NCBI GenBank assembly: GCA_963924555.1
Contig: OZ004585.1
Coordinates: 6,151,488-6,215,487 of the forward strand
Direction of reading: 5' to 3'
Length of the DNA: 64,000 nt
From: Crambe crambe
Lineage: Eukaryota > Porifera > Demospongiae > Poecilosclerida > Crambeidae
A program made the translations under genes and the position numbers. Each line of letters opens with the position of its first letter. Position 1 is the first letter of the stretch. Under the pieces are notes generated by a model, which saw only the letters and a list, made by a program, of their open reading frames with translations, was not told the origin of the DNA and searched no databases. Below are positions 1-64,000 of this stretch, piece after piece.

Positions 1-160
1 AAAGCTAGCTAGTCCGCTTCGTGCATCCAGCAGCTGCAATCACCAGAACTAAGGTAGGCTTTCCAGCTTATGCGCTTGGAAATATGAACTAACTAAGCTT
101 TCTATGCTACCTTCAGTACTCTTATCTAGGCTTCAGTTGGCACTGCCTAGAGTCAGGAGG
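1..160. repeat. Dispersed repeat, copy 1 of 3
   Basis: The first ~150 bases, with words such as AAAGCTAGCTAGTCCGC, CTTCGTGCA and AACTAAGGTAGGCTTTCCA, match parts of 39285-39450 and 40225-40335. No coding potential is seen. The left end lies outside the window. Confidence 0.6.
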
Positions 161-1220
161 TAAGAAATTAACGTCTCTAACTCTAGTTCGAGACTCCGCC
201 CACTTCAATATAGTGAGCGCACTGTGCATGCTCCACGTGGACATGGCTTTTTTTTTTGCTGTGTATAAAATTAATATGTCCGACCAATTTTACTAAAATG
301 ACCAATCAAATCTCATTTTGCTAGGACAAGTTGTCCTGGCAACACTGAACCCTTATTTTTAGCTCTGGCCTCGTCCCCAGGCTCTTGTGTGTGCACGAGA
401 GCCTGGTACACACTGACTGCACATATTTTTCACAGAAATCTGTGAATTTGTATTCTTCCGTAATTCTTCGGTTCATTCTACGTACAAATGCGTAATACAA
501 ATGATGTCATTGATTCATAATGTCTACAATGGAGTGTCTAATGTTCCTAGTGCTAGTAGCAATGCTAGTTTGAAGAAGACGGACTTGGAAGGTTAGGTTT
601 TAGCTATCTCTCCTTGAAGGATGAGCAGCATCTGTCGATCAGAGCCGTTTAAGAAGGAAGCAGCATATTCCTACTGGCTTTGGGAAGAGCCTATGTTATA
701 AAATCCTCCCTTTTGTGATGGAACACCAGTATAACCAACTTGACACTCTAAGAGCTGTGCTGAACTGGTAGTTTCTCCAGTAGAACGAATAATCCATTTC
801 TAATTGTAGCACATCGAAGCATCATCACGCGTCATAATTTGATAAAGTGCCGGGTGGCAGAAGTTGCACATGATGAAATTTACGATCACTGTGTAACACT
901 CTCTTTCTTCCCCTCCCCTTCCGTGTATGTGCGAGAGCCTGGGGACGAGGCTTGCACTGGGCAGCCTGTTCGAGAGTTGAGAAAATTATCACAACCAAAA
1001 TATAATTATGCTAACTACCTAAATTTTGTGCCCATAAAATCATTTTCACTGAGAGCAACAGAATTATCATCTGATAAAGGCTTCTTAGGAGAGGCAAAAG
1101 TGCCTGCTACAGATCTATAATGTGAAAGAGCAGCCTTTTAAATTACATTGCATTCTTATAAATAAATGACAGCTATTACTACTGAGTTAAGCTAAAATCT
1201 CCATAGAGAATACTGTATAC
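161..1220. other. Non-coding stretch with GCCTCGTCCCCAGGC-type repeat ends
   Basis: No convincing gene. The only open frame (839-1120) has no ATG and lacks coding character. Two short pieces, around 364-410 and 925-957, carry the palindromic-looking GCCTCGTCCCCAGGC word or its reverse complement beside GAGAGCCTGG. The same word recurs near 4112, 4600 and, altered, 45413. Confidence 0.5.
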
Positions 1221-1464
1221 GAGTTAATTTTGGTCGGAGTTTTATTTGGCAATTGTACTTGGCGGATATTATTATTGGCGGTGGCGTGTTATCGCGCACT
1301 TGCGCATGCTGCTTCCCTCTCTTTTTTGACTGATAGTTTGCTCGGTCCTCTTCACTCACGATCTATCTCTTTTAACCGAGCTTCTGTCAAAGAAACACTC
1401 CCTTCTCTCCTTCTTCAAGAACTTTCAAAGCGCCATCACAATCGCAAAAAACATAATAATCCCT

Positions 1465-2130
1465 ACATCACTGCCTCCCACCAAGCTGCTTTAATTGTTC
1501 ATGTCAGTATAAAAGTGTTCTGCTTGGTTTAGGCGGAATTATTATTGAAGGCAGCATTATTTTGATTTTTGTCGACAGAAACTGTTAAAGTACAGGCTAA
1601 CCCTACATGGCCTTTTTATTTAGCATAAATTTTTTTCCTTTCACTTGTTTGTTTACTTTTTGTATGACCTTTGAATATTATTTTCAAGTAAAAATTAATT
1701 AATAGCTGGTTGGCACGCGCGTATGTGCACGTGATAGTGACAGACGCTCGCGCGTGGATTAAAAAAAAAAAAAAAAAAAATGGCTGACATAGTTGTGATG
1801 AAAAGTCGTTTGATCATTTTGAAGGGAAACTGTGGATATACGATGGTAAAAGCACATTGTGTGGTTATAACTGCACAAGTTGATATGAATTTCATTGTCG
1901 TATGTGAAAGGATCATGGAGTTACAGCCTGGCAAGAAGATGAATCTGATGATGATAATGATGAACGAATCATAAAAATTTTAGATTTAGGCGGCAGCTGG
2001 TGCCGATCGTTGACGCTGTTCTGGAGGAGTTTGAGCGGTCATATCATCATCTTCTGCATTGTTTTCCAGATGTAAGAAGTTTAGTTGAGCCTGTACCAAG
2101 AATAGAAGAGATACAGAGAGTCTAGTTTGT
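1465..2130 (+). repeat. Dispersed repeat family R1, copy 1 (carries a protein-like fragment)
   Basis: This segment recurs at 16440-16955 and 18340-18860, as a partial copy at 36000-36470, and reverse-complemented at 12530-12870. Near its 3' end (about 1995-2125) one frame reads as a compact protein-like stretch containing LVPIVDAVLEEFER and HCFPDVRSLVEPV. The 16.8- and 18.7-kb copies keep that reading. A 19-A run lies at 1761-1779. I do not recognise the protein. It could be a captured exon or part of an element-encoded protein. Confidence 0.6.
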
Positions 2131-2159
2131 ATTGTTCTAATGAGAGAAGCCACACCCAT

Positions 2160-2216
2160 TCCGTGCTAACCCGGTGTTACCACACTCCATAGAGAGTGTT
2201 ACCACACTCTCTGATA
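2160..2216. repeat. Stem-loop terminus of the TCAGAGAG foldback group
   Basis: CATAGAGAGTG TTAC CACACTCTCTGA followed by TA. Stem-loops of this type end many elements here: near 2900, 7095, 9030, 14635, 44090 and 48530 in this orientation, and near 27363, 27597 and 47180 inverted. Confidence 0.55.
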
Positions 2217-4110
2217 TTGGTAGACATTATTATTGGTGGTTCCAAGACAGACTGGCAAACCGTCAAATTTAATACACCGCCAAATTTAACTTGTATAACT
2301 ATGGTAGTATATTTTCTCTTTGTGGTTAGAAAAATGTATTCTGAAATAACAAAGTGCTTATGGTGGACAGGTATGTTATTAAATTGTCATGACGTATTTG
2401 TACATGTGCGCTAGGCTTGAGCCTATAATTTATAATTAGACTATAGCTAGTCACAATCAAGGAATCTCATTGGTCCATTTGATGAATTCTATTCACTTAG
2501 AATCACGCCTCACTTGCCCTAGGATGAAAACCCGGTAAAGATGGTCATTCCAATTGGTCCAATTCTAGCGATGCATCGCGGTGGCCATGGTTATTGTTTC
2601 TAAGTACGCTCTGATTCATGTTTGTTGCATTTAAAAACCTTTCCAAGTGTGTGTTGAGGTAAGTTAAAACAACTCCAGTGATTGGCTAAAATACGGGGTA
2701 AGCAGCTATTTTCTGAGAAATCGAACTTCATTTTTATGGTGTTTTTGTAGTTATATCAATAATAGTATTATAGCAATCAAAGAACTAGGACTCACAAAGA
2801 ACTAACATAAAAGAGCACAAACCATTTACTATGTACACAAGTACATAAACTAGCATACTACATTTTTGTGTTAGTCCTATGGAGGCTCATAGGTCATCCC
2901 TACATAGAGAGAGCTACCGCGCTCTTTGACTAAGCACTCTTAGTGTTTGCTGAGAGTTAGCACTTCAGTGCTTTTCATTGTTTATAGGCATTGCATAGCT
3001 ATATTTTTTTACCTTCATATTGTGTAAATCAGTTGGTTCAATCATCAGGTTTTTTTTATTTGCCAAAGGCCAGGCTAAACAGTAGTGGATAATTGTTTAA
3101 GGAAGATATCGTTGCACTGATGGGGGAGTTATTAGTAGTACTTACTTGTCATGTTCACAATAATACAGCCAAGGTGAAAGAGTGAAGTGGTAACCTTTTG
3201 TTCATATACGTTTTAGAGAGCATAACTTGAAGTCAATGATAATACTGAACTCACTAGCTTTAATTGTTGGATGATGAGAGCAAGAAACACAAGAAAGACT
3301 GGCAATTAACTTTTATGTGCAGGTAATGGAGCCTATAGCCACAGCTCCAGCAACAAGAAAAGAGTTCCATGTCCACTATGCTTTCTTTTATTCATAGGAA
3401 CAGGATGTGAAGTAGTGAAAGCATAATGCATTCAACATTTAGCCCTTGGGTCTGCCATTGGGCTTCAGTGAATTAGTTTGTTATTGTAAAATTTAATTAT
3501 AACTGGCTGAAAGTTTGTATGTAATAGGGTGAGGGTCGTTTATAATCCATAAACCCATGGGACCCATGTTCTAACTATTTTACATCCTGCTATAGCTAGC
3601 TTAGGTGATTATAGTAACTCTACCTTGTAGCGGTCACACTTTCTTGTCTCCATGGAGATTAAATGTTTCCATGGACGACAGGCAATACAACTCATATTTC
3701 CCGTCATTCATGACAATGGGCAGTATGACTTATGACCACGCTGCAGCCCTTTGATCTCACCCATGCATGGGATATTAGGTCTACTAGTGTATGACCTTTG
3801 ACACTCATTACTTCCGTATAAAATTGCACACTAAAACTTCACAACACTTGCGTAATATATCCCAATTTGGTTTAACCCAATATAGCGTCATGTTTGATGT
3901 ACATGCTCCAATGTAAATCAAGCTGATTTGATTTCTATATTATTATACAGTGATTTTTCATCAGCTAGCTAAGTGCTGCTTTATGAAGCTGCCACTTGTA
4001 CTCAGGAAAAATCTTGGCTACAGGGAAGATCAAGCACTATCAGGTCTAAAGTAGGAATTTTTTTTTAATCAGATGAACTGCTCACTTACTTGTATTCAAA
4101 TGTTGCATAT
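2217..4110. other. Intergenic repeat-derived sequence, no gene seen
   Basis: I see no open frame with coding character. A further stem-loop terminus (CATCCCTACATAGAGAGAGC) lies near 2896-2935, preceded by a short region that resembles other foldback arms. The rest appears unique and AT-rich. Confidence 0.4.
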
Positions 4111-4111
4111 T

Positions 4112-4617
4112 GTTAGCCTCGTCCCCAGGCCTTCCTCTCTCACTGGTATAGTCTCTCACAAAGAAAAGGTAAAGTATCGCACGGGAGGAAAAGAAAAAGT
4201 AGAAGAAGAAAAATAAGAGAGAGGAAGGCCTGGTAAAACTTATCACGTGAGGGTAGAAAGGAGGTAGAAAGGACTTAATTGGAGCGTGGGCAGTGTCGAC
4301 GTAAATGCTCAGCACTGATGTAGCTAGCAACTTCCAGAGCAGAATCACTGAGCTAAACTGACCTTCAGGAGTAGTATCTACTTCCCACGCCATGCGCGCC
4401 TAGTTCTAATTCGTAGGCTATTTTTGACGTCACCATATATTGTCATGGTGCGGTTTGCACTACGCCCACTAGCAATTGATTTGCTTGTATCCTCACGTGA
4501 TAAGTTTTACCAGACCTTCCTCTCTCTTATTTTTCTTCTTCTTCTTCCTCTTTTCCTCCAGTGCGATACTGTACCTTTTCTTCGTGAGAGAGGAAGGCCT
4601 GGGAACGAGGCTAGCAT
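4112..4617. repeat. Inverted pair of purine-rich repeats ending in GCCTCGTYCCCAGGC
   Basis: 4112-4250 and 4490-4617 are inverted copies of each other. Both hold CACGTGATAAGTTTTACCAG or its complement and a GAGAGAGGAAGGCCTGG end. They bracket ~240 bases of other sequence. Open frames here are shadows of the purine-rich tracts. Confidence 0.7.
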
Positions 4618-4800
4618 ATTGTCCCAATACTATAGCTCTAGCTCTTTCTGGTGTAACAATTTTAGTCTGATTATCTTCCTGTGGTGGACTATAATAATGT
4701 CCTGGCATTCAGCCACGAACATGATATGGGTTACGGTATAGAGTTTGCTCATGAATAATTCATAAGTTAATGAGGCAAGTAGTTGCACCAGCTATGAGAT

Positions 4801-5258
4801 GCTACAGTTGAAAACTACAGTTTCATACTGACTAGCACTTTCTACTCTACAACTGAGGGCAAACCAGACACTCGAGACTACTACCGTCCCAGATAAACTC
4901 TACCGCTAAGCAGCCATAGGTATCAATCAATTTTTTTACCGCCAATTTTCTGAAAAGAAGCCACTGTATGCGAGAGCTATATGGTCTATATCTATGCTTT
5001 AACGACGGCTAAAAGCGATCAAAATTTGGCTTTTCTGGCTAAATTCTCTCTGACTGGCCCTGGTTCATTATAATAAGAATAAGTACAGTCAGCACATGGC
5101 TGCAGTTGGAGAAAATTGGCAGTAAAAAAATTGATCGAGGTATGGCTGCTTAGCGGTTGAGTTTCTCTGGGACGGTAGTAGTTTCAAGTGTCTGGTTTGC
5201 CGTCAGTTGTAGAGTAGGAAGTGCTAGTCAGTATGAAACTGTAGTTTTCAACTGTAGC
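4801..5258. mobile_element. 458-bp inverted-repeat element (MITE-like)
   Basis: About 150 bases at the left end (starting GCTACAGTTGAAAACTACAG) reappear inverted at the right end, with a few substitutions. About 150 bases of unique core lie between. No ORF is present. No clear target-site duplication was found in the flanks. It ends only 37 bases before the ATG of the candidate receptor first exon, so it may form part of that gene's 5' flank or 5' UTR. Confidence 0.75.
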
Positions 5259-5295
5259 AGCTCACAACTAAGGGACTATTGATTCTACAGATAAA

Positions 5296-5395
5296 ATGAT
5301 CGTGTGGATACTATTATTTCAAGGAGCCATTCTTTCTTCTGCTTGGGGATGTAGACTGGAAGATGTATGTAGAGCTAATGGAATCCAACATAGAA
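5296..5395 (+). CDS. Ig-like receptor candidate, exon 1 (signal peptide)
   Basis: The ATG at 5296 opens a short frame with a hydrophobic secretion signal (IVWILLFQGAILSSAWG). A Cys-containing start of the mature protein follows, and then a strong splice donor (GTAAGT) at 5396. The exon is 100 bases, so it ends in phase 1. The next supported exon (7740) also enters in phase 1. The function of the mature N-terminus cannot be told from 33 residues. Because the ATG sits 37 bases after an inverted-repeat element, an upstream 5' UTR exon is possible; a CTACAG acceptor-like word lies just before the start. The gene model is inferred from signals and phase only. Confidence 0.5.
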
Positions 5396-5545
5396 GTAAG
5401 TTGTGATTGCTAAAAGAGTTGCTTTATAATTTTTGTCCTTAAGCACTGTAATGACCCAGGTATTATTAGTCTTTCACTGCTTAAGCAGTATACAGCATAA
5501 GGCATGGGATGCTTTAAACCCTATACTGGGTAGCATACTTTAATA

Positions 5546-6190
5546 CATCTGATTACACTCTTATGAACTTAATGGTATAACTGGTATGTGTAGTTAATTT
5601 AAGGAAAAAATGAAGCTATACACTAACCACCTCCTGCATGTTGAAATCAGAAGTCTAAATACTTCCACTGTGGTTTAATTTTTTTAAGGGCAACCATATA
5701 CCAAGTAGAATTGGCGGCAGTTCCAAAGTCAAAGAGAAGCTAGTTTTTGCTACGAAGTGCCGACTAAATCTGGACAATTTGTGGATTATTTAGGCAATAA
5801 TCTAGCAAGCAAGCTGCAGTGACTATAGCAATGGTTCTTTTTAAACTTTTGGATTGCCCTAGTATCCTAACTTCAATATCACTAGTGAAACCTCTGGACA
5901 ACAAGCACCCTTGGGAACATATACCCTTGGCCTTTGTTGAGATGTGATGTACCCACATTCGACTTCATCCTTGCATAATCTCATCTAACCAGCTCTTGTT
6001 CCAACTCTTTTTTGATAATTAACTATGCAAGGATGAAGTCGAATGTGGGTACGTCACACCTAGTGACTGCACCTGGATTAGATTTCTGATTTCTTTTTGT
6101 AGGAGGTGGTTAGTGTATAGCTTCATTTTTTCCTTAAATTAACTACACATACCAGTTATACCATTAAGTTCATAAGAGTGTAATCAGATG
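5546..6190. mobile_element. 645-bp foldback element in intron 1
   Basis: The outer arms 5546-5637 and 6099-6190 are near-perfect inverted repeats (CATCTGATTACACTCTTATG at the left end). A second, inner inverted repeat (about 5945-5988 with 6020-6062, containing CCACATTCGACTTCATCC) makes it a nested hairpin. There is no coding capacity. Confidence 0.75.
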
Positions 6191-7739
6191 AAAATATGTA
6201 CTTCATGCTATCAATGTGCATGCCCATGCCGAGGCTATTAATTATTGATGTAGGCATGGGGTCTAGTTCTATTCACGCAATTGTTAAAATCATAGAAAGA
6301 AGGATAGATGCATGTAAGTTACAGTGTGTGCGTGATAAGCTGGAGGTCTGTGCAGGCCCTGCTAGACACGCCCCTGATAATTATAATCAGTAAATGTTCT
6401 CAGTAAATAAGCTGATATGAGTGGTAGTGGGAGAGAGGCTAGATATCCTTGCATCATGAAACTCACAGCTCTTATGTTACAATGTTGGATCACAATCAAG
6501 CCTGGTAAACAATTTAGTGAGACTAGATACAGCTGAGCTGCCTGCTAGCTTCTGTTTCTAAATAATGTCCACTTCACAGCCACTCAAGTATTACTTACCA
6601 TTCAAAGTTTAAACATTGTCCTTAGACAGCTAGGTAATAGCCTTATCTTAGAGCTGATTTTTGTTCTGATCTCAGCTTTAAGTTTTGTTTGAGAACAAGA
6701 GTCATGGCAACTTCATTGTTTATGCATGTGCGTTATGTTTAATGGCTTCTTAGTATAATCAGACAGCGTCTTTTTTCTGAGTGAACTAGAGGCTAAACTG
6801 AAGGGATATGGATCTGGTCTGAGTAAAATGAACAGATTCATATAGCTATGGAACATGGCCCAAGCACGGCCCAATTTTTCTCCGGATCATGCCATTATTT
6901 ATTATGATGATGATTAAAAACATGAATAAGAAATCATAAAAAAGTGCGTATTTATTGTTCTTCCGTGTCGAGTCTTTCAGCCTCCAAAATTCTCCTGCAT
7001 GATAAGAATGTGCATAAAAGACAGGATAAGCAGTCATAGCAGCTACATGTTTTCTGACTTCATTTAGTGTTAGTCCTATAGAGAGTCATAGGTCATCTCT
7101 ACATAGAGAGTGCTATTGCGCTTTCTGATAAAGATGTTCACAGAGGTGCTGGCAATGGACTGGAAATCCTTGTATATACGGCCCTCCAGTTTTAATAAAT
7201 GCTCTGATACTGGTGTTTCATGACCAGCCAGGAAACCACACCCACTCCAAATTCACTTTGGGAGGTTATTTTTACAAGAGTTAACATTTGGGGACACCGT
7301 TGTTGTTTGGAGTTTGGGAGTGTGAGGTGGAGGTTTCACTGAATGTAGTAAAGAGGGTTGAAGAAAAGAGAAGTAAATAAATGAACAACACAGTAGAGAG
7401 ATAAGTTACCAACATTTTAACACTGCCACCAAGAAAGAATTATCCTCATTGCTTTGGTCTGTTCATATTCTATGCAAGTTTCTTAGTAGATTAAGAAGTA
7501 GCCACCAATATAACTATGTGTAAGCTACTAGCTATGTACAATGTTTCCCACTTGTGCATAATAATTAGACTCACAGGTCATGATTATGATAGCTAGCCCC
7601 AGGGGTACTCTGTATCCTCAATAATGTTCAAGCTCCATTAGGAAAGCTTGCATGTCATTATAGTACGACTTAATGAATGTAACGTAAAAATTAGCTTAGT
7701 TAACTCATTTCTCCCCATTCATAAACCTGATATCTTTAG
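6191..7739. other. Intronic or intergenic sequence, no gene seen
   Basis: No exon-like frame was found. A TCAGAGAG-type stem-loop terminus lies at about 7090-7128 (ATAGAGAGTGC...CTTTCTGATAA), the only recognisable feature. Confidence 0.35.
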
Positions 7740-7994
7740 CTGTAGATCCCTTTTCTGACTTTGAAGTATCAGCACGGTGTTCTGGTCCTGATGCATCTTC
7801 TTCATCCTGGTACATACGGAGATACACGAATGGGAATGACTCACTGGATGGTTTAGGTGCACCTTTAACTCTGAATGATTCATTTCGCCAAAATGGAAAC
7901 GAGTTGACCATACGTAATGTTAGCAGTTTTGCAGAAGGCACCTACTATTGTGGAGTGGATAATAATACTGCAGCATTGTGCTTAGTTGTACGAG
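7740..7994 (+). CDS. Ig-like receptor candidate, exon 2 (V-type Ig domain)
   Basis: The frame, entered with two bases after the acceptor ATCTTTAG, encodes ~84 residues. It has the hallmarks of an Ig domain: a first Cys (SARCSG), a core Trp (SSWYIRR), a polar segment, LTIRNVSSFAEGTYYC (the conserved xGxYYC with the second Cys), and a final strand LCLVVRG. The exon ends at 7994 before GTATGT and is exactly one domain with phase 1 on both sides, the usual pattern of shufflable Ig exons. N-glycosylation sequons (NDS, NVS) suggest an extracellular location. Exon 1, which supplies a signal peptide in the same phase, lies 2.3 kb upstream. Domain identity is confident; membership with the other exons is inferred from phase and order. 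Confidence 0.75.
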
Positions 7995-8037
7995 GTATGT
8001 ATTATGCTGAGTAAGAGAACTGTAGGTTTAATATATA

Positions 8038-9063
8038 TAAGGGAAAAAATATTTCCGTGAAATGAAAAAAAAAAAAAATGTAGGGATGACCATTGCTTGA
8101 AAAAGTAATGAAACAAGGGTGGGGATGAGGATGGAAATGGGATCAATCTTTGTTCTGTATAGCCAACAGTCCATACATATACATACATTACTGTGAAGCT
8201 ACCCGACGTATATGTAGGGATTGTTGGCTGGATATACAGAACAAAGATTGATCCCATTTCCATCCTCATCCCTACCCTTGTTTCCTTACTTTTTCAAGCA
8301 ATGGTCATCCCTACAATTTTTTTCATTTCATGGAAATTTTTTTTCCCTTACTTGTTCCTGGTCTTTTTTCTCTCTATAGTTTAATGTATGTACACATAAA
8401 TGCAAGAGTTCATTCTTCTATGTGCATGCAGGGACGGAAGTTTCTATCAGCGAGTATTGAGCTATAGCTACTTAGAGGTCGAGGATGCAGTCTACCAGTA
8501 GATGGATTGGTGAATCTAAAATCCCTGAGTTGATCGAGTAGTCAGTTTATGATCGATCTACCACTAGCACTGTGCACAGAGCTAGAGAGCTAGCTGCGTA
8601 ATATTATAATTTCGAATAATTGGATATCAATACATGCGCATGCGTATTATCGAAATATGGCTTCCAATAATTAAGTTACTATAGAGATACTGTCTCCTTT
8701 TACATCGACTTTTTTGAGGATTGACGAGTACAAAAGATCGTAGCTGGTAGAATTTGTAGTGGATTTATCCAGAAATCATAGCTGTAGCTTGAGTGGTTCA
8801 AGAGATATGGTTGTCTAAGAAGAATAAGAAGAAGAATCCAGCGATTTACCTGCTTGCTGTATTTCTGAAACGGTAAGCTCCCTGGTCCTGAAACTTGGTC
8901 TGTACTTTGTAGTAGGCTCTAGTAGGCTGGATAATCATTCATAGTAGCTTTTGATAAGTCTAAGTGGGGGAACTAGAATTTCACTTTTGTATTAGTCTAT
9001 AGGCGGCACACGCAGCCGTCCGAGTCATCCCTACATGTAGAGAGCTACCACACTCTCTGATAC
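8038..9063. mobile_element. Foldback element FB-A, copy 1 (hairpin core plus long right arm)
   Basis: 8038-8350 is a near-perfect palindrome (TGTAGGGATGACCATTGC... with its complement) that folds through a short centre at ~8190. The right arm continues to 9063 and ends in the stem-loop CATCCCTACATGTAGAGAGC...CTCTCTGA, followed by TA. Equivalent copies are at 14100-14672, 42770-44129, 45690-46440 and 48340-48558. ORFs in the hairpin are palindrome shadows. Confidence 0.75.
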
Positions 9064-9329
9064 ACACTATGGGACTGTCTATAAAATTTTGCTAGTCCAC
9101 AATTTTATGGTATTAATAGGCAATGCTACAATGCTTTCAGCTAGTGCTACACCTGTAATGATATTCACCTTAATTATAAGAATCATGACAATTTGTTCAT
9201 AGTTCTCCCCTGCCACATGTACTGTAAGTACATTATAACTGATACAGCTGCTATACATTTTGCTGGAAGTATTAACTAGGGCAATGTACATTTGAGTCAC
9301 AGCAAGCGAGTGAGCAAGTATTCCTATAG

Positions 9330-9645
9330 GCTTTTGTGTTGATAGCTATTCATTTGTACTTTCAACTCCTTAGAAGATTTTGATGTGAGTTTTATATGCA
9401 GAGTGGCAGGCAGCTGCATACATAGAAAACTGTAATGCTTACTTCAAAGCACTTAGCTAGATAAGCCTAGCCTTTAGATAAGCCTTGTGCCTGCTCCTGC
9501 TGCCCAAAAGGCTGTAGAAATGTTTAGCTGATAGTTCATTTGTGCTTTATGTAAGTGACAAGCAGCTGCATGCATAAAAGCTAAGTACTTACCACAAAGC
9601 ACTTAGATATGTCTAGTGCCTACAATCCACTTAGCCCTACTAGAC
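9330..9645. repeat. Dispersed repeat, pair with 51160-51545
   Basis: Shares GTGGCAGGCAGCTGCAT and AAAGCACTTAGATATGTC blocks with 51160-51545. Within each copy, two related sub-blocks (CAGCTGCATRCAT...AAAGCACTTAGAT) repeat imperfectly. Confidence 0.65.
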
Positions 9646-10215
9646 CTTTTTAAATAAATTCTCAATGCATGAAATCATGGCTGATAAAAATACTAATTGT
9701 GGTCAAAAACCATTTCTCCTCTTCAGTATAAGACATGCATTGACTCAATAGATATTTATGGTATATATTATAAATCAAACATGTTCCAATAAAGTGTGTG
9801 CATGTATTGATCAAACACAATTTCTGACTTCTTTGCTGCCATACTGTGTTAGTATACGTCAGCTGTTCACCAAATAGTTGAATCTGTAGAAATATATCAC
9901 ATGAATCTAGGCTCAGGAAAGATCAAATGTTGTAGTACTCTTTCCATGGGGGGAAATGTCTTCTTGGGGTCTTGCAATGAAATGACACTATTGGAAGTAA
10001 TTTTGTGAAAAAAGTAGGAATTTGCATCACATTAAATACACAAGAAAATTCTCAGAACAAAACAAAATTTGCAGGCAGGAATGATGCATCTTAGCACTAT
10101 CAATTCACAAAAAATCAAATTCCTAATTTGTGGAGAAATGGAATTTGACCACTCTCTCCACTGGTACTTTCAGCCCGTACACTTGGACTAGGTGCACTCT
10201 CAGCTTCAGGAAGTC
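9640..10215. repeat. Dispersed repeat, direct pair with 26470-27040
   Basis: About 560 bases beginning ACTAGACCTTTTTAAATAAA are repeated at 26473 with only scattered differences and small indels. No coding frame is conserved between the two. Confidence 0.8.
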
Positions 10216-10419
10216 TAATGATACTACAACTAGCTACTTCATAAGCATGCATCATTACCTTCTTGAATAAGCCTTCCATATGCTTGAATATCTTTCGATG
10301 CACGCTTACCATCTTTTGTAGAATAGGGCCTCAACTCACACTAAAACAGCTGCCATTCTTTATGGTAATTTATGCTGAATTTGCAGTAATTTTCCGGATA
10401 CTGTTTGTATTCTCTGAAA

Positions 10420-10650
10420 ATTAACATTGTATTACGGCAATGGACTTCCGGTGCATTGGCAATTCGACTGATCCACGATGTAGAAATCAATTACAATTGG
10501 AGCATGCGCATAAATGCACACGCAGGGCGCTACTATTGCACGACACGTACGTACTACGTACGCCTGGGGCATTTTGGAGTGTAGACCTAGATATATATAT
10601 TTAAAATTTCAATGAGTCGTGACCTGAGAGTCAGCTCGCTCGCTGCAATA
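10420..10650. repeat. Dispersed repeat, inverted relative to 25980-26330
   Basis: Shares GGAGCATGCGCAT, TTTTGGAGTGTAGACCTAG and AAATTTCAATGAGTC in inverted orientation with 26080-26300. The region also holds a TA-rich tract. No gene is seen from here to 11120. Confidence 0.65.
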
Positions 10651-11123
10651 ATAAAGCTTAAACATAGAGATGACATTTCAAGCTTTTATCTACCCAAACT
10701 TTACCTGATCATTATTCAGAACTTGTGCTACGTTATATATATCTTAATAACCTAAGCGCTCGAAGATAGCAACAGAGTCTTCTTCTTCTCCACACAGCTG
10801 CTACACGAGATGAGAAAAGTTGAATGATATCATCGTGTTATACAGATGCACGTAAGGATTTATGGAGTAATTGGGCATTGACCGGAAGTTCAATGTTTAG
10901 ATGTGCAAAATGCTTACTCAATCTTTCTCTGAGGTGGTGCACTTTTAGCGCGTATAGCTCCACGGTGGTTTAAGATTTAGCTTCAAGCATAGTATCAATA
11001 AACTGAAATAATGTGTTACTAATAACTCCATTTTCAATTTTTGCGCAAAATTGTACCTTTTCTCAAGTACTATCACATATTCCTATATGAGCATAGTATT
11101 ATTAATTTTCATAATCTGTTTAG

Positions 11124-11555
11124 GACAACCAGTTTTCACCTCTTGTATGTGTGAATATCCTTCAATTGAAAATATCACTGGTACAGCAAACGATAGTGTT
11201 CCAATAGACACCAGAGTTACTTTTAATGATGGTGGATTTTGTAGAAGGACTAAACCAATCAGATTATTAAGAGTTTTGAAGGACCAAGAACAAATGTACC
11301 TCTGTTCTAATTTGGTAACTTTTGCAAGCCAACTCTGTGGAAATAATGACAAGTTCAGAGTGGAGCAGCAACAAACTTGCAATGGATCTAATATCACCCT
11401 CTGTAAATATGACATTAAATTAGTGCTCTTGAACTTCAATGAATCTGATAAGGGGATATATGAAGTCGTGATAGAATTTGAGAATGACGGTAATGAGAGA
11501 GGAACACTGAGTCGACAATTCAATATAACACTATTGAATGAACCATCAAATAACA
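11124..11555 (+). CDS. Ig-like receptor candidate, exon 3 (second Ig-like domain)
   Basis: A 143-residue open frame enters after CTGTTTAG at 11123 and ends before a consensus GTAAGT donor at 11556; both borders are phase 1. It is Cys-rich, has several N-glycosylation sequons (NIT, NDS, NGS, NES, NNS), and carries an Ig-like FNESDKGIYEVVIEF strand in which the position after the conserved Tyr is not Cys. An alternative reading uses the ATG at 11087, which would supply a hydrophobic MSIVLLIFIICLG leader and make this the first exon of a separate secreted or membrane protein. That leader overlaps what would otherwise be the pyrimidine tract, so the sequence alone does not settle it. The following exons fit either model. 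Confidence 0.6.
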
Positions 11556-11940
11556 GTAAGTCCCACAAATCAACTCATTTTTTAGAGTCATGCTGACATT
11601 TCAGCACGGCCACATGTGGTAGTTATTAGCTATGTAATGACTAAGTAATTGTATTACTGTATTCCAGCATTTTCTCTTTTTAAAGATTACCACATGACTC
11701 TTGATATTATGTGCCAGTGATTTTTGTTGTACTGAACATGTTTGTTGAGAGAAAGACGGATTGTACTTTGATCTTGCTAAAACTGAATTTGAAACAGTTA
11801 CTAAGATTTGGTGGCTGTCCATAGAGAGGTAGCTATGCGTGCCCATGCATGATGGGATTGATAAGAATGCCTTTAGGTTGTACAGGTCATAATGCATCAT
11901 ATTATGTTGTGTAGCTTCCATTACAATAACACCTTAATTG

Positions 11941-11970
11941 GATATATATATATATATATATATATATACT
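11941..11970. repeat. TA dinucleotide microsatellite
   Basis: About 14 tandem TA units inside the intron after exon 3. Confidence 0.9.
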
Positions 11971-12183
11971 TCATTGACTCCCATAGAATAGAAGGCACAT
12001 GCATATAAGAGTGAGATATTCACTGCTTCTATTAGTATTTATTTGGAGAATACATGTAGCTAGACTTCTCTTGGTATTACATGCACTTACTATTCCGTTA
12101 GCTTTCATTGGCAAACACAGTTTTAGCCAGATTCAGAATTACAACACAATAATTATATTTTTATCTTCATATTAATTTTATAG

Positions 12184-12267
12184 ACTCCCTTACCACAAGT
12201 GCAACAAGTTTCACCACAAGTTCAACAAATATCACCACAAGCACCACCACTTCACCAACTCTCTCAG
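12184..12267 (+). CDS. Ig-like receptor candidate, exon 4 (Ser/Thr-rich stalk)
   Basis: Bounded by TTTTATAG and GTATGT, this 84-base exon is phase 1 on both sides. It encodes 28 residues that are almost entirely Ser, Thr, Asn and Pro (SLTTSATSFTTSSTN...TTTSPTLS), with at least one NIT sequon. Such a segment is typical of an O-glycosylated, mucin-like stalk between extracellular domains and the membrane. It lies directly before the transmembrane exon in gene order, which supports the model. Confidence 0.6.
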
Positions 12268-12529
12268 GTATGTTATAACTGTTTATACTATGTAGCTACA
12301 TTATATCATACAGGAAACTATCTTTTGTTAGAGTATTCATACAATGCCATAGGATGATAGTACATAGTACGTTTTGGCTTGAGAGCCTTAGTAGTCATAG
12401 CTACAAGGGATATATAATATATTCAGGTGAGTATACATTGCTCAGCTTACTACTTAGCTAGCTAGCTAGCTATCAGAGAGTGCTGGGTTAGCACGAAATG
12501 GGCGTGGCTTCTCTCATTCAAACAATACA

Positions 12530-12870
12530 AACTGGACTCTCTATCTCTTCTATTCTTGCTCCAGGCTCAACTAAACTGCTTACATCTGGAAAATAATGCA
12601 GAAGATGATATGTCTGCTCAAACTCCTCCAGAACAGCGTCAACAATTGGCACTAGCCGCTATCTAAATAAAAAATTTTCATGATTCGTTAATCAGATTCA
12701 TCTTCTTGCCAGGCTGTAACTTCGTGATCCTTTCACTTATGACAATGAAACCTGTGCAGTTATAACCACACAATGTGCTTTTACCATCGTTATCCACACA
12801 GTTTTCCTCAAAAATAATCACTCATATTGAATGACTTTTCATTATAAACGACTGTCAGCCATTTTGAAAT
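12530..12870 (-). repeat. R1 repeat copy, inverted
   Basis: Reverse complement of the 3' half of R1 (GGCTCAACTAAACTGCTTAC, CATCTGGAAAATAATGC, CTCAAACTCCTCCAGAACAG). A stem-loop terminus (ATCAGAGAGTGCTGGGTTAGC) lies immediately to its left at 12472. Confidence 0.65.
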
Positions 12871-13410
12871 TAATGACATCATTTGTTGCGTGTGTGTCTC
12901 CCTTCAACCTTGGTATGTGTAGTAGTCCTGTAGTGCTCCACACTCCTGTCCTTGTTTGAAGTTCCTACTGCAAGTAGTTTTGGAGATAGTTTTCCCTAGC
13001 AACCATGTGTGGGCGAAGTGTGCGGCCACCCTTAATAGCTAGCTCACTGGGATGGCATGTGCGTATGCATGTGACGGACGATTTTTAAGGAAGATATGAG
13101 CAATCTCATCCTCGAGCTAAACGGCACTACATCTCGACGATCGCTAGAGGTCTATGGCCAATTTTTGCTCTACAGGCTCCTAAGCTAGCTGCCTTTAAAA
13201 TTACGTTTAGTTTTTGTTGATTTACTATTTACTTTTCTATATACCCACTATAGCCCCCAGCCCCCGATATACACGTGTTCTAGACCGTATATGCACAAAA
13301 GCAAAACGTAATATTTTTCACCACCTTACCTGACCCCAGTTCCATCATAGATAAACGAAAGGGAGGGATTGGCAACGTAATGTTGCTGGCCTCTGCAATC
13401 CGTGTCTCGC

Positions 13411-13501
13411 TGACGTCACTGGAATGTCGAGAAACCACAGGGCGGGAAAGTAGCGCGTTTTGAATGCTGTGCAGTGCAGTATCTGAGAACTGAGGCTAAA
13501 A
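13411..13501 (+). promoter_or_regulatory. Promoter-like segment with a CRE word
   Basis: A perfect TGACGTCA palindrome at 13411-13418 lies ~84 bases before an ATG in good context (AAAAATGGCC). The interval is GC-rich relative to the surroundings (CAGGGCGGGAAAGTAGCGCG). No TATA box was found. A CpG-containing TATA-less promoter is a reasonable inference, not shown. Confidence 0.35.
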
Positions 13502-14071
13502 ATGGCCAGTGGACTTGTCAGGAGCGCTATTTCTGAAGTTGCAGAGGAGAAGGAGTTACACTTGAAAGCCCCTAGGGCTGTTTTAATGAGAGAAACAGCC
13601 TTGATTGTTCTAGAGAAAGCAAGAGTTGGAGAAGCCTTTGACAAATTTAGTGAAGAGATGGTGTCTGCAATCAGAGGTTTGTTTGATCCTACAGTCAAGT
13701 ACAAGTCATTGGCTACCAAAAGGGAAAAGTTGTGGATAGCATTTCAGGCAAAGATCAGAGTAAACGAGCTTCCAAAGATTTGGTTGGTGTTTTTGAAGGC
13801 AATTGAAATTGAAAGTAGAGATCAGCTGTTTCAACAATCTGTAAATCAAAAACTATTCGAGTTGATTCTAAGGGAGCACTTTACACCCCCTGAGCCAGCT
13901 ATTCCTAACCCCACTGTAGACATGACAACTGATGAACTAAATGCATTACAATATGCTGCTGGTTATGTGCCTCATGCTTTGCTAAGACGATTTAAGAAAA
14001 GAACCGGAAATATAGGAGTGATAGGAATGCAGCTGAATTTTATGGCTATCCCTACTCCACTTTTTATTTAG
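13502..14071 (+). CDS. Uncharacterised ORF, 3' end replaced by repeat sequence
   Basis: 189 codons from an ATG in good context. The product looks soluble and helical, with many charged residues (EVAEEKELHLKAPRAVL, KREKLWIAFQAKIRV). It includes a conserved-looking ELNALQYAAGYVPHALLRRF segment of a type I associate with uncharacterised invertebrate and transposon-linked proteins, not assigned to a named family. From ~14035 the reading runs into foldback-repeat sequence (GGCTATCCCTACTCC, then TTTTTATTTAGAAGAAAT), so the last ~12 residues and the stop are repeat-derived. The natural C-terminus has therefore probably been lost, or a donor lies nearby that I did not identify. It lies in an intron of the receptor candidate, same strand. 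Confidence 0.5.
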   Translation: MASGLVRSAISEVAEEKELHLKAPRAVLMRETALIVLEKARVGEAFDKFSEEMVSAIRGLFDPTVKYKSLATKREKLWIAFQAKIRVNELPKIWLVFLKAIEIESRDQLFQQSVNQKLFELILREHFTPPEPAIPNPTVDMTTDELNALQYAAGYVPHALLRRFKKRTGNIGVIGMQLNFMAIPTPLFI

Positions 14072-14672
14072 AAGAAATATTCTGTGCTCATTGTAGAGCT
14101 ATTTTAGATTGTTGGCTGGATATCCTACCCTACCCTTGGTTTGCTTACTTTTTTGAGCAATGGTCAACCCTACATTATTTTTTTTTTCAGAAATGTTTTT
14201 TCCCCTCACTGGTTCGAGCTGGAGCTAGATATAGCTAGCTGAATAATATTATAATTCAATAACTACACATATCCATAGTATGCGCATGCCTAATAAAATT
14301 GGCTTCCTTAGTATAGTACCATGAACCGGAGTGTCTCCTTTTACATCGACTCTTTTGAGGATTGACGAGTAGAAAAGATCATAGCTGTTAGGATTTATCC
14401 AGTAATAGCTCTAGCTTGTGTTGTTCAATAATAACAAGAATAGTAATAGAGAATAGACAACTTACCTGCTTGCTATATTTCTGAAATGGTAAGCGCCCTG
14501 GTCCCGAAACTTCGTCTGCAGTTTGTAGGCTGTAGTAGGCTGGATAACCATTCACGGTAGCTTTAGTTAAGTCTAAGTGGGAGAACTAGAATTTCACTTT
14601 GTATTAGTGTATATGCGGTATCCATGTCATCCCTACATAGAGAGAGCTACTGCTCTCTCTGACATGTAGATC
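14035..14672. mobile_element. Foldback element fragments (hairpin end, then FB-A right arm)
   Basis: 14040-14095 matches the right end of the hairpin family at 28887-29131 (TTTTTATTTAGAAGAAAT). From 14100 it follows the FB-A right arm (TGTTGGCTGGATATCC, GGTCAACCCTACAT), ending in the stem-loop CATCCCTACATAGAGAGAGC...CTCTCTGA at 14672. Confidence 0.65.
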
Positions 14673-14806
14673 AATCAATAAGTCAGAATAAAGTATCTAC
14701 AGTGTAATTATTAGACCTGGGCCTGACCCCTTCCATGTAGTTATAATTATGGCTCTGCATTTTATCCCTTTTAATATGATGATTGTTTTTTGTTCTCCCC
14801 ATTCAG

Positions 14807-14926
14807 CTGCAGCTGTAGCTGGAATTGTGGTTGCTGGAATTGTGGTTGCTGGAATTTTTGCTGTTGGAGTTGGAGTTTCTTTGATTTGCAAGTACAAAAA
14901 GAAACAAGATCCGGCTAATAAACAAG
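14807..14926 (+). CDS. Ig-like receptor candidate, exon 5 (transmembrane segment)
   Basis: After the acceptor CCCCATTCAG the frame encodes a hydrophobic Ala/Gly/Val/Ile helix (AVAGIVVAGIVVAGIFAVGV, then GVSLI). The stop-transfer CKYKKKQDPANKQ follows, and the exon ends before GTACGT. It is 120 bases and phase 1 on both sides. The helix and the basic cluster after it define a single-pass type I membrane protein with the Ig domains outside. An internal direct repeat (GTGGTTGCTGGAATT twice) built part of the helix. This is the clearest membrane exon in the window. Confidence 0.7.
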
Positions 14927-15513
14927 GTACGTTAGGATATAAGACTACTCTGCATACTGCAATCTGATTGGTCAATGTATAAATAATAAACTGATACCTA
15001 AGGATCTACAAAACCCCAGCTGAGTGCAGTGATACTAGGGGTTAGAGGGTTTCTAAATGCTGTAGATCCTTTTGATTGTCAAAACAGAGAATGCATAATC
15101 ACTAATCATGGTTGTGGAAAGAAAAAAAAAAGGTTGCACTTCATTTGGAAAGAAGTTCTACTATACATAGCTTTTTACTTCTTCAGAAATCACTTTAGCT
15201 TGAGGAAAAAACATCCTGAGAAGCTGTCAAAGGGATATGCCCTCTAACAGCATATGCCAGGCCCCACTATTTAGCAATGGGATTGGTCCAACTGTGGACT
15301 AACCTAGTTTGATGGAGCCTGGGCTTGGGGTACAATAATGCTTTGTTCATGCTAAGTGAGCAAACCCCTAGTAATAAATACTGTGACAACAACTTCCAAG
15401 CTCTATTGGCCTTATAGTTTGATCTTTATTTTGCAATCCATACATTTTAGTAATTCTATATAAAATATAAATAACTTGAGAATTCCAGTAAAAATATTGA
15501 GGAATCAGTATGG

Positions 15514-17385
15514 TTGGAGGCTCTGCCATGCACGTTATTTAGATATTGAATAATACACAATTTTGTTATAAATAGCTAATGTACTGAATAGTGAGCTGGT
15601 GTTTTGTGCACTGCCTTCTTTTTGGGCAGACACAAAATACTTATCCCTCGTGCTTGGGAGTATCGGGCTCTTGGACCTTGGGCACTATGCGGCCTTGAGT
15701 TTTAAACTAAATACATCAATCGCACTCGGGGATATCACTAAAGACAAAAGAGATGAGCGCAAAAAAAATTCTTCTAAATAAAAAATGAAGTAGGGATAGA
15801 CATAAAGAAATGTAGGTGCTGCGCCATGTATGTAATGCTATGAATATCATTAATGTTAAGTTATTGCATGAAGCTCTAGCTGGCCAGCATAGCTTAAGAG
15901 ATTAGGGGGCTGTGCCATGGCAGCACAAGATCATGCATGCCCCCCGCATCACCTACATTTCTATATACAGCAAATATGATGGAAAATGGATGATTCTTAC
16001 CGAGGTTACGAAGGATCTTATTTTCACGATAAATAGCACTCTATCTCGACAATTGCTGGTAGGCAATCGCTGATTTTTGCTCTAATACTTTCTATTCTAC
16101 TCTCCTACAAAACTACATTTAGCTTTTTTGATTTATGTCATAGAGTAGATTTTCAATTATCAACCACCATATATGAACAGACACTGCAGAGGACAGCCTA
16201 GACATTATTTAAAATTCCATGATGGAAAGATAAAGCAACCTGCACTATTTAATGATGAAGCGTGAGGGATCAATGGAATATACCGTGCAGAGAATCCACC
16301 ACGAAAGAAACATCCAAAGATCACTTAACATCGGGCAATCTCATTGATGATCGGATCCCCCTAGTAGAAATCACACAATACACGATACCGTATGTTTATT
16401 CTAAGATAGCTGAAAGGAAAAAAAAATATGGTTAGCTAGTGAGTACTTTTACTGCTATAGGTAAAAGTACAGACTAACCTTTTTATTTAGCATAATTTTT
16501 TTCCTTTCACTTGTTTGTTTACTTTTTATATGACCTCATGAGGCTAGGTACTGGTTTGCACTTGCGTACATGCATGTGATCGTGACAGATGTTTGCGCGT
16601 GACAAATGACGTCATTAATTTCATAATGGCTGACAGTATTGTTTGTAATAAAAAGTTGTTCGATATGACTGATTATTTTGGAGGAAAACTGTGTGAATAA
16701 CGCACATTGTGTGATTATAACTGCACAAGTTGATTATTATGAATTTGATTGTCATATGTGAAAGGATCATGGAGTTACAGCTGTCAAAGGAATTGATGAT
16801 GATGAACAAATCATAAAAATTTTAGTTTTAGACGGCGACTGGTGCCGATTGCTGACGCTGTTCTGGAGGAGTTTGAGCGGACATATCTTCTGCATTGTTT
16901 TCCAGATGTAAGAAGTTTAGTTGAGCCTGTAGCAAGAATAGTATGGTAAGCCTTTTGTTTCAAAATCAATAATTAAATAGATAGACATCAAGTAGAGCAT
17001 CAATACTCAATTCAGTACCACCAAAAACTGGGTTAAAGCTAGAACAGAATAATATTGATTTAATGAGAATGTATTATCAAGTCAATCACTCAAAATTGAG
17101 TTGATTTCATATGAAATCAACTCAATTTAGCCCAGGAATCGAGGCAATCACTGGAATCAAGTCGATTGCCCATAAGGTCCATTCACCAGTATAGTCTAGC
17201 TGATGATAGTCATGCTATCGAGTTGATTCCATCAGGAATCGAAGCAATCACCGGAATCAAGTCGATTGCCCATAAACCACCATGCCCAACAAGAGGTTAA
17301 AGTTCAAGTTAAAATGGCTGACTTGAAGGGAAGTTAAACATGCATGGATGTGGAACACTGGTCTCAGGATCCTTTCACTTAGTAG
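15514..17385. repeat. 1.87-kb tandem duplication, unit 1
   Basis: Repeated almost exactly at 17412-19289, offset 1898 rising to 1904 after a 6-base insertion. The unit contains R1 (from ~16440), an inverted stretch with GTAGGTGCTGCGCCATG, foldback-type words (ATTCTTCTAAATAAAAAATG) and a TGACGTCA word. Open frames occur identically in both copies but show no protein character. Confidence 0.9.
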
Positions 17386-17411
17386 TATAATTTGATTAGT
17401 TAGTAGTGCTT

Positions 17412-19289
17412 TTGGAGGCTCTGCCATGCACGTTATTTAGATATTGAATAATACACAATTTTGTTATAAATAGCTAATGTACTGAACAGTGAGCTGGTGT
17501 TTTGTGCGCTGCCTTCTTTTTGGGCAGACACAAAATACTTATCCCTCATGCTTGGGAGTATCGGGCTCTTGGACCTTGGGCACTATGCGGCCTTGAGTTT
17601 TAAACTAAATACATCAATCGCACTCGGGGATATCACTAAAGATAAAAGAGATGAGCGCAAAAAAAATTCTTCTAAATAAAAAATGAAGTAGGGATAGCCA
17701 TAAAGAAATGTAGGTGCTGCGCCATGTATGTAATGTAATGCTATGAATATCATTAATGTTAAGTTATTGCATGAAGCTCTAGCTGGCCAGCATAGCTTAA
17801 GAGATTAGGGGGCTGTGCCATGGCAGCACAAGATCATGCATGCCCCCCGCATCACCTACATTTCTATATACAGCAAATATGATGGGAAATGGATGATTCT
17901 TACCGAGGTTACGAAGGATCTTATTTTCACGATAAATAGCACTCTATCTCGACAATTGCTGGTAGGCAATCGCTGATTTTTGCTCTAATACTTTCTATTC
18001 TACTCTCCTACAAAACTACATTTAGCTTTTTTGATTTATGTCATAGAGTAGATTTTCAATTATCAACCACCATATATGAACAGACACTGCAGAGGACAGC
18101 CTAGACATTATTTGAAAATTCCATGATGGAAAGATAAAGCAACCTGCACTATTTAATGATGAAGCGCGAGGGATCAATGGAATATTCCGTGCAGAGAATC
18201 CACCATGAAAGAAACATCCGAAGATCACTTAACATCGGGCAATCTCATTGATGATCGGATCCCCCTAGTAGAAATCACACAATACACGATACCGTATGTT
18301 TATTCTAAGATAGCTGAAAGGAAAAAAAAATATGGTTAGCTAGTGAGTACTTTTACTGCTATAGATAAAAGTACAGACTAACCTTTTTATTTAGCATAAT
18401 TTTTTTCCTTTCACTTGTTTGTTTACTTTTTATATGACCTCATGAGGCTAGGTACTGGTTTGCACTTGCGTACATGCATGTGATCGTGACAGATGTTTGC
18501 GCGTGACAAATGACGTCATTAATTTCATAATGGCTGACAGTATTGTTTGTAATAAAAAGTTGTTCGATATGACTGATTATTTTGGAGGAAAACTGTGTGA
18601 ATAACGCACATTGTGTGATTATAACTGCACAAGTTGATTATTATGAATTTGATTGTCATATGTGAAAGGATCATGGAGTTACAGCTGTCAAAGGAATTGA
18701 TGATGATGAACAAATCATAAAAATTTTAGATTTAGACGGCGACTGGTGCCGATTGCTGATGCTGTTCTGGAGGAGTTTGAGCGGACATATCTTCTGCATT
18801 GTTTTCCAGATGTAAGAAGTTTAGTTGAGCCTGTAGCAAGAATAGTATGGTAAGCCTTTTGTTTCAAAATCAATAATTAAATAGATAGACATCAAGTAGA
18901 GCATCAATACTCAATTCAGTACCACCAAAAACTGGGTTAAAGCTAGAACAGAATAATATTGATTTAATGAGAATGTATTATCAAGTCAATCACTCAAAAT
19001 TGAGTTGATTTCATATGAAATCAACTCAATTTAGCCCAGGAATCGAGGCAATCACTGGAATCAAGTCGATTGCCCATAAAGTCCATTCACCAGTATAGTC
19101 TAGCTGATGATAGTCATGCTATCGAGTTGATTCCATCAGGAATCGAAGCAATCACCGGAATCAAGTCGATTGCCCATAAACCACCATGCCCAACAAGAGG
19201 TTAAAGTTCAAATTAAAATGGCTGACTTGAAGGGAAGTTAAACATGCATGGATGTGGAACACTGGTCTCAGGATCCTTTCACTTAGTAG
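17412..19289. repeat. 1.88-kb tandem duplication, unit 2
   Basis: Second copy, separated from the first by 26 bases. Only scattered substitutions and one TGTAAT insertion near 17740 distinguish them, so the duplication is recent or has been homogenised. Both units include TCAAGTCGATTGCCCATAA blocks repeated within the unit. Confidence 0.9.
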
Positions 19290-20047
19290 CTAAGTTCATG
19301 TAGCTACAATTATATTGCCTTAAATGCAATTTATAGATCCCGAATGACTTCATTCAGAATGTGCAAGAAATTTACTCCATTTTCCACAGAAATAATCCAA
19401 TTCAAGATGACAATCTCAAAGATTTTCTCATAAGCAGGTTGGAAGCTATTTTGAGTATAGTTGAAGAGGGAATTCAGCTGACTTGCATGCCACCGTATGA
19501 AATGAAAATAGTTTGTTGATGAGCATGAGACAGGAAGGTTGCAGGCTGCTGCGGGAAATTGTGTGTAATTATAATGATTGTACAATTCCAGCAGTTGCTA
19601 TTGTTCCTTACAAGCAATTGATTTATACTGGAAATGTTGGTAGACCAAGAATGATGATTAATATTAAAAATATTGAACTTTTGGATTTACATGGCAGGAA
19701 GCTATTCAAGTAAGTCGAACTACATTGTGGAGACGATTAAGTGAGATGTGTGTGAGCACAAGCAGATATTCAGATACAAGTGAAGGTGATCTAGATGATC
19801 ATCAAAGAATACAGCAAGAATATCCCAACTGTGGACAGGTTTTGTTGCAGTCTCTTCTCCAGCAACGAGGAATTTGTGTACAGCAATATAAAGTCTGTGA
19901 AAGCAAAGGTAGGCTGGACCCATTGAGAAGTGCTTTAAGGTGGCAACAAGCTATTTCACGATGTACATACTCAGTACCTGGAGCAAACAGTTTATGACAT
20001 ATTGATGGACATCACAGCCTCATATGTTGGAGATTTGTGGTGCATGG

Positions 20048-21083
20048 TAGGCCTTGGCACATTATGCCAGCATAATTTTGAGCATAATATCATTGATTTG
20101 TAAGGCAAGCATAATCGAACATAATCAGCAATCATAATGAGCATAATCGTCTCATTCAAAAATAAGTAATATTTAGTTTGCTCTTTTCTAGCTCTAAGTG
20201 TTTTAATGCACCTGCACGAGAATGATGCTATAATGCTTGAGGTGAATGTAATGCATGAGCCGAAGGCGAGTGCATTACATCACCGAGAGCATTATAGCAT
20301 CATTCGAGTGCACCATGCATTAAAACACATGGAGCTAGAATAGAGTGATCTAAACATTTTAGTGCTGATCACATGACTTGTGACCAATCAAATTCCAGTT
20401 GGTCCTTACACAACCCTAGCCCTAGCTAGCCTAGCCCTAGTACCTAGCAAGCTCTGACATACTTTGGTTCAGTAAGAATGCTCTAATTTAATAATATTCA
20501 AATTCATTTGAAACCCAATGTAATAAGTGAAATGCTAAAGTCTATAAAAGAAAATATTAAGACATGTACTTACTGTAAGCACTAGGGACTGAGGCTGGAA
20601 GGTCATAGTCCTAGTGGATCTTCCACTAGGCTCCTATGTACCTTCAGCACAGTTCCCCAAGTGTGCACTAACATTTAGTGCACATAAAAGTGTGCTTTAT
20701 GAGATTTAAAGTACACTTTTCAGAGGATCTGATTGGTCACAAGTCATGTGACCAGCACTAAAATCATATATTCATTTTGAACAGCTATTATACTCTAGCA
20801 AGACACTCAATTCCACATAGTCTTGCAGTGAGCTAGTTTGTTTATCAGTAAAATGTCTTTTTAGCATTGTAAAAACTCTTTCAGCATCAGCTGATCACAA
20901 GCCATGAACACAATTATCACAAAACCCAGGATCAGATTACTGAGGTTAAAGGCCAGTGCACATGAGCATAATGACTTTGCACATGAGCATAATAACTTTA
21001 CACATGAGCATAATAACATGATTTTTTGAGCATAGAAGAATAGCATAATAGCCAATTTTTTGAGCATAATGTGCCAAGGCCTA
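20048..21083. mobile_element. 1036-bp non-autonomous hAT-like element
   Basis: The ends are perfect inverted repeats TAGGCCTTGGCACATTATG / CATAATGTGCCAAGGCCTA, flanked by an exact 8-bp duplication GTGCATGG (20040-20047 and 21084-21091). Removing the element and one duplication leaves the host transposase frame continuous. No transposase is encoded. Short AGCATAAT words are repeated near both ends, as in hAT subterminal regions. An inner palindrome occupies 20186-20340. Confidence 0.88.
20186..20340. repeat. 155-bp hairpin inside the hAT-like element
   Basis: Left arm TTCTAGCTCTAAGTGTTTTA and right arm TAAAACACATGGAGCTAGAA are complementary across a centre at ~20263, where a GC-rich GAGCCGAAGGCGAG forms the turn. 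Confidence 0.75.
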
Positions 21084-21699
21084 GTGCATGGTGGCATAGA
21101 TGGATATTCTCGAACAGTTGTGTTCTTATCTTGTGCTACCAACAATGCATCACAAACTGTTTTCAATTTGTTCCAGCAAGCTACAGAGGAGTATGGTGTT
21201 CCGAGTCGTGTGCGATCAGACAAAGGTGGAGAAAATATTAAAGTTTGTCGTTTCATGGTTAGTTTCCGAGGCACTGGGAGAAGAAGTCATCTTGCAGGTT
21301 CTTCTGTACATAACCAACGCATTGAGCGCCTTTGGCACGATGTGTATAGATGTGTATGTTCTACATACCATGAACTATTCTACAGTATGGAAGCTAGTGG
21401 AGTCTTGAATGTTGACTCGGAGGTGGACTTATTTGTTCTGCATTGTATTTTCCTGTCAGTAATCAATAGAAGTTTGAAAGAGTTTGTTAGAGCTTGGAAT
21501 TTACATCCTTTGAGAACTGAAGGTATTATTGGTCTCCAAAGAAGATTTGGCTGAGTGATATGGAAAAGCTTGATACTGTTTCTCCAAATTTTGGAATTGA
21601 CTATGGTGGGCCGTTATCTGATGAAGATGTGGGCACAGTTGATGTTCTAGAAACCATTAATCCCCTTGATGACCAAGAACTGAGGATTTTTTGACTGTT

Positions 21700-22195
21700 A
21701 CAAATACACCTCCTCCTTGTGCATGTGATAATGTACATGTATGCATCTCACATTTCCTACACTGTAAAGTAATTCTTCAGGATATGATATCAGATACTTA
21801 GCTATTAGCTATAATTATTTTTTTCATAATAATTATGGATATACCTATAAGTTAAGGCCTATACAATGTAGAAGAGAGTAGTACCCAGCCCAGATTGCCC
21901 TCTTTTTGAGGTTATGTACTTAGAGGTTTGGAATTGGAGATTCCACATGTATACAGAACTTGAACCATCAATGTCATAATGATATAAAGGTAGTGCATAG
22001 ATTCAATCAGTCAGGACTATTAATTGTAATGTACTATGTCCCTTCAGAAATCTTGATACAGGTTTGAACATCAATATAGTTTATCCCCTTCTTGATGAAC
22101 TATCCCTACATTCAATACCATTTGCGCAAGCATATTATTATTTATGCTGATCACGTTGAATGGCTTTTAAATCATCACAAGCAAAAAATGAGATA
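21700..22195. other. Spacer, no gene seen
   Basis: AT-rich sequence between the converging integrase-like gene (plus) and the HECT-like gene (minus). No signals are recognised. Confidence 0.4.
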
Positions 22196-23797
22196 TCAAG
22201 GCATGGTAAAATCACTATCTTCTACTACTGTGTAAAATTCTTGAAAAAATCTCCCCTCCTCTTCGATGTGAGTAGATAACTTCAATTCTCTTCCACATGT
22301 ATTAGCAGTAATAGCCCCAGCTGTCCTGGGGTCAAAGGAAACAATGATACTATTCCACTGTACTGTTGAAGCACCAGTGACATAAAGTAAAAGACCTTTC
22401 AACTCTGCAGAGAAAGAAATGTTACATTATGACTTTTCCCTTACCAAAAGTGGACCTGTTGGCAGTGAAATTGGACCAGATTCACTTTTTTTCCTCACCA
22501 AAATTGGCAAGAAGGGGGAACAGGTCCACTCATGGCAAGGAAGGTCCACTTTTAACTTTATGCAGAAAGGGGGTATAATGCCATACGAAACAATTAGCTA
22601 CTCACGCCTGTCAGTACACTGATTAATGTAATTCCTGAGAAATTGGTATACTCTGCTTTCTTCAGTAGTCATAATACTGCCAGAGGGCTTGGGTTTGATA
22701 ATTTTTAAAACATCTTCAGGAAAGAGAAACACCCCTGGATACAAATGCTGATTTCATTACAGTAGGGAACCTCTGAACAAAACTAAGGACTCCAAACACT
22801 TCCAATCCCTCTCCAAAGGAATCAAGGAAAAGTTTCCTTTTATGTAAGGCCTCATACACCATTATATTTACTAAAATTCCTTGTAAGGATTTCATCTGCA
22901 AAGATAAAGATTATTTGATTCCGTAGATTGATCATAAATGGATGTACCTCCAAAGGATGATCACAGCCACTCTGACACATCATGTCTAATAGCTCATCTT
23001 TTCGCTCAAACCTCTTCAGAGCATCATCAGTATCTATAGACTTCATCTGCAAAAGCATTAATGTCATTTATATGCACTATTCTTTTTCTAATTAATGCAC
23101 ATTTTCAGATGACTAATGCTGATTTGATTTCAATGGAAGGAAAATTACAATAATTATTGTACACTTCATAACCCATCATACTTCATCTGAAAGTTATTTT
23201 GAAGGAGATAATCCTCAGTCACATAAATTCTTACATACCATACTCACTCGTTACTAGGCATATAAACTTATATCCACAGGAAGCTAGCCACCATCCACCC
23301 AACAGTAAGAAATGCTTTAAATTCAGGTGGGCATCATCTGGAGTCCATACAACGGTTTTGTACAGAATGCAAGGAGAAGCTAATGGCAGAAATAGAGCAA
23401 GGAAACAGTGAATATGTGCTAAGTGTGGTATGCCTAATAACATGTGAATACAGTAATACACAATGAATACCTGTTGAACGAGGCTTTTCACTTGTTCACC
23501 AAGATCAGTCTCAGACACCAAGGTGATTGCTTTATCCACACATCCAGATAGGTTGTAGTAGCAACATTCAGAGAGATAGGGAAAACCTTGTCCGTCAAGA
23601 ATAAAGCTATGGGCAACCATTACTCCAAAACATCTCATCAGTCCTGATGATACATTAGACATGCGAAATACTGGACGGAGGTGATCAGATGGTCCTTCAA
23701 AAAGTCTGTATACATCTGATAGTGCCAGTCGTTCAAATACTACTGTGAAAAATTGCCGGCGTACACCACCTGTATCAATTGCTGCTTGGAGTCTTAA
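22196..23797 (-). CDS. HECT-type E3 ubiquitin-ligase-like gene, last four exons
   Basis: The exons on the minus strand are 23797-23471, 23046-22948, 22895-22606 and 22404-22196 (stop). Each has GT donors and AG acceptors, and the introns are 424, 52 and 201 bases. The first exon has HECT N-lobe character (AIDTGGVRRQFF, LFEGPSDHLRPVF, GVMVAHSFILDGQGFPYL). The last is a C-lobe (LLYVTGAST) with the catalytic-type Cys in ANTCGRELKLS. HECT proteins transfer ubiquitin through that Cys. In the third exon the frame slips by one base near 22740: LVNIMVYEALHKRKLFLDSF lies before the slip and GVFLFPEDVLKIIKPKPSG after it. The copy is therefore a pseudogene, or the base is a sequence error. No N-terminal exons were found upstream; a palindrome at ~23811-23842 abuts the first exon. 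The gene lies inside the receptor candidate's long intron. Confidence 0.65.
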
Positions 23798-24276
23798 TGA
23801 GATTAATTAAGTACGCATCTCTTAATGAGATGCGTACTTCAGCATGTTTGGTATGGAGGCAGTCAAAGGACCGAAGATACTGTGGAGGTAAAAAAAAAGA
23901 AGTGGATAAAAAATTTTTTTCCCACATATCGAGAAATTGATTATTGAGTAAAATTCCTGGTTTTCATAGCGTGTCACATATACCGAGTTCTTGGGTCTTT
24001 CTAATCTGGGCCATCCTAATCTCTGCTAGTTAATAGCTAGTTGCATGCTTTCATCTCAATGAATTCAAAAGTGGCCAAGTATGATGTAAAACACAAACCA
24101 CAAGCACAAGCCATGCTATGTCAAGGTTTACTAATTATCAGTAATAAGACTATACGTAGCTAGGTATTTACACTAGACTTCATTAATAAAAGTGTAATTA
24201 CCAGGGGGGCCCTTGCCCCCCTGGTTCCCACACCTATGCCGTGATCGTTTATTTGGTGGCTGTTGTCTTTACACAG

Positions 24277-24342
24277 ATAATGCTAAAGAAATGCCTTTGC
24301 AATCACTTCAAACATCAAATGATGATTCAAAATCTCTAGCAG
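24277..24342 (+). CDS. Ig-like receptor candidate, exon 6 (cytoplasmic tail)
   Basis: A 66-base exon between TCTTTACACAG and GTAAGT, phase 1 on both sides, encodes 22 polar residues (DNAKEMPLQSLQTSNDDSKS...). There is no known domain. It follows the transmembrane exon across a 9.3-kb repeat-filled intron. A paralogous exon with similar flanking intron sequence lies at 48875, which supports its reality. The partner could belong to a second gene copy. Confidence 0.5.
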
Positions 24343-24485
24343 GTAAGTTGATACAGGCCATGTTTTATAATGCAAGATAAATAATTTCTCTACTGCAAGG
24401 GAACTATACTATACTGCAGCATTATTTTGCAACCCATATTTGAAGTTAAGATATAGCTAGAGCTGTTATATGTATACAAATGCAG

Positions 24486-24557
24486 TAACAACACCATCAT
24501 CACCACCAGAGGGGGTAGGAGAGAATGTTGGTCCACCACCAGATGATGATAAAACAG
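24486..24557 (+). CDS. Ig-like receptor candidate, exon 7 (Pro/Asp-rich tail)
   Basis: Bounded by ACAAATGCAG and GTTAGT, this 72-base exon is phase 1 on both sides and encodes VTTPSSPPEGVGENVGPPP followed by an acidic DDDKT. Pro-rich cytoplasmic tails often bind SH3 or WW domains; that role is inference. No downstream kinase or other signalling domain was found in the window. Confidence 0.45.
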
Positions 24558-24794
24558 GTTAGTATACTTTTTCATTATGATATCCTGTAAATAGCTAACG
24601 AGTATGAATTAGTATAGGTAATCACATTATAATTTGGATATAAGTGCATAAGAAACTGGCTAGGTAATTGTACGAGGTGAAGCTGAGTGCAATTTTAGAC
24701 AGTTTTGAATGCAATTATACCCAACTTGCATGAAAAAGCATGTGATTGCCTATTAATTTATTCATTATTATGCTATCAAGGAAATGTGGATTAG

Positions 24795-25725
24795 TTAATC
24801 TGAATCATAAATGACTGTTTTCCTTTTCATGGTAAGTTCATTCCTTGTATGAGTAAGTTCAGTGTGTTGATATTGTTGATTACAAGTATTTGTAGACGAG
24901 CCAAAGAACAGCATGGTAGAGTTATTGAAGTTAAATACTGACCCCCCACAGGTACCACTTTGATTAGAACTATGATTTTCACATGGGAATAGAATTTTAC
25001 TTGTAGCTGGAAATGGACTGGGATGAGAGCTCATGCTAGTACACTGAAATGAACTGGGATCAGAGCTGTAGGTAGAAGGATTTTCAATTTTACTCCAAAT
25101 CTCCCCGAGTTTCTGGTGGTCACTAGAGTCTAATTCGCTATAGTCTGATAAACTCTGTGGCCTGTTATGGCCATAATATCTGTTGCAGATTTTTTTAGCT
25201 TTTGCACAATAGTTTTTCTAATAGTGATTTGTATACCACTTGTTGGTAAGATCCAATCCTGCAGCTGATGCCATATTTTTCATAAGAGAGTTGATGGAAT
25301 TCACCCCAAGTGGTACATGAGAAAAACAAACTGGGGCTTTCGCCCATTTTCTGTCCTTCCTAAGTGGACACAAATAAATAGGACCTCTTTTTGGCGTTTC
25401 GAAAGCAATTTTTCCAAACAAACAATTGGACATTTTCCTGAAGAACTTTTGTAATACTATTCGTGGTTTTTGTTCAAACCGCACTATCTTGTTTTGGTTG
25501 GGCCTTCCATCCACTCGACCTGGATGAGCTTTCCTGATTCTGGCTCCCTGCTCAGTTTGAGGTCTTCAATTTTAATCTGATGATGTTCTTGTCGCCCCTT
25601 AGAGTTCCAAAGTGCTGTCCAAAAAAGATAAAAAGCTGTGCAATTTAGACTGAGAGGGTTATCTTTTCTAAGGACTGTACTCCATAAAAGTTTCTCTTCT
25701 TCAGGAGTGATAAGAGTTTACTCTG
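24795..25725 (-). pseudogene. Crypton/DUF3504-type tyrosine recombinase, decayed
   Basis: The minus strand reads TPEEEKLLWSTVLRKDNPLS, then NPLSLNCTAFYLFWTALWNS, then a core with PRIVLQKFFRKMS, YLCPLRKDRKWAKAP and HVPLGVNSINSLMKNMA. The recombinase hallmarks follow: TNH, then in another frame IRKTIVQKL and DIMAITGHRVYQTIA. The order matches the ZMYM/KIAA1958/QRICH-like domain that derives from Crypton elements. The frame is lost at ~25221 by a shift consistent with a two-base slip in CACA, and is regained at ~25150, where DYSELDSSDHQKLGEIW resumes. A Ser/Asn-rich tail continues to 24795. A stop and shifts near 25520 separate the N-terminal part. It is inactive as read and lies downstream of receptor exon 7, opposite strand. 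Confidence 0.65.
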
Positions 25726-25734
25726 TTTGCAGGG

Positions 25735-26340
25735 GCGGATTCAGAGAAGGTTCGACTTAGTTCGTCCGAACCCCCCTTTTTAGGGCAATAATCTATATTT
25801 TATCGACTAAGAATGCCGACAGCTAGACTCTCAGACTCTGCCCACTTGCATATTTATAACTGTTGCTCGATCGATCGATCGTACTATTCTAATTAATGCA
25901 CGCTCTTAGGTACGTCCATCAGTGCATGCAGCGCAGCCATACTAGTACTTACCGATAAAGGGGTATGTACGTGTCCGAATTAGTAGCGCTGTGCGCGTGC
26001 ATAATGCGCATGCTCCAATTGTAATCAAGCTAGATTGTTTTCTACAGCCTTTTGTCATAGAGGCGCTAGGCTTATTTGCAGCGAGCGAGCGCAGCGAGTG
26101 AGCTGATCCTCAGGTCATGACTCATTGAAATTTTAAATATATATATATATCTAGGTCTACACTCCAAAATGCCTCAGGCGTACATACGTATGTACGTACA
26201 TGTCCCGAAATAGTAGCACTGTGCGCGTGCATAATGCGCATGCTCCAATTAATCAAGCTGGATTGTTTTCTACAGCCTTTTGCAGTCGAATCGCCACTGT
26301 CAATTTTTAATAATAAACCGGAAGTGATGTAATGGGCACA
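25735..26340. repeat. Repeat mosaic, starting with a hAT-like CAGGGGCGGATTCAG end
   Basis: CAGGGGCGGATTCAGAG at 25733 has the form of a common hAT terminal repeat, but no matching right end was found. 25845-26060 and 26180-26290 repeat each other in part (GCGCGTGCATAATGCGCATG, TTGTTTTCTACAGCCTTTT). 26080-26330 is the inverted partner of 10420-10650. Confidence 0.5.
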
Positions 26341-26469
26341 ATTTTAATGAAAAAAAAAAAAAAAAAGAAGCAGGTGTGCTGGTTACTCTCCACTTATGGC
26401 TATCATGACTTCTGAAAACTTCTTATATGAAACTTTAATGACTTCTTCACCCTCCTCTTGATAAATAAT

Positions 26470-27040
26470 ACTTTACTAGACCTTTTTAAATAAATTCTCA
26501 GTGCATGAAATCATGGCTGATAAAAATACTAATTGCGGTCAAAAACCATTTCTCCTCTTCAGTATAAGACATGCATTGACTCAATAGATGTTTATGGTAT
26601 ATACTATCTTGTATCAAAAATCAATAAAGTGTGTGCATGCATTGATCAAACACAATTTCTGACTTCTTTGCTGCCATACTGTGTTAGTATACGTCAGCTG
26701 TTCACCAAATAGTTGAGTCTGTAGAAATATATCACATGAATCTAGGCTCAGGAAAGATCAAATGTTGTAGTACTCTTTCCATGGGGGGGAAATATCTTCT
26801 TGGGGTCTTGCAATGAAACGACACCATTGGAAGTAATTTTTGTAAAAAAAGTAGGAATTTGCATCACATCAAATACACAAGAAAATTCTCAGAACAAAAC
26901 AAAATTTGCAGGCAGGAATGATACATCTTAGCACTATCAATTAATCAAATTCCTAATTCATGGAGAAAAGGAATTTGACCACTCTCTCCACTGGTACTTT
27001 CAGCCTGCACACTTGGATTAGGTGCACTCTCAGCCTAAAT
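26470..27040. repeat. Dispersed repeat, direct pair with 9640-10215
   Basis: Second copy of the ACTAGACCTTTTTAAATAAA repeat, with small indels. It breaks off at 27035 into unrelated sequence (27040-27360) in which I see no gene. Confidence 0.8.
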
Positions 27041-27362
27041 CCATTCCAGATAATACCACAGAGATGCACTGTGCAATAACAACAATATAAAATAGAATAC
27101 TGAGCATGTACAAAAGCAGAAGGTACAGCTGGCTAATTGAAGAAGACAAGGAAGGGGTTTTAATGAAATTCATATAACCACGAACAGGAAGTTTTCACAG
27201 TTATCAGATCTAGTCCAGACGGGAAGCAGGATCGTTCCACTACATAGTTTCACAGGAAAGGTACACTGTCTATTTTTTCTCACTGAATAAATGAGCATTA
27301 AACATAGCATAAATTCTAACAACAGTTCAATTATAACAAAGTAGCTAGATAATGTAATTGAG

Positions 27363-27825
27363 TATCGAGAGTGCGTTAGCACTCTCTAAGTAGGGATGGC
27401 GGGTCAAAGGTCATAAGACTGTATAAACTAAAACTCTTCTTTCTCTTCTATCCTTACTCTATAGGTTCTCAGAAGGCTACAGTGAATTATTACATCTACA
27501 AAGAAGAGAGGAGAATGTTCAAAAACCAAAAATTCATTCGCTAACATAAGAAAAAAGCGAGTTCTAAAATTGACTTTTGTTCTTTTTCTTTATCGAGAGT
27601 GCGTTAGCACTCTCTAAGTAGGGATGGCGGGTCAAAGGTCATAAGACTGTATAAACTAAAACTCTTCTTTCTCTTCTATCCTTACTCTACAGGCTCTCAG
27701 AAGGCTACAGTGAATTATTACATCTACAAAAAAGAGAGGAGAATGTTCAAAAACCAAAAATTCATTCGCCAACATAAGAAAAAAGCGAGTTCTAAAATTG
27801 ACTTTTGTTCTTTTTCTTTATAATA
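27363..27825. repeat. Two tandem copies (~232 bp) of the foldback left end
   Basis: Both copies (27363 and 27595) begin with GAGAGTGCGTTAGCACTCTC, then AAGTAGGGATGGCGGGTC, and run through TTCTCAGAAGGCTACAGTG to TTGACTTTTGTTC. Single copies occur at 31540-31690 (partial) and 47180-47410. The stem-loop is the inverted form of the right-hand terminus of the same group. Confidence 0.8.
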
Positions 27826-28257
27826 ATAAGATCGACGTACCGACTTACTGGCTATAGTCATCAAAATTCTGCTTTGGCCATCTGTTAGAGCGGCACCTAA
27901 AGGCTGATCTTTTGCTATTAGTTTTGACTAAAGCGCTACTTCACAAATCAGTGATATCTATAGCACTGGCTTATCTTTCTACGCCATTTTGAAGCGCACG
28001 TCGGTAGGGGGCGGAGCTTGTGGGCGGGGCCACGTACAGCCTATAATCAGTTCAGTAGCTCTTATTAAAGTTAGCTAAGGTCTTCAGTTTAATCGTTTAG
28101 CTAGCTATTTATTCTTATCTGATGATCTCCTTGCTGCATTGCAGTACAGATGCTAGTATTATAGCCAGTACTTGGCTGTAGTGTAGTCAGCTCACTTTAC
28201 CATGCCATGCACATGTAATTTACGATGCTGTTGCTGACAAAACTTAGCTAAATAGCT
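27825..28257. repeat. Foldback FB-B body, copy 1 (left of the insertion)
   Basis: From ATAAGATCGACGTACCGAC onward it matches 29155-29580 and 47435-47850. The copies allow the insertion at 28268 to be defined by comparison. Confidence 0.75.
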
Positions 28258-28267
28258 AAATAAATTC

Positions 28268-28674
28268 GAAGTGGCTATCCGTCCGGCAGCCGGATACTAT
28301 TAGCAGGGCTATACGTCCGGCAGTCTAAATAGGCCAGCGAAGCTGGCCTATGTATTATAAAAGCTCCTGCAAGGGAGCGAGCGTAGCGAGCGTTAGGTGC
28401 ATGGGACGTACTATTCACGGACTGTTGTGACTCCTAGGGCTAGGGGTAGGGCTGTTGTTACTCCAGAGAGTAACAAGTATAAATATCACTCTCGAACTGA
28501 GTTTTGCAGCGTTGCCACTGTAGCGTATTGGTTAGTGCCGTGCGCTTTGGAACGTCCGATCGTGGGTTCGATCCCGGAATTGCTGCTTCTTTTTCTTCTT
28601 TCAGATTTAAGTGCCAGCACTGCCGGACGTATAGCCCTGCTAATAGTATCCGGCTGCCGCGGATAGCCACAGCG
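28268..28674. mobile_element. 407-bp inverted-repeat element with an internal tRNA-like Pol III head
   Basis: The ends are ~50-base inverted repeats (GTGGCTATCCGTCCGGCAGC at left). The flanks carry a 10-bp direct duplication AAATAAATTC (28258-28267 and 28675-28684). The FB-B copies at 29570 and 47850 show the uninterrupted site. The centre holds a tRNA-like block. Confidence 0.8.
28512..28586 (+). other. tRNA-like sequence with A- and B-box words
   Basis: TAGCGTATTGGTTAGTG resembles a Pol III A box, and GTGGGTTCGATCCC ~34 bases on is a perfect B box; a T-rich run (CTTCTTTTTCTTC) follows. The T-arm pairs poorly and no clean cloverleaf forms. It is therefore best read as a tRNA-derived SINE-like head or tRNA relic carried inside the element, not a functional tRNA gene. 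Confidence 0.6.
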
Positions 28675-28886
28675 AAATAAATTCTTCCAGAGACTGTGTA
28701 TGTGCCTACAAAAGAAAAAAAAGTAGAGCTGGCTTTGTATAGACTATAGTACTGTACTGTAGCCTCATGTCAAATATTAATAATCACTGCATACTCTCAG
28801 TTCAAGTGACGATCAATACTGCCACCCTCAATTCTTTACTTACACAAACTTACTTTCAACTTCAAGCACTAAAAAAAAGGATAGAA

Positions 28887-29131
28887 ACAAGTGAGCGCAA
28901 AAAATTTCTTCTAAATAAAAAGTGAAGTAGGGATAGCCTAACTGGGCTGTATAATGTGTACTGCAGCCTCGTATGAAAACAATCCCTACTTTTACAACGG
29001 CCCCTATAGGCTGGCAGTGAATGTAAATGTAGGGATTGTTTTCATACGAGGCTGCAGTACACATTATACAGCCCAGTTAGGCTATCCCTACTTCACTTTT
29101 TATTTAGAAGAAATTTTTTGCGCTCACTTGT
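28887..29131. mobile_element. 245-bp near-perfect hairpin element, copy 1
   Basis: The left arm starts ACAAGTGAGCGCAAAAAATT and the right arm ends TTTTTTGCGCTCACTTGT. The arms are ~105-115 bases with almost no mismatches around a loop at ~29010. GTAGGGAT words occur in both arms. Copies are at 29751-29998 and 48055-48312, with broken ones near 35671-35757 and 50284-50870. Open frames here are palindrome shadows. Confidence 0.9.
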
Positions 29132-29160
29132 AATAATAATAATAATAATAATAATAAGGA
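29132..29160. repeat. TAA trinucleotide microsatellite
   Basis: About eight tandem TAA units immediately after the hairpin element. Confidence 0.9.
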
Positions 29161-29750
29161 TAATAAGATCGACGTACCGACTTACTGGCTATAGTCATCA
29201 AAATTCTGCTTTGGCCATCTGTTAGAGCGGCACCTAGAGGCTGATCTTTTGCTATTAGTTTTGACTAAGGCTCTACTTCACTATTCGAGCACTCGGAACA
29301 CTAGCTAATCTTTCGACGCCATTTTGAAGCGCACGTCGTTAGGGGGCGGGGATTATGGGCGGAGCCACGTAAGCTTCTTGAGTTTAGCTTAATCGTCTTA
29401 TCTGATGATGTTCCAGTCACTCCTTGCTGAATTACAGTACAGATGCTCATCTTATAGTAGTATTATAGCCAGTACTTGGCTGTAGTGTAGTCAGCTCACA
29501 TGTCATTTAGCTACATTGCTGTTTACATTGCTGTTGCTGTAAAGTTTTATATTAAATAATAGACAAAACTTAAATAGCTAAACAAATTCTTCAACCAGAG
29601 ACTGCTACCTACAAAAGAAAAAGATATTCATATCAAATTAATAATCACTGCATGCATATACTCTCAGTTGAAGTGACAGTAAATACTGCCACATACACAA
29701 ACTTATATTAAACTTCAAGCACTAAGAAAAAAGGATAGAAACAAGTAAGT
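29160..29750. repeat. Foldback FB-B body, copy 2
   Basis: Matches 27835-28885 without the 407-bp insertion and matches 47435-48054, with small indels. No coding frame. Confidence 0.75.
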
Positions 29751-29998
29751 GCAAAAAATTTCTTCTAAATAAAAAGGTTAAGTAGGGATAGCTTAAAATC
29801 TAGCTGGGCTATATAATGTACTGCAGTCGTATGAAAACAATCCCTACTTTTACAACTGCCATAGCTAGCTATAGGTATATTGGATGTAAATGTAGGGATT
29901 GTTTTCATACGACTGCAGTACATTATATAGCCCAGCTAGATTTTAAGCTATCCCTACTTAACCTTTTTATTTAGAAGAAATTTTTTGCACTTACTTGT
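29751..29998. mobile_element. 248-bp near-perfect hairpin element, copy 2
   Basis: Left end ACAAGTAAGTGCAAAAAATT and right end TTTTTTGCACTTACTTGT. The paired changes at matching arm positions (for example GTGAGC/GCTCAC in copy 1 against GTAAGT/ACTTAC here) show that the arms vary together. Confidence 0.9.
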
Positions 29999-30850
29999 AC
30001 AAATAAGATCACAGAGTTATCCTGGAGAAGCTGTGCAGGGTTTGTGGCAAGATTATAGCCACAAATCAGGGCATCTTTGCAGCAATCATCTGGATGACCT
30101 ACTCAACGTCTTAGGGGTATCAGCAGAATCTGATAACCCAAACATACTTTTTGCCATGCTTGCAAACTTGTCTTGCACAGAGCTACCACTACCTGCCAAC
30201 ATAGAACAGTGATTATTGAGGGGTGGTGTAGGCATGATGACAGTTCTTGTACTGTTTGTGAGCATTACACAGTGATTCAGTGTGGAGGCAGACCCCAAAT
30301 CAAACGGACATTGGCCGCCCACCAAATCAACACCGAAATAACATACCGGCAGCTCATCTGACATCAGCATTGATGATCTACTACATCAACCCTCAACAAC
30401 ACCACTGACAGTGACACCCATCAAACTTTCCTCGCCAAGCACTCCTTGGGTTCATCTCTTTAGGAGAATGTCTTGCAACTAAAGACAGGAGGAAAGGTAA
30501 GCAAGGATTTTTATAAAATATCTACAATTGAAACTTAGCCACTCACCTTTATTCGAGTGAGGCAGGCTCAGGTACCCAGTGGAATTGCATCCAAGGAATT
30601 CATAAAGTGCTACTGAGAGACCTTCCCCAAAGCAACTGTGCTCCCAAAAATGCACATATTAGAGGAGCATGTCTTGCCAGCCATGGCTCCACAGATGGCA
30701 TGTAGGGTTCAGGTTAGGGAGAACAAGGAGCCAAGAGTATCCATGCGTACTAGGGCTATAGGGGGATTCCTGATCCAGTTGATCAACTAAAGTACACCAT
30801 GAAGGAGCACTTGCTTCATGTTGTACCCTTTAACATTGATGCCAGGCCTA
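29999..30850 (+). other. Protein-like fragments of unknown element
   Basis: Right after the hairpin, plus-strand 29990-30210 reads QSYPGEAVQGLWQDY...NHLDDLLNVLGV, which has helical, protein-like composition. At 30590-30790 another frame reads FPKATVLPKMHILEEHVLPAM. I associate the KMHILEEHVLP pattern with uncharacterised transposon-linked proteins. Stops separate the pieces and no complete ORF remains. The minus-strand frame 30086-30370 is probably a shadow. Confidence 0.35.
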
Positions 30851-31025
30851 AGATTAAGAAAAGGAAAAATCTACATCATAAACTTCATATCACCATACTC
30901 ACAGGTCCTAAATATTATGCCTACTAGGTACCCGTATAACAGAAAGAAAAAAAAATAGACAGTAGATAGCTGTAGCAGAACTAGACACACCATTCCTTAA
31001 CCAGTAAGTCTCACCTCTTCAAAAA

Positions 31026-31130
31026 CTCTAGCCTCTCCTCCAAACATCTTTTTCTCTCGTGCTGTGTTATGAAGTACCTCGGTTAAAACTCCTGTACCTC
31101 CACTCCAGAGTACAATGAAGAACCAGGACA
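31026..31130 (-). other. Possible lone coding exon
   Basis: On the minus strand one frame reads IVLWSGGTGVLTEVLHNTAR followed by EKKMFGGEARVFEE, ending at a good donor (GTGAGA). The composition is protein-like, but no partner exons were found and I recognise no family. Confidence 0.25.
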
Positions 31131-31519
31131 AACGCTAACCTGTTGTTCTAGACCTTATCTACTGTAGCACGTGGTAAAGGTGACTCCAGCGTTGTTTATA
31201 TCAGCACAAAGGTCAGTTGATATAGCGCTATTTCAGTACCAATCTTGTCATGCCAGACAGGATACAATTACAATTTTTTTTACACTACATCCGGTCTGAC
31301 TTAATTGCCGCTAGCACATTGAATAAAACATCCGTTATCTAGGATCACACATGCTTCTTAATTGTGATGAAAATACTTGGCACATGCATGGTGCACATAT
31401 AAGGTTGAGATAGCTATGGTTTATATATGAACCTGCGCTGAGGGTTTGCACTTTAGTACTTTGCATTAACTTATGAATTGTTCATGAGCAAACACAGCCA
31501 TAAGTTCTTCATTAACCCT

Positions 31520-32600
31520 GCCTTCTGCAAATTAAAAACTCTTCTTTCTCTTCTACCCTTACTCTACAGGTTCTCAGAAGGTTACAGTGAATCATTACAC
31601 TTACACAGTAGAGAGGAAAATGTTCAAAAAACTAAAATTCATTCGCTAACATACGAAAAAAACAATATCAAAAATTGACTTTTGTTCAGTTTGTTCATAA
31701 TAATAATAATATTATTATAATAATTTAAGATAAGCGTACTGACTTACTGGCTGCAGCTATGACATCGCGATCTACTCTAGCACTACTTCTAGGCATGCCT
31801 TTTGCTATTTGTTAAAACTAAAGAAGGCTTTATTCCAGAAAAAAAAGCACAATTCCAGCTGTGTACTATATAGCCTATACTCCATATAATGCACACTCTG
31901 TGCTGCCGACCATTACCTACTTCATTAGCTAAGGTGAGTTAATTAGAGCAACTCAGCATAAATCTCATAGATAGCTGGAGTATCTTTAGTTACAAGTCTA
32001 TGACAGCTTTATGCATTAGCTATCTTACCTGCATGCTTAATCATATCTGTGCAGTTCTCCAAGCAGTATATTTTTACAAGCGATAATATGAGAATGTGGA
32101 GTCTGTAGTACATGCAGACACTGCTAGCTAGCTCAACAGTATTGAATGCTTTATAGATTATTCAAAATAAAATATCTCATCAGTTATCTGCTCAATATCC
32201 ACAAACACGCACATATAGTGTGCGCAGAGGGTTAGAACTTCAACGCTTTTCATCATAGCACTGCTCATTTGCACTGCAGATGTTCATCCCCCATACTCTC
32301 CTCCCTCAAGCAAGACAACCAAATCTTAGCAGTCATTATATAAATGTAATGATTGGTTTAGCTAGTTATTCTGATCAGAGAGTGTTCTACAATAAAGCTT
32401 TTATGCTGCAGTTGCTCCTTCAAGGTGGTCATACTCTCCTCCCTCTAGACAACAAAACTTCAACTATAGGCTACAAAGTAAATTCATTGCAAGACACCCT
32501 GAAAGTGTTCAATGAATTGTCATAGCTATAGCTAAATACAATTACAAAGAAAAAGAATGGAAATAATTGAGTGCAAAAGTAGGGATGGCCCCAAAATTTA
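31520..32600. repeat. Foldback FB-B copy 3, diverged and truncated
   Basis: TTCTCAGAAGGTTACAGTGA and ATAAGCGTACTGACTTACTGG match the FB-B body. The hairpin core is missing except for a short AATTGAGTGCAAAAGTAGGG at ~32568. The rest is AT-rich; open frames have no coding character. Confidence 0.6.
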
Positions 32601-33530
32601 TCACTGCAGCATCATATCAAATACTAGCTAGATTATGTACTTTGACTGCAGCAGATTACATACTTTGATCAGTGGTGGATCTAGGAGGGGGCATTTCAGG
32701 TACCCCCTTCTTCTTTTTTTTTTTGGTGTGTCCTTGTTGGCGAGCGTCAACGGGAGCTCGAGATATATATATATATCCCACCTAATACATTTACTCCCAT
32801 AGAGAAAAGTGCTCTTACTGTCATAAATTCCCTCCCTTAGGGTAAAATGCGTTTATGACTCATAAACGCACTGTTCCCCAGGCTATGAATAACAACAGTT
32901 TTAGGTTTTCTGAAGCTGACTGTTGGAAGAAGATGATATGAAGATAATCTATGAGAAAATGATCAGATAACATTGTCATTAACTAGCTATTACTAAAGAG
33001 TTTATTTCTGTCTCTGTATTATGTTGGTAGTTTATAGCTGACTGTTGGAAGATGATTATGAAGTTAACGATCAGTTGTCATTAACCATTAACTATTACTA
33101 AAGAAGTAGTTTATAGCTGATTGTTGGAAAATGAAGAAGTTATCTGGTGCTGGGTCACAAGGAAACTTCATAGCTTTTTTTTTTTTTTTTTTTTTTGCAA
33201 TTTTCCACAAAAAGAAATGATTTCTAAGGCCCATTGGTGTATTTTTTGGCGTCATACCTTCCGCTAGCTTCGCTGTCGCTAGCAAACACAAAACGTGGGT
33301 GGAGGAACTCGTTAATAGCTGGGTGTGGTGGGCATGGGAGGAGCCTCGTAGTTCGTAGTCTTGCTTGAGACCACGAGGCTCTGTACCGTAGAGTTGGCGT
33401 CTGAACAACGGCACATCACAGGACAGGGACAAGCCATGGCAGGAGTTTCGTTTCGTAACTAAGGGGTAGCTATGCTCTAGCTACAGACCGACCAATGAAA
33501 TCGTGCGCCCTGGGGATATATAACAGTTAG
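32601..33530. other. Repeat-derived intergenic sequence, no gene seen
   Basis: Contains GTGGTGGATCTAGGAGGGGG, which resembles a degraded hAT-type end, a short TATA run near 32763, three imperfect repeats of GCTGACTGTTGGAAGATGAT (32920, 33035, 33116), and a ~20-T tract at 33176. Confidence 0.45.
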
Positions 33531-33534
33531 AACA

Positions 33535-33640
33535 CGGTAGTCCTGGTTATTATGGCCAAATAAACAACTTTATCCTCGGGCTGCGCCCTCGGATTCGGTT
33601 GTTTATTGGCCATAATCACCAGACTACCGTGTTCTAACTA
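33535..33640. repeat. 106-bp hairpin with a GC-rich loop
   Basis: GTTAGAACACGGTAGTC and TTATGGCCAAATAAACAAC pair with GTTGTTTATTGGCCATAA and GACTACCGTGTTCTAAC. The loop CCTCGGGCTGCGCCCTCGG is itself self-complementary. Confidence 0.85.
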
Positions 33641-33772
33641 TTACATACGTACGTACATCAAAAAATTATCATTGCGCATGCGCTGAACCAACTGCTAAGC
33701 GATAACAAAGACTCATTTTAATGTTGATAAGCAAAAACTAATCTTGTGAATTCGACCATTAGCTACTATAGT

Positions 33773-33864
33773 ATGGAGCCACCAAAGGCTAAAAAGTGAA
33801 AAAAGGAGACAGAGAAAGAGATAAGAACTAGGCTGGACGAAAGAAATGCACTATGCAAGCTTTA
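33773..33864 (+). other. Possible start of a coding exon, cut by an inverted-repeat element
   Basis: An ATG in good context opens MEPPKAKK, then a TGA, then KKETEKEIRTRLDERNALCK in the same frame. The lysine/arginine-rich composition is protein-like. The frame runs straight into the element at 33865. No continuation was found on the far side, so this is weak. Confidence 0.25.
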
Positions 33865-35058
33865 CAGTGCTACAAACTTAGAGAGTAGATTTTTTTAAAA
33901 TTTTTGGTCCTTTTTTATGTTTTTGCTTATTTTTCTTGAACTACAGGTTCTGGAAGACCGAAACTTGGTACAGATGTACAGACACCCTTCTACATCATAT
34001 ATATGGAATAAAATGTCATTGAAAGTGAAAATGTCCTTTTATTTTTCACTGTATTGTGTGCATACTTTTAGGTCCATAGTACAAAAAGTGTTTAGAACAG
34101 GATTTCCACATTTGTTATAGTTAAGGTCTATTATCCACTGAGAACCTTCCATTTGGACCAAAGTTTAAGGTCAACCACTATCCAGAACCATGGTACCAGG
34201 TAAGTTCCCACAAACGGTTAAATTTTTCTACGTCATCAGTTTGCAGCACACCCCTTGACCTTCAAACCAAGACACACTTGGCACTCAAAACTCAGTTCGA
34301 ATAACTGGTATGGAAGAAGAGAGGTTGTAAGGTTGTTATCTCAGACTCTACCAACATTTTTGATGCTACAATACAAGAGAAGCTCTACTGCCAAGGCTGG
34401 AGAAATTATCCCAGCGCGGGCAACTGGCGGTAAATCGCGCTCTTATGATGTAACCACTGCGCATATTTTTACCTGGTGACGTAGAGATACCTGACCGCAT
34501 CGATTTTTTGGCTGTACCACCCGGTATAAAACTTAGACGATCTCAAGAACTAGTGACGATTAAGAGTCTAAACCTTGTATCAAGTAAGCTGGGTTGTAGA
34601 TGCATAGCATATATCAATAAGAGACCTTAACTACAATATTTAGGGGAGTTATGGCCTAAACAGTTCGGTTTTTCTGAAAAAAGGGCAAAATTCTTACCTT
34701 TGGGGCAGTTTGTGGGAACTTACCTGGTACCATGGTTCTGGATAGTAGTTGACCTTAAACTTTGGTCCAAATGGAAGGTTCTTAGTGGATAATAGACCTT
34801 AACTATAACAAATGTGGAAATCCTGTTCTAAACACTTTTTTTACTACGGACCTAAAAGTATGCACACAATACAGTGAAAAATAAAAGGACATTTTCACTT
34901 TCAATGACATTTTATTCCATATATATGATGTAGAAGGGTGTCTGTACATCTGTACCAAGTTTCGGTCTTCCAGAACCTGTAGTTCAAGAAAAATAAGCAA
35001 AAACACAAAAAAGGACCAAAAATTTAAAAAAATCTACTCTCTAAGTTTGTAGCACTGT
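33865..35058. mobile_element. 1.2-kb element with ~345-bp terminal inverted repeats
   Basis: The ends ACAGTGCTACAAACTTAGAG and CTCTAAGTTTGTAGCACTGT begin long arms (33865-34210; 34715-35058) with very few mismatches, enclosing ~500 bases of unique core. Mirror-image open frames in the arms arise from the inversion. No exact target duplication was found. The left flank ATGCAAGC and right flank ATGCATGT agree only in part. Confidence 0.85.
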
Positions 35059-35530
35059 ATGCATGTGGTTTCAGCATGAGGCTTCAGCTTATTATACCTA
35101 TTAAATACAGCTGCAATAGTAGAAGTTTTTCAACTCTGAGACGTATCTGACATACTTGAGATCAACAATGTCTGAAAAAACACTACACATTCACACGCAT
35201 CTCAGACACACTCAACTTACAAGAAGTAGCTCAAAATTTTATATCATTATATGAAGAAAGAAATGATCACTATTTGTATTCAATATGATCTTGTAAAAGT
35301 GGGCATAACCTTTCTGGCGTGCAAGCGCACCGTTCTTTTTGCCCCCCATCCTAAATCAGTGGAGCCGTCCCTGAGTATGATAGTTATTATGAAAGAAAAT
35401 GTTTTGTACTACTCCAATGGGCCATCTGTGCCATCTCTACTACTGTTGTACTTTCAGATATTGCGATTTTTAATCTGTAATCATAATAGTAGCTTATATC
35501 TACTGAATTGTAATAGCAGATTCATTATAG

Positions 35531-35680
35531 ATATGGAGGACAAGAATGACTATCCAATGGACCCTGTAGATGACCCCTCTCCCCCATTACCTCAGGACTC
35601 TGTTCCCCGCCCACCTGCAACTGAGAATAGTACTCCTCCCCCACCACCTGCAGCTGAGCAAAGCAAAATGATGGAAACAA
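35531..35680 (+). CDS. Proline-rich candidate exon with a repeat-derived donor
   Basis: After the acceptor TTCATTATAG a 150-base frame, phase 1 at both ends like the receptor exons, encodes MEDKNDYPMDPVDDPSPPLP then QDSVPRPPATENSTPPPPPA and AEQSKMMET. The composition is Pro/Asp/Glu-rich like exon 7 of the receptor candidate, so it may be another cytoplasmic-tail exon of that gene or of a copy. The donor GTGAGC at 35681 and the bases AAACAA before it coincide with the terminal word of the hairpin repeat family (GAAACAAGTGAGC), of which a shortened copy spans ~35671-35757. An alternative is a first exon beginning at the internal ATG at 35533. Confidence 0.45.
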
Positions 35681-35757
35681 GTGAGCATAAAAAATTTCAA
35701 TTGCAAATTTAATGTACGCTTATTTAGAAGAAATTTTGCTCTTGTTAGCTTACTCTT
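35671..35757. repeat. Shortened hairpin-family copy
   Basis: GAAACAAGTGAGCATAAAAA at left and ATTTAGAAGAAATTTTGCTC at right match the two ends of the 245-bp hairpin, with nearly all of both arms deleted. Confidence 0.6.
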
Positions 35758-35999
35758 GCATGTAGGTTTCAAGTACAGCCACTAGAGAGGAACAAACAAT
35801 CTTTTGCTATCTCAACTCTGTGGTTTGGGTTTCTGCTGAAATTAAACAAAATGTTCCAGAGCAGGTCATACAAAATTTCCTATACCCTAAAATACTTGAG
35901 TTGAAACATGATTTGAATTTTCTGAATTTCAAAGATCAGTAAAATGGCTGTTTTAGAGAAGACCTTCATAACCTTTATATTAAATTTCTATGAACAAAC

Positions 36000-36470
36000 A
36001 TCACTGCCTCCCACCAATTGTTCATGTCAGTGTAAAAATGGTTTAGGCAGTGATGTAGGGATAATTATTGAAAGCAGCATAATTTTGATCTTTGTTCACA
36101 GAAAGTACAGGCTAACCCTACATGGCCTTTTATTTTATTTTTTGTTTGTATTAACTCATGTTTAGTTTACTTTACTGTATTGTTTTGGCTAATAGCTGGG
36201 TAGCATGCACATGTGATCATGACATATTAAAAATGTCTGATATAGTATCATTTCCAATAAAAAGTCATTCGCACTATCTAAAAGTTTTAAGATTCGTTCA
36301 TCATCATCATCATCATCATCATCATTAAATAGCTGGCTGTTACTTCATGATCCTTTCATTTACAGCGATCAAATTCATATCAACTTGTATACAGTTATAA
36401 CCACATAATATTGTGCTTTTACCTCCAAACAAACTCATATCTAAGAATTTATGTATGTGCTACGCTCAAG
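36000..36470 (+). repeat. R1 repeat, partial diverged copy
   Basis: ACATCACTGCCTCCCACCAA, GTACAGGCTAACCCTACATG and a truncated ATGTCTGATATAGT region match 1465-1800. It ends in an ATC trinucleotide run at 36298-36328. Confidence 0.65.
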
Positions 36471-37913
36471 CTTGCTGGTTTTTATGTGTTGTATCTGCTA
36501 TAGACTATATATGTTAATATCATGAAGTTAGCCATTATGTGCTGTATGCACGTGCAAAGCCTTTATGCTAAGCTTATATGGTATATACTATGCTATGGGG
36601 AAGCTTGCCTTTATGCATGCTGAGCCTTTATGTTAAGGGTTTATGTGCTGGCTTTTTATAATGTACTGTGCTACATGTACACTCAAGCGAGGCTGGCCTT
36701 TATGTGCAGTGCCATGTTCAGGTAAATGTTCTGTACAATGTAATGTATGTGCTGATGGCAACCTATGTGTGTAGGTCACCTTTAGTTAGGCCATGTGGCC
36801 AAGGATGAGGCTAGCAAGGGATGATTACCATTATCTAATTTAGCTGGTGCTGTGGCTCTCGGGTTGTTACTGGGGGTCTGCACTCCAGAGGGCCTCAGGA
36901 ATCCATGCTCACACTTTGAAGATCAAATGTCTATTGGGTATATTTTGATTGTTTGCTCACTGTCATTGCCTAGTGAAGAAGATGAGGACAAGATGAAATG
37001 GCGACTTAGAACTTGCCACTACTTTGTCTCCTGCTCTTCATAGTCAAAGCACACTCTGTCTTCAAGTCAGGAGTTGAAAAGAAGTATTCTGGTGTTACAA
37101 AGGAAAAAGTTTGTACTACTACAATGGGCTAGCTTGAGAAGGAAGAATGCTTGGGGCCCAGTAGCACTGCAAAAGTAGGATATCAGATTTCAGCTACTTT
37201 CTTGCTTACTCGCTTACTGTCAGGTCTCCATCAACAAAATGAACCACTTTCAAATTTGTCAACTGCACTCCTCAGAGCCGAACATCAGCGCAATCAAAGG
37301 CACAAAAGAGATAGGGAGGGAGAGACAGTTGGAGAGAGAGAGGGTGTGTAGAGAGAGAATTACAGGATAAGGGTTAGAGTCTAGGTAGTCTACTTGGAGA
37401 GTAGTGTGGCACCATGTGCCACTGGAGGATATCTATGCAGACATACACTCCCCATACTCTTTTTGACTACTTTTGGACAAATTTCAGTAAAAAATACTTA
37501 GGAATCAGTATGGTTGGAGGCTCTGCGGGACTATTGGGAACTGATGATCACATCCATGCATATGTCATTTACATTGCTTTTGCTGTAAAGTTTGATATTG
37601 AATAATACACAAATTTCTTTAATAGTTGATCACCAGTGCTACGTACCTACAAAAGAGGAAGGTTATATTATGAATTTCTACATGTTCATATGAGCAACAA
37701 AATGAATCTGATCTTGAAGGACTAATGCTCGTATCTATACAGTTCATAAGTAATAGTTATAGCATGCCTTTGAGGGCTGTTTTACAGCCGTCTGGTAAAT
37801 GTTTACATAGCTACAGCTACACTCTACAGCTGCTAGGTAGCTTTGTGACTATCTGTATCTAGGCAACTCAATGACGTCTGTAAAGTGATTTTGGCTACTA
37901 GCTAGCTGGCTAA
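36471..37913. other. Low-complexity and repeat sequence, no gene supported
   Basis: 36480-36720 holds loose repeats of the TTTATG / TGCTATG type. 37480-37660 shares GGAATCAGTATGGTTGGAGG with 15495 and an FB-B-like tail (ACCTACAAAAGAGG). Frames at 36852 and 37151 lack family features. Confidence 0.4.
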
Positions 37914-38001
37914 ATGGACAGTATCATCGATGTTGATGTTGAGAAGCTGCCGGTGATATCACCTTCTGTATTAAATATAGAAGTAGCTGAGACTGTTAGC
38001 A
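37914..38001 (+). CDS. Candidate first coding exon of an unknown gene
   Basis: The ATG at 37914 opens MDSIIDVDVEKLPVISPSVL and ends after VAETVS at a perfect GTAAGT donor, phase 1. The composition is soluble and acidic with no signal peptide. A GACGTC word lies ~40 bases upstream. No second exon was recognised, so the gene either continues beyond intervening repeats or this is a chance frame. Confidence 0.3.
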
Positions 38002-39060
38002 GTAAGTTCTGCATTGGACTGAAAGATTTCTGTATTTGTGTCGTTTTTGAGCGAATGGCGGCCGATTTCTCTTGTTAAAAATCTTTTTTTTTTCTCAACA
38101 CTTGGGCACCATCAATAAATTTCCAGGGCTGATATAGAAGTGTCTAGACAGGCAGGCCTAATGCATTCCAGGAAACTGTTGTTGCATAGAGATGTACTAT
38201 CACAAACCATAAAATTCAATTGGACATGTTATAATAGTAGCCACTTCATATCAACTGTCTGGCCTTTGAAGTAGCCACAATGTACTAGAATTACAACTGG
38301 TGGCTTCCCTTTGATGTAGCACTCTAATAGGCTGTAATAATAAGATTGCCATTGATCTATAATTTTTCAAGGCCTTTAGTGGTGTCATGCATGTACCTGA
38401 TATACCTGATTAGTATTGCATCAAGGCTTGATTCATAACTAGACTAGTGCCTAGGTTTTACGCTCTAAGCATCGAGAGACCAACATCAAGAGAGAAACCT
38501 AATGACACAGATTTGCTAGTCAGGTATGAGCTTGAGGTATAGCTATATGGTCCAAAAAGCACGTTTACTGGGGCAGGGCATAAAATGTCTGCCACATTGT
38601 AGGTTGAAAGCTAGCAAGTTGGAAAATGACGTGCTATTTTTGAACATGTCAAGTTAAAGGTAAAGAATTATAGTGCAGTCAATTTTGAATGAACCATTTC
38701 TGAAATAAATTGTTCGAAGATGATGATGAAACGATGATTTTTTATAAGTCACCATAAAATGATACTGCTTGGTCTTCTGCTCTTCATACTTGAGTCCTAG
38801 CACATTGAAGGTGTTCTGTCTTCAAGTTAGGTGTTCCTGACTGTAGGAGGGAAGTATTCTGGAGTTATGAAAGAAAATACTAAGTATTAGTCCAATGGGG
38901 CAATCCGTGCCATCTCTACTTAGAGAATACTATCATACTCTCTGATAATAGTAGAGCTTATTACTGGCCTTGTTTTATTATGCCTGGTACATAATTTCTC
39001 TGCTGCAAGGGAATTATACCATACACAGCATTAATTTTTTGCAAGCTGTATAAGATACAG
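38002..39060. other. No gene seen; contains a paralogue of receptor intron sequence
   Basis: 38965-39055 (ACATAATTTCTCTGCTGCAAGG...GCATTA) resembles 24365-24430 in the intron between receptor exons 6 and 7. A stem-loop terminus is present at ~38915-38940. Confidence 0.45.
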
Positions 39061-39067
39061 CCCCTCC

Positions 39068-39450
39068 CCCCTCCCAATCTCAGAACTTACTACTGTCACA
39101 AAAGAGCTGGAAATTATATGGCATCTCTTTCTCAGCCATTGCTCAGCAAATGCTGGTAATTCAGTGAGGGAGGCCAGCGGAACAGAACACTTTTTTTTCT
39201 CTAGCTACGTAATTAGACGTCACGTACTAATGTGTTATATCGGCAACCCTTTCCCATGCGAGATAGTTCTAGAGTTTACGAATACAGTACTAAAGCTAGC
39301 TGGTCGGCCATGAAAGCTTCGTGCACGGAGAATCCAACAGCAGAGAGTCATGTGGAAAAATCACCAACAACTAAGGTGGACTTTTCCATCTTAGAAACTA
39401 AGCTATCTTGTTACTCTTCCCTAGGCTTTGGTCGACATTCTTTATAGCAT
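39068..39450. repeat. Dispersed repeat, copy 2 of 3
   Basis: CTCAGAACTTACTACTGTCA...CTCAGCCATTGCTCAGCAAA... matches 40068-40335, and its 3' part matches the window start. About 1 kb separates the two internal copies. Confidence 0.7.
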
Positions 39451-39504
39451 GAACTAGCAGCTAGCTAGCTGAGTAGTCTGGTGTAGCTGCCCCTCGCGCA
39501 AAAA

Positions 39505-39850
39505 GACCGAAGGGTCTGGTGACTCCAGCATACTGGATCAGTTCTTGAAGCTTTTCAGTAATACTTGGCTGCCTCCTTTGCATTGATTGAAACAGCCATC
39601 AATCATAATTATTTCTATCCAGACGAAGTCAGATCTAAGTCACTATGCTAATTTTGAAGCTTGTAAGGCGTTTAGTTTGTCATATCCTAATGCTTAGGCT
39701 TTTAGTTTGTTTTATCCTAACACTTTGGCCTTAGCTGCCTCACTTGAACGGCCATCATATCTTGACATGGTCGGATTTTTGTGGTTAAATAACAGTTAAT
39801 TGGCCAGCACCAGATTCTGGATCTGGTCACCAGACCCTTTCCCCTTCCCT
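39505..39850. repeat. Spaced inverted repeat GAAGGGTCTGGTGAC
   Basis: CCGAAGGGTCTGGTGACTCC at 39510 and GGTCACCAGACCCTTTCCC at ~39824 are complementary ends ~310 bases apart, suggesting a small element. No gene inside. Confidence 0.45.
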
Positions 39851-40067
39851 TGGGTTGGTAAAGGGTCAGCTATGCCAGACTATAGCTAGCTGGATGAAAA
39901 CCCAACCCCTTGAACAGCTTATTTATGTGATGACCTTTACCAAATATCTAGCTAACTGCTCAAAATTCTACTTGGTATGCGGTTGGCCCTCATAATAATG
40001 CTTACATACCAAGTAATAAAATATAATGTTTCTGCTCTTACATGCACTCTAGAACTTCATTTTTCCC

Positions 40068-40380
40068 ATCTCAGAACTTACTGTCATAAAAGAGCCAGAA
40101 ATCTTCTCTTTCTCAGCCATTACTCAGCAAATGCTGGTAGTTCAGTGAGACCAGCAGAATGGAATGCCATTTTCCCCTAGCTACGTAATTAGACATCACA
40201 TAGTGTTCTAGTGCTTATGAATACAGCACTAAAGCTAGCTATTCAGCCATGAAAGCTTCGTGCATGGAGAATCCAACAGCAGAAAGTCATGTGGAAAATC
40301 ACCCAACAACTTTTCCAGCTTATAAGGTAGATTGGGATAACACTCTTACTACAAACAAAGCTTTAAGTTGCAGGAGATGG
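40068..40380. repeat. Dispersed repeat, copy 3 of 3
   Basis: Third copy, with CTTTCTCAGCCATTACTCAG and GCCATGAAAGCTTCGTGCAT. Open frames are not conserved between copies. Confidence 0.7.
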
Positions 40381-40839
40381 AGCAACTTTTCTAGTCCCAG
40401 GCTAAGCTAAAGATGGTGGATGTGGCTTATTAATTTATTGGTACAATTTGCCCACGTGTAGTATGTGGAAATCAACTTTCAGGGTAACTATGGACACTGC
40501 ATGTCAGTGCGATTTGACAAAAAGGAATCAGTGAGGATGAATCAAGTGAACATATATCAAGAAAATATTTGGCAATAAAGTAGGAAAATAAGACCTAACA
40601 CAACTTAATGGTAGATTCTTGGGTAGGGAAACTAAGAATTTAAATTGAAGTACAGCTAGAACAAGCACAGAAGAAAGGCATGAAATTAATAAACTAATGT
40701 TATTGTCCATGGTAGTTATTGGCACTACAAATTTTGTTGTGGCTCTAAACCGGCACATGTATAGATGCCACAGTTCAGATCACACCCAATCCACCCTGCT
40801 CATCATCATCTTCATACTTCCCTCCACAAGACTGACATT

Positions 40840-42725
40840 TATCTTCATCTGTGTTTAAATATTTCAATAGCTTAATGGAATTTAACCTACCTATTTCTTC
40901 AACCTCCTTTGAATTAGCTGGCTTGATTTCTTCCTGCCCTTCTTTGCAGCTGTTGACTCTCCCTCTTTGCTGCCTTTTCCGCCTTCTCTCTCTTCTTGAC
41001 CATCACCTTCTTTTTCTCCTCCTTCTCCAGCCTCTCCACCACCTCATTACTGGTCAGCACCTCTCAATATACACTCACTTCCACTCTTCTGTTGTCTCTG
41101 CTTCTTGGTTTTGGCTGGGCTTCAATGTACCTAGTTAAATGTGAAATTTCATTGGAGTCAAGCTTTTGCTGGGTGTTACTGCCTTCCCACCCCCCTTGCA
41201 TGCTAGCTTGTATGCTTCCTCTGCTGTTGTCTTAGAAGAACCTTTGTCTGTTTCAGACTCTTTCTGTATCAGAGGGTGCTGCCTTAAAAGGAATCTTGGA
41301 GTTTGGTATGGCCACTCTAGACAATGGATAGAGACCACATGCCCTGAAGCCTCCTTTTAGATTCCCGGGTGTTATTGACCAATCCCACAATATCAAAACT
41401 ATGGGTTTTAGTTGTGGTTATTTAGAAACCCTGTCACTTACCTGGAAAGTCCTCATTCTATGAAAGAATAGCAAGTTTAGAATCGTTTTCCAACATATTT
41501 TCACTGGGCCCATATATTCCGACATCCAATGGTTGGAGAATATGAGTGAGGTGTGGAGGAAAACCAAACATGTGAATTCCATGACTTTTGGCATGTACTC
41601 ATAGAATCGTGCTAATTTATTGTTTGCAATTCAATTATTAATTTTTGTTTCAATTATTAATAGGGAAATACTAAACTGAAAAATGATGGTAAATGAACCT
41701 GTAGATCTACAATAATCATGATAAATCAAAAATCAGAGTAAAATATTTGCATGCTCTAAGAGAAAATACTACCACACACTGGACATGCTAAATTGTCCTC
41801 GCTATCTTTTGAAACACAATCTTCTTTGTCAGTACATTGAACCCAACTTTTTACTTGAGCTCCATCAGTAGTCAGGTCATCAGCATACTCGCCAAAACAA
41901 ATGGTGCATTCATTGCTTGTGCTCTCCTACATTTGTGGACCAGAGGCAGCTTTCTTTTTACTGTTCTCTTTACGCTCCCTTTTCTTCCTTTCCTTGGTTT
42001 CTTCTTCCTTCTTCTTCCTCTCTTTTTCTGCAAACGTTCTTGGCTTGTCAATACTCTTGCTATACCTGGCTTCTTCCCTTCTGACCTTCTGGGTGTGGCT
42101 TATGGAAAATTCAAAAATTCAGTTATTGGAGAAATCTTTTTAACAGCTGTAACGGTCTTTGTTGGCATTGATGTTGTCAGTGTTTTGTCAAATGTGGGTG
42201 GAAAAGGATGAGACTGGCATATCCAGCAAAACATTCATGTTGGATACACTAGAAATTGGTGAATTGGCAACAGCTACAGGACCAACACAAGCCAATACAA
42301 TCCTAGAATCAGCTATGACATCAGGTACACTATGTATGACATTCATGTCGTCATCATGGACACCATGGACCCCAGTATCACACATCATATCATGCATATC
42401 CATGTTGGATTCATCACCAGCCGTACTACCAGAAGTACTGGGGAGGAATCCAGGGTGATTAATATTGATCCAGGTAACATAGTCTTTATCAATGCACAAA
42501 TCGTCATATCGCCTCTGAAAAAGACTAACTTGCTCATCAGTAAATGTTGGTAGAGGAGAAGCCATGGACTTTGTGCATGCCTTTCAGTGCCACACGCTTT
42601 GGTTGTTTATGGTTCAAAGGCATGCCTGTTTCGTCCATGTTATAGATATGCATAGCCTTGTCAAGTAAATTGTTGTCAATGTTTTCATTAAAAGTTTGAA
42701 CTAGTTATCCATGTTATCCCTGGTT
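40840..42725 (-). pseudogene. Pogo/Tigger-like (DDE_1) transposase remnant
   Basis: Minus strand, N to C. The first catalytic Asp motif is YNMDETGMPLNHKQPKRVA (~42647-42590). After a jump that omits most of the core comes SPLPTFTDEQVSLFQRRYDD (~42560), with a spaced Trp-Ile-Asn...HPGF block typical of the family's post-core region. An acidic stretch and a Lys/Glu/Arg coiled region (41950-42060) follow, then a Cys-rich NECTICFGEYADD...WVQCTD...CPVCG finger (~41925-41775). A second charged stretch lies at 41000-41340. The block order is that of the DDE_1 family with a C-terminal zinc finger. The missing core and multiple stops make it inactive. The plus-strand Leu/Phe-rich frames opposite are shadows. 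Confidence 0.6.
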
Positions 42726-42769
42726 ACAGCATTGCCCCTTGTGAAAGAGCATTTTTAACAAAAGCTACT

Positions 42770-44129
42770 GTGAATGATCATCCAGCCTACTAAAGCCTAC
42801 TACAAAGTGCAAACCTATCAACTCGGGGATTTTAGATTCACCAATCCATCTACTGGTAGACTCTCATCTGCACCTTCAACCTCCAAGTATAGCTCAATAC
42901 TTCAAGCCTTGACTCGCTGATAAATAATCATTGGGCTGCTATTGGAGAACTATGCATCTCAAGAAACTTCTGTCCCTGCATACACATAGAAGAATGAACT
43001 CTTGCATTTATGCATACATAAAACCATAAAGAGAGAAATAAAAAGACCAGGAACAAGTAAGGGAAAAAGTAAAACGAAAAGAAAAAATGTAGGGATGACC
43101 ATTGCTTGAAAAAGTAAGGAAACAAGGGTAGGGATGAGGATGGAAATGGGATCAATCTTTATTCTGTATATCCAGCCAACAATCCCTACATATATGTCGG
43201 GTAGCTTCAGATTATAGTGCAGTAATGTATGTATATGTAGGGATTGTTGGCTGGATATACAGAACAAAGATTGATCCCATTTCCATCCTTCTTGTTTCCT
43301 TACTTTTTTGAGCAGTGGTCATCCCTACATCTTTTTTTCATTTCACGAAATGCTTTTACCCTTACTTGTTCCTGGTCTTTTTTCCTCTCTTTTATGATTT
43401 TAGCTATGTATACAGTTCATTCTTCTATGTGCATGCAGGGACAGATGAAAGAAAAATAGTTCTCCAATAGCACAGCAACCCAATCATTAATTTTATCAAC
43501 CAGTCAAGGTGTTGTGTCATTGTTGAGCTATACTTGGAGGTCGAAGATGCTGAAATAGAGTCTACCGGTAGATGGATTGGTGAATCTAAATCTCCGAGTT
43601 GATAGTAGTCTATCATCATTATCTAGAGCTAGTTAGCTAAGTAATATTATAATTTCGGATATCAAAATACATGTGCATGCGTATTATAGAAAAGATGGCT
43701 TCCACTAATTGAATTAGTCGAGTGCTGTGCTCCGTAATGTCTCCTTTTTCATCGACTTTTTCGAGGATCAACCAATAGAAAAGATTGTAGTTCGTAGAAT
43801 TTGGAGTGGATTTATCCAGAAATCATAGCTGTAGCTTGAGTGGTTCGAGAGATGTGGTTATCTAAGAAGAAGAATAATAATAATGAAGAAGAAGAATCCA
43901 GTGATTTACCTGCTTGCCGTATTTCTGAAACGGTAAGCTCCCTGGTCCTGAAACTTGGTCTGCACATTGTAGTAGGCTCTAGTAGGTTGGATAATCATTC
44001 ACAGTAGCTTTTGTTAGGTCTAAATGGGGGAACTAGAATTTCACTTTTGTATTAGTCTATAGGCAGCGTGCGTGGCCGTCCGAGTCATCCCTACATAGAG
44101 AGTGCTACTGCACTCTCTGGTATATATTT
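42770..44129. mobile_element. Foldback element FB-A, most complete copy
   Basis: The whole segment is an imperfect palindrome centred near 43210. The inner 380 bases fold almost perfectly, and the outer arms (42770-43000 and 43430-44010) still pair over CAGCCTACTA, CCATCTACTGGTAGA and CCTCCAAGTATAGCTC blocks. The right end is the stem-loop CATCCCTACATAGAGAGTGC...CTCTCTGG, followed by TA. No coding capacity. Confidence 0.8.
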
Positions 44130-44410
44130 CATTTCACGGAAATGTTTTTTTCCCTTATAAATCATAGTCATGGCAGGTAATGGGATAGGAAACTGCATGC
44201 TCCTGTAACATAATTGATTTATGTCCTGTTCTGGCCTTGGAGGGAGACTGATTTTTGTGGCTAGCTACATACATCAGTTTCCAATAGAAATGGCTTATCG
44301 AAATCCAGTCACTTCATTATCGGAATCTTGCATAATAACTACCTAGTTCCTTTACATACCTTACAAAAAGCACTCACAAGCTGCTGTCCATATCAATTTG
44401 GATTTTCTCA

Positions 44411-45260
44411 TTAATACACTGACAATAGATGCATTTTTTTGGAATGACTATCCAATAATATTGTGTTATCCCCCAAAATAGCTACTCTCATTGTTGCAAC
44501 AGCTTCCACCTTAGCCTTATCCACCTGTACTTTTCCTCCTCTAATCACATGCCTAAGGTAAGTACATTCAGCCACACCAAATTGACAGTTCTTCATTAAC
44601 CCTACCTTCTGCTACCTCTCCTAAATATCCTGCAAGTGTTTCTCCCAGGTGCATGAATGGATGATAAAATTATCCAGGTAAGCATCAGCAAACTCTTTCA
44701 ACCCTTCCAATTATAATTATGTGCATCATAATTATGTTGAAATGTTACTGGAGCCCCTTGGGGATTAAATTGAACCAAAGAGAGTAGCAAATGCAGTTTT
44801 ATGCTTATCCACCAGCACCTGCCAATACCCCCTTGTGAGATCTAAAGTAGTGATGTACTGAACTCTACCATTTCATCAACCCATGGCATCCATCCAAGAT
44901 AACCATCTGTAGTTACATATAACAGTAACAAGCCATCTTTTTTATAACCAGAACTATTGGTGCTGCCCAATCACAACAAGATCGTAACCTTAGTGATACC
45001 ATCTCTTTCAATTCTGTACACTCTCCTTGTATGCATGAGGTAGTCTGTATGATGCAAGTGTGATAGGTATAGCATAAATGATCTCAATAGGATGTTCAGC
45101 CAGGTCTGTGCACCCTTGATACTTGCTAAATACTCCTTCTGATCAAATCTTGTAACTCTTTCTGCTGTTTCTCCTCCAACTGTTCTCCCGTCTTCAGATC
45201 ACTATCATTCCAACTTGGCACTTCATCACGTTCTTCTGTAATTGTATTATCTGGTGCAAG
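44411..45260 (-). pseudogene. Ty3/gypsy reverse transcriptase, old remnant
   Basis: Minus-strand fragments in different frames fall in RT order: KQQKELQDLIRR, LPHAYKESVQ, DWAAPIVLVIKKDG, FNPQGAPVTFQ, AYLDNFIIHS (a YxDD-box relic with the second Asp changed), and KNCQFGVAECTYLRHVIRGG. Many stops and shifts. It is older than the element at 53.4-58.6 kb. Confidence 0.65.
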
Positions 45261-45689
45261 CAGGTACATGCTATTTACATAGCCTCTTCCTTTACCTAGT
45301 CATGCATATCAGTGACATAATTGACTTTGCCACTATGCTTGACCAAAACTAGGTAATTTAATGTGTGAGAAGAGTAGCTAGAAGTCTTGCAACATACATA
45401 GCTGAAGATTAGCCTTGTCCCCAAGCCATCGGAAGGGGAAAGGGGAGCCTGGTACACACTTACTGCATATGCATGAAAATGTACCGGAAAATCTGGTACT
45501 TTGTTTATTTACTGTAAATGACACTGGTTCCTAAGCACTCCTCTAATAATAGTTGGTACATATATTTCACTACTAAACTTAGTAACTTGCACTTTGGTGG
45601 GTATGATCTTTTTTTTTTTTGCTAATTAGACAGAACTGTTTCATCTAGTCTTGTCCTGATAAACTGGGACTTACAACCACTATTAGGGA
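45261..45689. other. Spacer with a GCCTTGTCCCCAAGCC repeat relic
   Basis: 45413-45470 resembles 364-430 (GAGCCTGGTACACACTKACTGC). No gene. Confidence 0.45.
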
Positions 45690-46440
45690 CGTGAAATGAA
45701 AAAAGATGTAGGGATGACCACTGCTCAAAAAAGTAAGGAAACAAGAAGGATGGAAATGGGATCAATCTTTGTTCTGTATATCCAGCCAACAATCCCTACA
45801 TATACGTACATTACTACACTATAATCTGAAGTTATCCGACGTATATGTAGGGATTGTTGGCTGGATATACAGAACAAAGATTGATCCCATTTCCATCCTT
45901 CTTGTTTCCTTACTTTTTTGAGCAGTGGTCATCCCTACATCTTTTTTTCATCTCACAAAATGGTTTTTCCTTTACTTGTTCCTGGTCTTTTTTTCCTTTC
46001 TTTTATGGTTTCAGCTATGTATAAGAGTTCATTCTTCTATGTGTATGCAGGGACAGATGAAAGAAGAATATTCTCCAATAGCATAGCAGCCCAATCATCA
46101 ACGAGTCAAGGTGTTGTGTTATTGTTGAGCTATACTTGGAGGTCGAAGATGCTGAAATAGAGTCTACCAGTAGATGGATTGGTGAATCTAAAATCCCTGA
46201 GTTTGATACAGAGTCTATGATCACTAGCTAGAGATAGCCGAGTAATATTATCATTTCGAATAATTGGATATCGGATACATGCGCATGCATATTATAGAAA
46301 AGATGGTTTCCAATAATTGAATTTAGTTGAGTGCCATGCTCCGTAGTGTCTCCTTTTTCATCGACTCTTTCGAGGATCAACGAGTAGAAAAGATCGTAGT
46401 TGGTAGAATTCAGAGTGGATTTATCCAGAAATCATAGAGA
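45690..46440. mobile_element. Foldback element FB-A, copy truncated at right
   Basis: 45694-45960 is a near-perfect hairpin (GTAGGGATGACCACTGCTC... with its complement). The right arm follows the FB-A arm to about 46440 (GATTTATCCAGAAATCATAG), where it stops next to the TA-flanked element at 46451, so it is cut or interrupted there. Confidence 0.75.
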
Positions 46441-46450
46441 GATAAGAATA

Positions 46451-47124
46451 CCGTATAGCGCTTTATTTTCGAGGTTTTCGCGGATTTTGCTCAAAACACG
46501 AAAATTGTGCCCTCGAATATTTTTACCTGCCACGTGTTATGTACGCGCGTGCGCAATGTATAAACTGTATAGTGCAGCTGTCAAATCATCGTTTAATATT
46601 TTAGCTCTGAACGTTAAACCAAAGCATTGCCTACTAGCTTATTTACTACCAGATCCTTGTGGCACACTGTCAGTTCCCTCCTCTTCTATAGAAGCAGCGA
46701 ATTCGAAAGTTTCTACCGCGCTAAAGCAGGGATCTACCTGGCACCAGAGGGCCATAATCTAGGTTTTCTTCAGAAAAAAAGGGCTGAAATTGCAAGAAGA
46801 GCAGCAGAGAACATGGCCCACGATGCAGTATCACAGCAAACAGGTCATGACTATTTCCTGGTTCTTTTCTGCACAGCAGTCCTTCCCCAACACTGGGAGT
46901 ATACTTTGATAAACATGTTAGCCACGAACCATCGACTCTACACGTACACGTACACTAAAAGCTAGCGCTCGCTGGCAGCATGCTTCTATGTACATGTGCA
47001 CGCGCTATATTCATTTTGTAGGCGGAGTTTATAATTTTAATGATCCTCGAAAATTATTCCGCGAAATAATTTCGAAATAGCTATCCTCGAAATATTAGTG
47101 CCTCGAAAATAGAGCGCTATACGG
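46451..47124 (+). mobile_element. 674-bp TA-flanked element, deletion derivative of a pogo-like transposon
   Basis: CCGTATAGCGC at left and GCGCTATACGG at right are exact inverted ends, with TA at both outer borders and TTTTCGAGG/CCTCGAAAA subterminal repeats. Inside, plus-strand 46640-46710 reads LLPDPCGTLSVPSSSIEAA, which resembles the N-terminus of the transposase at 52628 (SLPDPQGSLSETIPPAVI). The end sequence also matches that transposon's left end (CCGTATAGCGGG). Confidence 0.75.
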
Positions 47125-47177
47125 TAATAATAATTGGTGAGCGAGACACACACTTGTCATGTCAATCGAAATTCACA

Positions 47178-48558
47178 ATATATCAGAGAGTGCACTAGCA
47201 CTCTCTAAGTAGGGATGGCGGGTCAAAGGTCATAAGACTGTATAAACTAAAAACTCTTCTTTCTCTTGTACCTTACTCTACAGGTTCTCAGAAGGCTACA
47301 TTGAATTATTACATCTACAAAGAAGAGAGGAGAATGTTCCAAAACCAAAAATTCATTCGCTAACATAAGAAAAAAACGGTGTCTAAGATTGACTTTTGTT
47401 CTTTTTTTTTTGTAATAAGGATAATGATAATAATATGATCGACGTACCGACTTACTGGCTATAGTCATCAAAATTCTGCTTTGGCCATCTGTTAGAGCGG
47501 CACCTAGAGGCTGATCTTTTGCTATTAATTTTGACTAAAGCTCTACTTCACTATTCGAGCACTCGGAACACTAGCTAATCTTTCGACGCCATTTTGAAGT
47601 GCATGTCGGTACGGGCGGGGCTTATGGGCGGAGCCATGTAAGTTTGTTAAGTTTAGCTAGCTATTTATTTTTATCTGATGATATTCCAGTCACTCCTTGC
47701 TGAATTACAGTACAGATGCTCATCTTATAGTAGTAGTACTTGGCTGTAGTGTAGTCAGCTCACTTCACCATGCCATGCACATGTCATTTAGCTACATTGC
47801 TGTTGCGGTAAAGTTTTATATTAAATAATAGACAAAATTTAAATAGCTAAACAAATTCTTCAGCCAGAGACTGTGTATGTACCTACAAAAGAAAACGAAA
47901 GAGATAAGGTTTATGTAGAGCTGGCTTTGTATATTACTGTGCTGTAGACTCATGTCAAATTAATAATCACTGCATGCACAGTCAATACTGCCACTCAATT
48001 CTTTACATACACAAACTTACATTCAACTTCAAGCACTAAGAAAAAAGGATAGAAACAAGTGAGCGCAAAAAATTTCTTCTAAATAAAAAGGTTAAGTAGG
48101 GATAGCTTAAAATCTAGCTGGGCTATATAATGTACTGCAGCCTCATATGAAAATAATCCCTACTTTTACAACTGCCATAGCTAGCTATAAGTAGTGGATG
48201 TAAATGTAGGGATTGTTTTCATACAAGGCTGCAGTACATTATATAGCCCAGCTAGATTTTAGGCTATCCTTACTTAACCTTTTTATTTAGAAGAAATTTT
48301 TTGTGCTCACTTATAATAATACTAATAATAATAGAGAAGAAGAAGAATCCAGTAATTTACCTGCTTACCGTATTTCTGAAACGGTAAGCTCCCTGGTCCT
48401 GAAACTCGGTCTGCACATTGTAGTACACTGGATAATCATTCACAGTAGCTTTTAAGTCTAAGTGGTGGAACTAGAATTTCACTTTTATATTAGTCTATAG
48501 GCGGCATGCGCAGCCGTTTGCGTCATCCTACATAGAGAGAGCTACTGCTCTCTGATTA
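47178..48558. mobile_element. Composite foldback element FB-B/FB-A with both stem-loop termini
   Basis: Begins TCAGAGAGTGCACTAGCACT, includes the FB-B body and the hairpin at 48055-48312, then an FB-A right-arm segment (48340 on), and ends CATCCTACATAGAGAGAGC...CTCTCTGA at 48558. Both termini are inverted versions of one design, so this may be a full unit. Confidence 0.65.
48055..48312. mobile_element. 258-bp near-perfect hairpin element, copy 3
   Basis: Left end ACAAGTGAGCGCAAAAAATT. The right arm ends GTGCTCACTTATAATAATAC, so the last bases have diverged. Otherwise it is nearly identical to copy 2 (TAAAATCTAGCTGGGCTATA). Confidence 0.85.
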
Positions 48559-48874
48559 TGGTGTTATTCTTTGCTTACTCTTATTTAAAAGAATAGGATG
48601 TGACACGACTTACTTCAGTAAGCTCTAATGTGTAACCTGCTTTGCCACAGTTGTGACAAGTAAATTTTACTGCTGAATGTTTTGCTTAATTCCCACACCT
48701 AATAGTGCAAGGGGTCAAGGGCTCTCCTGGAAACTTGGCCTGTATTTACACTTGACCCTATTAATAAAATAAATTGAGGGCAAAAGCCCCACTTACCCCC
48801 CTGGTCCTACACTATTCCATGATGTTTTATTTAATACACCCTTAAAAATTCTGGTACCTATTGTCTTTACACAG

Positions 48875-48931
48875 ATACTGATGAAGGAATACCTTTGACA
48901 TCACCAAAGAATGATTCAAACTCTCCAGCAG
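48875..48931 (+). CDS. Paralogue of receptor exon 6 (cytoplasmic-tail type)
   Basis: A 57-base exon between TTGTCTTTACACAG and GTAAGT, phase 1 on both sides, encodes DTDEGIPLTSPKNDSNSPA. This aligns with exon 6 (DNAKEMPLQSLQTSNDDSKS) through shared D...E..PL.S....NDS and the terminal GTAAGT context. The upstream intron is also related (a CCCCCCTGGT tract, then TTGTCTTTACACAG). This implies duplication of exon plus flanks: either an alternative or extra tail exon of the same gene or part of a neighbouring copy whose other exons are not in the window. Confidence 0.5.
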
Positions 48932-49099
48932 GTAAGTACATTTTCCCTGTGGATAACATGCAGGTATAAATCATAAGCTTATAGCATAGTAGAGCTTTTT
49001 ATAGACACAGTTTTATCTGAGTCAATCTCTATACCTCATGTATATCATACATTTGAAGTCATTTCTCTGAGCTGTTGGTTTTCAACTATATATTAATAC

Positions 49100-49515
49100 T
49101 TCTAGGCCTCTAGTATTTGGGAGACCCCAAGCACCACATATCTTTTATCAATAATTGGCTTTTTTAAATTCCTATTCTCATGTCTCTACGTATGAGTTAT
49201 CTTTGTTGGGCAACAAAGCGAACCCACACACTAATCATGAAAAGTACTGCCGTGCCAACTCTACTTACATATACACAATTGGCCACAGAAAAGAAATTTA
49301 GTGGTGATGGGGCACCAGGCCATCAGTCTAACTTTTAATTGGCATTGAGCTAACAGTGTCCATAATATGGTTGAAAAAAGTCACCAGTGACAATCAGTGC
49401 CTGCATGTACATATAAAATTGCTGCTGTTCATTTGACAGAGAAGGCCTACTATAACTGTAGGGTCTAGACCACTGACGTAGAGAACTTGGTTCTGTACAG
49501 GGTGAGCTATGTGAG
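49100..49515. repeat. Segmental repeat, copy A (pair with 52065-52487)
   Basis: GGGAGACCCCAAGCACCACA, CTCATGTCTCTACGTATGA, AATCATGAAAAGTACTRCC and GTAGGGTCTAGACCACTGAC all recur in the same order at 52070-52480. This copy lacks the transposon that starts at 52488 in the other. Confidence 0.8.
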
Positions 49516-49691
49516 ACTAGCATTGGCATGTTATCAAATGAATTAGTAGTGGTTGACAAATGAAATCTTGCCACATTATAGCTATAGAAGTTGAAGCATT
49601 CTAGTTGTGTAGTTGATATAAATACACAGACAAACACACACACATAAATGAGTATTGTAATCCTTGCACATGAGCTGAGGGTTAGATATTA

Positions 49692-49819
49692 CTGTATAGT
49701 GCAAAATTTTCGTGGTTTTGCAAATATTGATGTGTGAACCATATAAATTTTCTTATTCTCATGTATTATTCTTCAAAATCATGAAAATTTTGACCAACGA
49801 AAATTTTGCGCTATGCGGT
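49692..49819. mobile_element. 128-bp TA-flanked miniature element
   Basis: CTGTATAGTGCAAAATTTTC and GAAAATTTTGCGCTATGCGG are imperfect inverted ends with TA on both sides. They are related to the CCGTATAGCG ends at 46451 and 52488, but with the TTTTCG word closer. No coding capacity. Confidence 0.7.
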
Positions 49820-50283
49820 ATCCAGTACTTGGTTGTCTGGATATTTTTTTCCATAGGCTAAAATTTAGAGCCAACTTTGTGGAATTGGATGCTTCTCCAA
49901 GTTTAACCAGTTCACCCTCACTTGCAAAGTTCATGTGAGGGAGGGGCTGGTCAGTGTTAGCTCCCTCTTTAGAGCTTAGCATGTCAGGGTCGCTCTCTAA
50001 TTCTTTGCAAAGAGCACTATTATAGAGCACTATGAGACTAACACACAAAGTTACAAGGAAATTGCAAGGAAAATTATACTGATTTTCCTTATTAAAAATA
50101 TAAAATACATGAAAATGTAATACCATATGAAGGTGCTGGTCGTGGCCAGATCCTGACAAGAAGAAATATCTAATTATTATTATGATGGTCAATACTGCCA
50201 CCCTCAATTCTTTACATACACAAAACTTACTTTCAACTTCACAGGTATTTTTAAAAATAAAAAAAAGCACTAAGATAAAGGAT

Positions 50284-50875
50284 AGAAACAAGTGAGCGCA
50301 AAATTTTCTTCTAAATAAAAAAAAAGGGTGTAGATAAGGGAAGGGGCTTTAGCCCCCCAGATTTTTTTGAATCATATAGCTTATTATTATGCAATATGTT
50401 AATGAAACTATGCTATTGGCAAATATTTAGTATTACATTTGATGAACTCATTTTGCAATTGTAAGTAAGTAAAGGAATGGAGTCAGTTTTGTTCTTGTGT
50501 ACATGTAGTGTTTAATGACCACTAATTTGATTTGATTGAGCTTGTACAGTACATGTTTTAGTAGTTGCATCATTGACTAATTAATAGATTGTGCATGAAA
50601 TGAATAGCTATAATCACCTCATATCACACCAGAAGCAATCTCAGAACACCTGAATTTCCCCGGGGGAGCATGCCCCCGGACCACCCTAGAAAGCACTGCA
50701 TTTCACACATATACATTCATATTTATCCCTGTACCCTTGAAGAAGGTTAAGTAGGGATAGCCTAAAATCTAGCTGGGCTGTATAATGTACTGCAGCCTCG
50801 CCTCGTATGAAAATAATCCCTACATTTATAACTGTCATAGCTAGCTATATGTAAATGTAGGGATTTTAAATAGTC
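50284..50875. mobile_element. Hairpin element, interrupted and truncated
   Basis: The left end AACAAGTGAGCGCAAAATTT stops at ~50325. About 415 bases of other sequence intervene (GGGAAGGGGCTTTAGCCCCC...), and the arm resumes at 50745 (GTTAAGTAGGGATAGCC) through the loop to GTAGGGATTTTAAATAG, where the right arm is lost. Confidence 0.65.
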
Positions 50876-51159
50876 CTGTGTGACTAGGTGTTGACATAAT
50901 TTCTCTTTTTTTCTCGTAATACACTAGTCTAAATTTTTTTATAACCGATCACTTTACAATGATCATCTTCAGTGTTTAAAATGATTAAGTTATAAATAAA
51001 CGAAAAAATTATGCCTTCAGGTTATAATCACCTTTAACATTAAATACCCATGAGCTATGTTAACTAAAGGTTATGAGGTTATTGTAAACATTTGGTAGTA
51101 CTCTAACGTCTTATTATTATTATTACTAGGGCAATATTCAACATTCAGTTGACAGCGAG

Positions 51160-51545
51160 CGAGCAAGCAAGTACATTCTTCAACGATTGCTGTTGAGTAT
51201 CTGTAGCAATGTGCAGCATTTGATAGTGAGCAATTAAAGTAGCTGATAGGCTTCAGTGCTTGATATTGCTAGAGTCATGTAAGTGGTGGCAGGCAGCTGC
51301 ATACATGCTTACCTCAAAGCACTTAGATAAGCCTAGGGCCTACAAGCCGCTTAGATAAGCCTCTTGTGCCTGCTGCCCAAAAGGCTGTAGAAATGTTGAG
51401 CTGATAGTTCATTTGTGCTTTGCTGTTGTGTTATGTAGCTAAGTGGCAGGCAGCTGCATGCATAGAAAGCTAAGTACTTACCACAAAGCACTTAGATATG
51501 TCTAGTGCCTACAATCCACTTAGATAAGCCTAGCCCTACTATCCA
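51160..51545. repeat. Dispersed repeat, pair with 9330-9645
   Basis: Second copy of the GGCAGGCAGCTGCAT / AAGCACTTAGATATGTCTAG repeat. 50876-51159 and 51546-52064 show no gene; a 13-C run lies at ~51877. Confidence 0.65.
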
Positions 51546-52064
51546 CCATGCTATAAACAAAGTGATGTAGAAATCAATCAAGCAATTACAATAATATAAT
51601 AAAATGTGCATAGTTACTAGCTATACAACAAACCTTCTACTCTTCCTATAATGCTTAGTTAGCTAAGCATGGCTGAGTCTCCCAAAACTAAGAGCCATTT
51701 TGACAAAGAATGAATCTAGGAATAGGTAGGTACCAGCTCTAAGGGTAACTTTTATAGGCATAAATGGATAGATACACCTTTAGAGCTGGTATAGCTTCAT
51801 ATTGATAGGTGCAGGTAATGCATCCATTGACAATATGTAAGTAGGCATAAAGTGGGCATGATCAGGCCAAAAAATCCCCCCCCCCCCATTATTTTGCACC
51901 CCAGAAAGAAATCTTGTACACAAAATTAATATAAGATGTGTAATTACTCACAGAACCAAACTAATATAAACAAATTATCACTTAGATACATGGTTACAAG
52001 ACATAAGATAATAACGTGCACCAACTTGCACACACCTTTGTCCAGTATTCCAAGTCCAGTTCAT

Positions 52065-52487
52065 CAATGCTTGGGAGACCCCAAATGTCACATATCTTTC
52101 AGTCATTTTAAAAATCCCATTCTCATGTCTCTACGTATGAATTACCTTTGTTGGGCAAGCAAAGTGAGCCCACACACTAATCATGAAAAGTACTACCATG
52201 CCACGTGATGTATCAGGTGGTGCATAATAATTATGTATGTACATAACTACTCAATGACTTGCTGAGCAAACATAAAGATGCAATGAGGTATGATGACAAA
52301 ACAGTTACAGTCAACTCACCAACATTACTGTTGTGTGAGTCTGAAACCTCGCCCTAAGCATCTTATTAAACTGCATGTTTGGACATGTATCAGTAAAAGG
52401 TGCCTACAAACTTTACCTGACAAAAAGCATAGCTTTAGTCACCTGTAGGGTCTAGACCACTGACATGGTTCTGTACAGGGTGAACTA
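52065..52487. repeat. Segmental repeat, copy B
   Basis: Pairs with 49100-49515 and ends exactly at the TA where the pogo-like transposon begins (CAGGGTGAACTA then CCGTATAGCG; copy A has CAGGGTGAGCTATGTGAG). Confidence 0.8.
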
Positions 52488-52627
52488 CCGTATAGCGGGA
52501 AATTTTCGTTAGTTTCATTCTTGACCTTGGACCGCTGAAAATTAAAACCAGAAACACAAAATATAATTTATAAATTTATGCGAGCAGCACACGTGGCCAA
52601 TCACGCTATTGCAGTGTAAAGAGAAAT

Positions 52628-53445
52628 ATGGCTCTCTATCGCTACTTTCATCAAGATTCTCAGGCTCAGTCTCTTCCAGACCCACAGGGATCTTTATCAG
52701 AAACCATCCCTCCAGCAGTGATACGTAACTGCAATAAGGCCGTGAAAGAAGCTACTGCTGTGAAAGAAGCTAGTAGCTACTGCTGCAAAGCGAGGTACTT
52801 ACAATAAAATCACCCCAGAAAAGCAAGCCATAGTAGCAAAGTATGCAGCTGAGCATGGTAACAACGCTGCTGTTCTATTTTCTAGAAAAAAAATTGGTGC
52901 AGAGATAAAACCTAGTTCTGTTAGTACATGGAAAGACAATTTTTTAAAGAAATTAAACTGAAGACCAAGGCTGGAGAGGCACCAGAAGTCCTTAGTTTAC
53001 CGTTGAAAAAGAGGGGAAGGCCTTTACTGTTAGGTTAAAAGCTGGATGATAAGGTGAAAAGTTACTGTACGAGAGAAAAGTGGAGTAGTAACCACAGCTA
53101 TTACAATCTCAGCTGCTACTGCCATGGATAGTGAGGAGTGAAGACCGGAATCTTCTGGCGGAAAATGGAGGACCTATAATGCTTACCAAAAACTGGGTAA
53201 AATCTCTTCTTTTCCGTTTAAACTATGTGAAGAGAAGAGGGAGCTCCACTGCCAAAATAATGGTAAACTTTGATGAATTAAAAGAACAGTTTTTATATGA
53301 CATCAAAGTAGTAGTTGAGATGGAGGAAATTCCATTTGACTTAATTTTCAACTGGGATCAGACTGCTATAAGTATTGTACCAGGGTCATCTTGGACAATG
53401 GAAGAAAAGGGAACAAAACATTTTGAGATAGTTGGAATTAGTGAT
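52628..53445 (+). pseudogene. Pogo/Tigger-like (DDE_1) transposase, N-terminal block
   Basis: From an ATG the first frame encodes MALYRYFHQDSQAQ and SLPDPQGSLSETIP. After a frameshift near 52785, a DNA-binding-type region follows (YNKITPEKQAIVAKYAAEHG, then a Ser-Thr-Trp end). Several shifts and stops lie between 52960 and 53130. From 53131 the frame is open through NLLAENGGPIMLTKNWVKSL to the catalytic domain start, with the first Asp in FNWDQTAISIVPGSSW (~53356). It stops at the retrotransposon insertion point at 53445. The family cuts and pastes DNA at TA. The Asp motif and block order identify it clearly; the damage shows it is inactive. Confidence 0.75.
53441..53445. repeat. Target-site duplication of the LTR element, left copy
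   Basis: GTGAT here and at 58616-58620 flank the element. A one-base-shifted reading (AGTGA) is equally possible because of edge ambiguity. Confidence 0.8.
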
Positions 53446-53763
53446 GTGACGGAGCGCTAGCAGTTGATAATAGAGTAAACGTTTTAATAGACAAAGAGAG
53501 AACCGGCTGAATGAAAATGAATGTTCACAACATTTGAGAATTTTGAATTCTGTCTCTATGGCTATGAAATACTTTTTTTTATAGGGACAGACTATGGCTT
53601 CCTCTGATTGGCTAAAATGTTTGTCCAATAACTAGATATATCTACAAAAATAAACAATGAGTTACAACCAATAAGAATGATGATTTTGTATACTGCTTCA
53701 GGTGGATGAATAATTATATGATTACAGAATGATGGTTACAATACTTACAGTTAATAATAGTTA
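53446..53763 (-). repeat. LTR (3' LTR in element orientation)
   Basis: 318 bases beginning GTGACGGAGCGCTAGCAGTT and ending AATAATAGTTA on the plus strand. It matches 58301-58615 apart from about two substitution sites, a changed T/C run, a 14-base indel and a short insertion near 53713, which implies a fairly recent insertion. A purine-rich tract on the minus strand (plus 53764-53790, TCTTTCACACTCCTTCCCTC) sits at its inner edge as the expected polypurine primer. Confidence 0.9.
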
Positions 53764-54320
53764 GTCTTTCACACTCCTTCCCTCCTCTCCTGCAACAGAC
53801 TTGTCTTTTGCAATGTCTGTTGTGACTCTTGATAAAGCGTCAGCATTGCCATTCTTGTTCCCTGCTCGATGTACCACTTTGAATGAGTATGGTTGCAGGG
53901 CCAGACTCCATCTCGTGAGCCTTCCATTTTTGCCTTTTAAACGGTTCAGCCACACCAGTGATCTATGATCTGTTTGAATTGTAAATGGCCTTCCAAGCAA
54001 GTAGACTTTGAAGGTTTCCACTGCTAATTTTATAGCAAGACACTCCTTTTCAATAGTTGAATATCTTTGTTCTCGAGGTAAAAGTTTTCGACTAAAGTGT
54101 GCCACTGGACGATCTTTTCCGTCTTCATCCATTTGGCTAAGTACTGCTCCTACTCCGATATCTGAAGCATCCGTTTGTAAGACAAATTCTTTATCAAAGT
54201 CTGGACTACACAGAATTGGTGATTGACACAAAGCTTCTTTTAGAGTGTTGTAGGCTCTATCACATTCAACTGTCCATTTCACTTTGTCTGGGAGTGATTT
54301 TCTTGTGAGGTGAGTGAGTG
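53761..54320 (-). pseudogene. Retrotransposon RNase H domain (end of pol)
   Basis: The frame from ~54320 (KFIQNYAEIAASLTHLTRKS) runs to a stop at 53761. RNase H residues are visible: Asp in LQTDASDIGVGAVL, Glu in STIEKECLAIKL, Asp in IQTDHRSLVWL and Asp in GNADALSRV. This degrades the RNA strand after reverse transcription. It is offset by a frameshift near 54330 from the reverse-transcriptase thumb upstream. The pol stop overlaps the inner LTR edge region. All four acidic residues are intact. Confidence 0.88.
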
Positions 54321-54326
54321 ATGCTG

Positions 54327-56475
54327 CTATTTCTGCGTAATTCTGAATGAATTTCCAGTGAGACCGAGAAATCCTCTTACTTGTTTCTTTGTTGTTGGTA
54401 CTGGATAATTTTTGACTGCTACAATCTTCTCCTTGTCAAGTTTTACTTGACCATTTCCAACTACATGTCCCAGATATACACATTCCTTCATCCCAAAGTG
54501 ACACTTGCTAGGTTTGGCAGTAAGGTTACTTTTCCATAATCGCTGAAGCACTTTCTTGATATGTTTCAAATGTTCCACCCATCTCTCGCTGAAGATCACT
54601 ATATCATCCCACCAATTACAGTATCCATCATCCGTTGGAACGTTGCAGGTGCTCCGTTAAGACCAAATGACATCACTCGGAACTGAAAGAGTCCACTTGG
54701 GGTAGTAAAAGCTGTCTTGGGCCTATCTTTCTCCGCCATTGGAACCTGCCAATACCCTCGGGCCAAATCAAGAGTGGTTATATATTTGGCTTTGCCTAGT
54801 CTGTCAAGTAGTTCATCTGTTCTTGGCATCGGGTAAGCATCTATTGGTGTAACAGCATTCAGTTTCCTGAAGTCAACACAGAGACGAATATTGCCATCTT
54901 TCTTCTTCACCACAACTATAGGTGCTGCCCATTCACTGGCAGATGATTCTATTATCCCACTCTCCTTCATTTCTTGTAACTCTTTTGCTACAGCCTCTCT
55001 GTATGCATAGGGAATCCTATAAGGGGGTAGCCGGATGGGCTTTGAATTAGTGTTGATGGTATGTTCCGCCATATTTGTCTGTCCTGGTTTCCCTTGTAAA
55101 ACATCTTGAAACTCTTCCAAAATCTGTATCATCTCCTGTCTTTCCTGGTTTGAGAGGTAACTTTCCATGGATAACTGAGTTGTCTTGTTTGCCTTCCAGT
55201 CAGGGAACTCTTCCTCATTGACTTCCTTTGCTAAGTTGCACATTGCGATGGCTGTTTCCCACTTCTTCAATAAGTTGACATGGAAAACTTTTCTGCTCTT
55301 CTTTTGATCAGGTATCTCAACCAAATAATCCACTTTTCCAATTCTTTTTAGAATCTTGTAGGTACCCTGCCAACATGCTGTCAGCTTATTGTTAGTTGAG
55401 GGTAGCAATAGTAGTACTAGATCATTTGGAGCAAATTCTCGTTCTTTAGCATTACGATCATGCCATGCTTTCTGTAGATTACTGCCTGCTAACTTTTGCA
55501 TTCCTTCCAACTTGTTTCTCATATTCAGTATATAAGATATTATACTTTCACTACTCTTCGAACTTGTTTGCCATGACTCTTTCAAGATGTCCAGTGGTCC
55601 TCTCACTCTGTATCCACAGAGTAATTCGAATGGTGCAAATCCTGTTGAAGCCTGAGGTACTTCTCGATAGGCAAACAGAAGATAAGGGAGTAACACATCC
55701 CAATCTTTTCCTTCTTCGGCTGTCTTTCTCAACATACTTTTCAAAGTTTGATTAAAACGTTCAACCAGACCATCTGTCTGGGGATTGTAGGGTGTTGTTC
55801 GAATTGGTTGCACATGTAGCATGTTGTAGAGTTCCGTCAGTAGTTGTGATGTAAAATTAGTTTCTTGATCTGTGAGAATTTCTTCTGGAACTCCAACTCG
55901 AGCAAAAATCTTCAGTAGCTCCTCTGCTATACTTGCAGCATCAATATATCTCGTGGCTACTGCCTCTTGATACCTAGTTGCATAGTCACACACAACTAAT
56001 ATGTAGCGATGTCCTCTCCTGCTCTTTGGGAGTGGACCAATAATATCCATTGTAACTCTCCTGAATGGTTGGGATATAATTGGTAAAGGAACAAGGGGGG
56101 CGCGAGGGATTCTTCGTCTTGTTGTCTTCTGACATGTTTCACATTGGTGACAGTATCTAGCAATGTCTCGAAATACTGTAGGCCAGTAAAAGCGCTGCAA
56201 TACTCTTTGAGTCGTCTTTTCTTTTCCAAGATGACCAGCCAGTGGAATACTGTGAGCCAGGTTCATGACGGTGTCTCTGCATCCTCTGGGTAAAATCAAT
56301 TGATCCACTGCCATGTCTTCACTTCGACCTCTAGGAACCCATTTTCTGTACAGCACTCCATCCCGATAAAAGAATCTTCTTCCTTGTTCTGTGTCTCCTG
56401 TCTTGGCTGACTCTCGTGCCTCTCGAAGTGTGGTATCAGTTGCTTGAAGTATCTTAAGCTCTTCAGATGAAATAT
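54327..56475 (-). pseudogene. Retrotransposon integrase-reverse transcriptase (Gmr1 order)
   Basis: The long frame from 56475 to 54599 (585 codons from its first Met) starts with an HHCC zinc finger (HSIPLAGH...CHQCETC, residues ~35-75 of that Met-started frame). The integrase core follows with Asp104 (VTMDIIGPLP), Asp163 (ILTDQETNF) and Glu199 (TDGLVERFNQ), then a linker with FHVNLLKKW. The reverse transcriptase comes next: EWAAPIVVVKKKDG, LCVDFRKLN, and the first catalytic Asp in TTLDLARGYWQVP. At ~54605 the frame breaks exactly before the catalytic Asp pair. The next frame (to 54327) resumes with DDIVIFSERWVEHLKHI and YLGHVVGNGQ, but the residues normally between the preceding Gly-Gly and the Asp pair, including the Tyr, are missing. 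Integrase upstream of RT is unlike ordinary Ty3/gypsy. Confidence 0.9.
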
Positions 56476-57339
56476 CTAATTCATGTTTATTGATGTCATG
56501 ATTCTTCTTCTCATTAGATTGTTGATTTTCTTCATCCAGCTGTAGTTGTTCTCGTTGAAGTCTTTCTGCTCTCTTCTCACTTTAGGTCTTTTTAGTCTTT
56601 TCCTTACTTTTTCCAAATAGTTCATCATAAAATGGTCCATCCACGTAGTTGAATCTTCTTGCAATGAATTTGGTTGATCTTCACACTCTCTCTCATTCTC
56701 CTTCATCTCTTCTTTCTGCTTCTTGGCTTCACTTCTCGTGATAACAGCAAAGGCTTCTTCTCCTTCTATTCTGTCTTCTGTTGCTAGTAGTTCACCTAAC
56801 TCTGGTACATCAGTCCCAAGTAGGGCTGACATGGGTAGAGTGTCAGATACTGCTGCTTCAACTGTCATCTCTTTGCCATCTACCTCCATCGTAACATCTG
56901 CCATGGGATAAAGCACTGTATCCCCATGAGCACAACGAATGGCTACGGCTGATCCTTCTTTGATGCTGTCTTCTGGCACCAAATGTCAATGTATCATAGT
57001 CCTTGAACATCCAGTATCCAAATGGATGTCCCTCACTGACTTTCCTTCCACCACTCCGTATTTCAAGGTTCCAAGTTGTTTCACCAACCGTTGCTCCTTG
57101 ATCTTGGAAATTACTCCACCATTGACTGTGCGTTCCACACACAGCATGGCATTGTTAGGACACTTTGACGAATAGTGACCCTTCTTGTGACAATTGAAAC
57201 ATTCAAGTCCTTCTTGGGCTTGTTCATCTTTGTTTGGAAGTTCTCCCTTCCCTGTTCCTGTGATCTTGCTGGTTTCATGTGACAGTCCTTCGTCACATGT
57301 CCAAAGTTGCCATTCTGTCTTTTTTCTCCCCAGTTCCAC
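56476..57339 (-). pseudogene. Retrotransposon zinc knuckle and aspartic protease
   Basis: The frame from 57339 includes a CCHC knuckle (CFNCHKKGHYSSKC, ~57205) and the protease active-site turn IHLDTGCSRTMIH (~57000). A TGA at ~56985 ends it. The same frame reopens with LVPEDSIKEGSAVAI and a hydrophobic AVSDTLPMSALLGTDVPEL segment (the second protease half, ALLGTD flap/strand) and goes on to a charged linker ending at 56476. Another shift near 56590 is needed to enter integrase. A second, partial knuckle-like GNFGHVTKDCHMK lies in another frame at ~57290. The protease matures gag-pol in such elements. Confidence 0.8.
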
Positions 57340-58226
57340 GGGTAGCTAACTTGCCACTATGACCTTGTAGACGACTCTCCATTCTAGCTTGAAAGTAATC
57401 GTCCGCTAATTTGCCAGCATCTTCACTGGTTCCCGGTTTTCTTTCCTCAACAAAAACTCGTACTTCTTCGGGTAGTGTTGATAAAAATTGTTCCAGAACA
57501 ATTTTATCTCGAATTTGTTCCACAGTTTCTGCAGACTTGAGCCACTTTGTAGCTAAATAATCCAACTTTGCCACCATTTCTCTGTTTGACTCATCGTACT
57601 TCTTCTTACATGCTCTGAAGCGTTGCCTATAGCTCTCCTCAGTAATATCATACCGTTGTAAAATTGCTTCTTTCAATTTTTTTAAAAGAGCTTGCATCTA
57701 TATCATTCAGAGATGCATACGCTTGTTGAGCCTTCCCTATCAAATTTGCAGCAAGCTTGAATGCCCAACGTCCTTCATAAGCATTCATTATTCTCTCGAA
57801 CATGGATAGATATGCCACTATATCATCTTCTTCCATCAATTTCGGCACTTTTACATCTCTATCCTTCTCAGCTCTCTGAGATACTGCTTCTCCTTGCTGT
57901 TGTACTCCCTGCACCAAATTCTGCAGGAGCTCCATTTGTCGCTGAGTCTGTTCTTCTCTGCGTAATAGTTCCAGCTCTCTTTGCTGTCTTTCCTCTTGAT
58001 ACTGTTGCTCTCGTAGCCTTCTCTCCTGTTCCCATCATCGTCGTTCATTCTCCAGCTCCTCCTCTCTTCGCATCCGGTCTTCCATGAATCTTCTCATAAT
58101 ATCGGACATTTCTGCCGCCATGCCTCCAAGGCTGCTATCCAACGACTGCTGCGACCCGTTCCTAGCCGTACTTCCGGCTTCTAGCTCCTGGCCCAGTTCG
58201 TAACTAGTTCCAGCTCTGGTAGTCAT
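57293..58226 (-). pseudogene. Retrotransposon gag with SCAN-like domain
   Basis: The ATG at 58226 begins a coiled, Arg/Glu/Gln-rich N-terminus (MRRFMEDRMRREEELENERR). It is stopped by TGA at 58037-58035 and continues in frame as ELLQNLVQGVQQQGEAVSQR and PKLMEEDDIVAYLSMFERIM. At ~57697, in an A-run, the reading moves by one frame to a segment with clear SCAN-domain pattern: SYRQRFRACKKKYDESNREM, then LATKWLKSAETVEQIRDKIV, LEQFLSTLPEEVRVFVEERK and PGTSEDAGKLADDY. SCAN domains of vertebrate zinc-finger proteins are known to derive from the capsid of Gmr1-like elements. Gag forms the particle; this copy is broken. Confidence 0.85.
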
Positions 58227-58274
58227 ATCCAGCTTGACTGTGTTTTCGCTGACAACTCAACTGTCTGTCAATTA

Positions 58275-58291
58275 TCCCACCGCTGCCACCA
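58275..58291 (-). promoter_or_regulatory. Primer-binding site
   Basis: Read on the minus strand, TGGTGGCAGCGGTGGGA begins with TGG, complementary to a tRNA 3' CCA, nine bases inside the 5' LTR. I do not assign the tRNA species. Confidence 0.7.
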
Positions 58292-58300
58292 AAAATAACT

Positions 58301-58615
58301 GTGACGGAGCGCTAGCAGTTGATAATAGAGTAAACGTTTTAATAGACAAAGAGAGAACCGGCTGAATGAAAATGAATGTTCACAACACTTGAGAATTTTG
58401 AATTCTGTCTCTATGGCTATGAAATACTCCCTTTTATAGGGACAGACTATGGCTTCCTCTGATTGGCTAAAATGTTTGTCCAATAACTAGATATATCTAC
58501 AAAAATAAACAATGACTGTATCTAATGGTTACAACCAATAAGAATGATGATTTTGTATACTGCTTCAGGTGAATGACAGAATGATGGTTACAATACTTAC
58601 AGTTAATAATAGTTA
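58301..58615 (-). repeat. LTR (5' LTR in element orientation)
   Basis: 315 bases, partner of 53446-53763. The A/T-rich CCTTTTATAGGGACAG on the plus strand and the region around it presumably hold the minus-strand promoter, but no TATA position could be fixed with confidence. Confidence 0.9.
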
Positions 58616-59165
58616 GTGATAAAAGACAGATTACAACTCTCTTCTGTGGAACGTTCTTAGGTGACGTTTTACCCTTCCAACTAATTTATCAAGGGAAGCC
58701 AACAGCCTGCCTTCCACAATTTAAGTTTTCAGAAGATTGGGACCTAACCTATACTGATAATCATTGGTCTAATGAAGAGACCATGAAACAATATGTCAAC
58801 AAGATCATCGTCCCGTATGTTCAATCCAAACGTCAAGAGCTAAAGCTTCCTGCTGACTACCCAGCCCTTGCAATCTTTGATGTTTTTAAAGGTCAACAGA
58901 CTGATAATATCACCATACTTCTGGATAATAACAATATTGCACCGACAGACTGCAGCCCATGGACATTAGCGTTAATCGGTCTGCTAAAGAGTTCATGAGA
59001 GAAAAATTTAAAGAATGTTAATGGTATGCCAAAGAGGTTCAAAAGCAACTTGCCAATAAAGTCATTGCTGGAGTGGACTTGAAGAAACCACTGGGGGCCC
59101 ATTGGTTAGTTCAGTTTTTTGATCACATCAAATCAAATAATAGTATGGTTTCAAAGATGTATTAA
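58616..59165 (+). pseudogene. Pogo/Tigger-like transposase, C-terminal block
   Basis: Directly after the duplicated GTGAT the DDE core resumes in the frame interrupted at 53445: ITTLFCGTFLGDVLPFQLIY, WSNEETMKQYVNKIIVPYVQ, and the second catalytic Asp in ALAIFDVFKGQQTDN (~58879). A frameshift near 58945 is followed in another frame by LQPMDISVNRSAKEFMREKF (third acidic residue), a TAA near 59018, and an end of VIAGVDLKKPLGAHWLVQFF to a stop at 59163. The acidic residues D, D and D are all still recognisable, although the frame is not. Confidence 0.78.
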
Positions 59166-59203
59166 TAAATAAGATTTTTAGATTTTACAAACTAATAAGA
59201 ATA

Positions 59204-59713
59204 TTATTTGTTACACTCCAAAATTGGAAACAGTGAAAATGTTTGCATGTCAATACATTGAATTAAATGGGCTCGCATTGATGCCTGGCTAAAGTGAATA
59301 GTAGCTGGATTATGACCAAACGCCAGTGCTGTAGTGATGGCAATTGCATACACCCCACAGTCCTTCCCACCCTTCTGCTTTGGAGTAAATACACCTTGCA
59401 CTTTGCAGGATCCAAATAGATTATGGACGACATCTTTTGTCCCACTGTCTACTCTGTTATAAACTGAGTCATAAACATTCACCATTCCATCTACAGTAAA
59501 GAGTGTTGAAGCAACAATCCAATGATTCCCTCGGGAGTGAATTATTTGAACTTTATTGTTGGTGCTTCCAGAAGAAGGCTGTTTTTTCCCCTGTAACAAT
59601 ATTGACTGCAGCCCAGATAGATGTGGAAATTGTTTTTTCAGTATATATTGTACAGCATCAATAATAAGATCTTTCAGTTCTTCCCCAGAAACAATGCTCT
59701 CTTTCTCAACCAT
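59204..59713 (-). CDS. Ulp1/C48-type cysteine protease-like protein
   Basis: 169 codons, intact from its Met to a TAA. The catalytic pattern is in order: His in SRGNHWIVASTLF, Asp in VNVYDSVYNRV, and Cys in QKGGKDCGVYAIAITTALA. A closing MRAHLIQCID...LFPI motif matches the end of Ulp1-like domains often carried by DNA transposons in sponges and cnidarians. Ulp1 proteases remove SUMO or related modifiers; here a transposon-associated role is more likely than a host one. It is shorter than cellular Ulp1 and is probably the last exon or a C-terminal fragment. It lies tail to tail with the pogo-like transposase and 450 bases after the DIRS-like recombinase, same strand as the latter. Confidence 0.72.
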   Translation of the reverse strand: MVEKESIVSGEELKDLIIDAVQYILKKQFPHLSGLQSILLQGKKQPSSGSTNNKVQIIHSRGNHWIVASTLFTVDGMVNVYDSVYNRVDSGTKDVVHNLFGSCKVQGVFTPKQKGGKDCGVYAIAITTALAFGHNPATIHFSQASMRAHLIQCIDMQTFSLFPILECNK

Positions 59714-60163
59714 TGAGAGTGTGATCCCATTAACATTGTGCGGGTTTTGTATTAACTAACTAGTCTCCGTAACTCATGTCAAGATGGAGAAAAGGTTGGA
59801 AAATTACAAGGGCCACTCCCCTCATGTGGGTGGGATGCCTGACCCATCCCAGGCCAACTGACGGGCCCTTTACACTCTATTTGTCCCCTAGACTGGGAAC
59901 ATCCACTCGTCTGTGGACTGTCTGTCCAAACACCTTTTCGTAAGCCCCGGAGATTTAGGGGAGTGAATGTCAGACCAGACATCCTCCAGTGGCACAGCCA
60001 CACTCCCCAAATCTACTAACCCATTAGTACATGATACATGATTATATCTATTCACACCTTCCTCATCATTACCGCTATTGGTACACCCCCTCCCCTTATA
60101 ATTTAATTGGCATAATGATTATGGCAATCAGCTGACCAGCCAATCATATATATAAATTATGCA
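59714..60163 (-). other. Tail region of the DIRS/Ngaro-type element
   Basis: Follows the recombinase stop on the minus strand. A GC-rich block (59790-60005) with an open frame but no family features is followed by AT-rich sequence. Ngaro/DIRS elements carry split direct or inverted repeats here. Its partner would lie beyond the window end, so it cannot be confirmed. Confidence 0.4.
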
Positions 60164-61108
60164 TCAGATAATGGTGTGAGTGCCAATTAATGTGGCTGAG
60201 ACTGCTGCTAGTTGTTGTTGTGGGGTGCGGATGTATGATTCAAATGCTGATGATTTCCTACGTCCAAGAGTCTTTATGAGAGAATCACTCAAGCCCATTT
60301 TAGCAGCTGTCGTTGCTGCACCGATGCGGAAACTATGTCCACTAAAGCAGGAATCATCCACTCCTGCTGCCTGCAGAGCCTGTCATAGAAAGTGCACCAG
60401 CTTAGGTCTTGAGAGAGTGCAGCCATCCTCAAACAGGAACAGTGGCCCTGGGGTAAGGGGTCGAATCGCCAGGTACCCCAGCATCGATGTAACTGGACAC
60501 AAGACATCCCCTGTGATACCCAAGTGCAGGATTGTTCCCACTGCAAAGGGGTCATTTTTGCTCCTCTTTAAATGAATGGCCACATGTGAAGGGGCAGCAT
60601 GTGAGTCGACCGAGATATCACCTGGAGAAAGCATATCTGGGGTATAGGCCTCCCAGGAGGAGCAAGTGAATTCCCTGAACGCAGAAAGGCAAAAAAGCCC
60701 AAACAAAAAGCAAACAAAAAGCTGCCCATAGCATCGTCTGGTTGTAGCTCTTGGGTCGCTGAGACCACACCTGGTATATCTTCCTGAGCAGCTCCGGTGT
60801 GATAGGCAACCGAGGGCATGTCTGCAGGTGTGGGCCCTCTCGTCGGAGTCCCCGCAATGCATAATTCAGTTTTGGAAATGCTGTCAGTGCCGGTTACCCA
60901 TTATCTGTAAGTGACGGATGGTACACAAATATAAACGAATGGATGAATAGCTTAGGGACAACGAAAATAAGAAGGCCACAAAGCGGAGGAGGGTACTTTC
61001 CTCCACTGGCAAGGGTTTATAGTGAAACTGAGCACAGAATGAGAGATACCTCCTTTTACCAGATGCATATGCCATTAAGGTGGAGTTGGCAACACCTCGT
61101 TTAACGAG
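60164..61108 (-). pseudogene. DIRS/Ngaro-type tyrosine recombinase
   Basis: The SAM-like N-terminal part starts within the end of the RNase H frame (LVKRGVANSTLMAYASGKRR, then PVEESTLLRFVAFLFSL). Frameshifts near 60890, 60710 and 60640 divide the middle (LPITPELLRKIYQVWSQ; FCLGFFAFLRSGNSLAPPG; MLSPGDISVDSHAAPSHVAI). The last frame reaches the catalytic region, where a TGA at 60387 precedes GHSFRIGAATTAAKMGLSD (HxxR) and ALGRR-type SLIKTLGRRKSSAFESYIRT with the final Tyr. A retroelement with a tyrosine recombinase integrates a circular intermediate without an integrase. All expected motifs can be seen, but the copy is defective. Confidence 0.8.
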
Positions 61109-62873
61109 TGCACAAACAGTAGAGTCCAGGTCTGAGACCCCCAGTCCGGCCTTGTGGTTATTAACAGCTTGCGAAGGGAAGGTGGGGTGGAGAACCGAGT
61201 CACCTGGGGGACAAGAGATGAGAATAATGTTAGGTTATCACGGGATATTGCATCTGCTACCTTATTCATCACCCCTGGGACATGACTGGATGATGAGTGG
61301 AATTGATAATATGCACAATAAAATGAAAAACACCGCAGTAGGTGCATCAGTTGGGGGGTCTTGGCAGTCCTGCTATTGAGGATAGCGACCACTGCCATGT
61401 TATCTGAATGGAAATGAATATGCTTGCCCTGCCAGTACTTCCCCCAAAGAGCTGCTGCTATAACTATGAGTACCATCTCCTTTACCGAAATATTCACTTC
61501 TTTCCATTCCCCAGGCCACTGAACTTGGAACCACCCCCATGTATCCACGACAGCCCCACCACCATATGAACCTGAGGCGTCCGAGTACACATGGCAAGCT
61601 GGGTCAGGAAGTGGAAAAAATGATGAGCCATTCCAGGATTGAAGGAAACATTTCCACCATGCCAAGTCAGCCCTGGCTCCTGCAGTAAGGCGTACGAAAT
61701 GACTTGGTAGCTTGGCTTGATGAAGCAAACTGAAGAGCTGGCGAAGGAACGTGCGGCCAGGGCGTACTACTGTAGCCGCATGCGACAAATGCCCAAGCAA
61801 TGACTCTAGTTCTTTCCTGGTGCTTGACTTCCTGAGACACCATCCTTGCAGCAGAGTCTGCAAGCGCTCAATTTTTTCGGCCGGTAGTCTCAGCTCCAAT
61901 GCTTTGATGTCGATGAGGATACCAAGGAAAGTCACACAGCATGAAGGTCCTTCAGTTTTATGGATTGCCACAGGGATCCCCAGGAACTTTAGTATTCTCA
62001 TGGCCGTGGTCAAGGCTTCTGCCCCTTCTCTCTAGTTTGGGGATCCCATGAGCAGAAAATCGTCCAGGTAGTGGATGAGGTGTCGCACTCCTGCGCAGTG
62101 CAGCACCCATGTAACCATATCTGCCACTGCGGAGAAGATTTTTGGTGCCGATCTCAATCCAAATGGGAGGGCACGATCGACATATATAGACCCCTCCCAT
62201 TCAATTCCCAATAGATGGTGGTCCTGTGGGTGAATTGGCACCATGCGGTATGCATTTTTGAGGTCAAGCTTGACCAGCTCCGCCCCTCTGCCATGCCTCA
62301 AGATGTGCTGGATTGCCTGATCTATGGAGGCATAGGAGATGGATGACAGGTCCGGTGAGATCCCGTCATTCACACTGTGGTCCTTTGGGAATGAGAGGTC
62401 GACGATCATGAGCCACCTATTTGCCTGAGATTTAGGGACCAGGCCAATCGGGCTAGTGTGGACGGAGGTGTGTAATGGCCTCAGCAATGGGCCCATGAGC
62501 CGCCCTGCCTCTGACTCCACTCTTATGTACTCCCGCACTACCGATTGATTCCCCGAAGCTGAAGGATGGTTTCTGGAAGCTGACTGCAAGGCAGGGCCAC
62601 ATCGGCTGAAGCCTATACGGAATCCCTCCGATAACCCTGAATGAATGTATGATGCAAACCTTGAGAAAGCAGGAATTCCATCCAGTTAGAGAGATGTATA
62701 GGCGATGGACCGGTGGGCCATGCCATGGGATGAGAGTCATCCCTGCACCTATCAAACTGGAGAAGATCTTCCATATACCTGTACCGACCATTGGTGATGT
62801 TTGCAGCTGGGAGGGTGATACCACTTGTAGGTTCTGGGAGTCCAAGTGTAGGGTTCACACCTGTAGTGTGCAA
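61075..62873 (-). pseudogene. DIRS/Ngaro-type reverse transcriptase-RNase H
   Basis: The start (PTSGITLPAANITNGRYRYM) is in one frame. A one-base shift near 62640 leads to GFRIGFSRCGPALQSASRNH. RT motifs then follow: VPKSQANRWLMIVDLSFPKD, LVKLDLKNAYRMVPIHPQDH (first Asp), FGLRSAPKIFSAVADMVTW and the YLDDFLLMGSPN box (~62050). An in-frame TAG at 62034-62032 is followed by MRILKFLGIPVAIHKTE. RNase H completes it: HVYSDASGSYGGGAV, SVKEMVLIVIAAALW, HFHSDNMAVVAIL and VADAISRDNL, ending at 61075. The stop overlaps the start region of the recombinase frame, as in related elements. Confidence 0.85.
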
Positions 62874-63093
62874 AGAGGGATTTGGATGAGCTGAAATCTA
62901 CCCATGCAGTAGGCTAGCCCCTGCCCAAGCGGTTCTAGATACTGAACTGGTGCCTGAGATAGTTATATACGCACACTAATATGAGAAAACCTTAGCGGGG
63001 GCCACCCTGTCTCATCAAATCACCCAGCCCACCGACCTTGTTGTACCATTGGTTATATCTTTATAATTAAGCAGATTTTACAGTCAATATTAG
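62874..63093. other. Spacer between gag-like and RT frames
   Basis: No open frame; GC falls to AT-rich around 63050-63090. Confidence 0.4.
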
Positions 63094-63993
63094 CTATAAA
63101 CATTCAATGGACATAATCATAACTGCAATAATAGTGATCAGAAGCCAGTAAAGTAAATAGGTACACACATCAGTGGTCCAAAATATCCAATTAGCTATAG
63201 CCGTGAGTATGGAGCAGGAGCCCGGATAGGGGTACGTATGTCGGTCTTGTACTCGGAACTGGCAGGAGTTGAAGTACAATCCTGTAGCCATGTGTGGCTT
63301 GTGGCAAGTGGCACATACATGTCTAAACTTGCACACATTCGGGAAACTGCATCTTCCCTTGTTCCAGGACACACAAATGCCTACTAACGACTCGGGGTAC
63401 CTCCTGGGCAGTGGCCGTGACCGCTGAAATGGTTCTGTCATGGTAGCATGTGGCAGGTTCGCAGGGTTCTGGAAATATACCAAAGCACACTGGACTGCTG
63501 TGTGGTCTGTTCCCCTGCACAGAGAGCAAAAGGAGGTTGGTCCAGACACCTTACCCATCAATGTTGAAGCCTGGGTGCCAGGATGCAAGGTGTTATCAAG
63601 TGCTGCCTGCTGACGGAAAACTTTATCGTATTCCAACCATCCATGCCTCTGGGACTCCCGAATCAGCAGCCGAGCATAAGCCAGCATGTCCTGCGTAGCC
63701 GGCTCTGATGACCTAATGGCCACGTATGCCAAGTAACAGTATAGCCATGAAGGAAGAGCAGTGACTTCTCTGAAGCGAGGTTTCAGTGCCCCAGGAAGTG
63801 CACAGTGGCTATGGCCCCCAAAGGACTCAAGTTGCTGAAGGAGGGAGATGTTATCTGTCAATAGATCTCGCATGGGTACATATTGGCCTGAGCGGATCTT
63901 ATCAACCAGCTTCTGTGGGAATGGCTCCGTAGCTGGGGAGAGACTAACTCCTGTAGGTAGCAGTATGCTGGGGACAGACGCTGCTCCAGTCAC
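63094..63993 (-). CDS. DIRS/Ngaro-type gag-like protein (may continue past the window)
   Basis: 299 codons from a Met at 63993, seven bases from the window end, so the true start may be outside. The middle is helical (REVTALPSWLYCYLAYVAIR, ARLLIRESQRHGWLEYDKVF). It has CSLCRGTDHTAVQCAL, a degenerate knuckle, and CVSWNKGRCSFPNVCKFRH followed by VCATCHKPH, a CCCH-type finger found in the gag-like proteins of these elements. The last ~45 residues (YLLYWLLITIIAVMIMSIEC) run through AT-rich DNA and are probably not native. It is the only frame of this element that is intact through its motifs. Confidence 0.7.
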   Translation of the reverse strand: MTGAASVPSILLPTGVSLSPATEPFPQKLVDKIRSGQYVPMRDLLTDNISLLQQLESFGGHSHCALPGALKPRFREVTALPSWLYCYLAYVAIRSSEPATQDMLAYARLLIRESQRHGWLEYDKVFRQQAALDNTLHPGTQASTLMGKVSGPTSFCSLCRGTDHTAVQCALVYFQNPANLPHATMTEPFQRSRPLPRRYPESLVGICVSWNKGRCSFPNVCKFRHVCATCHKPHMATGLYFNSCQFRVQDRHTYPYPGSCSILTAIANWIFWTTDVCTYLLYWLLITIIAVMIMSIECL

Positions 63994-64000
63994 GCTTTGG

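Follow-up and report, generated by a model that had tools for sequence, protein, structure and literature searches.

An integrase-first LTR retrotransposon with a SCAN-type capsid in a sponge genome

In the yeast element Ty3, the reverse transcriptase (RT) precedes the integrase. Gmr1-like Ty3/gypsy retrotransposons were reportedly described by Goodwin and Poulter in 2002. They are also described in PMC3587641, PMC8220671 and PMC6238403, the first two of which report them from protostomes (crustaceans and an annelid). According to PMC4131045, the SCAN domain (pfam02023) is present in over half of the Gmr elements of frogs and in no other type of LTR element. According to PMC3424704 and PMC4592553, a Gmr1-type capsid is the presumed origin of the SCAN domain found in mammalian zinc-finger proteins. 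Our literature search, which covered few subscription papers and did not extend to Repbase, found no report of Gmr1 in sponges. The element presented here adds a host to those recorded for the Gmr1 type; the kind of element itself is already known.

The window, by which we mean the whole analysed stretch of 64,000 nucleotides, carries an LTR retrotransposon copy on its minus strand at 53445-58614. Paired LTRs, a target-site duplication, a primer binding site and a polypurine tract are all present, and the coding order is gag (SCAN), zinc knuckle, integrase, RT and RNase H. The LTR and duplication boundaries showed that a preliminary description, which had placed the element at 53446..58615, was correct to within one base. 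The features are as follows.

53440..53444, no strand: left target-site duplication AGTGA, read directly from the sequence
53445..53762, minus strand: 3' LTR, 318 bp, aligned to the 5' LTR
53766..53790, minus strand: polypurine tract, 3 nt ahead of the 3' LTR, read directly
53887..54201, minus strand: RNase H (RT_RNaseH, PF17917), Pfam 3.4e-40, in frame 53761-54435
54462..54623, minus strand: C-terminal part of RT in a separate frame, RVT_1 positions 149-204, 9.4e-10
54599..56581, minus strand: 660-aa frame with integrase and then the first part of RT, from the ORF list and Pfam
54611..54910, minus strand: N-terminal part of RT, RVT_1 positions 1-139, 1.4e-19
55259..55402, minus strand: integrase C-terminal SH3-like domain, SH3_Tf2-1, 6.8e-10
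55781..56071, minus strand: integrase core (rve), Pfam 4.2e-10, 40.2 bits against a cut-off of 32.6
56120..56290, minus strand: integrase zinc-binding domain (Integrase_H2C2), Pfam 9.4e-19
56476..57345, minus strand: putative aspartic protease region, in which LDTG was recognised by eye towards the end of frame 56986-57345
57154..57204, minus strand: CCHC zinc knuckle, zf-CCHC 0.0011, 19.4 bits, slightly below the cut-off of 20.8
57380..57637, minus strand: SCAN domain, the C-terminal lobe of the capsid, PF02023, 3.7e-22, 78.3 bits against a cut-off of 27
57648..58256, minus strand: probable remainder of gag by its position (N-terminal capsid lobe and upstream part), broken into frames 57648-58034 and 58035-58256
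58274..58291, minus strand: primer binding site TGGTGGCAGCGGTGGGAT, 8 nt beyond the 5' LTR, read directly
58300..58614, minus strand: 5' LTR, 315 bp, aligned to the 3' LTR
58615..58619, no strand: right target-site duplication AGTGA, read directly

The two central claims of the preliminary description were borne out. It had proposed a gag with a SCAN pattern, and frame 57293-57697 matched the Pfam SCAN family with the values listed above; it had also proposed one minus-strand frame encoding integrase and then RT, and the 660-aa frame contains Integrase_H2C2, rve, SH3_Tf2-1 and RVT_1 in that order. An integrase-first LTR retrotransposon with a SCAN capsid in the window is thus confirmed, and its interpretation as an element of Gmr1 order is supported. 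The tail of RT and the RNase H lie outside the 660-aa frame, in other frames. Several frame changes break the copy and no open gag-pol frame remains, a feature absent from the preliminary description. Pfam searches found no match for a protease in the window copy or for the gag segment at 57648..58256. Over 303 aligned columns the two LTRs show five mismatches, all of them transitions; they also differ by one indel of 15 nt and one of 12 nt. The LTR begins with AACTATT, while most relatives begin with TG. The copy, broken as it is, belongs to a small subfamily. We consider it very probable that a Gmr1-type Ty3/gypsy LTR retrotransposon of a sponge has left a dead copy here. The unusual LTR start, the 8-nt distance between the LTR and the primer binding site, the lack of a Pfam protease match and the integrase-first elements in which SCAN went undetected (see below) speak against this reading.

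In all 17 LTR-paired loci, the window locus among them, the same primer binding site or a variant differing by one base lay no more than 12 nt from the LTR. Its complement together with a T-loop motif was found at three exact places in the genome, and at one more with a mismatch. The candidate primer is presumably tRNA-Leu. The 3' end of this putative tRNA would pair with the site and prime the element RNA, which would be packaged in a capsid with the SCAN-like C-terminal lobe and copied by the predicted activities of RT and RNase H, and the integrase would then insert the copy with a 5-bp duplication. As the element's own protease would cut the polyprotein, an integrase ahead of RT need not alter the mature enzymes. 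The window copy lies within a transposase-like reading frame, which the preliminary description had likewise not mentioned; when the flanks are joined with the duplication kept once, one open frame results. The copy would thus have inserted into this frame and lost its own open frames afterwards. A Pfam search with the joined frame gave no match at E 0.01 and its right piece alone matched DDE_1 at 0.0077, below the cut-off. Therefore, the label DDE_1-like is a weak one.

The order SCAN, integrase, RT and RNase H was found in 18 of 20 fetched SCAN loci, the window's own among them; the exceptions were one locus with SCAN only (L049) and one without an RT match (L057). Therefore, the integrase-first order is no accident of the window copy. 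The order could in principle be mimicked where the integrase of one element adjoins the RT of another nested with it, and the copy is indeed broken and the window rich in mobile elements. However, integrase and RT share one frame here, and several of the loci that repeat the order also have it in one frame. This artefact is refuted, with practically no probability left to it. In intact relatives within the sponge genome, gag and pol form a single frame of at least about 1500 aa.

Of 54 SCAN places in the genome, 46 are followed downstream by an integrase of the same strand, at a distance of 1350-2009 bp in 45 cases and of 3978 bp in the remaining one; 17 of the 54 are contained in open frames of at least 1200 aa. 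A profile built from 12 SCAN stretches of the sponge genome found ZNF24, PEG3, ZNF42, ZNF174 and ZSCAN10 in PDB, with E values from 5e-13 to 2.6e-4. The identical SCAN search found none in 14 prokaryote control genomes. No relative was confirmed when the SCAN and integrase alignments were run against viral contigs and the integrase alignment also against genome contigs. We also surveyed RT genome-wide and scored 150 RT places, with 580 candidates. Eighty-nine stood behind an integrase (38 with SCAN), 36 stood ahead of one (none with SCAN) and 25 were unpaired. SCAN was thus undetected by genome-wide Pfam search in 51 of the 89 integrase-first elements, so that it is either not universal among them or too diverged for Pfam. 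One place, C14:1870275, was considered as an RT-first element with SCAN, since a mere 1535 bp separate its SCAN from RT and no integrase is listed for it. In the intervening stretch a remnant of the integrase C-terminal SH3 domain survives, but the integrase core does not; downstream of RT, no integrase was matched. We therefore interpret this place as an integrase-first element that has suffered a deletion.

Elements of standard order reside in the same genome. In one group (L060, C3:2505650-2507850 and kin), RT and RNase H share 55% and 50% identity, respectively, with the pieces in the window, but unlike in the window copy the order is RT, RNase H, H2C2 and rve in one open stretch, and no SCAN place was found within 9 kb. 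The gag of another RT-first element (L063) has a zinc knuckle, but SCAN was not matched even with E values up to 5 allowed. Its capsid stretch matches 32 places; weak matches were located upstream of further RT-first elements and, in three cases, of an integrase place. Thus, the capsids of the RT-first and integrase-first groups may be distantly related.

Trees of the elements of this genome and Ty3 placed the window copy among the integrase-first elements. For the key taxa, the RT alignment comprised only 139 columns. Alternatively, a sponge Ty3/gypsy lineage outside the Gmr1 clade might have brought its integrase forward separately from the deuterostome Gmr1 elements. Both orders do occur among close RTs, those of 11 standard-order elements being 51-59% identical to the window's and those of 18 integrase-first elements lower, at 42-49%; L064 and L065, both integrase-first, also separate from the window's group in the RT tree, but this separation is not well supported. 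However, a single origin of the order within the genome was not rejected (p-AU 0.285), and the reordered elements share a second trait, the SCAN-type capsid, with the Gmr1 elements of frogs, as reported. We regard such convergence as quite improbable, and infer that the element probably belongs to the Gmr1 clade by descent.

The host genome is that of an animal, with 14 Wnt matches. On the mitochondrial contig, cox1 reads TGA as Trp and AGR as Arg (by a count made by eye, 7 of its 10 AGR codons stand opposite Arg in the best PDB match), and ATP-synt_C (atp9) lies on the same contig. We take an animal genome with this mitochondrial code and atp9 to be that of a sponge. By these criteria, mitochondrial AGR as Arg and atp9 point to a sponge and not a deuterostome as the host. 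The preliminary description had considered a sponge host as a condition and attached interest to a copy from outside the deuterostomes. The host is indeed a non-deuterostome, but such a copy is in itself unsurprising because Gmr1-like elements have already been reported from protostomes. The sponge elements could serve to date the reordering, the use proposed for them there, only if they were inherited vertically.

The elements might have been acquired from another marine animal instead of from ancestors. LTR elements are known to pass between aquatic hosts, according to PMC5055719. Eight of 17 LTR pairs had no mismatch, so some insertions are recent; the young copies of an old lineage, however, would appear identical as well. 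The RTs of the integrase-first elements in the genome are 42 to 100% identical to the window RT, which favours long residence or many arrivals. We think that horizontal arrival is unlikely. Turning back to descent within the Gmr1 clade, retrotransposons carried by the last ancestor that sponges share with other animals might already have had the integrase-first order and the SCAN-type capsid, with the order changing more than once within this sponge. Standard-order elements such as the L060 group would then be either a sister group that was never rearranged or one that has gone back to the old order. We offer this scenario only tentatively and hold it to be doubtful. Integrase-first elements with this capsid are numerous in the sponge genome, some of them with open frames and young LTRs, and they provide a non-bilaterian sample of the capsid type that is the presumed source of mammalian SCAN. 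The co-resident standard-order elements with similar RTs form a concrete set for asking whether the integrase moved once, repeatedly or back.

Among known systems, Ty3 of yeast (PDB 4ol8 and 7q5b) provided the best match, at 2.2e-43, of a profile of six sponge RT stretches among 204 PDB sequences, a database with few RTs of LTR elements. The SCAN domain of amniote zinc-finger proteins is similar to that of the sponge in that both the Pfam family and five human-type PDB chains were matched. In contrast to the amniote SCAN zinc-finger genes, however, the sponge SCAN is part of a retrotransposon gag, with a zinc knuckle and pol behind it. With Gmr1-like elements, compared by description only, the sponge elements share an integrase upstream of RT and RT, RNase H and integrase of Ty3/gypsy type. 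A SCAN-type capsid is common to them and to the Gmr elements of frogs, as reported in PMC4131045. The difference from the Gmr1-like elements described so far is that the host here is a sponge.

The LTR retrotransposon that the preliminary description had placed at 53446..58615 proved to be real, as it has paired LTRs and is bordered by AGTGA at both ends. The LTR-LTR alignment contained 5 mismatches in 303 aligned columns, all transitions, and two indels (15 and 12 nt). The Jukes-Cantor distance was 0.0167. When the element was removed and AGTGA counted once, one open frame of 243 codons spanned the insertion site. "Transposase-like" is a weak label for this frame, because the Pfam DDE_1 match of its right half (0.0077) was under the cut-off and the joined frame had no Pfam match at 0.01. 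Each frame of the element was searched separately against Pfam.

Features of the window element and its insertion site (window coordinates)
53445-53762, one LTR, by alignment to the other LTR
58300-58614, second LTR, by alignment to the first
53092-53444 and 58620-58998, plus strand, open frame split by the insertion, weakly DDE_1-like (joined flanks)
57293-57697, minus strand, frame with SCAN (Pfam 3.7e-22)
56986-57345, minus strand, frame with zinc knuckle (Pfam 0.0011)
54599-56581, minus strand, frame with Integrase_H2C2 (Pfam 9.4e-19), rve (4.2e-10), SH3_Tf2-1 (6.8e-10) and the first part of RVT_1 (1.4e-19)
54327-54656, minus strand, frame with the remainder of RVT_1 (Pfam 9.4e-10)
53761-54435, minus strand, frame with RNase H (Pfam 3.4e-40)

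The integrase and the first part of the RT were indeed found in one minus-strand frame, a single frame of 660 aa with the order H2C2, rve, SH3_Tf2-1, RVT_1, and the proposed profile search of the gag translation bore out the SCAN domain. The whole order was gag(SCAN)-NC-(protease)-integrase-RT-RNase H, with the protease seen by eye only. The copy is broken, because its domains sit in different frames; the same domains lie in one frame in its relatives. Its LTR is of a rare type (16 matches in the genome, several partial) and starts with AACTATT instead of TG. The PBS is 8 nt and the PPT 3 nt from the LTRs (window 58286-58614 and 53763-53800), compared with 2-3 nt for the PBS in most relatives. 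Elsewhere in the window, we observed an RT at 61075-62685 on the minus strand (RVT_1, 9.4e-9; adjoining frame with a weak RNase H-like match, 0.0014), of DIRS/tyrosine-recombinase type by eye, an rva_4 integrase core domain at 21036-21554 on the plus strand (1.9e-61), and a weak Ulp1-type protease match under the cut-off at 59204-59755 on the minus strand (0.0038).

A deuterostome host had been named as grounds for rejecting the proposal. We found cox1 on contig C119 (1.7e-144), with an in-frame TGA. Counted on the alignment, 7 of its 10 AGR codons were opposite Arg of the top PDB match; therefore, AGR encodes Arg, which rules out the echinoderm, ascidian and vertebrate mitochondrial codes. 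An 85-aa ATP-synthase c frame lay on the same strand of C119; another 85-aa match, on C3, is possibly a nuclear copy. Wnt had 14 matches in the genome and none in 14 control genomes, all prokaryotes, and the host is therefore an animal. Fungi and choanoflagellates have mitochondrial atp9 and are not known to have Wnt; an animal with mitochondrial atp9 is presumably a sponge. The coding strand of this mitochondrial contig was strongly G-rich, and nd genes near cox1 and atp9 were read by eye only.

A profile was built from 12 SCAN stretches of this genome, including that of the window, to which they were 40-63% identical. In PDB it matched ZNF24 (5e-13), PEG3 (1.5e-10), ZNF42 (1e-9), ZNF174 (3.2e-9) and ZSCAN10 (2.6e-4), and nothing else at E 0.01.

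Across the genome (143.1 Mb, 119 contigs), Pfam SCAN matched at 54 places, 52 exceeding the cut-off. A same-strand integrase match lay downstream of 46 places, at 1350-2009 bp in 45 and 3978 in one; none was listed for the other 8. Open frames of 1200-1724 aa contained 17 of the 54. Twenty of these loci were fetched for domain and LTR analysis, and 18, including the window's own, had the order SCAN, integrase, RT, RNase H. LTR pairs were accepted in 17; L049 and L057 had no pair, and that of L047 was left out as spurious. Eight of the 17 pairs had zero mismatches, and in all 17 loci the PBS TGGTGGCAG(C/T)GGTGGGAT lay no more than 12 nt from the LTR. At the alignment ends, L042, L043 and L055 showed exact 5-nt duplications; in the remaining LTR-paired loci these appeared with shifted ends only or were not seen. 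In L034 (421-800, C9 sibling), a sibling LTR has another PBS, TGGTGTCAGAAGTGGGAT, after it and a PPT-like stretch ahead of it, in a tandem-like arrangement. The window element itself is an unremarkable, dead copy of the Gmr1 type, which is common and partly young in the genome.

We also surveyed gene order with the window RT (155 aa) as query. Integrase places came from searches with Pfam rve, where 150 out of 586 were scored, and with the window integrase, where 150 out of 792 were scored; coordinate pairing used all 150 of the latter and 33 rve places judged relevant, and a separate pairing took in all 150 rve places. Among the 150 scored RT places (580 candidates), 89 were integrase-first (38 with SCAN), 36 were RT-first (none with SCAN) and 25 were unpaired. 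Within this set, RT identity to the window's was 51-59% in 11 RT-first elements, none with a SCAN place within 9 kb, and 42-49% in 18 integrase-first elements.

RT-first elements with RT 51-59% identical to that of the window
C3:2505650-2507850 (L060)
C17:2798097
C10:4236966
C80:6615
C19:4693515
C8:4042620
C5:5835187
C14:6777799
C75:23411
C1:7540124
C10:1719797

The first five form one group, made up of L060 and four elements 75-76% identical to it. L060 is open over 733 aa, with RT, RNase H, H2C2 and rve in this order, and is 55% (RT) and 50% (RNase H) identical to the window element. C5:5835187 occupies an 1850-aa frame; a zinc knuckle was found in its gag, where SCAN gave no match at E values up to 5.

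The trees contain long branches, so that the integrase-first order may have arisen once or more than once. In the integrase tree (23 rows), a branch (90/85) set the integrase-first rows apart from the rest, and L060 came next (84/79). The RT tree (21 rows, 139 columns) had 15 rows in the window's group (84/87), and L064 and L065, both integrase-first, were separate from it; an initial LG tree also showed this separation (support 65-91). A single clade of all integrase-first RT rows was not rejected (p-AU = 0.285), nor was one that also held L060 (p-AU = 0.129). The RNase H tree (19 rows) was weakly resolved and placed RT-first L001, on a long branch, among integrase-first rows.

In the searched literature, which did not include Repbase and most subscription papers, we found no earlier report of a Gmr1-type element from sponges, although prior records may exist. 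The first reported protostome Gmr1-like elements came from crustaceans (PMC3587641), the annelid Lamellibrachia has one Gmr1-like family (PMC8220671), and Gmr1 is listed among clades found in several phyla (PMC8556966). The part worth following is the standard-order kin with similar RTs beside the Gmr1-type elements. Integrase is upstream of RT in Gmr1 elements (PMC6238403), SCAN is stated to descend from a Gmr1-like gag (PMC3424704; PMC4592553), and in frogs SCAN is reported from more than half of the Gmr elements and from no other LTR element type (PMC4131045).
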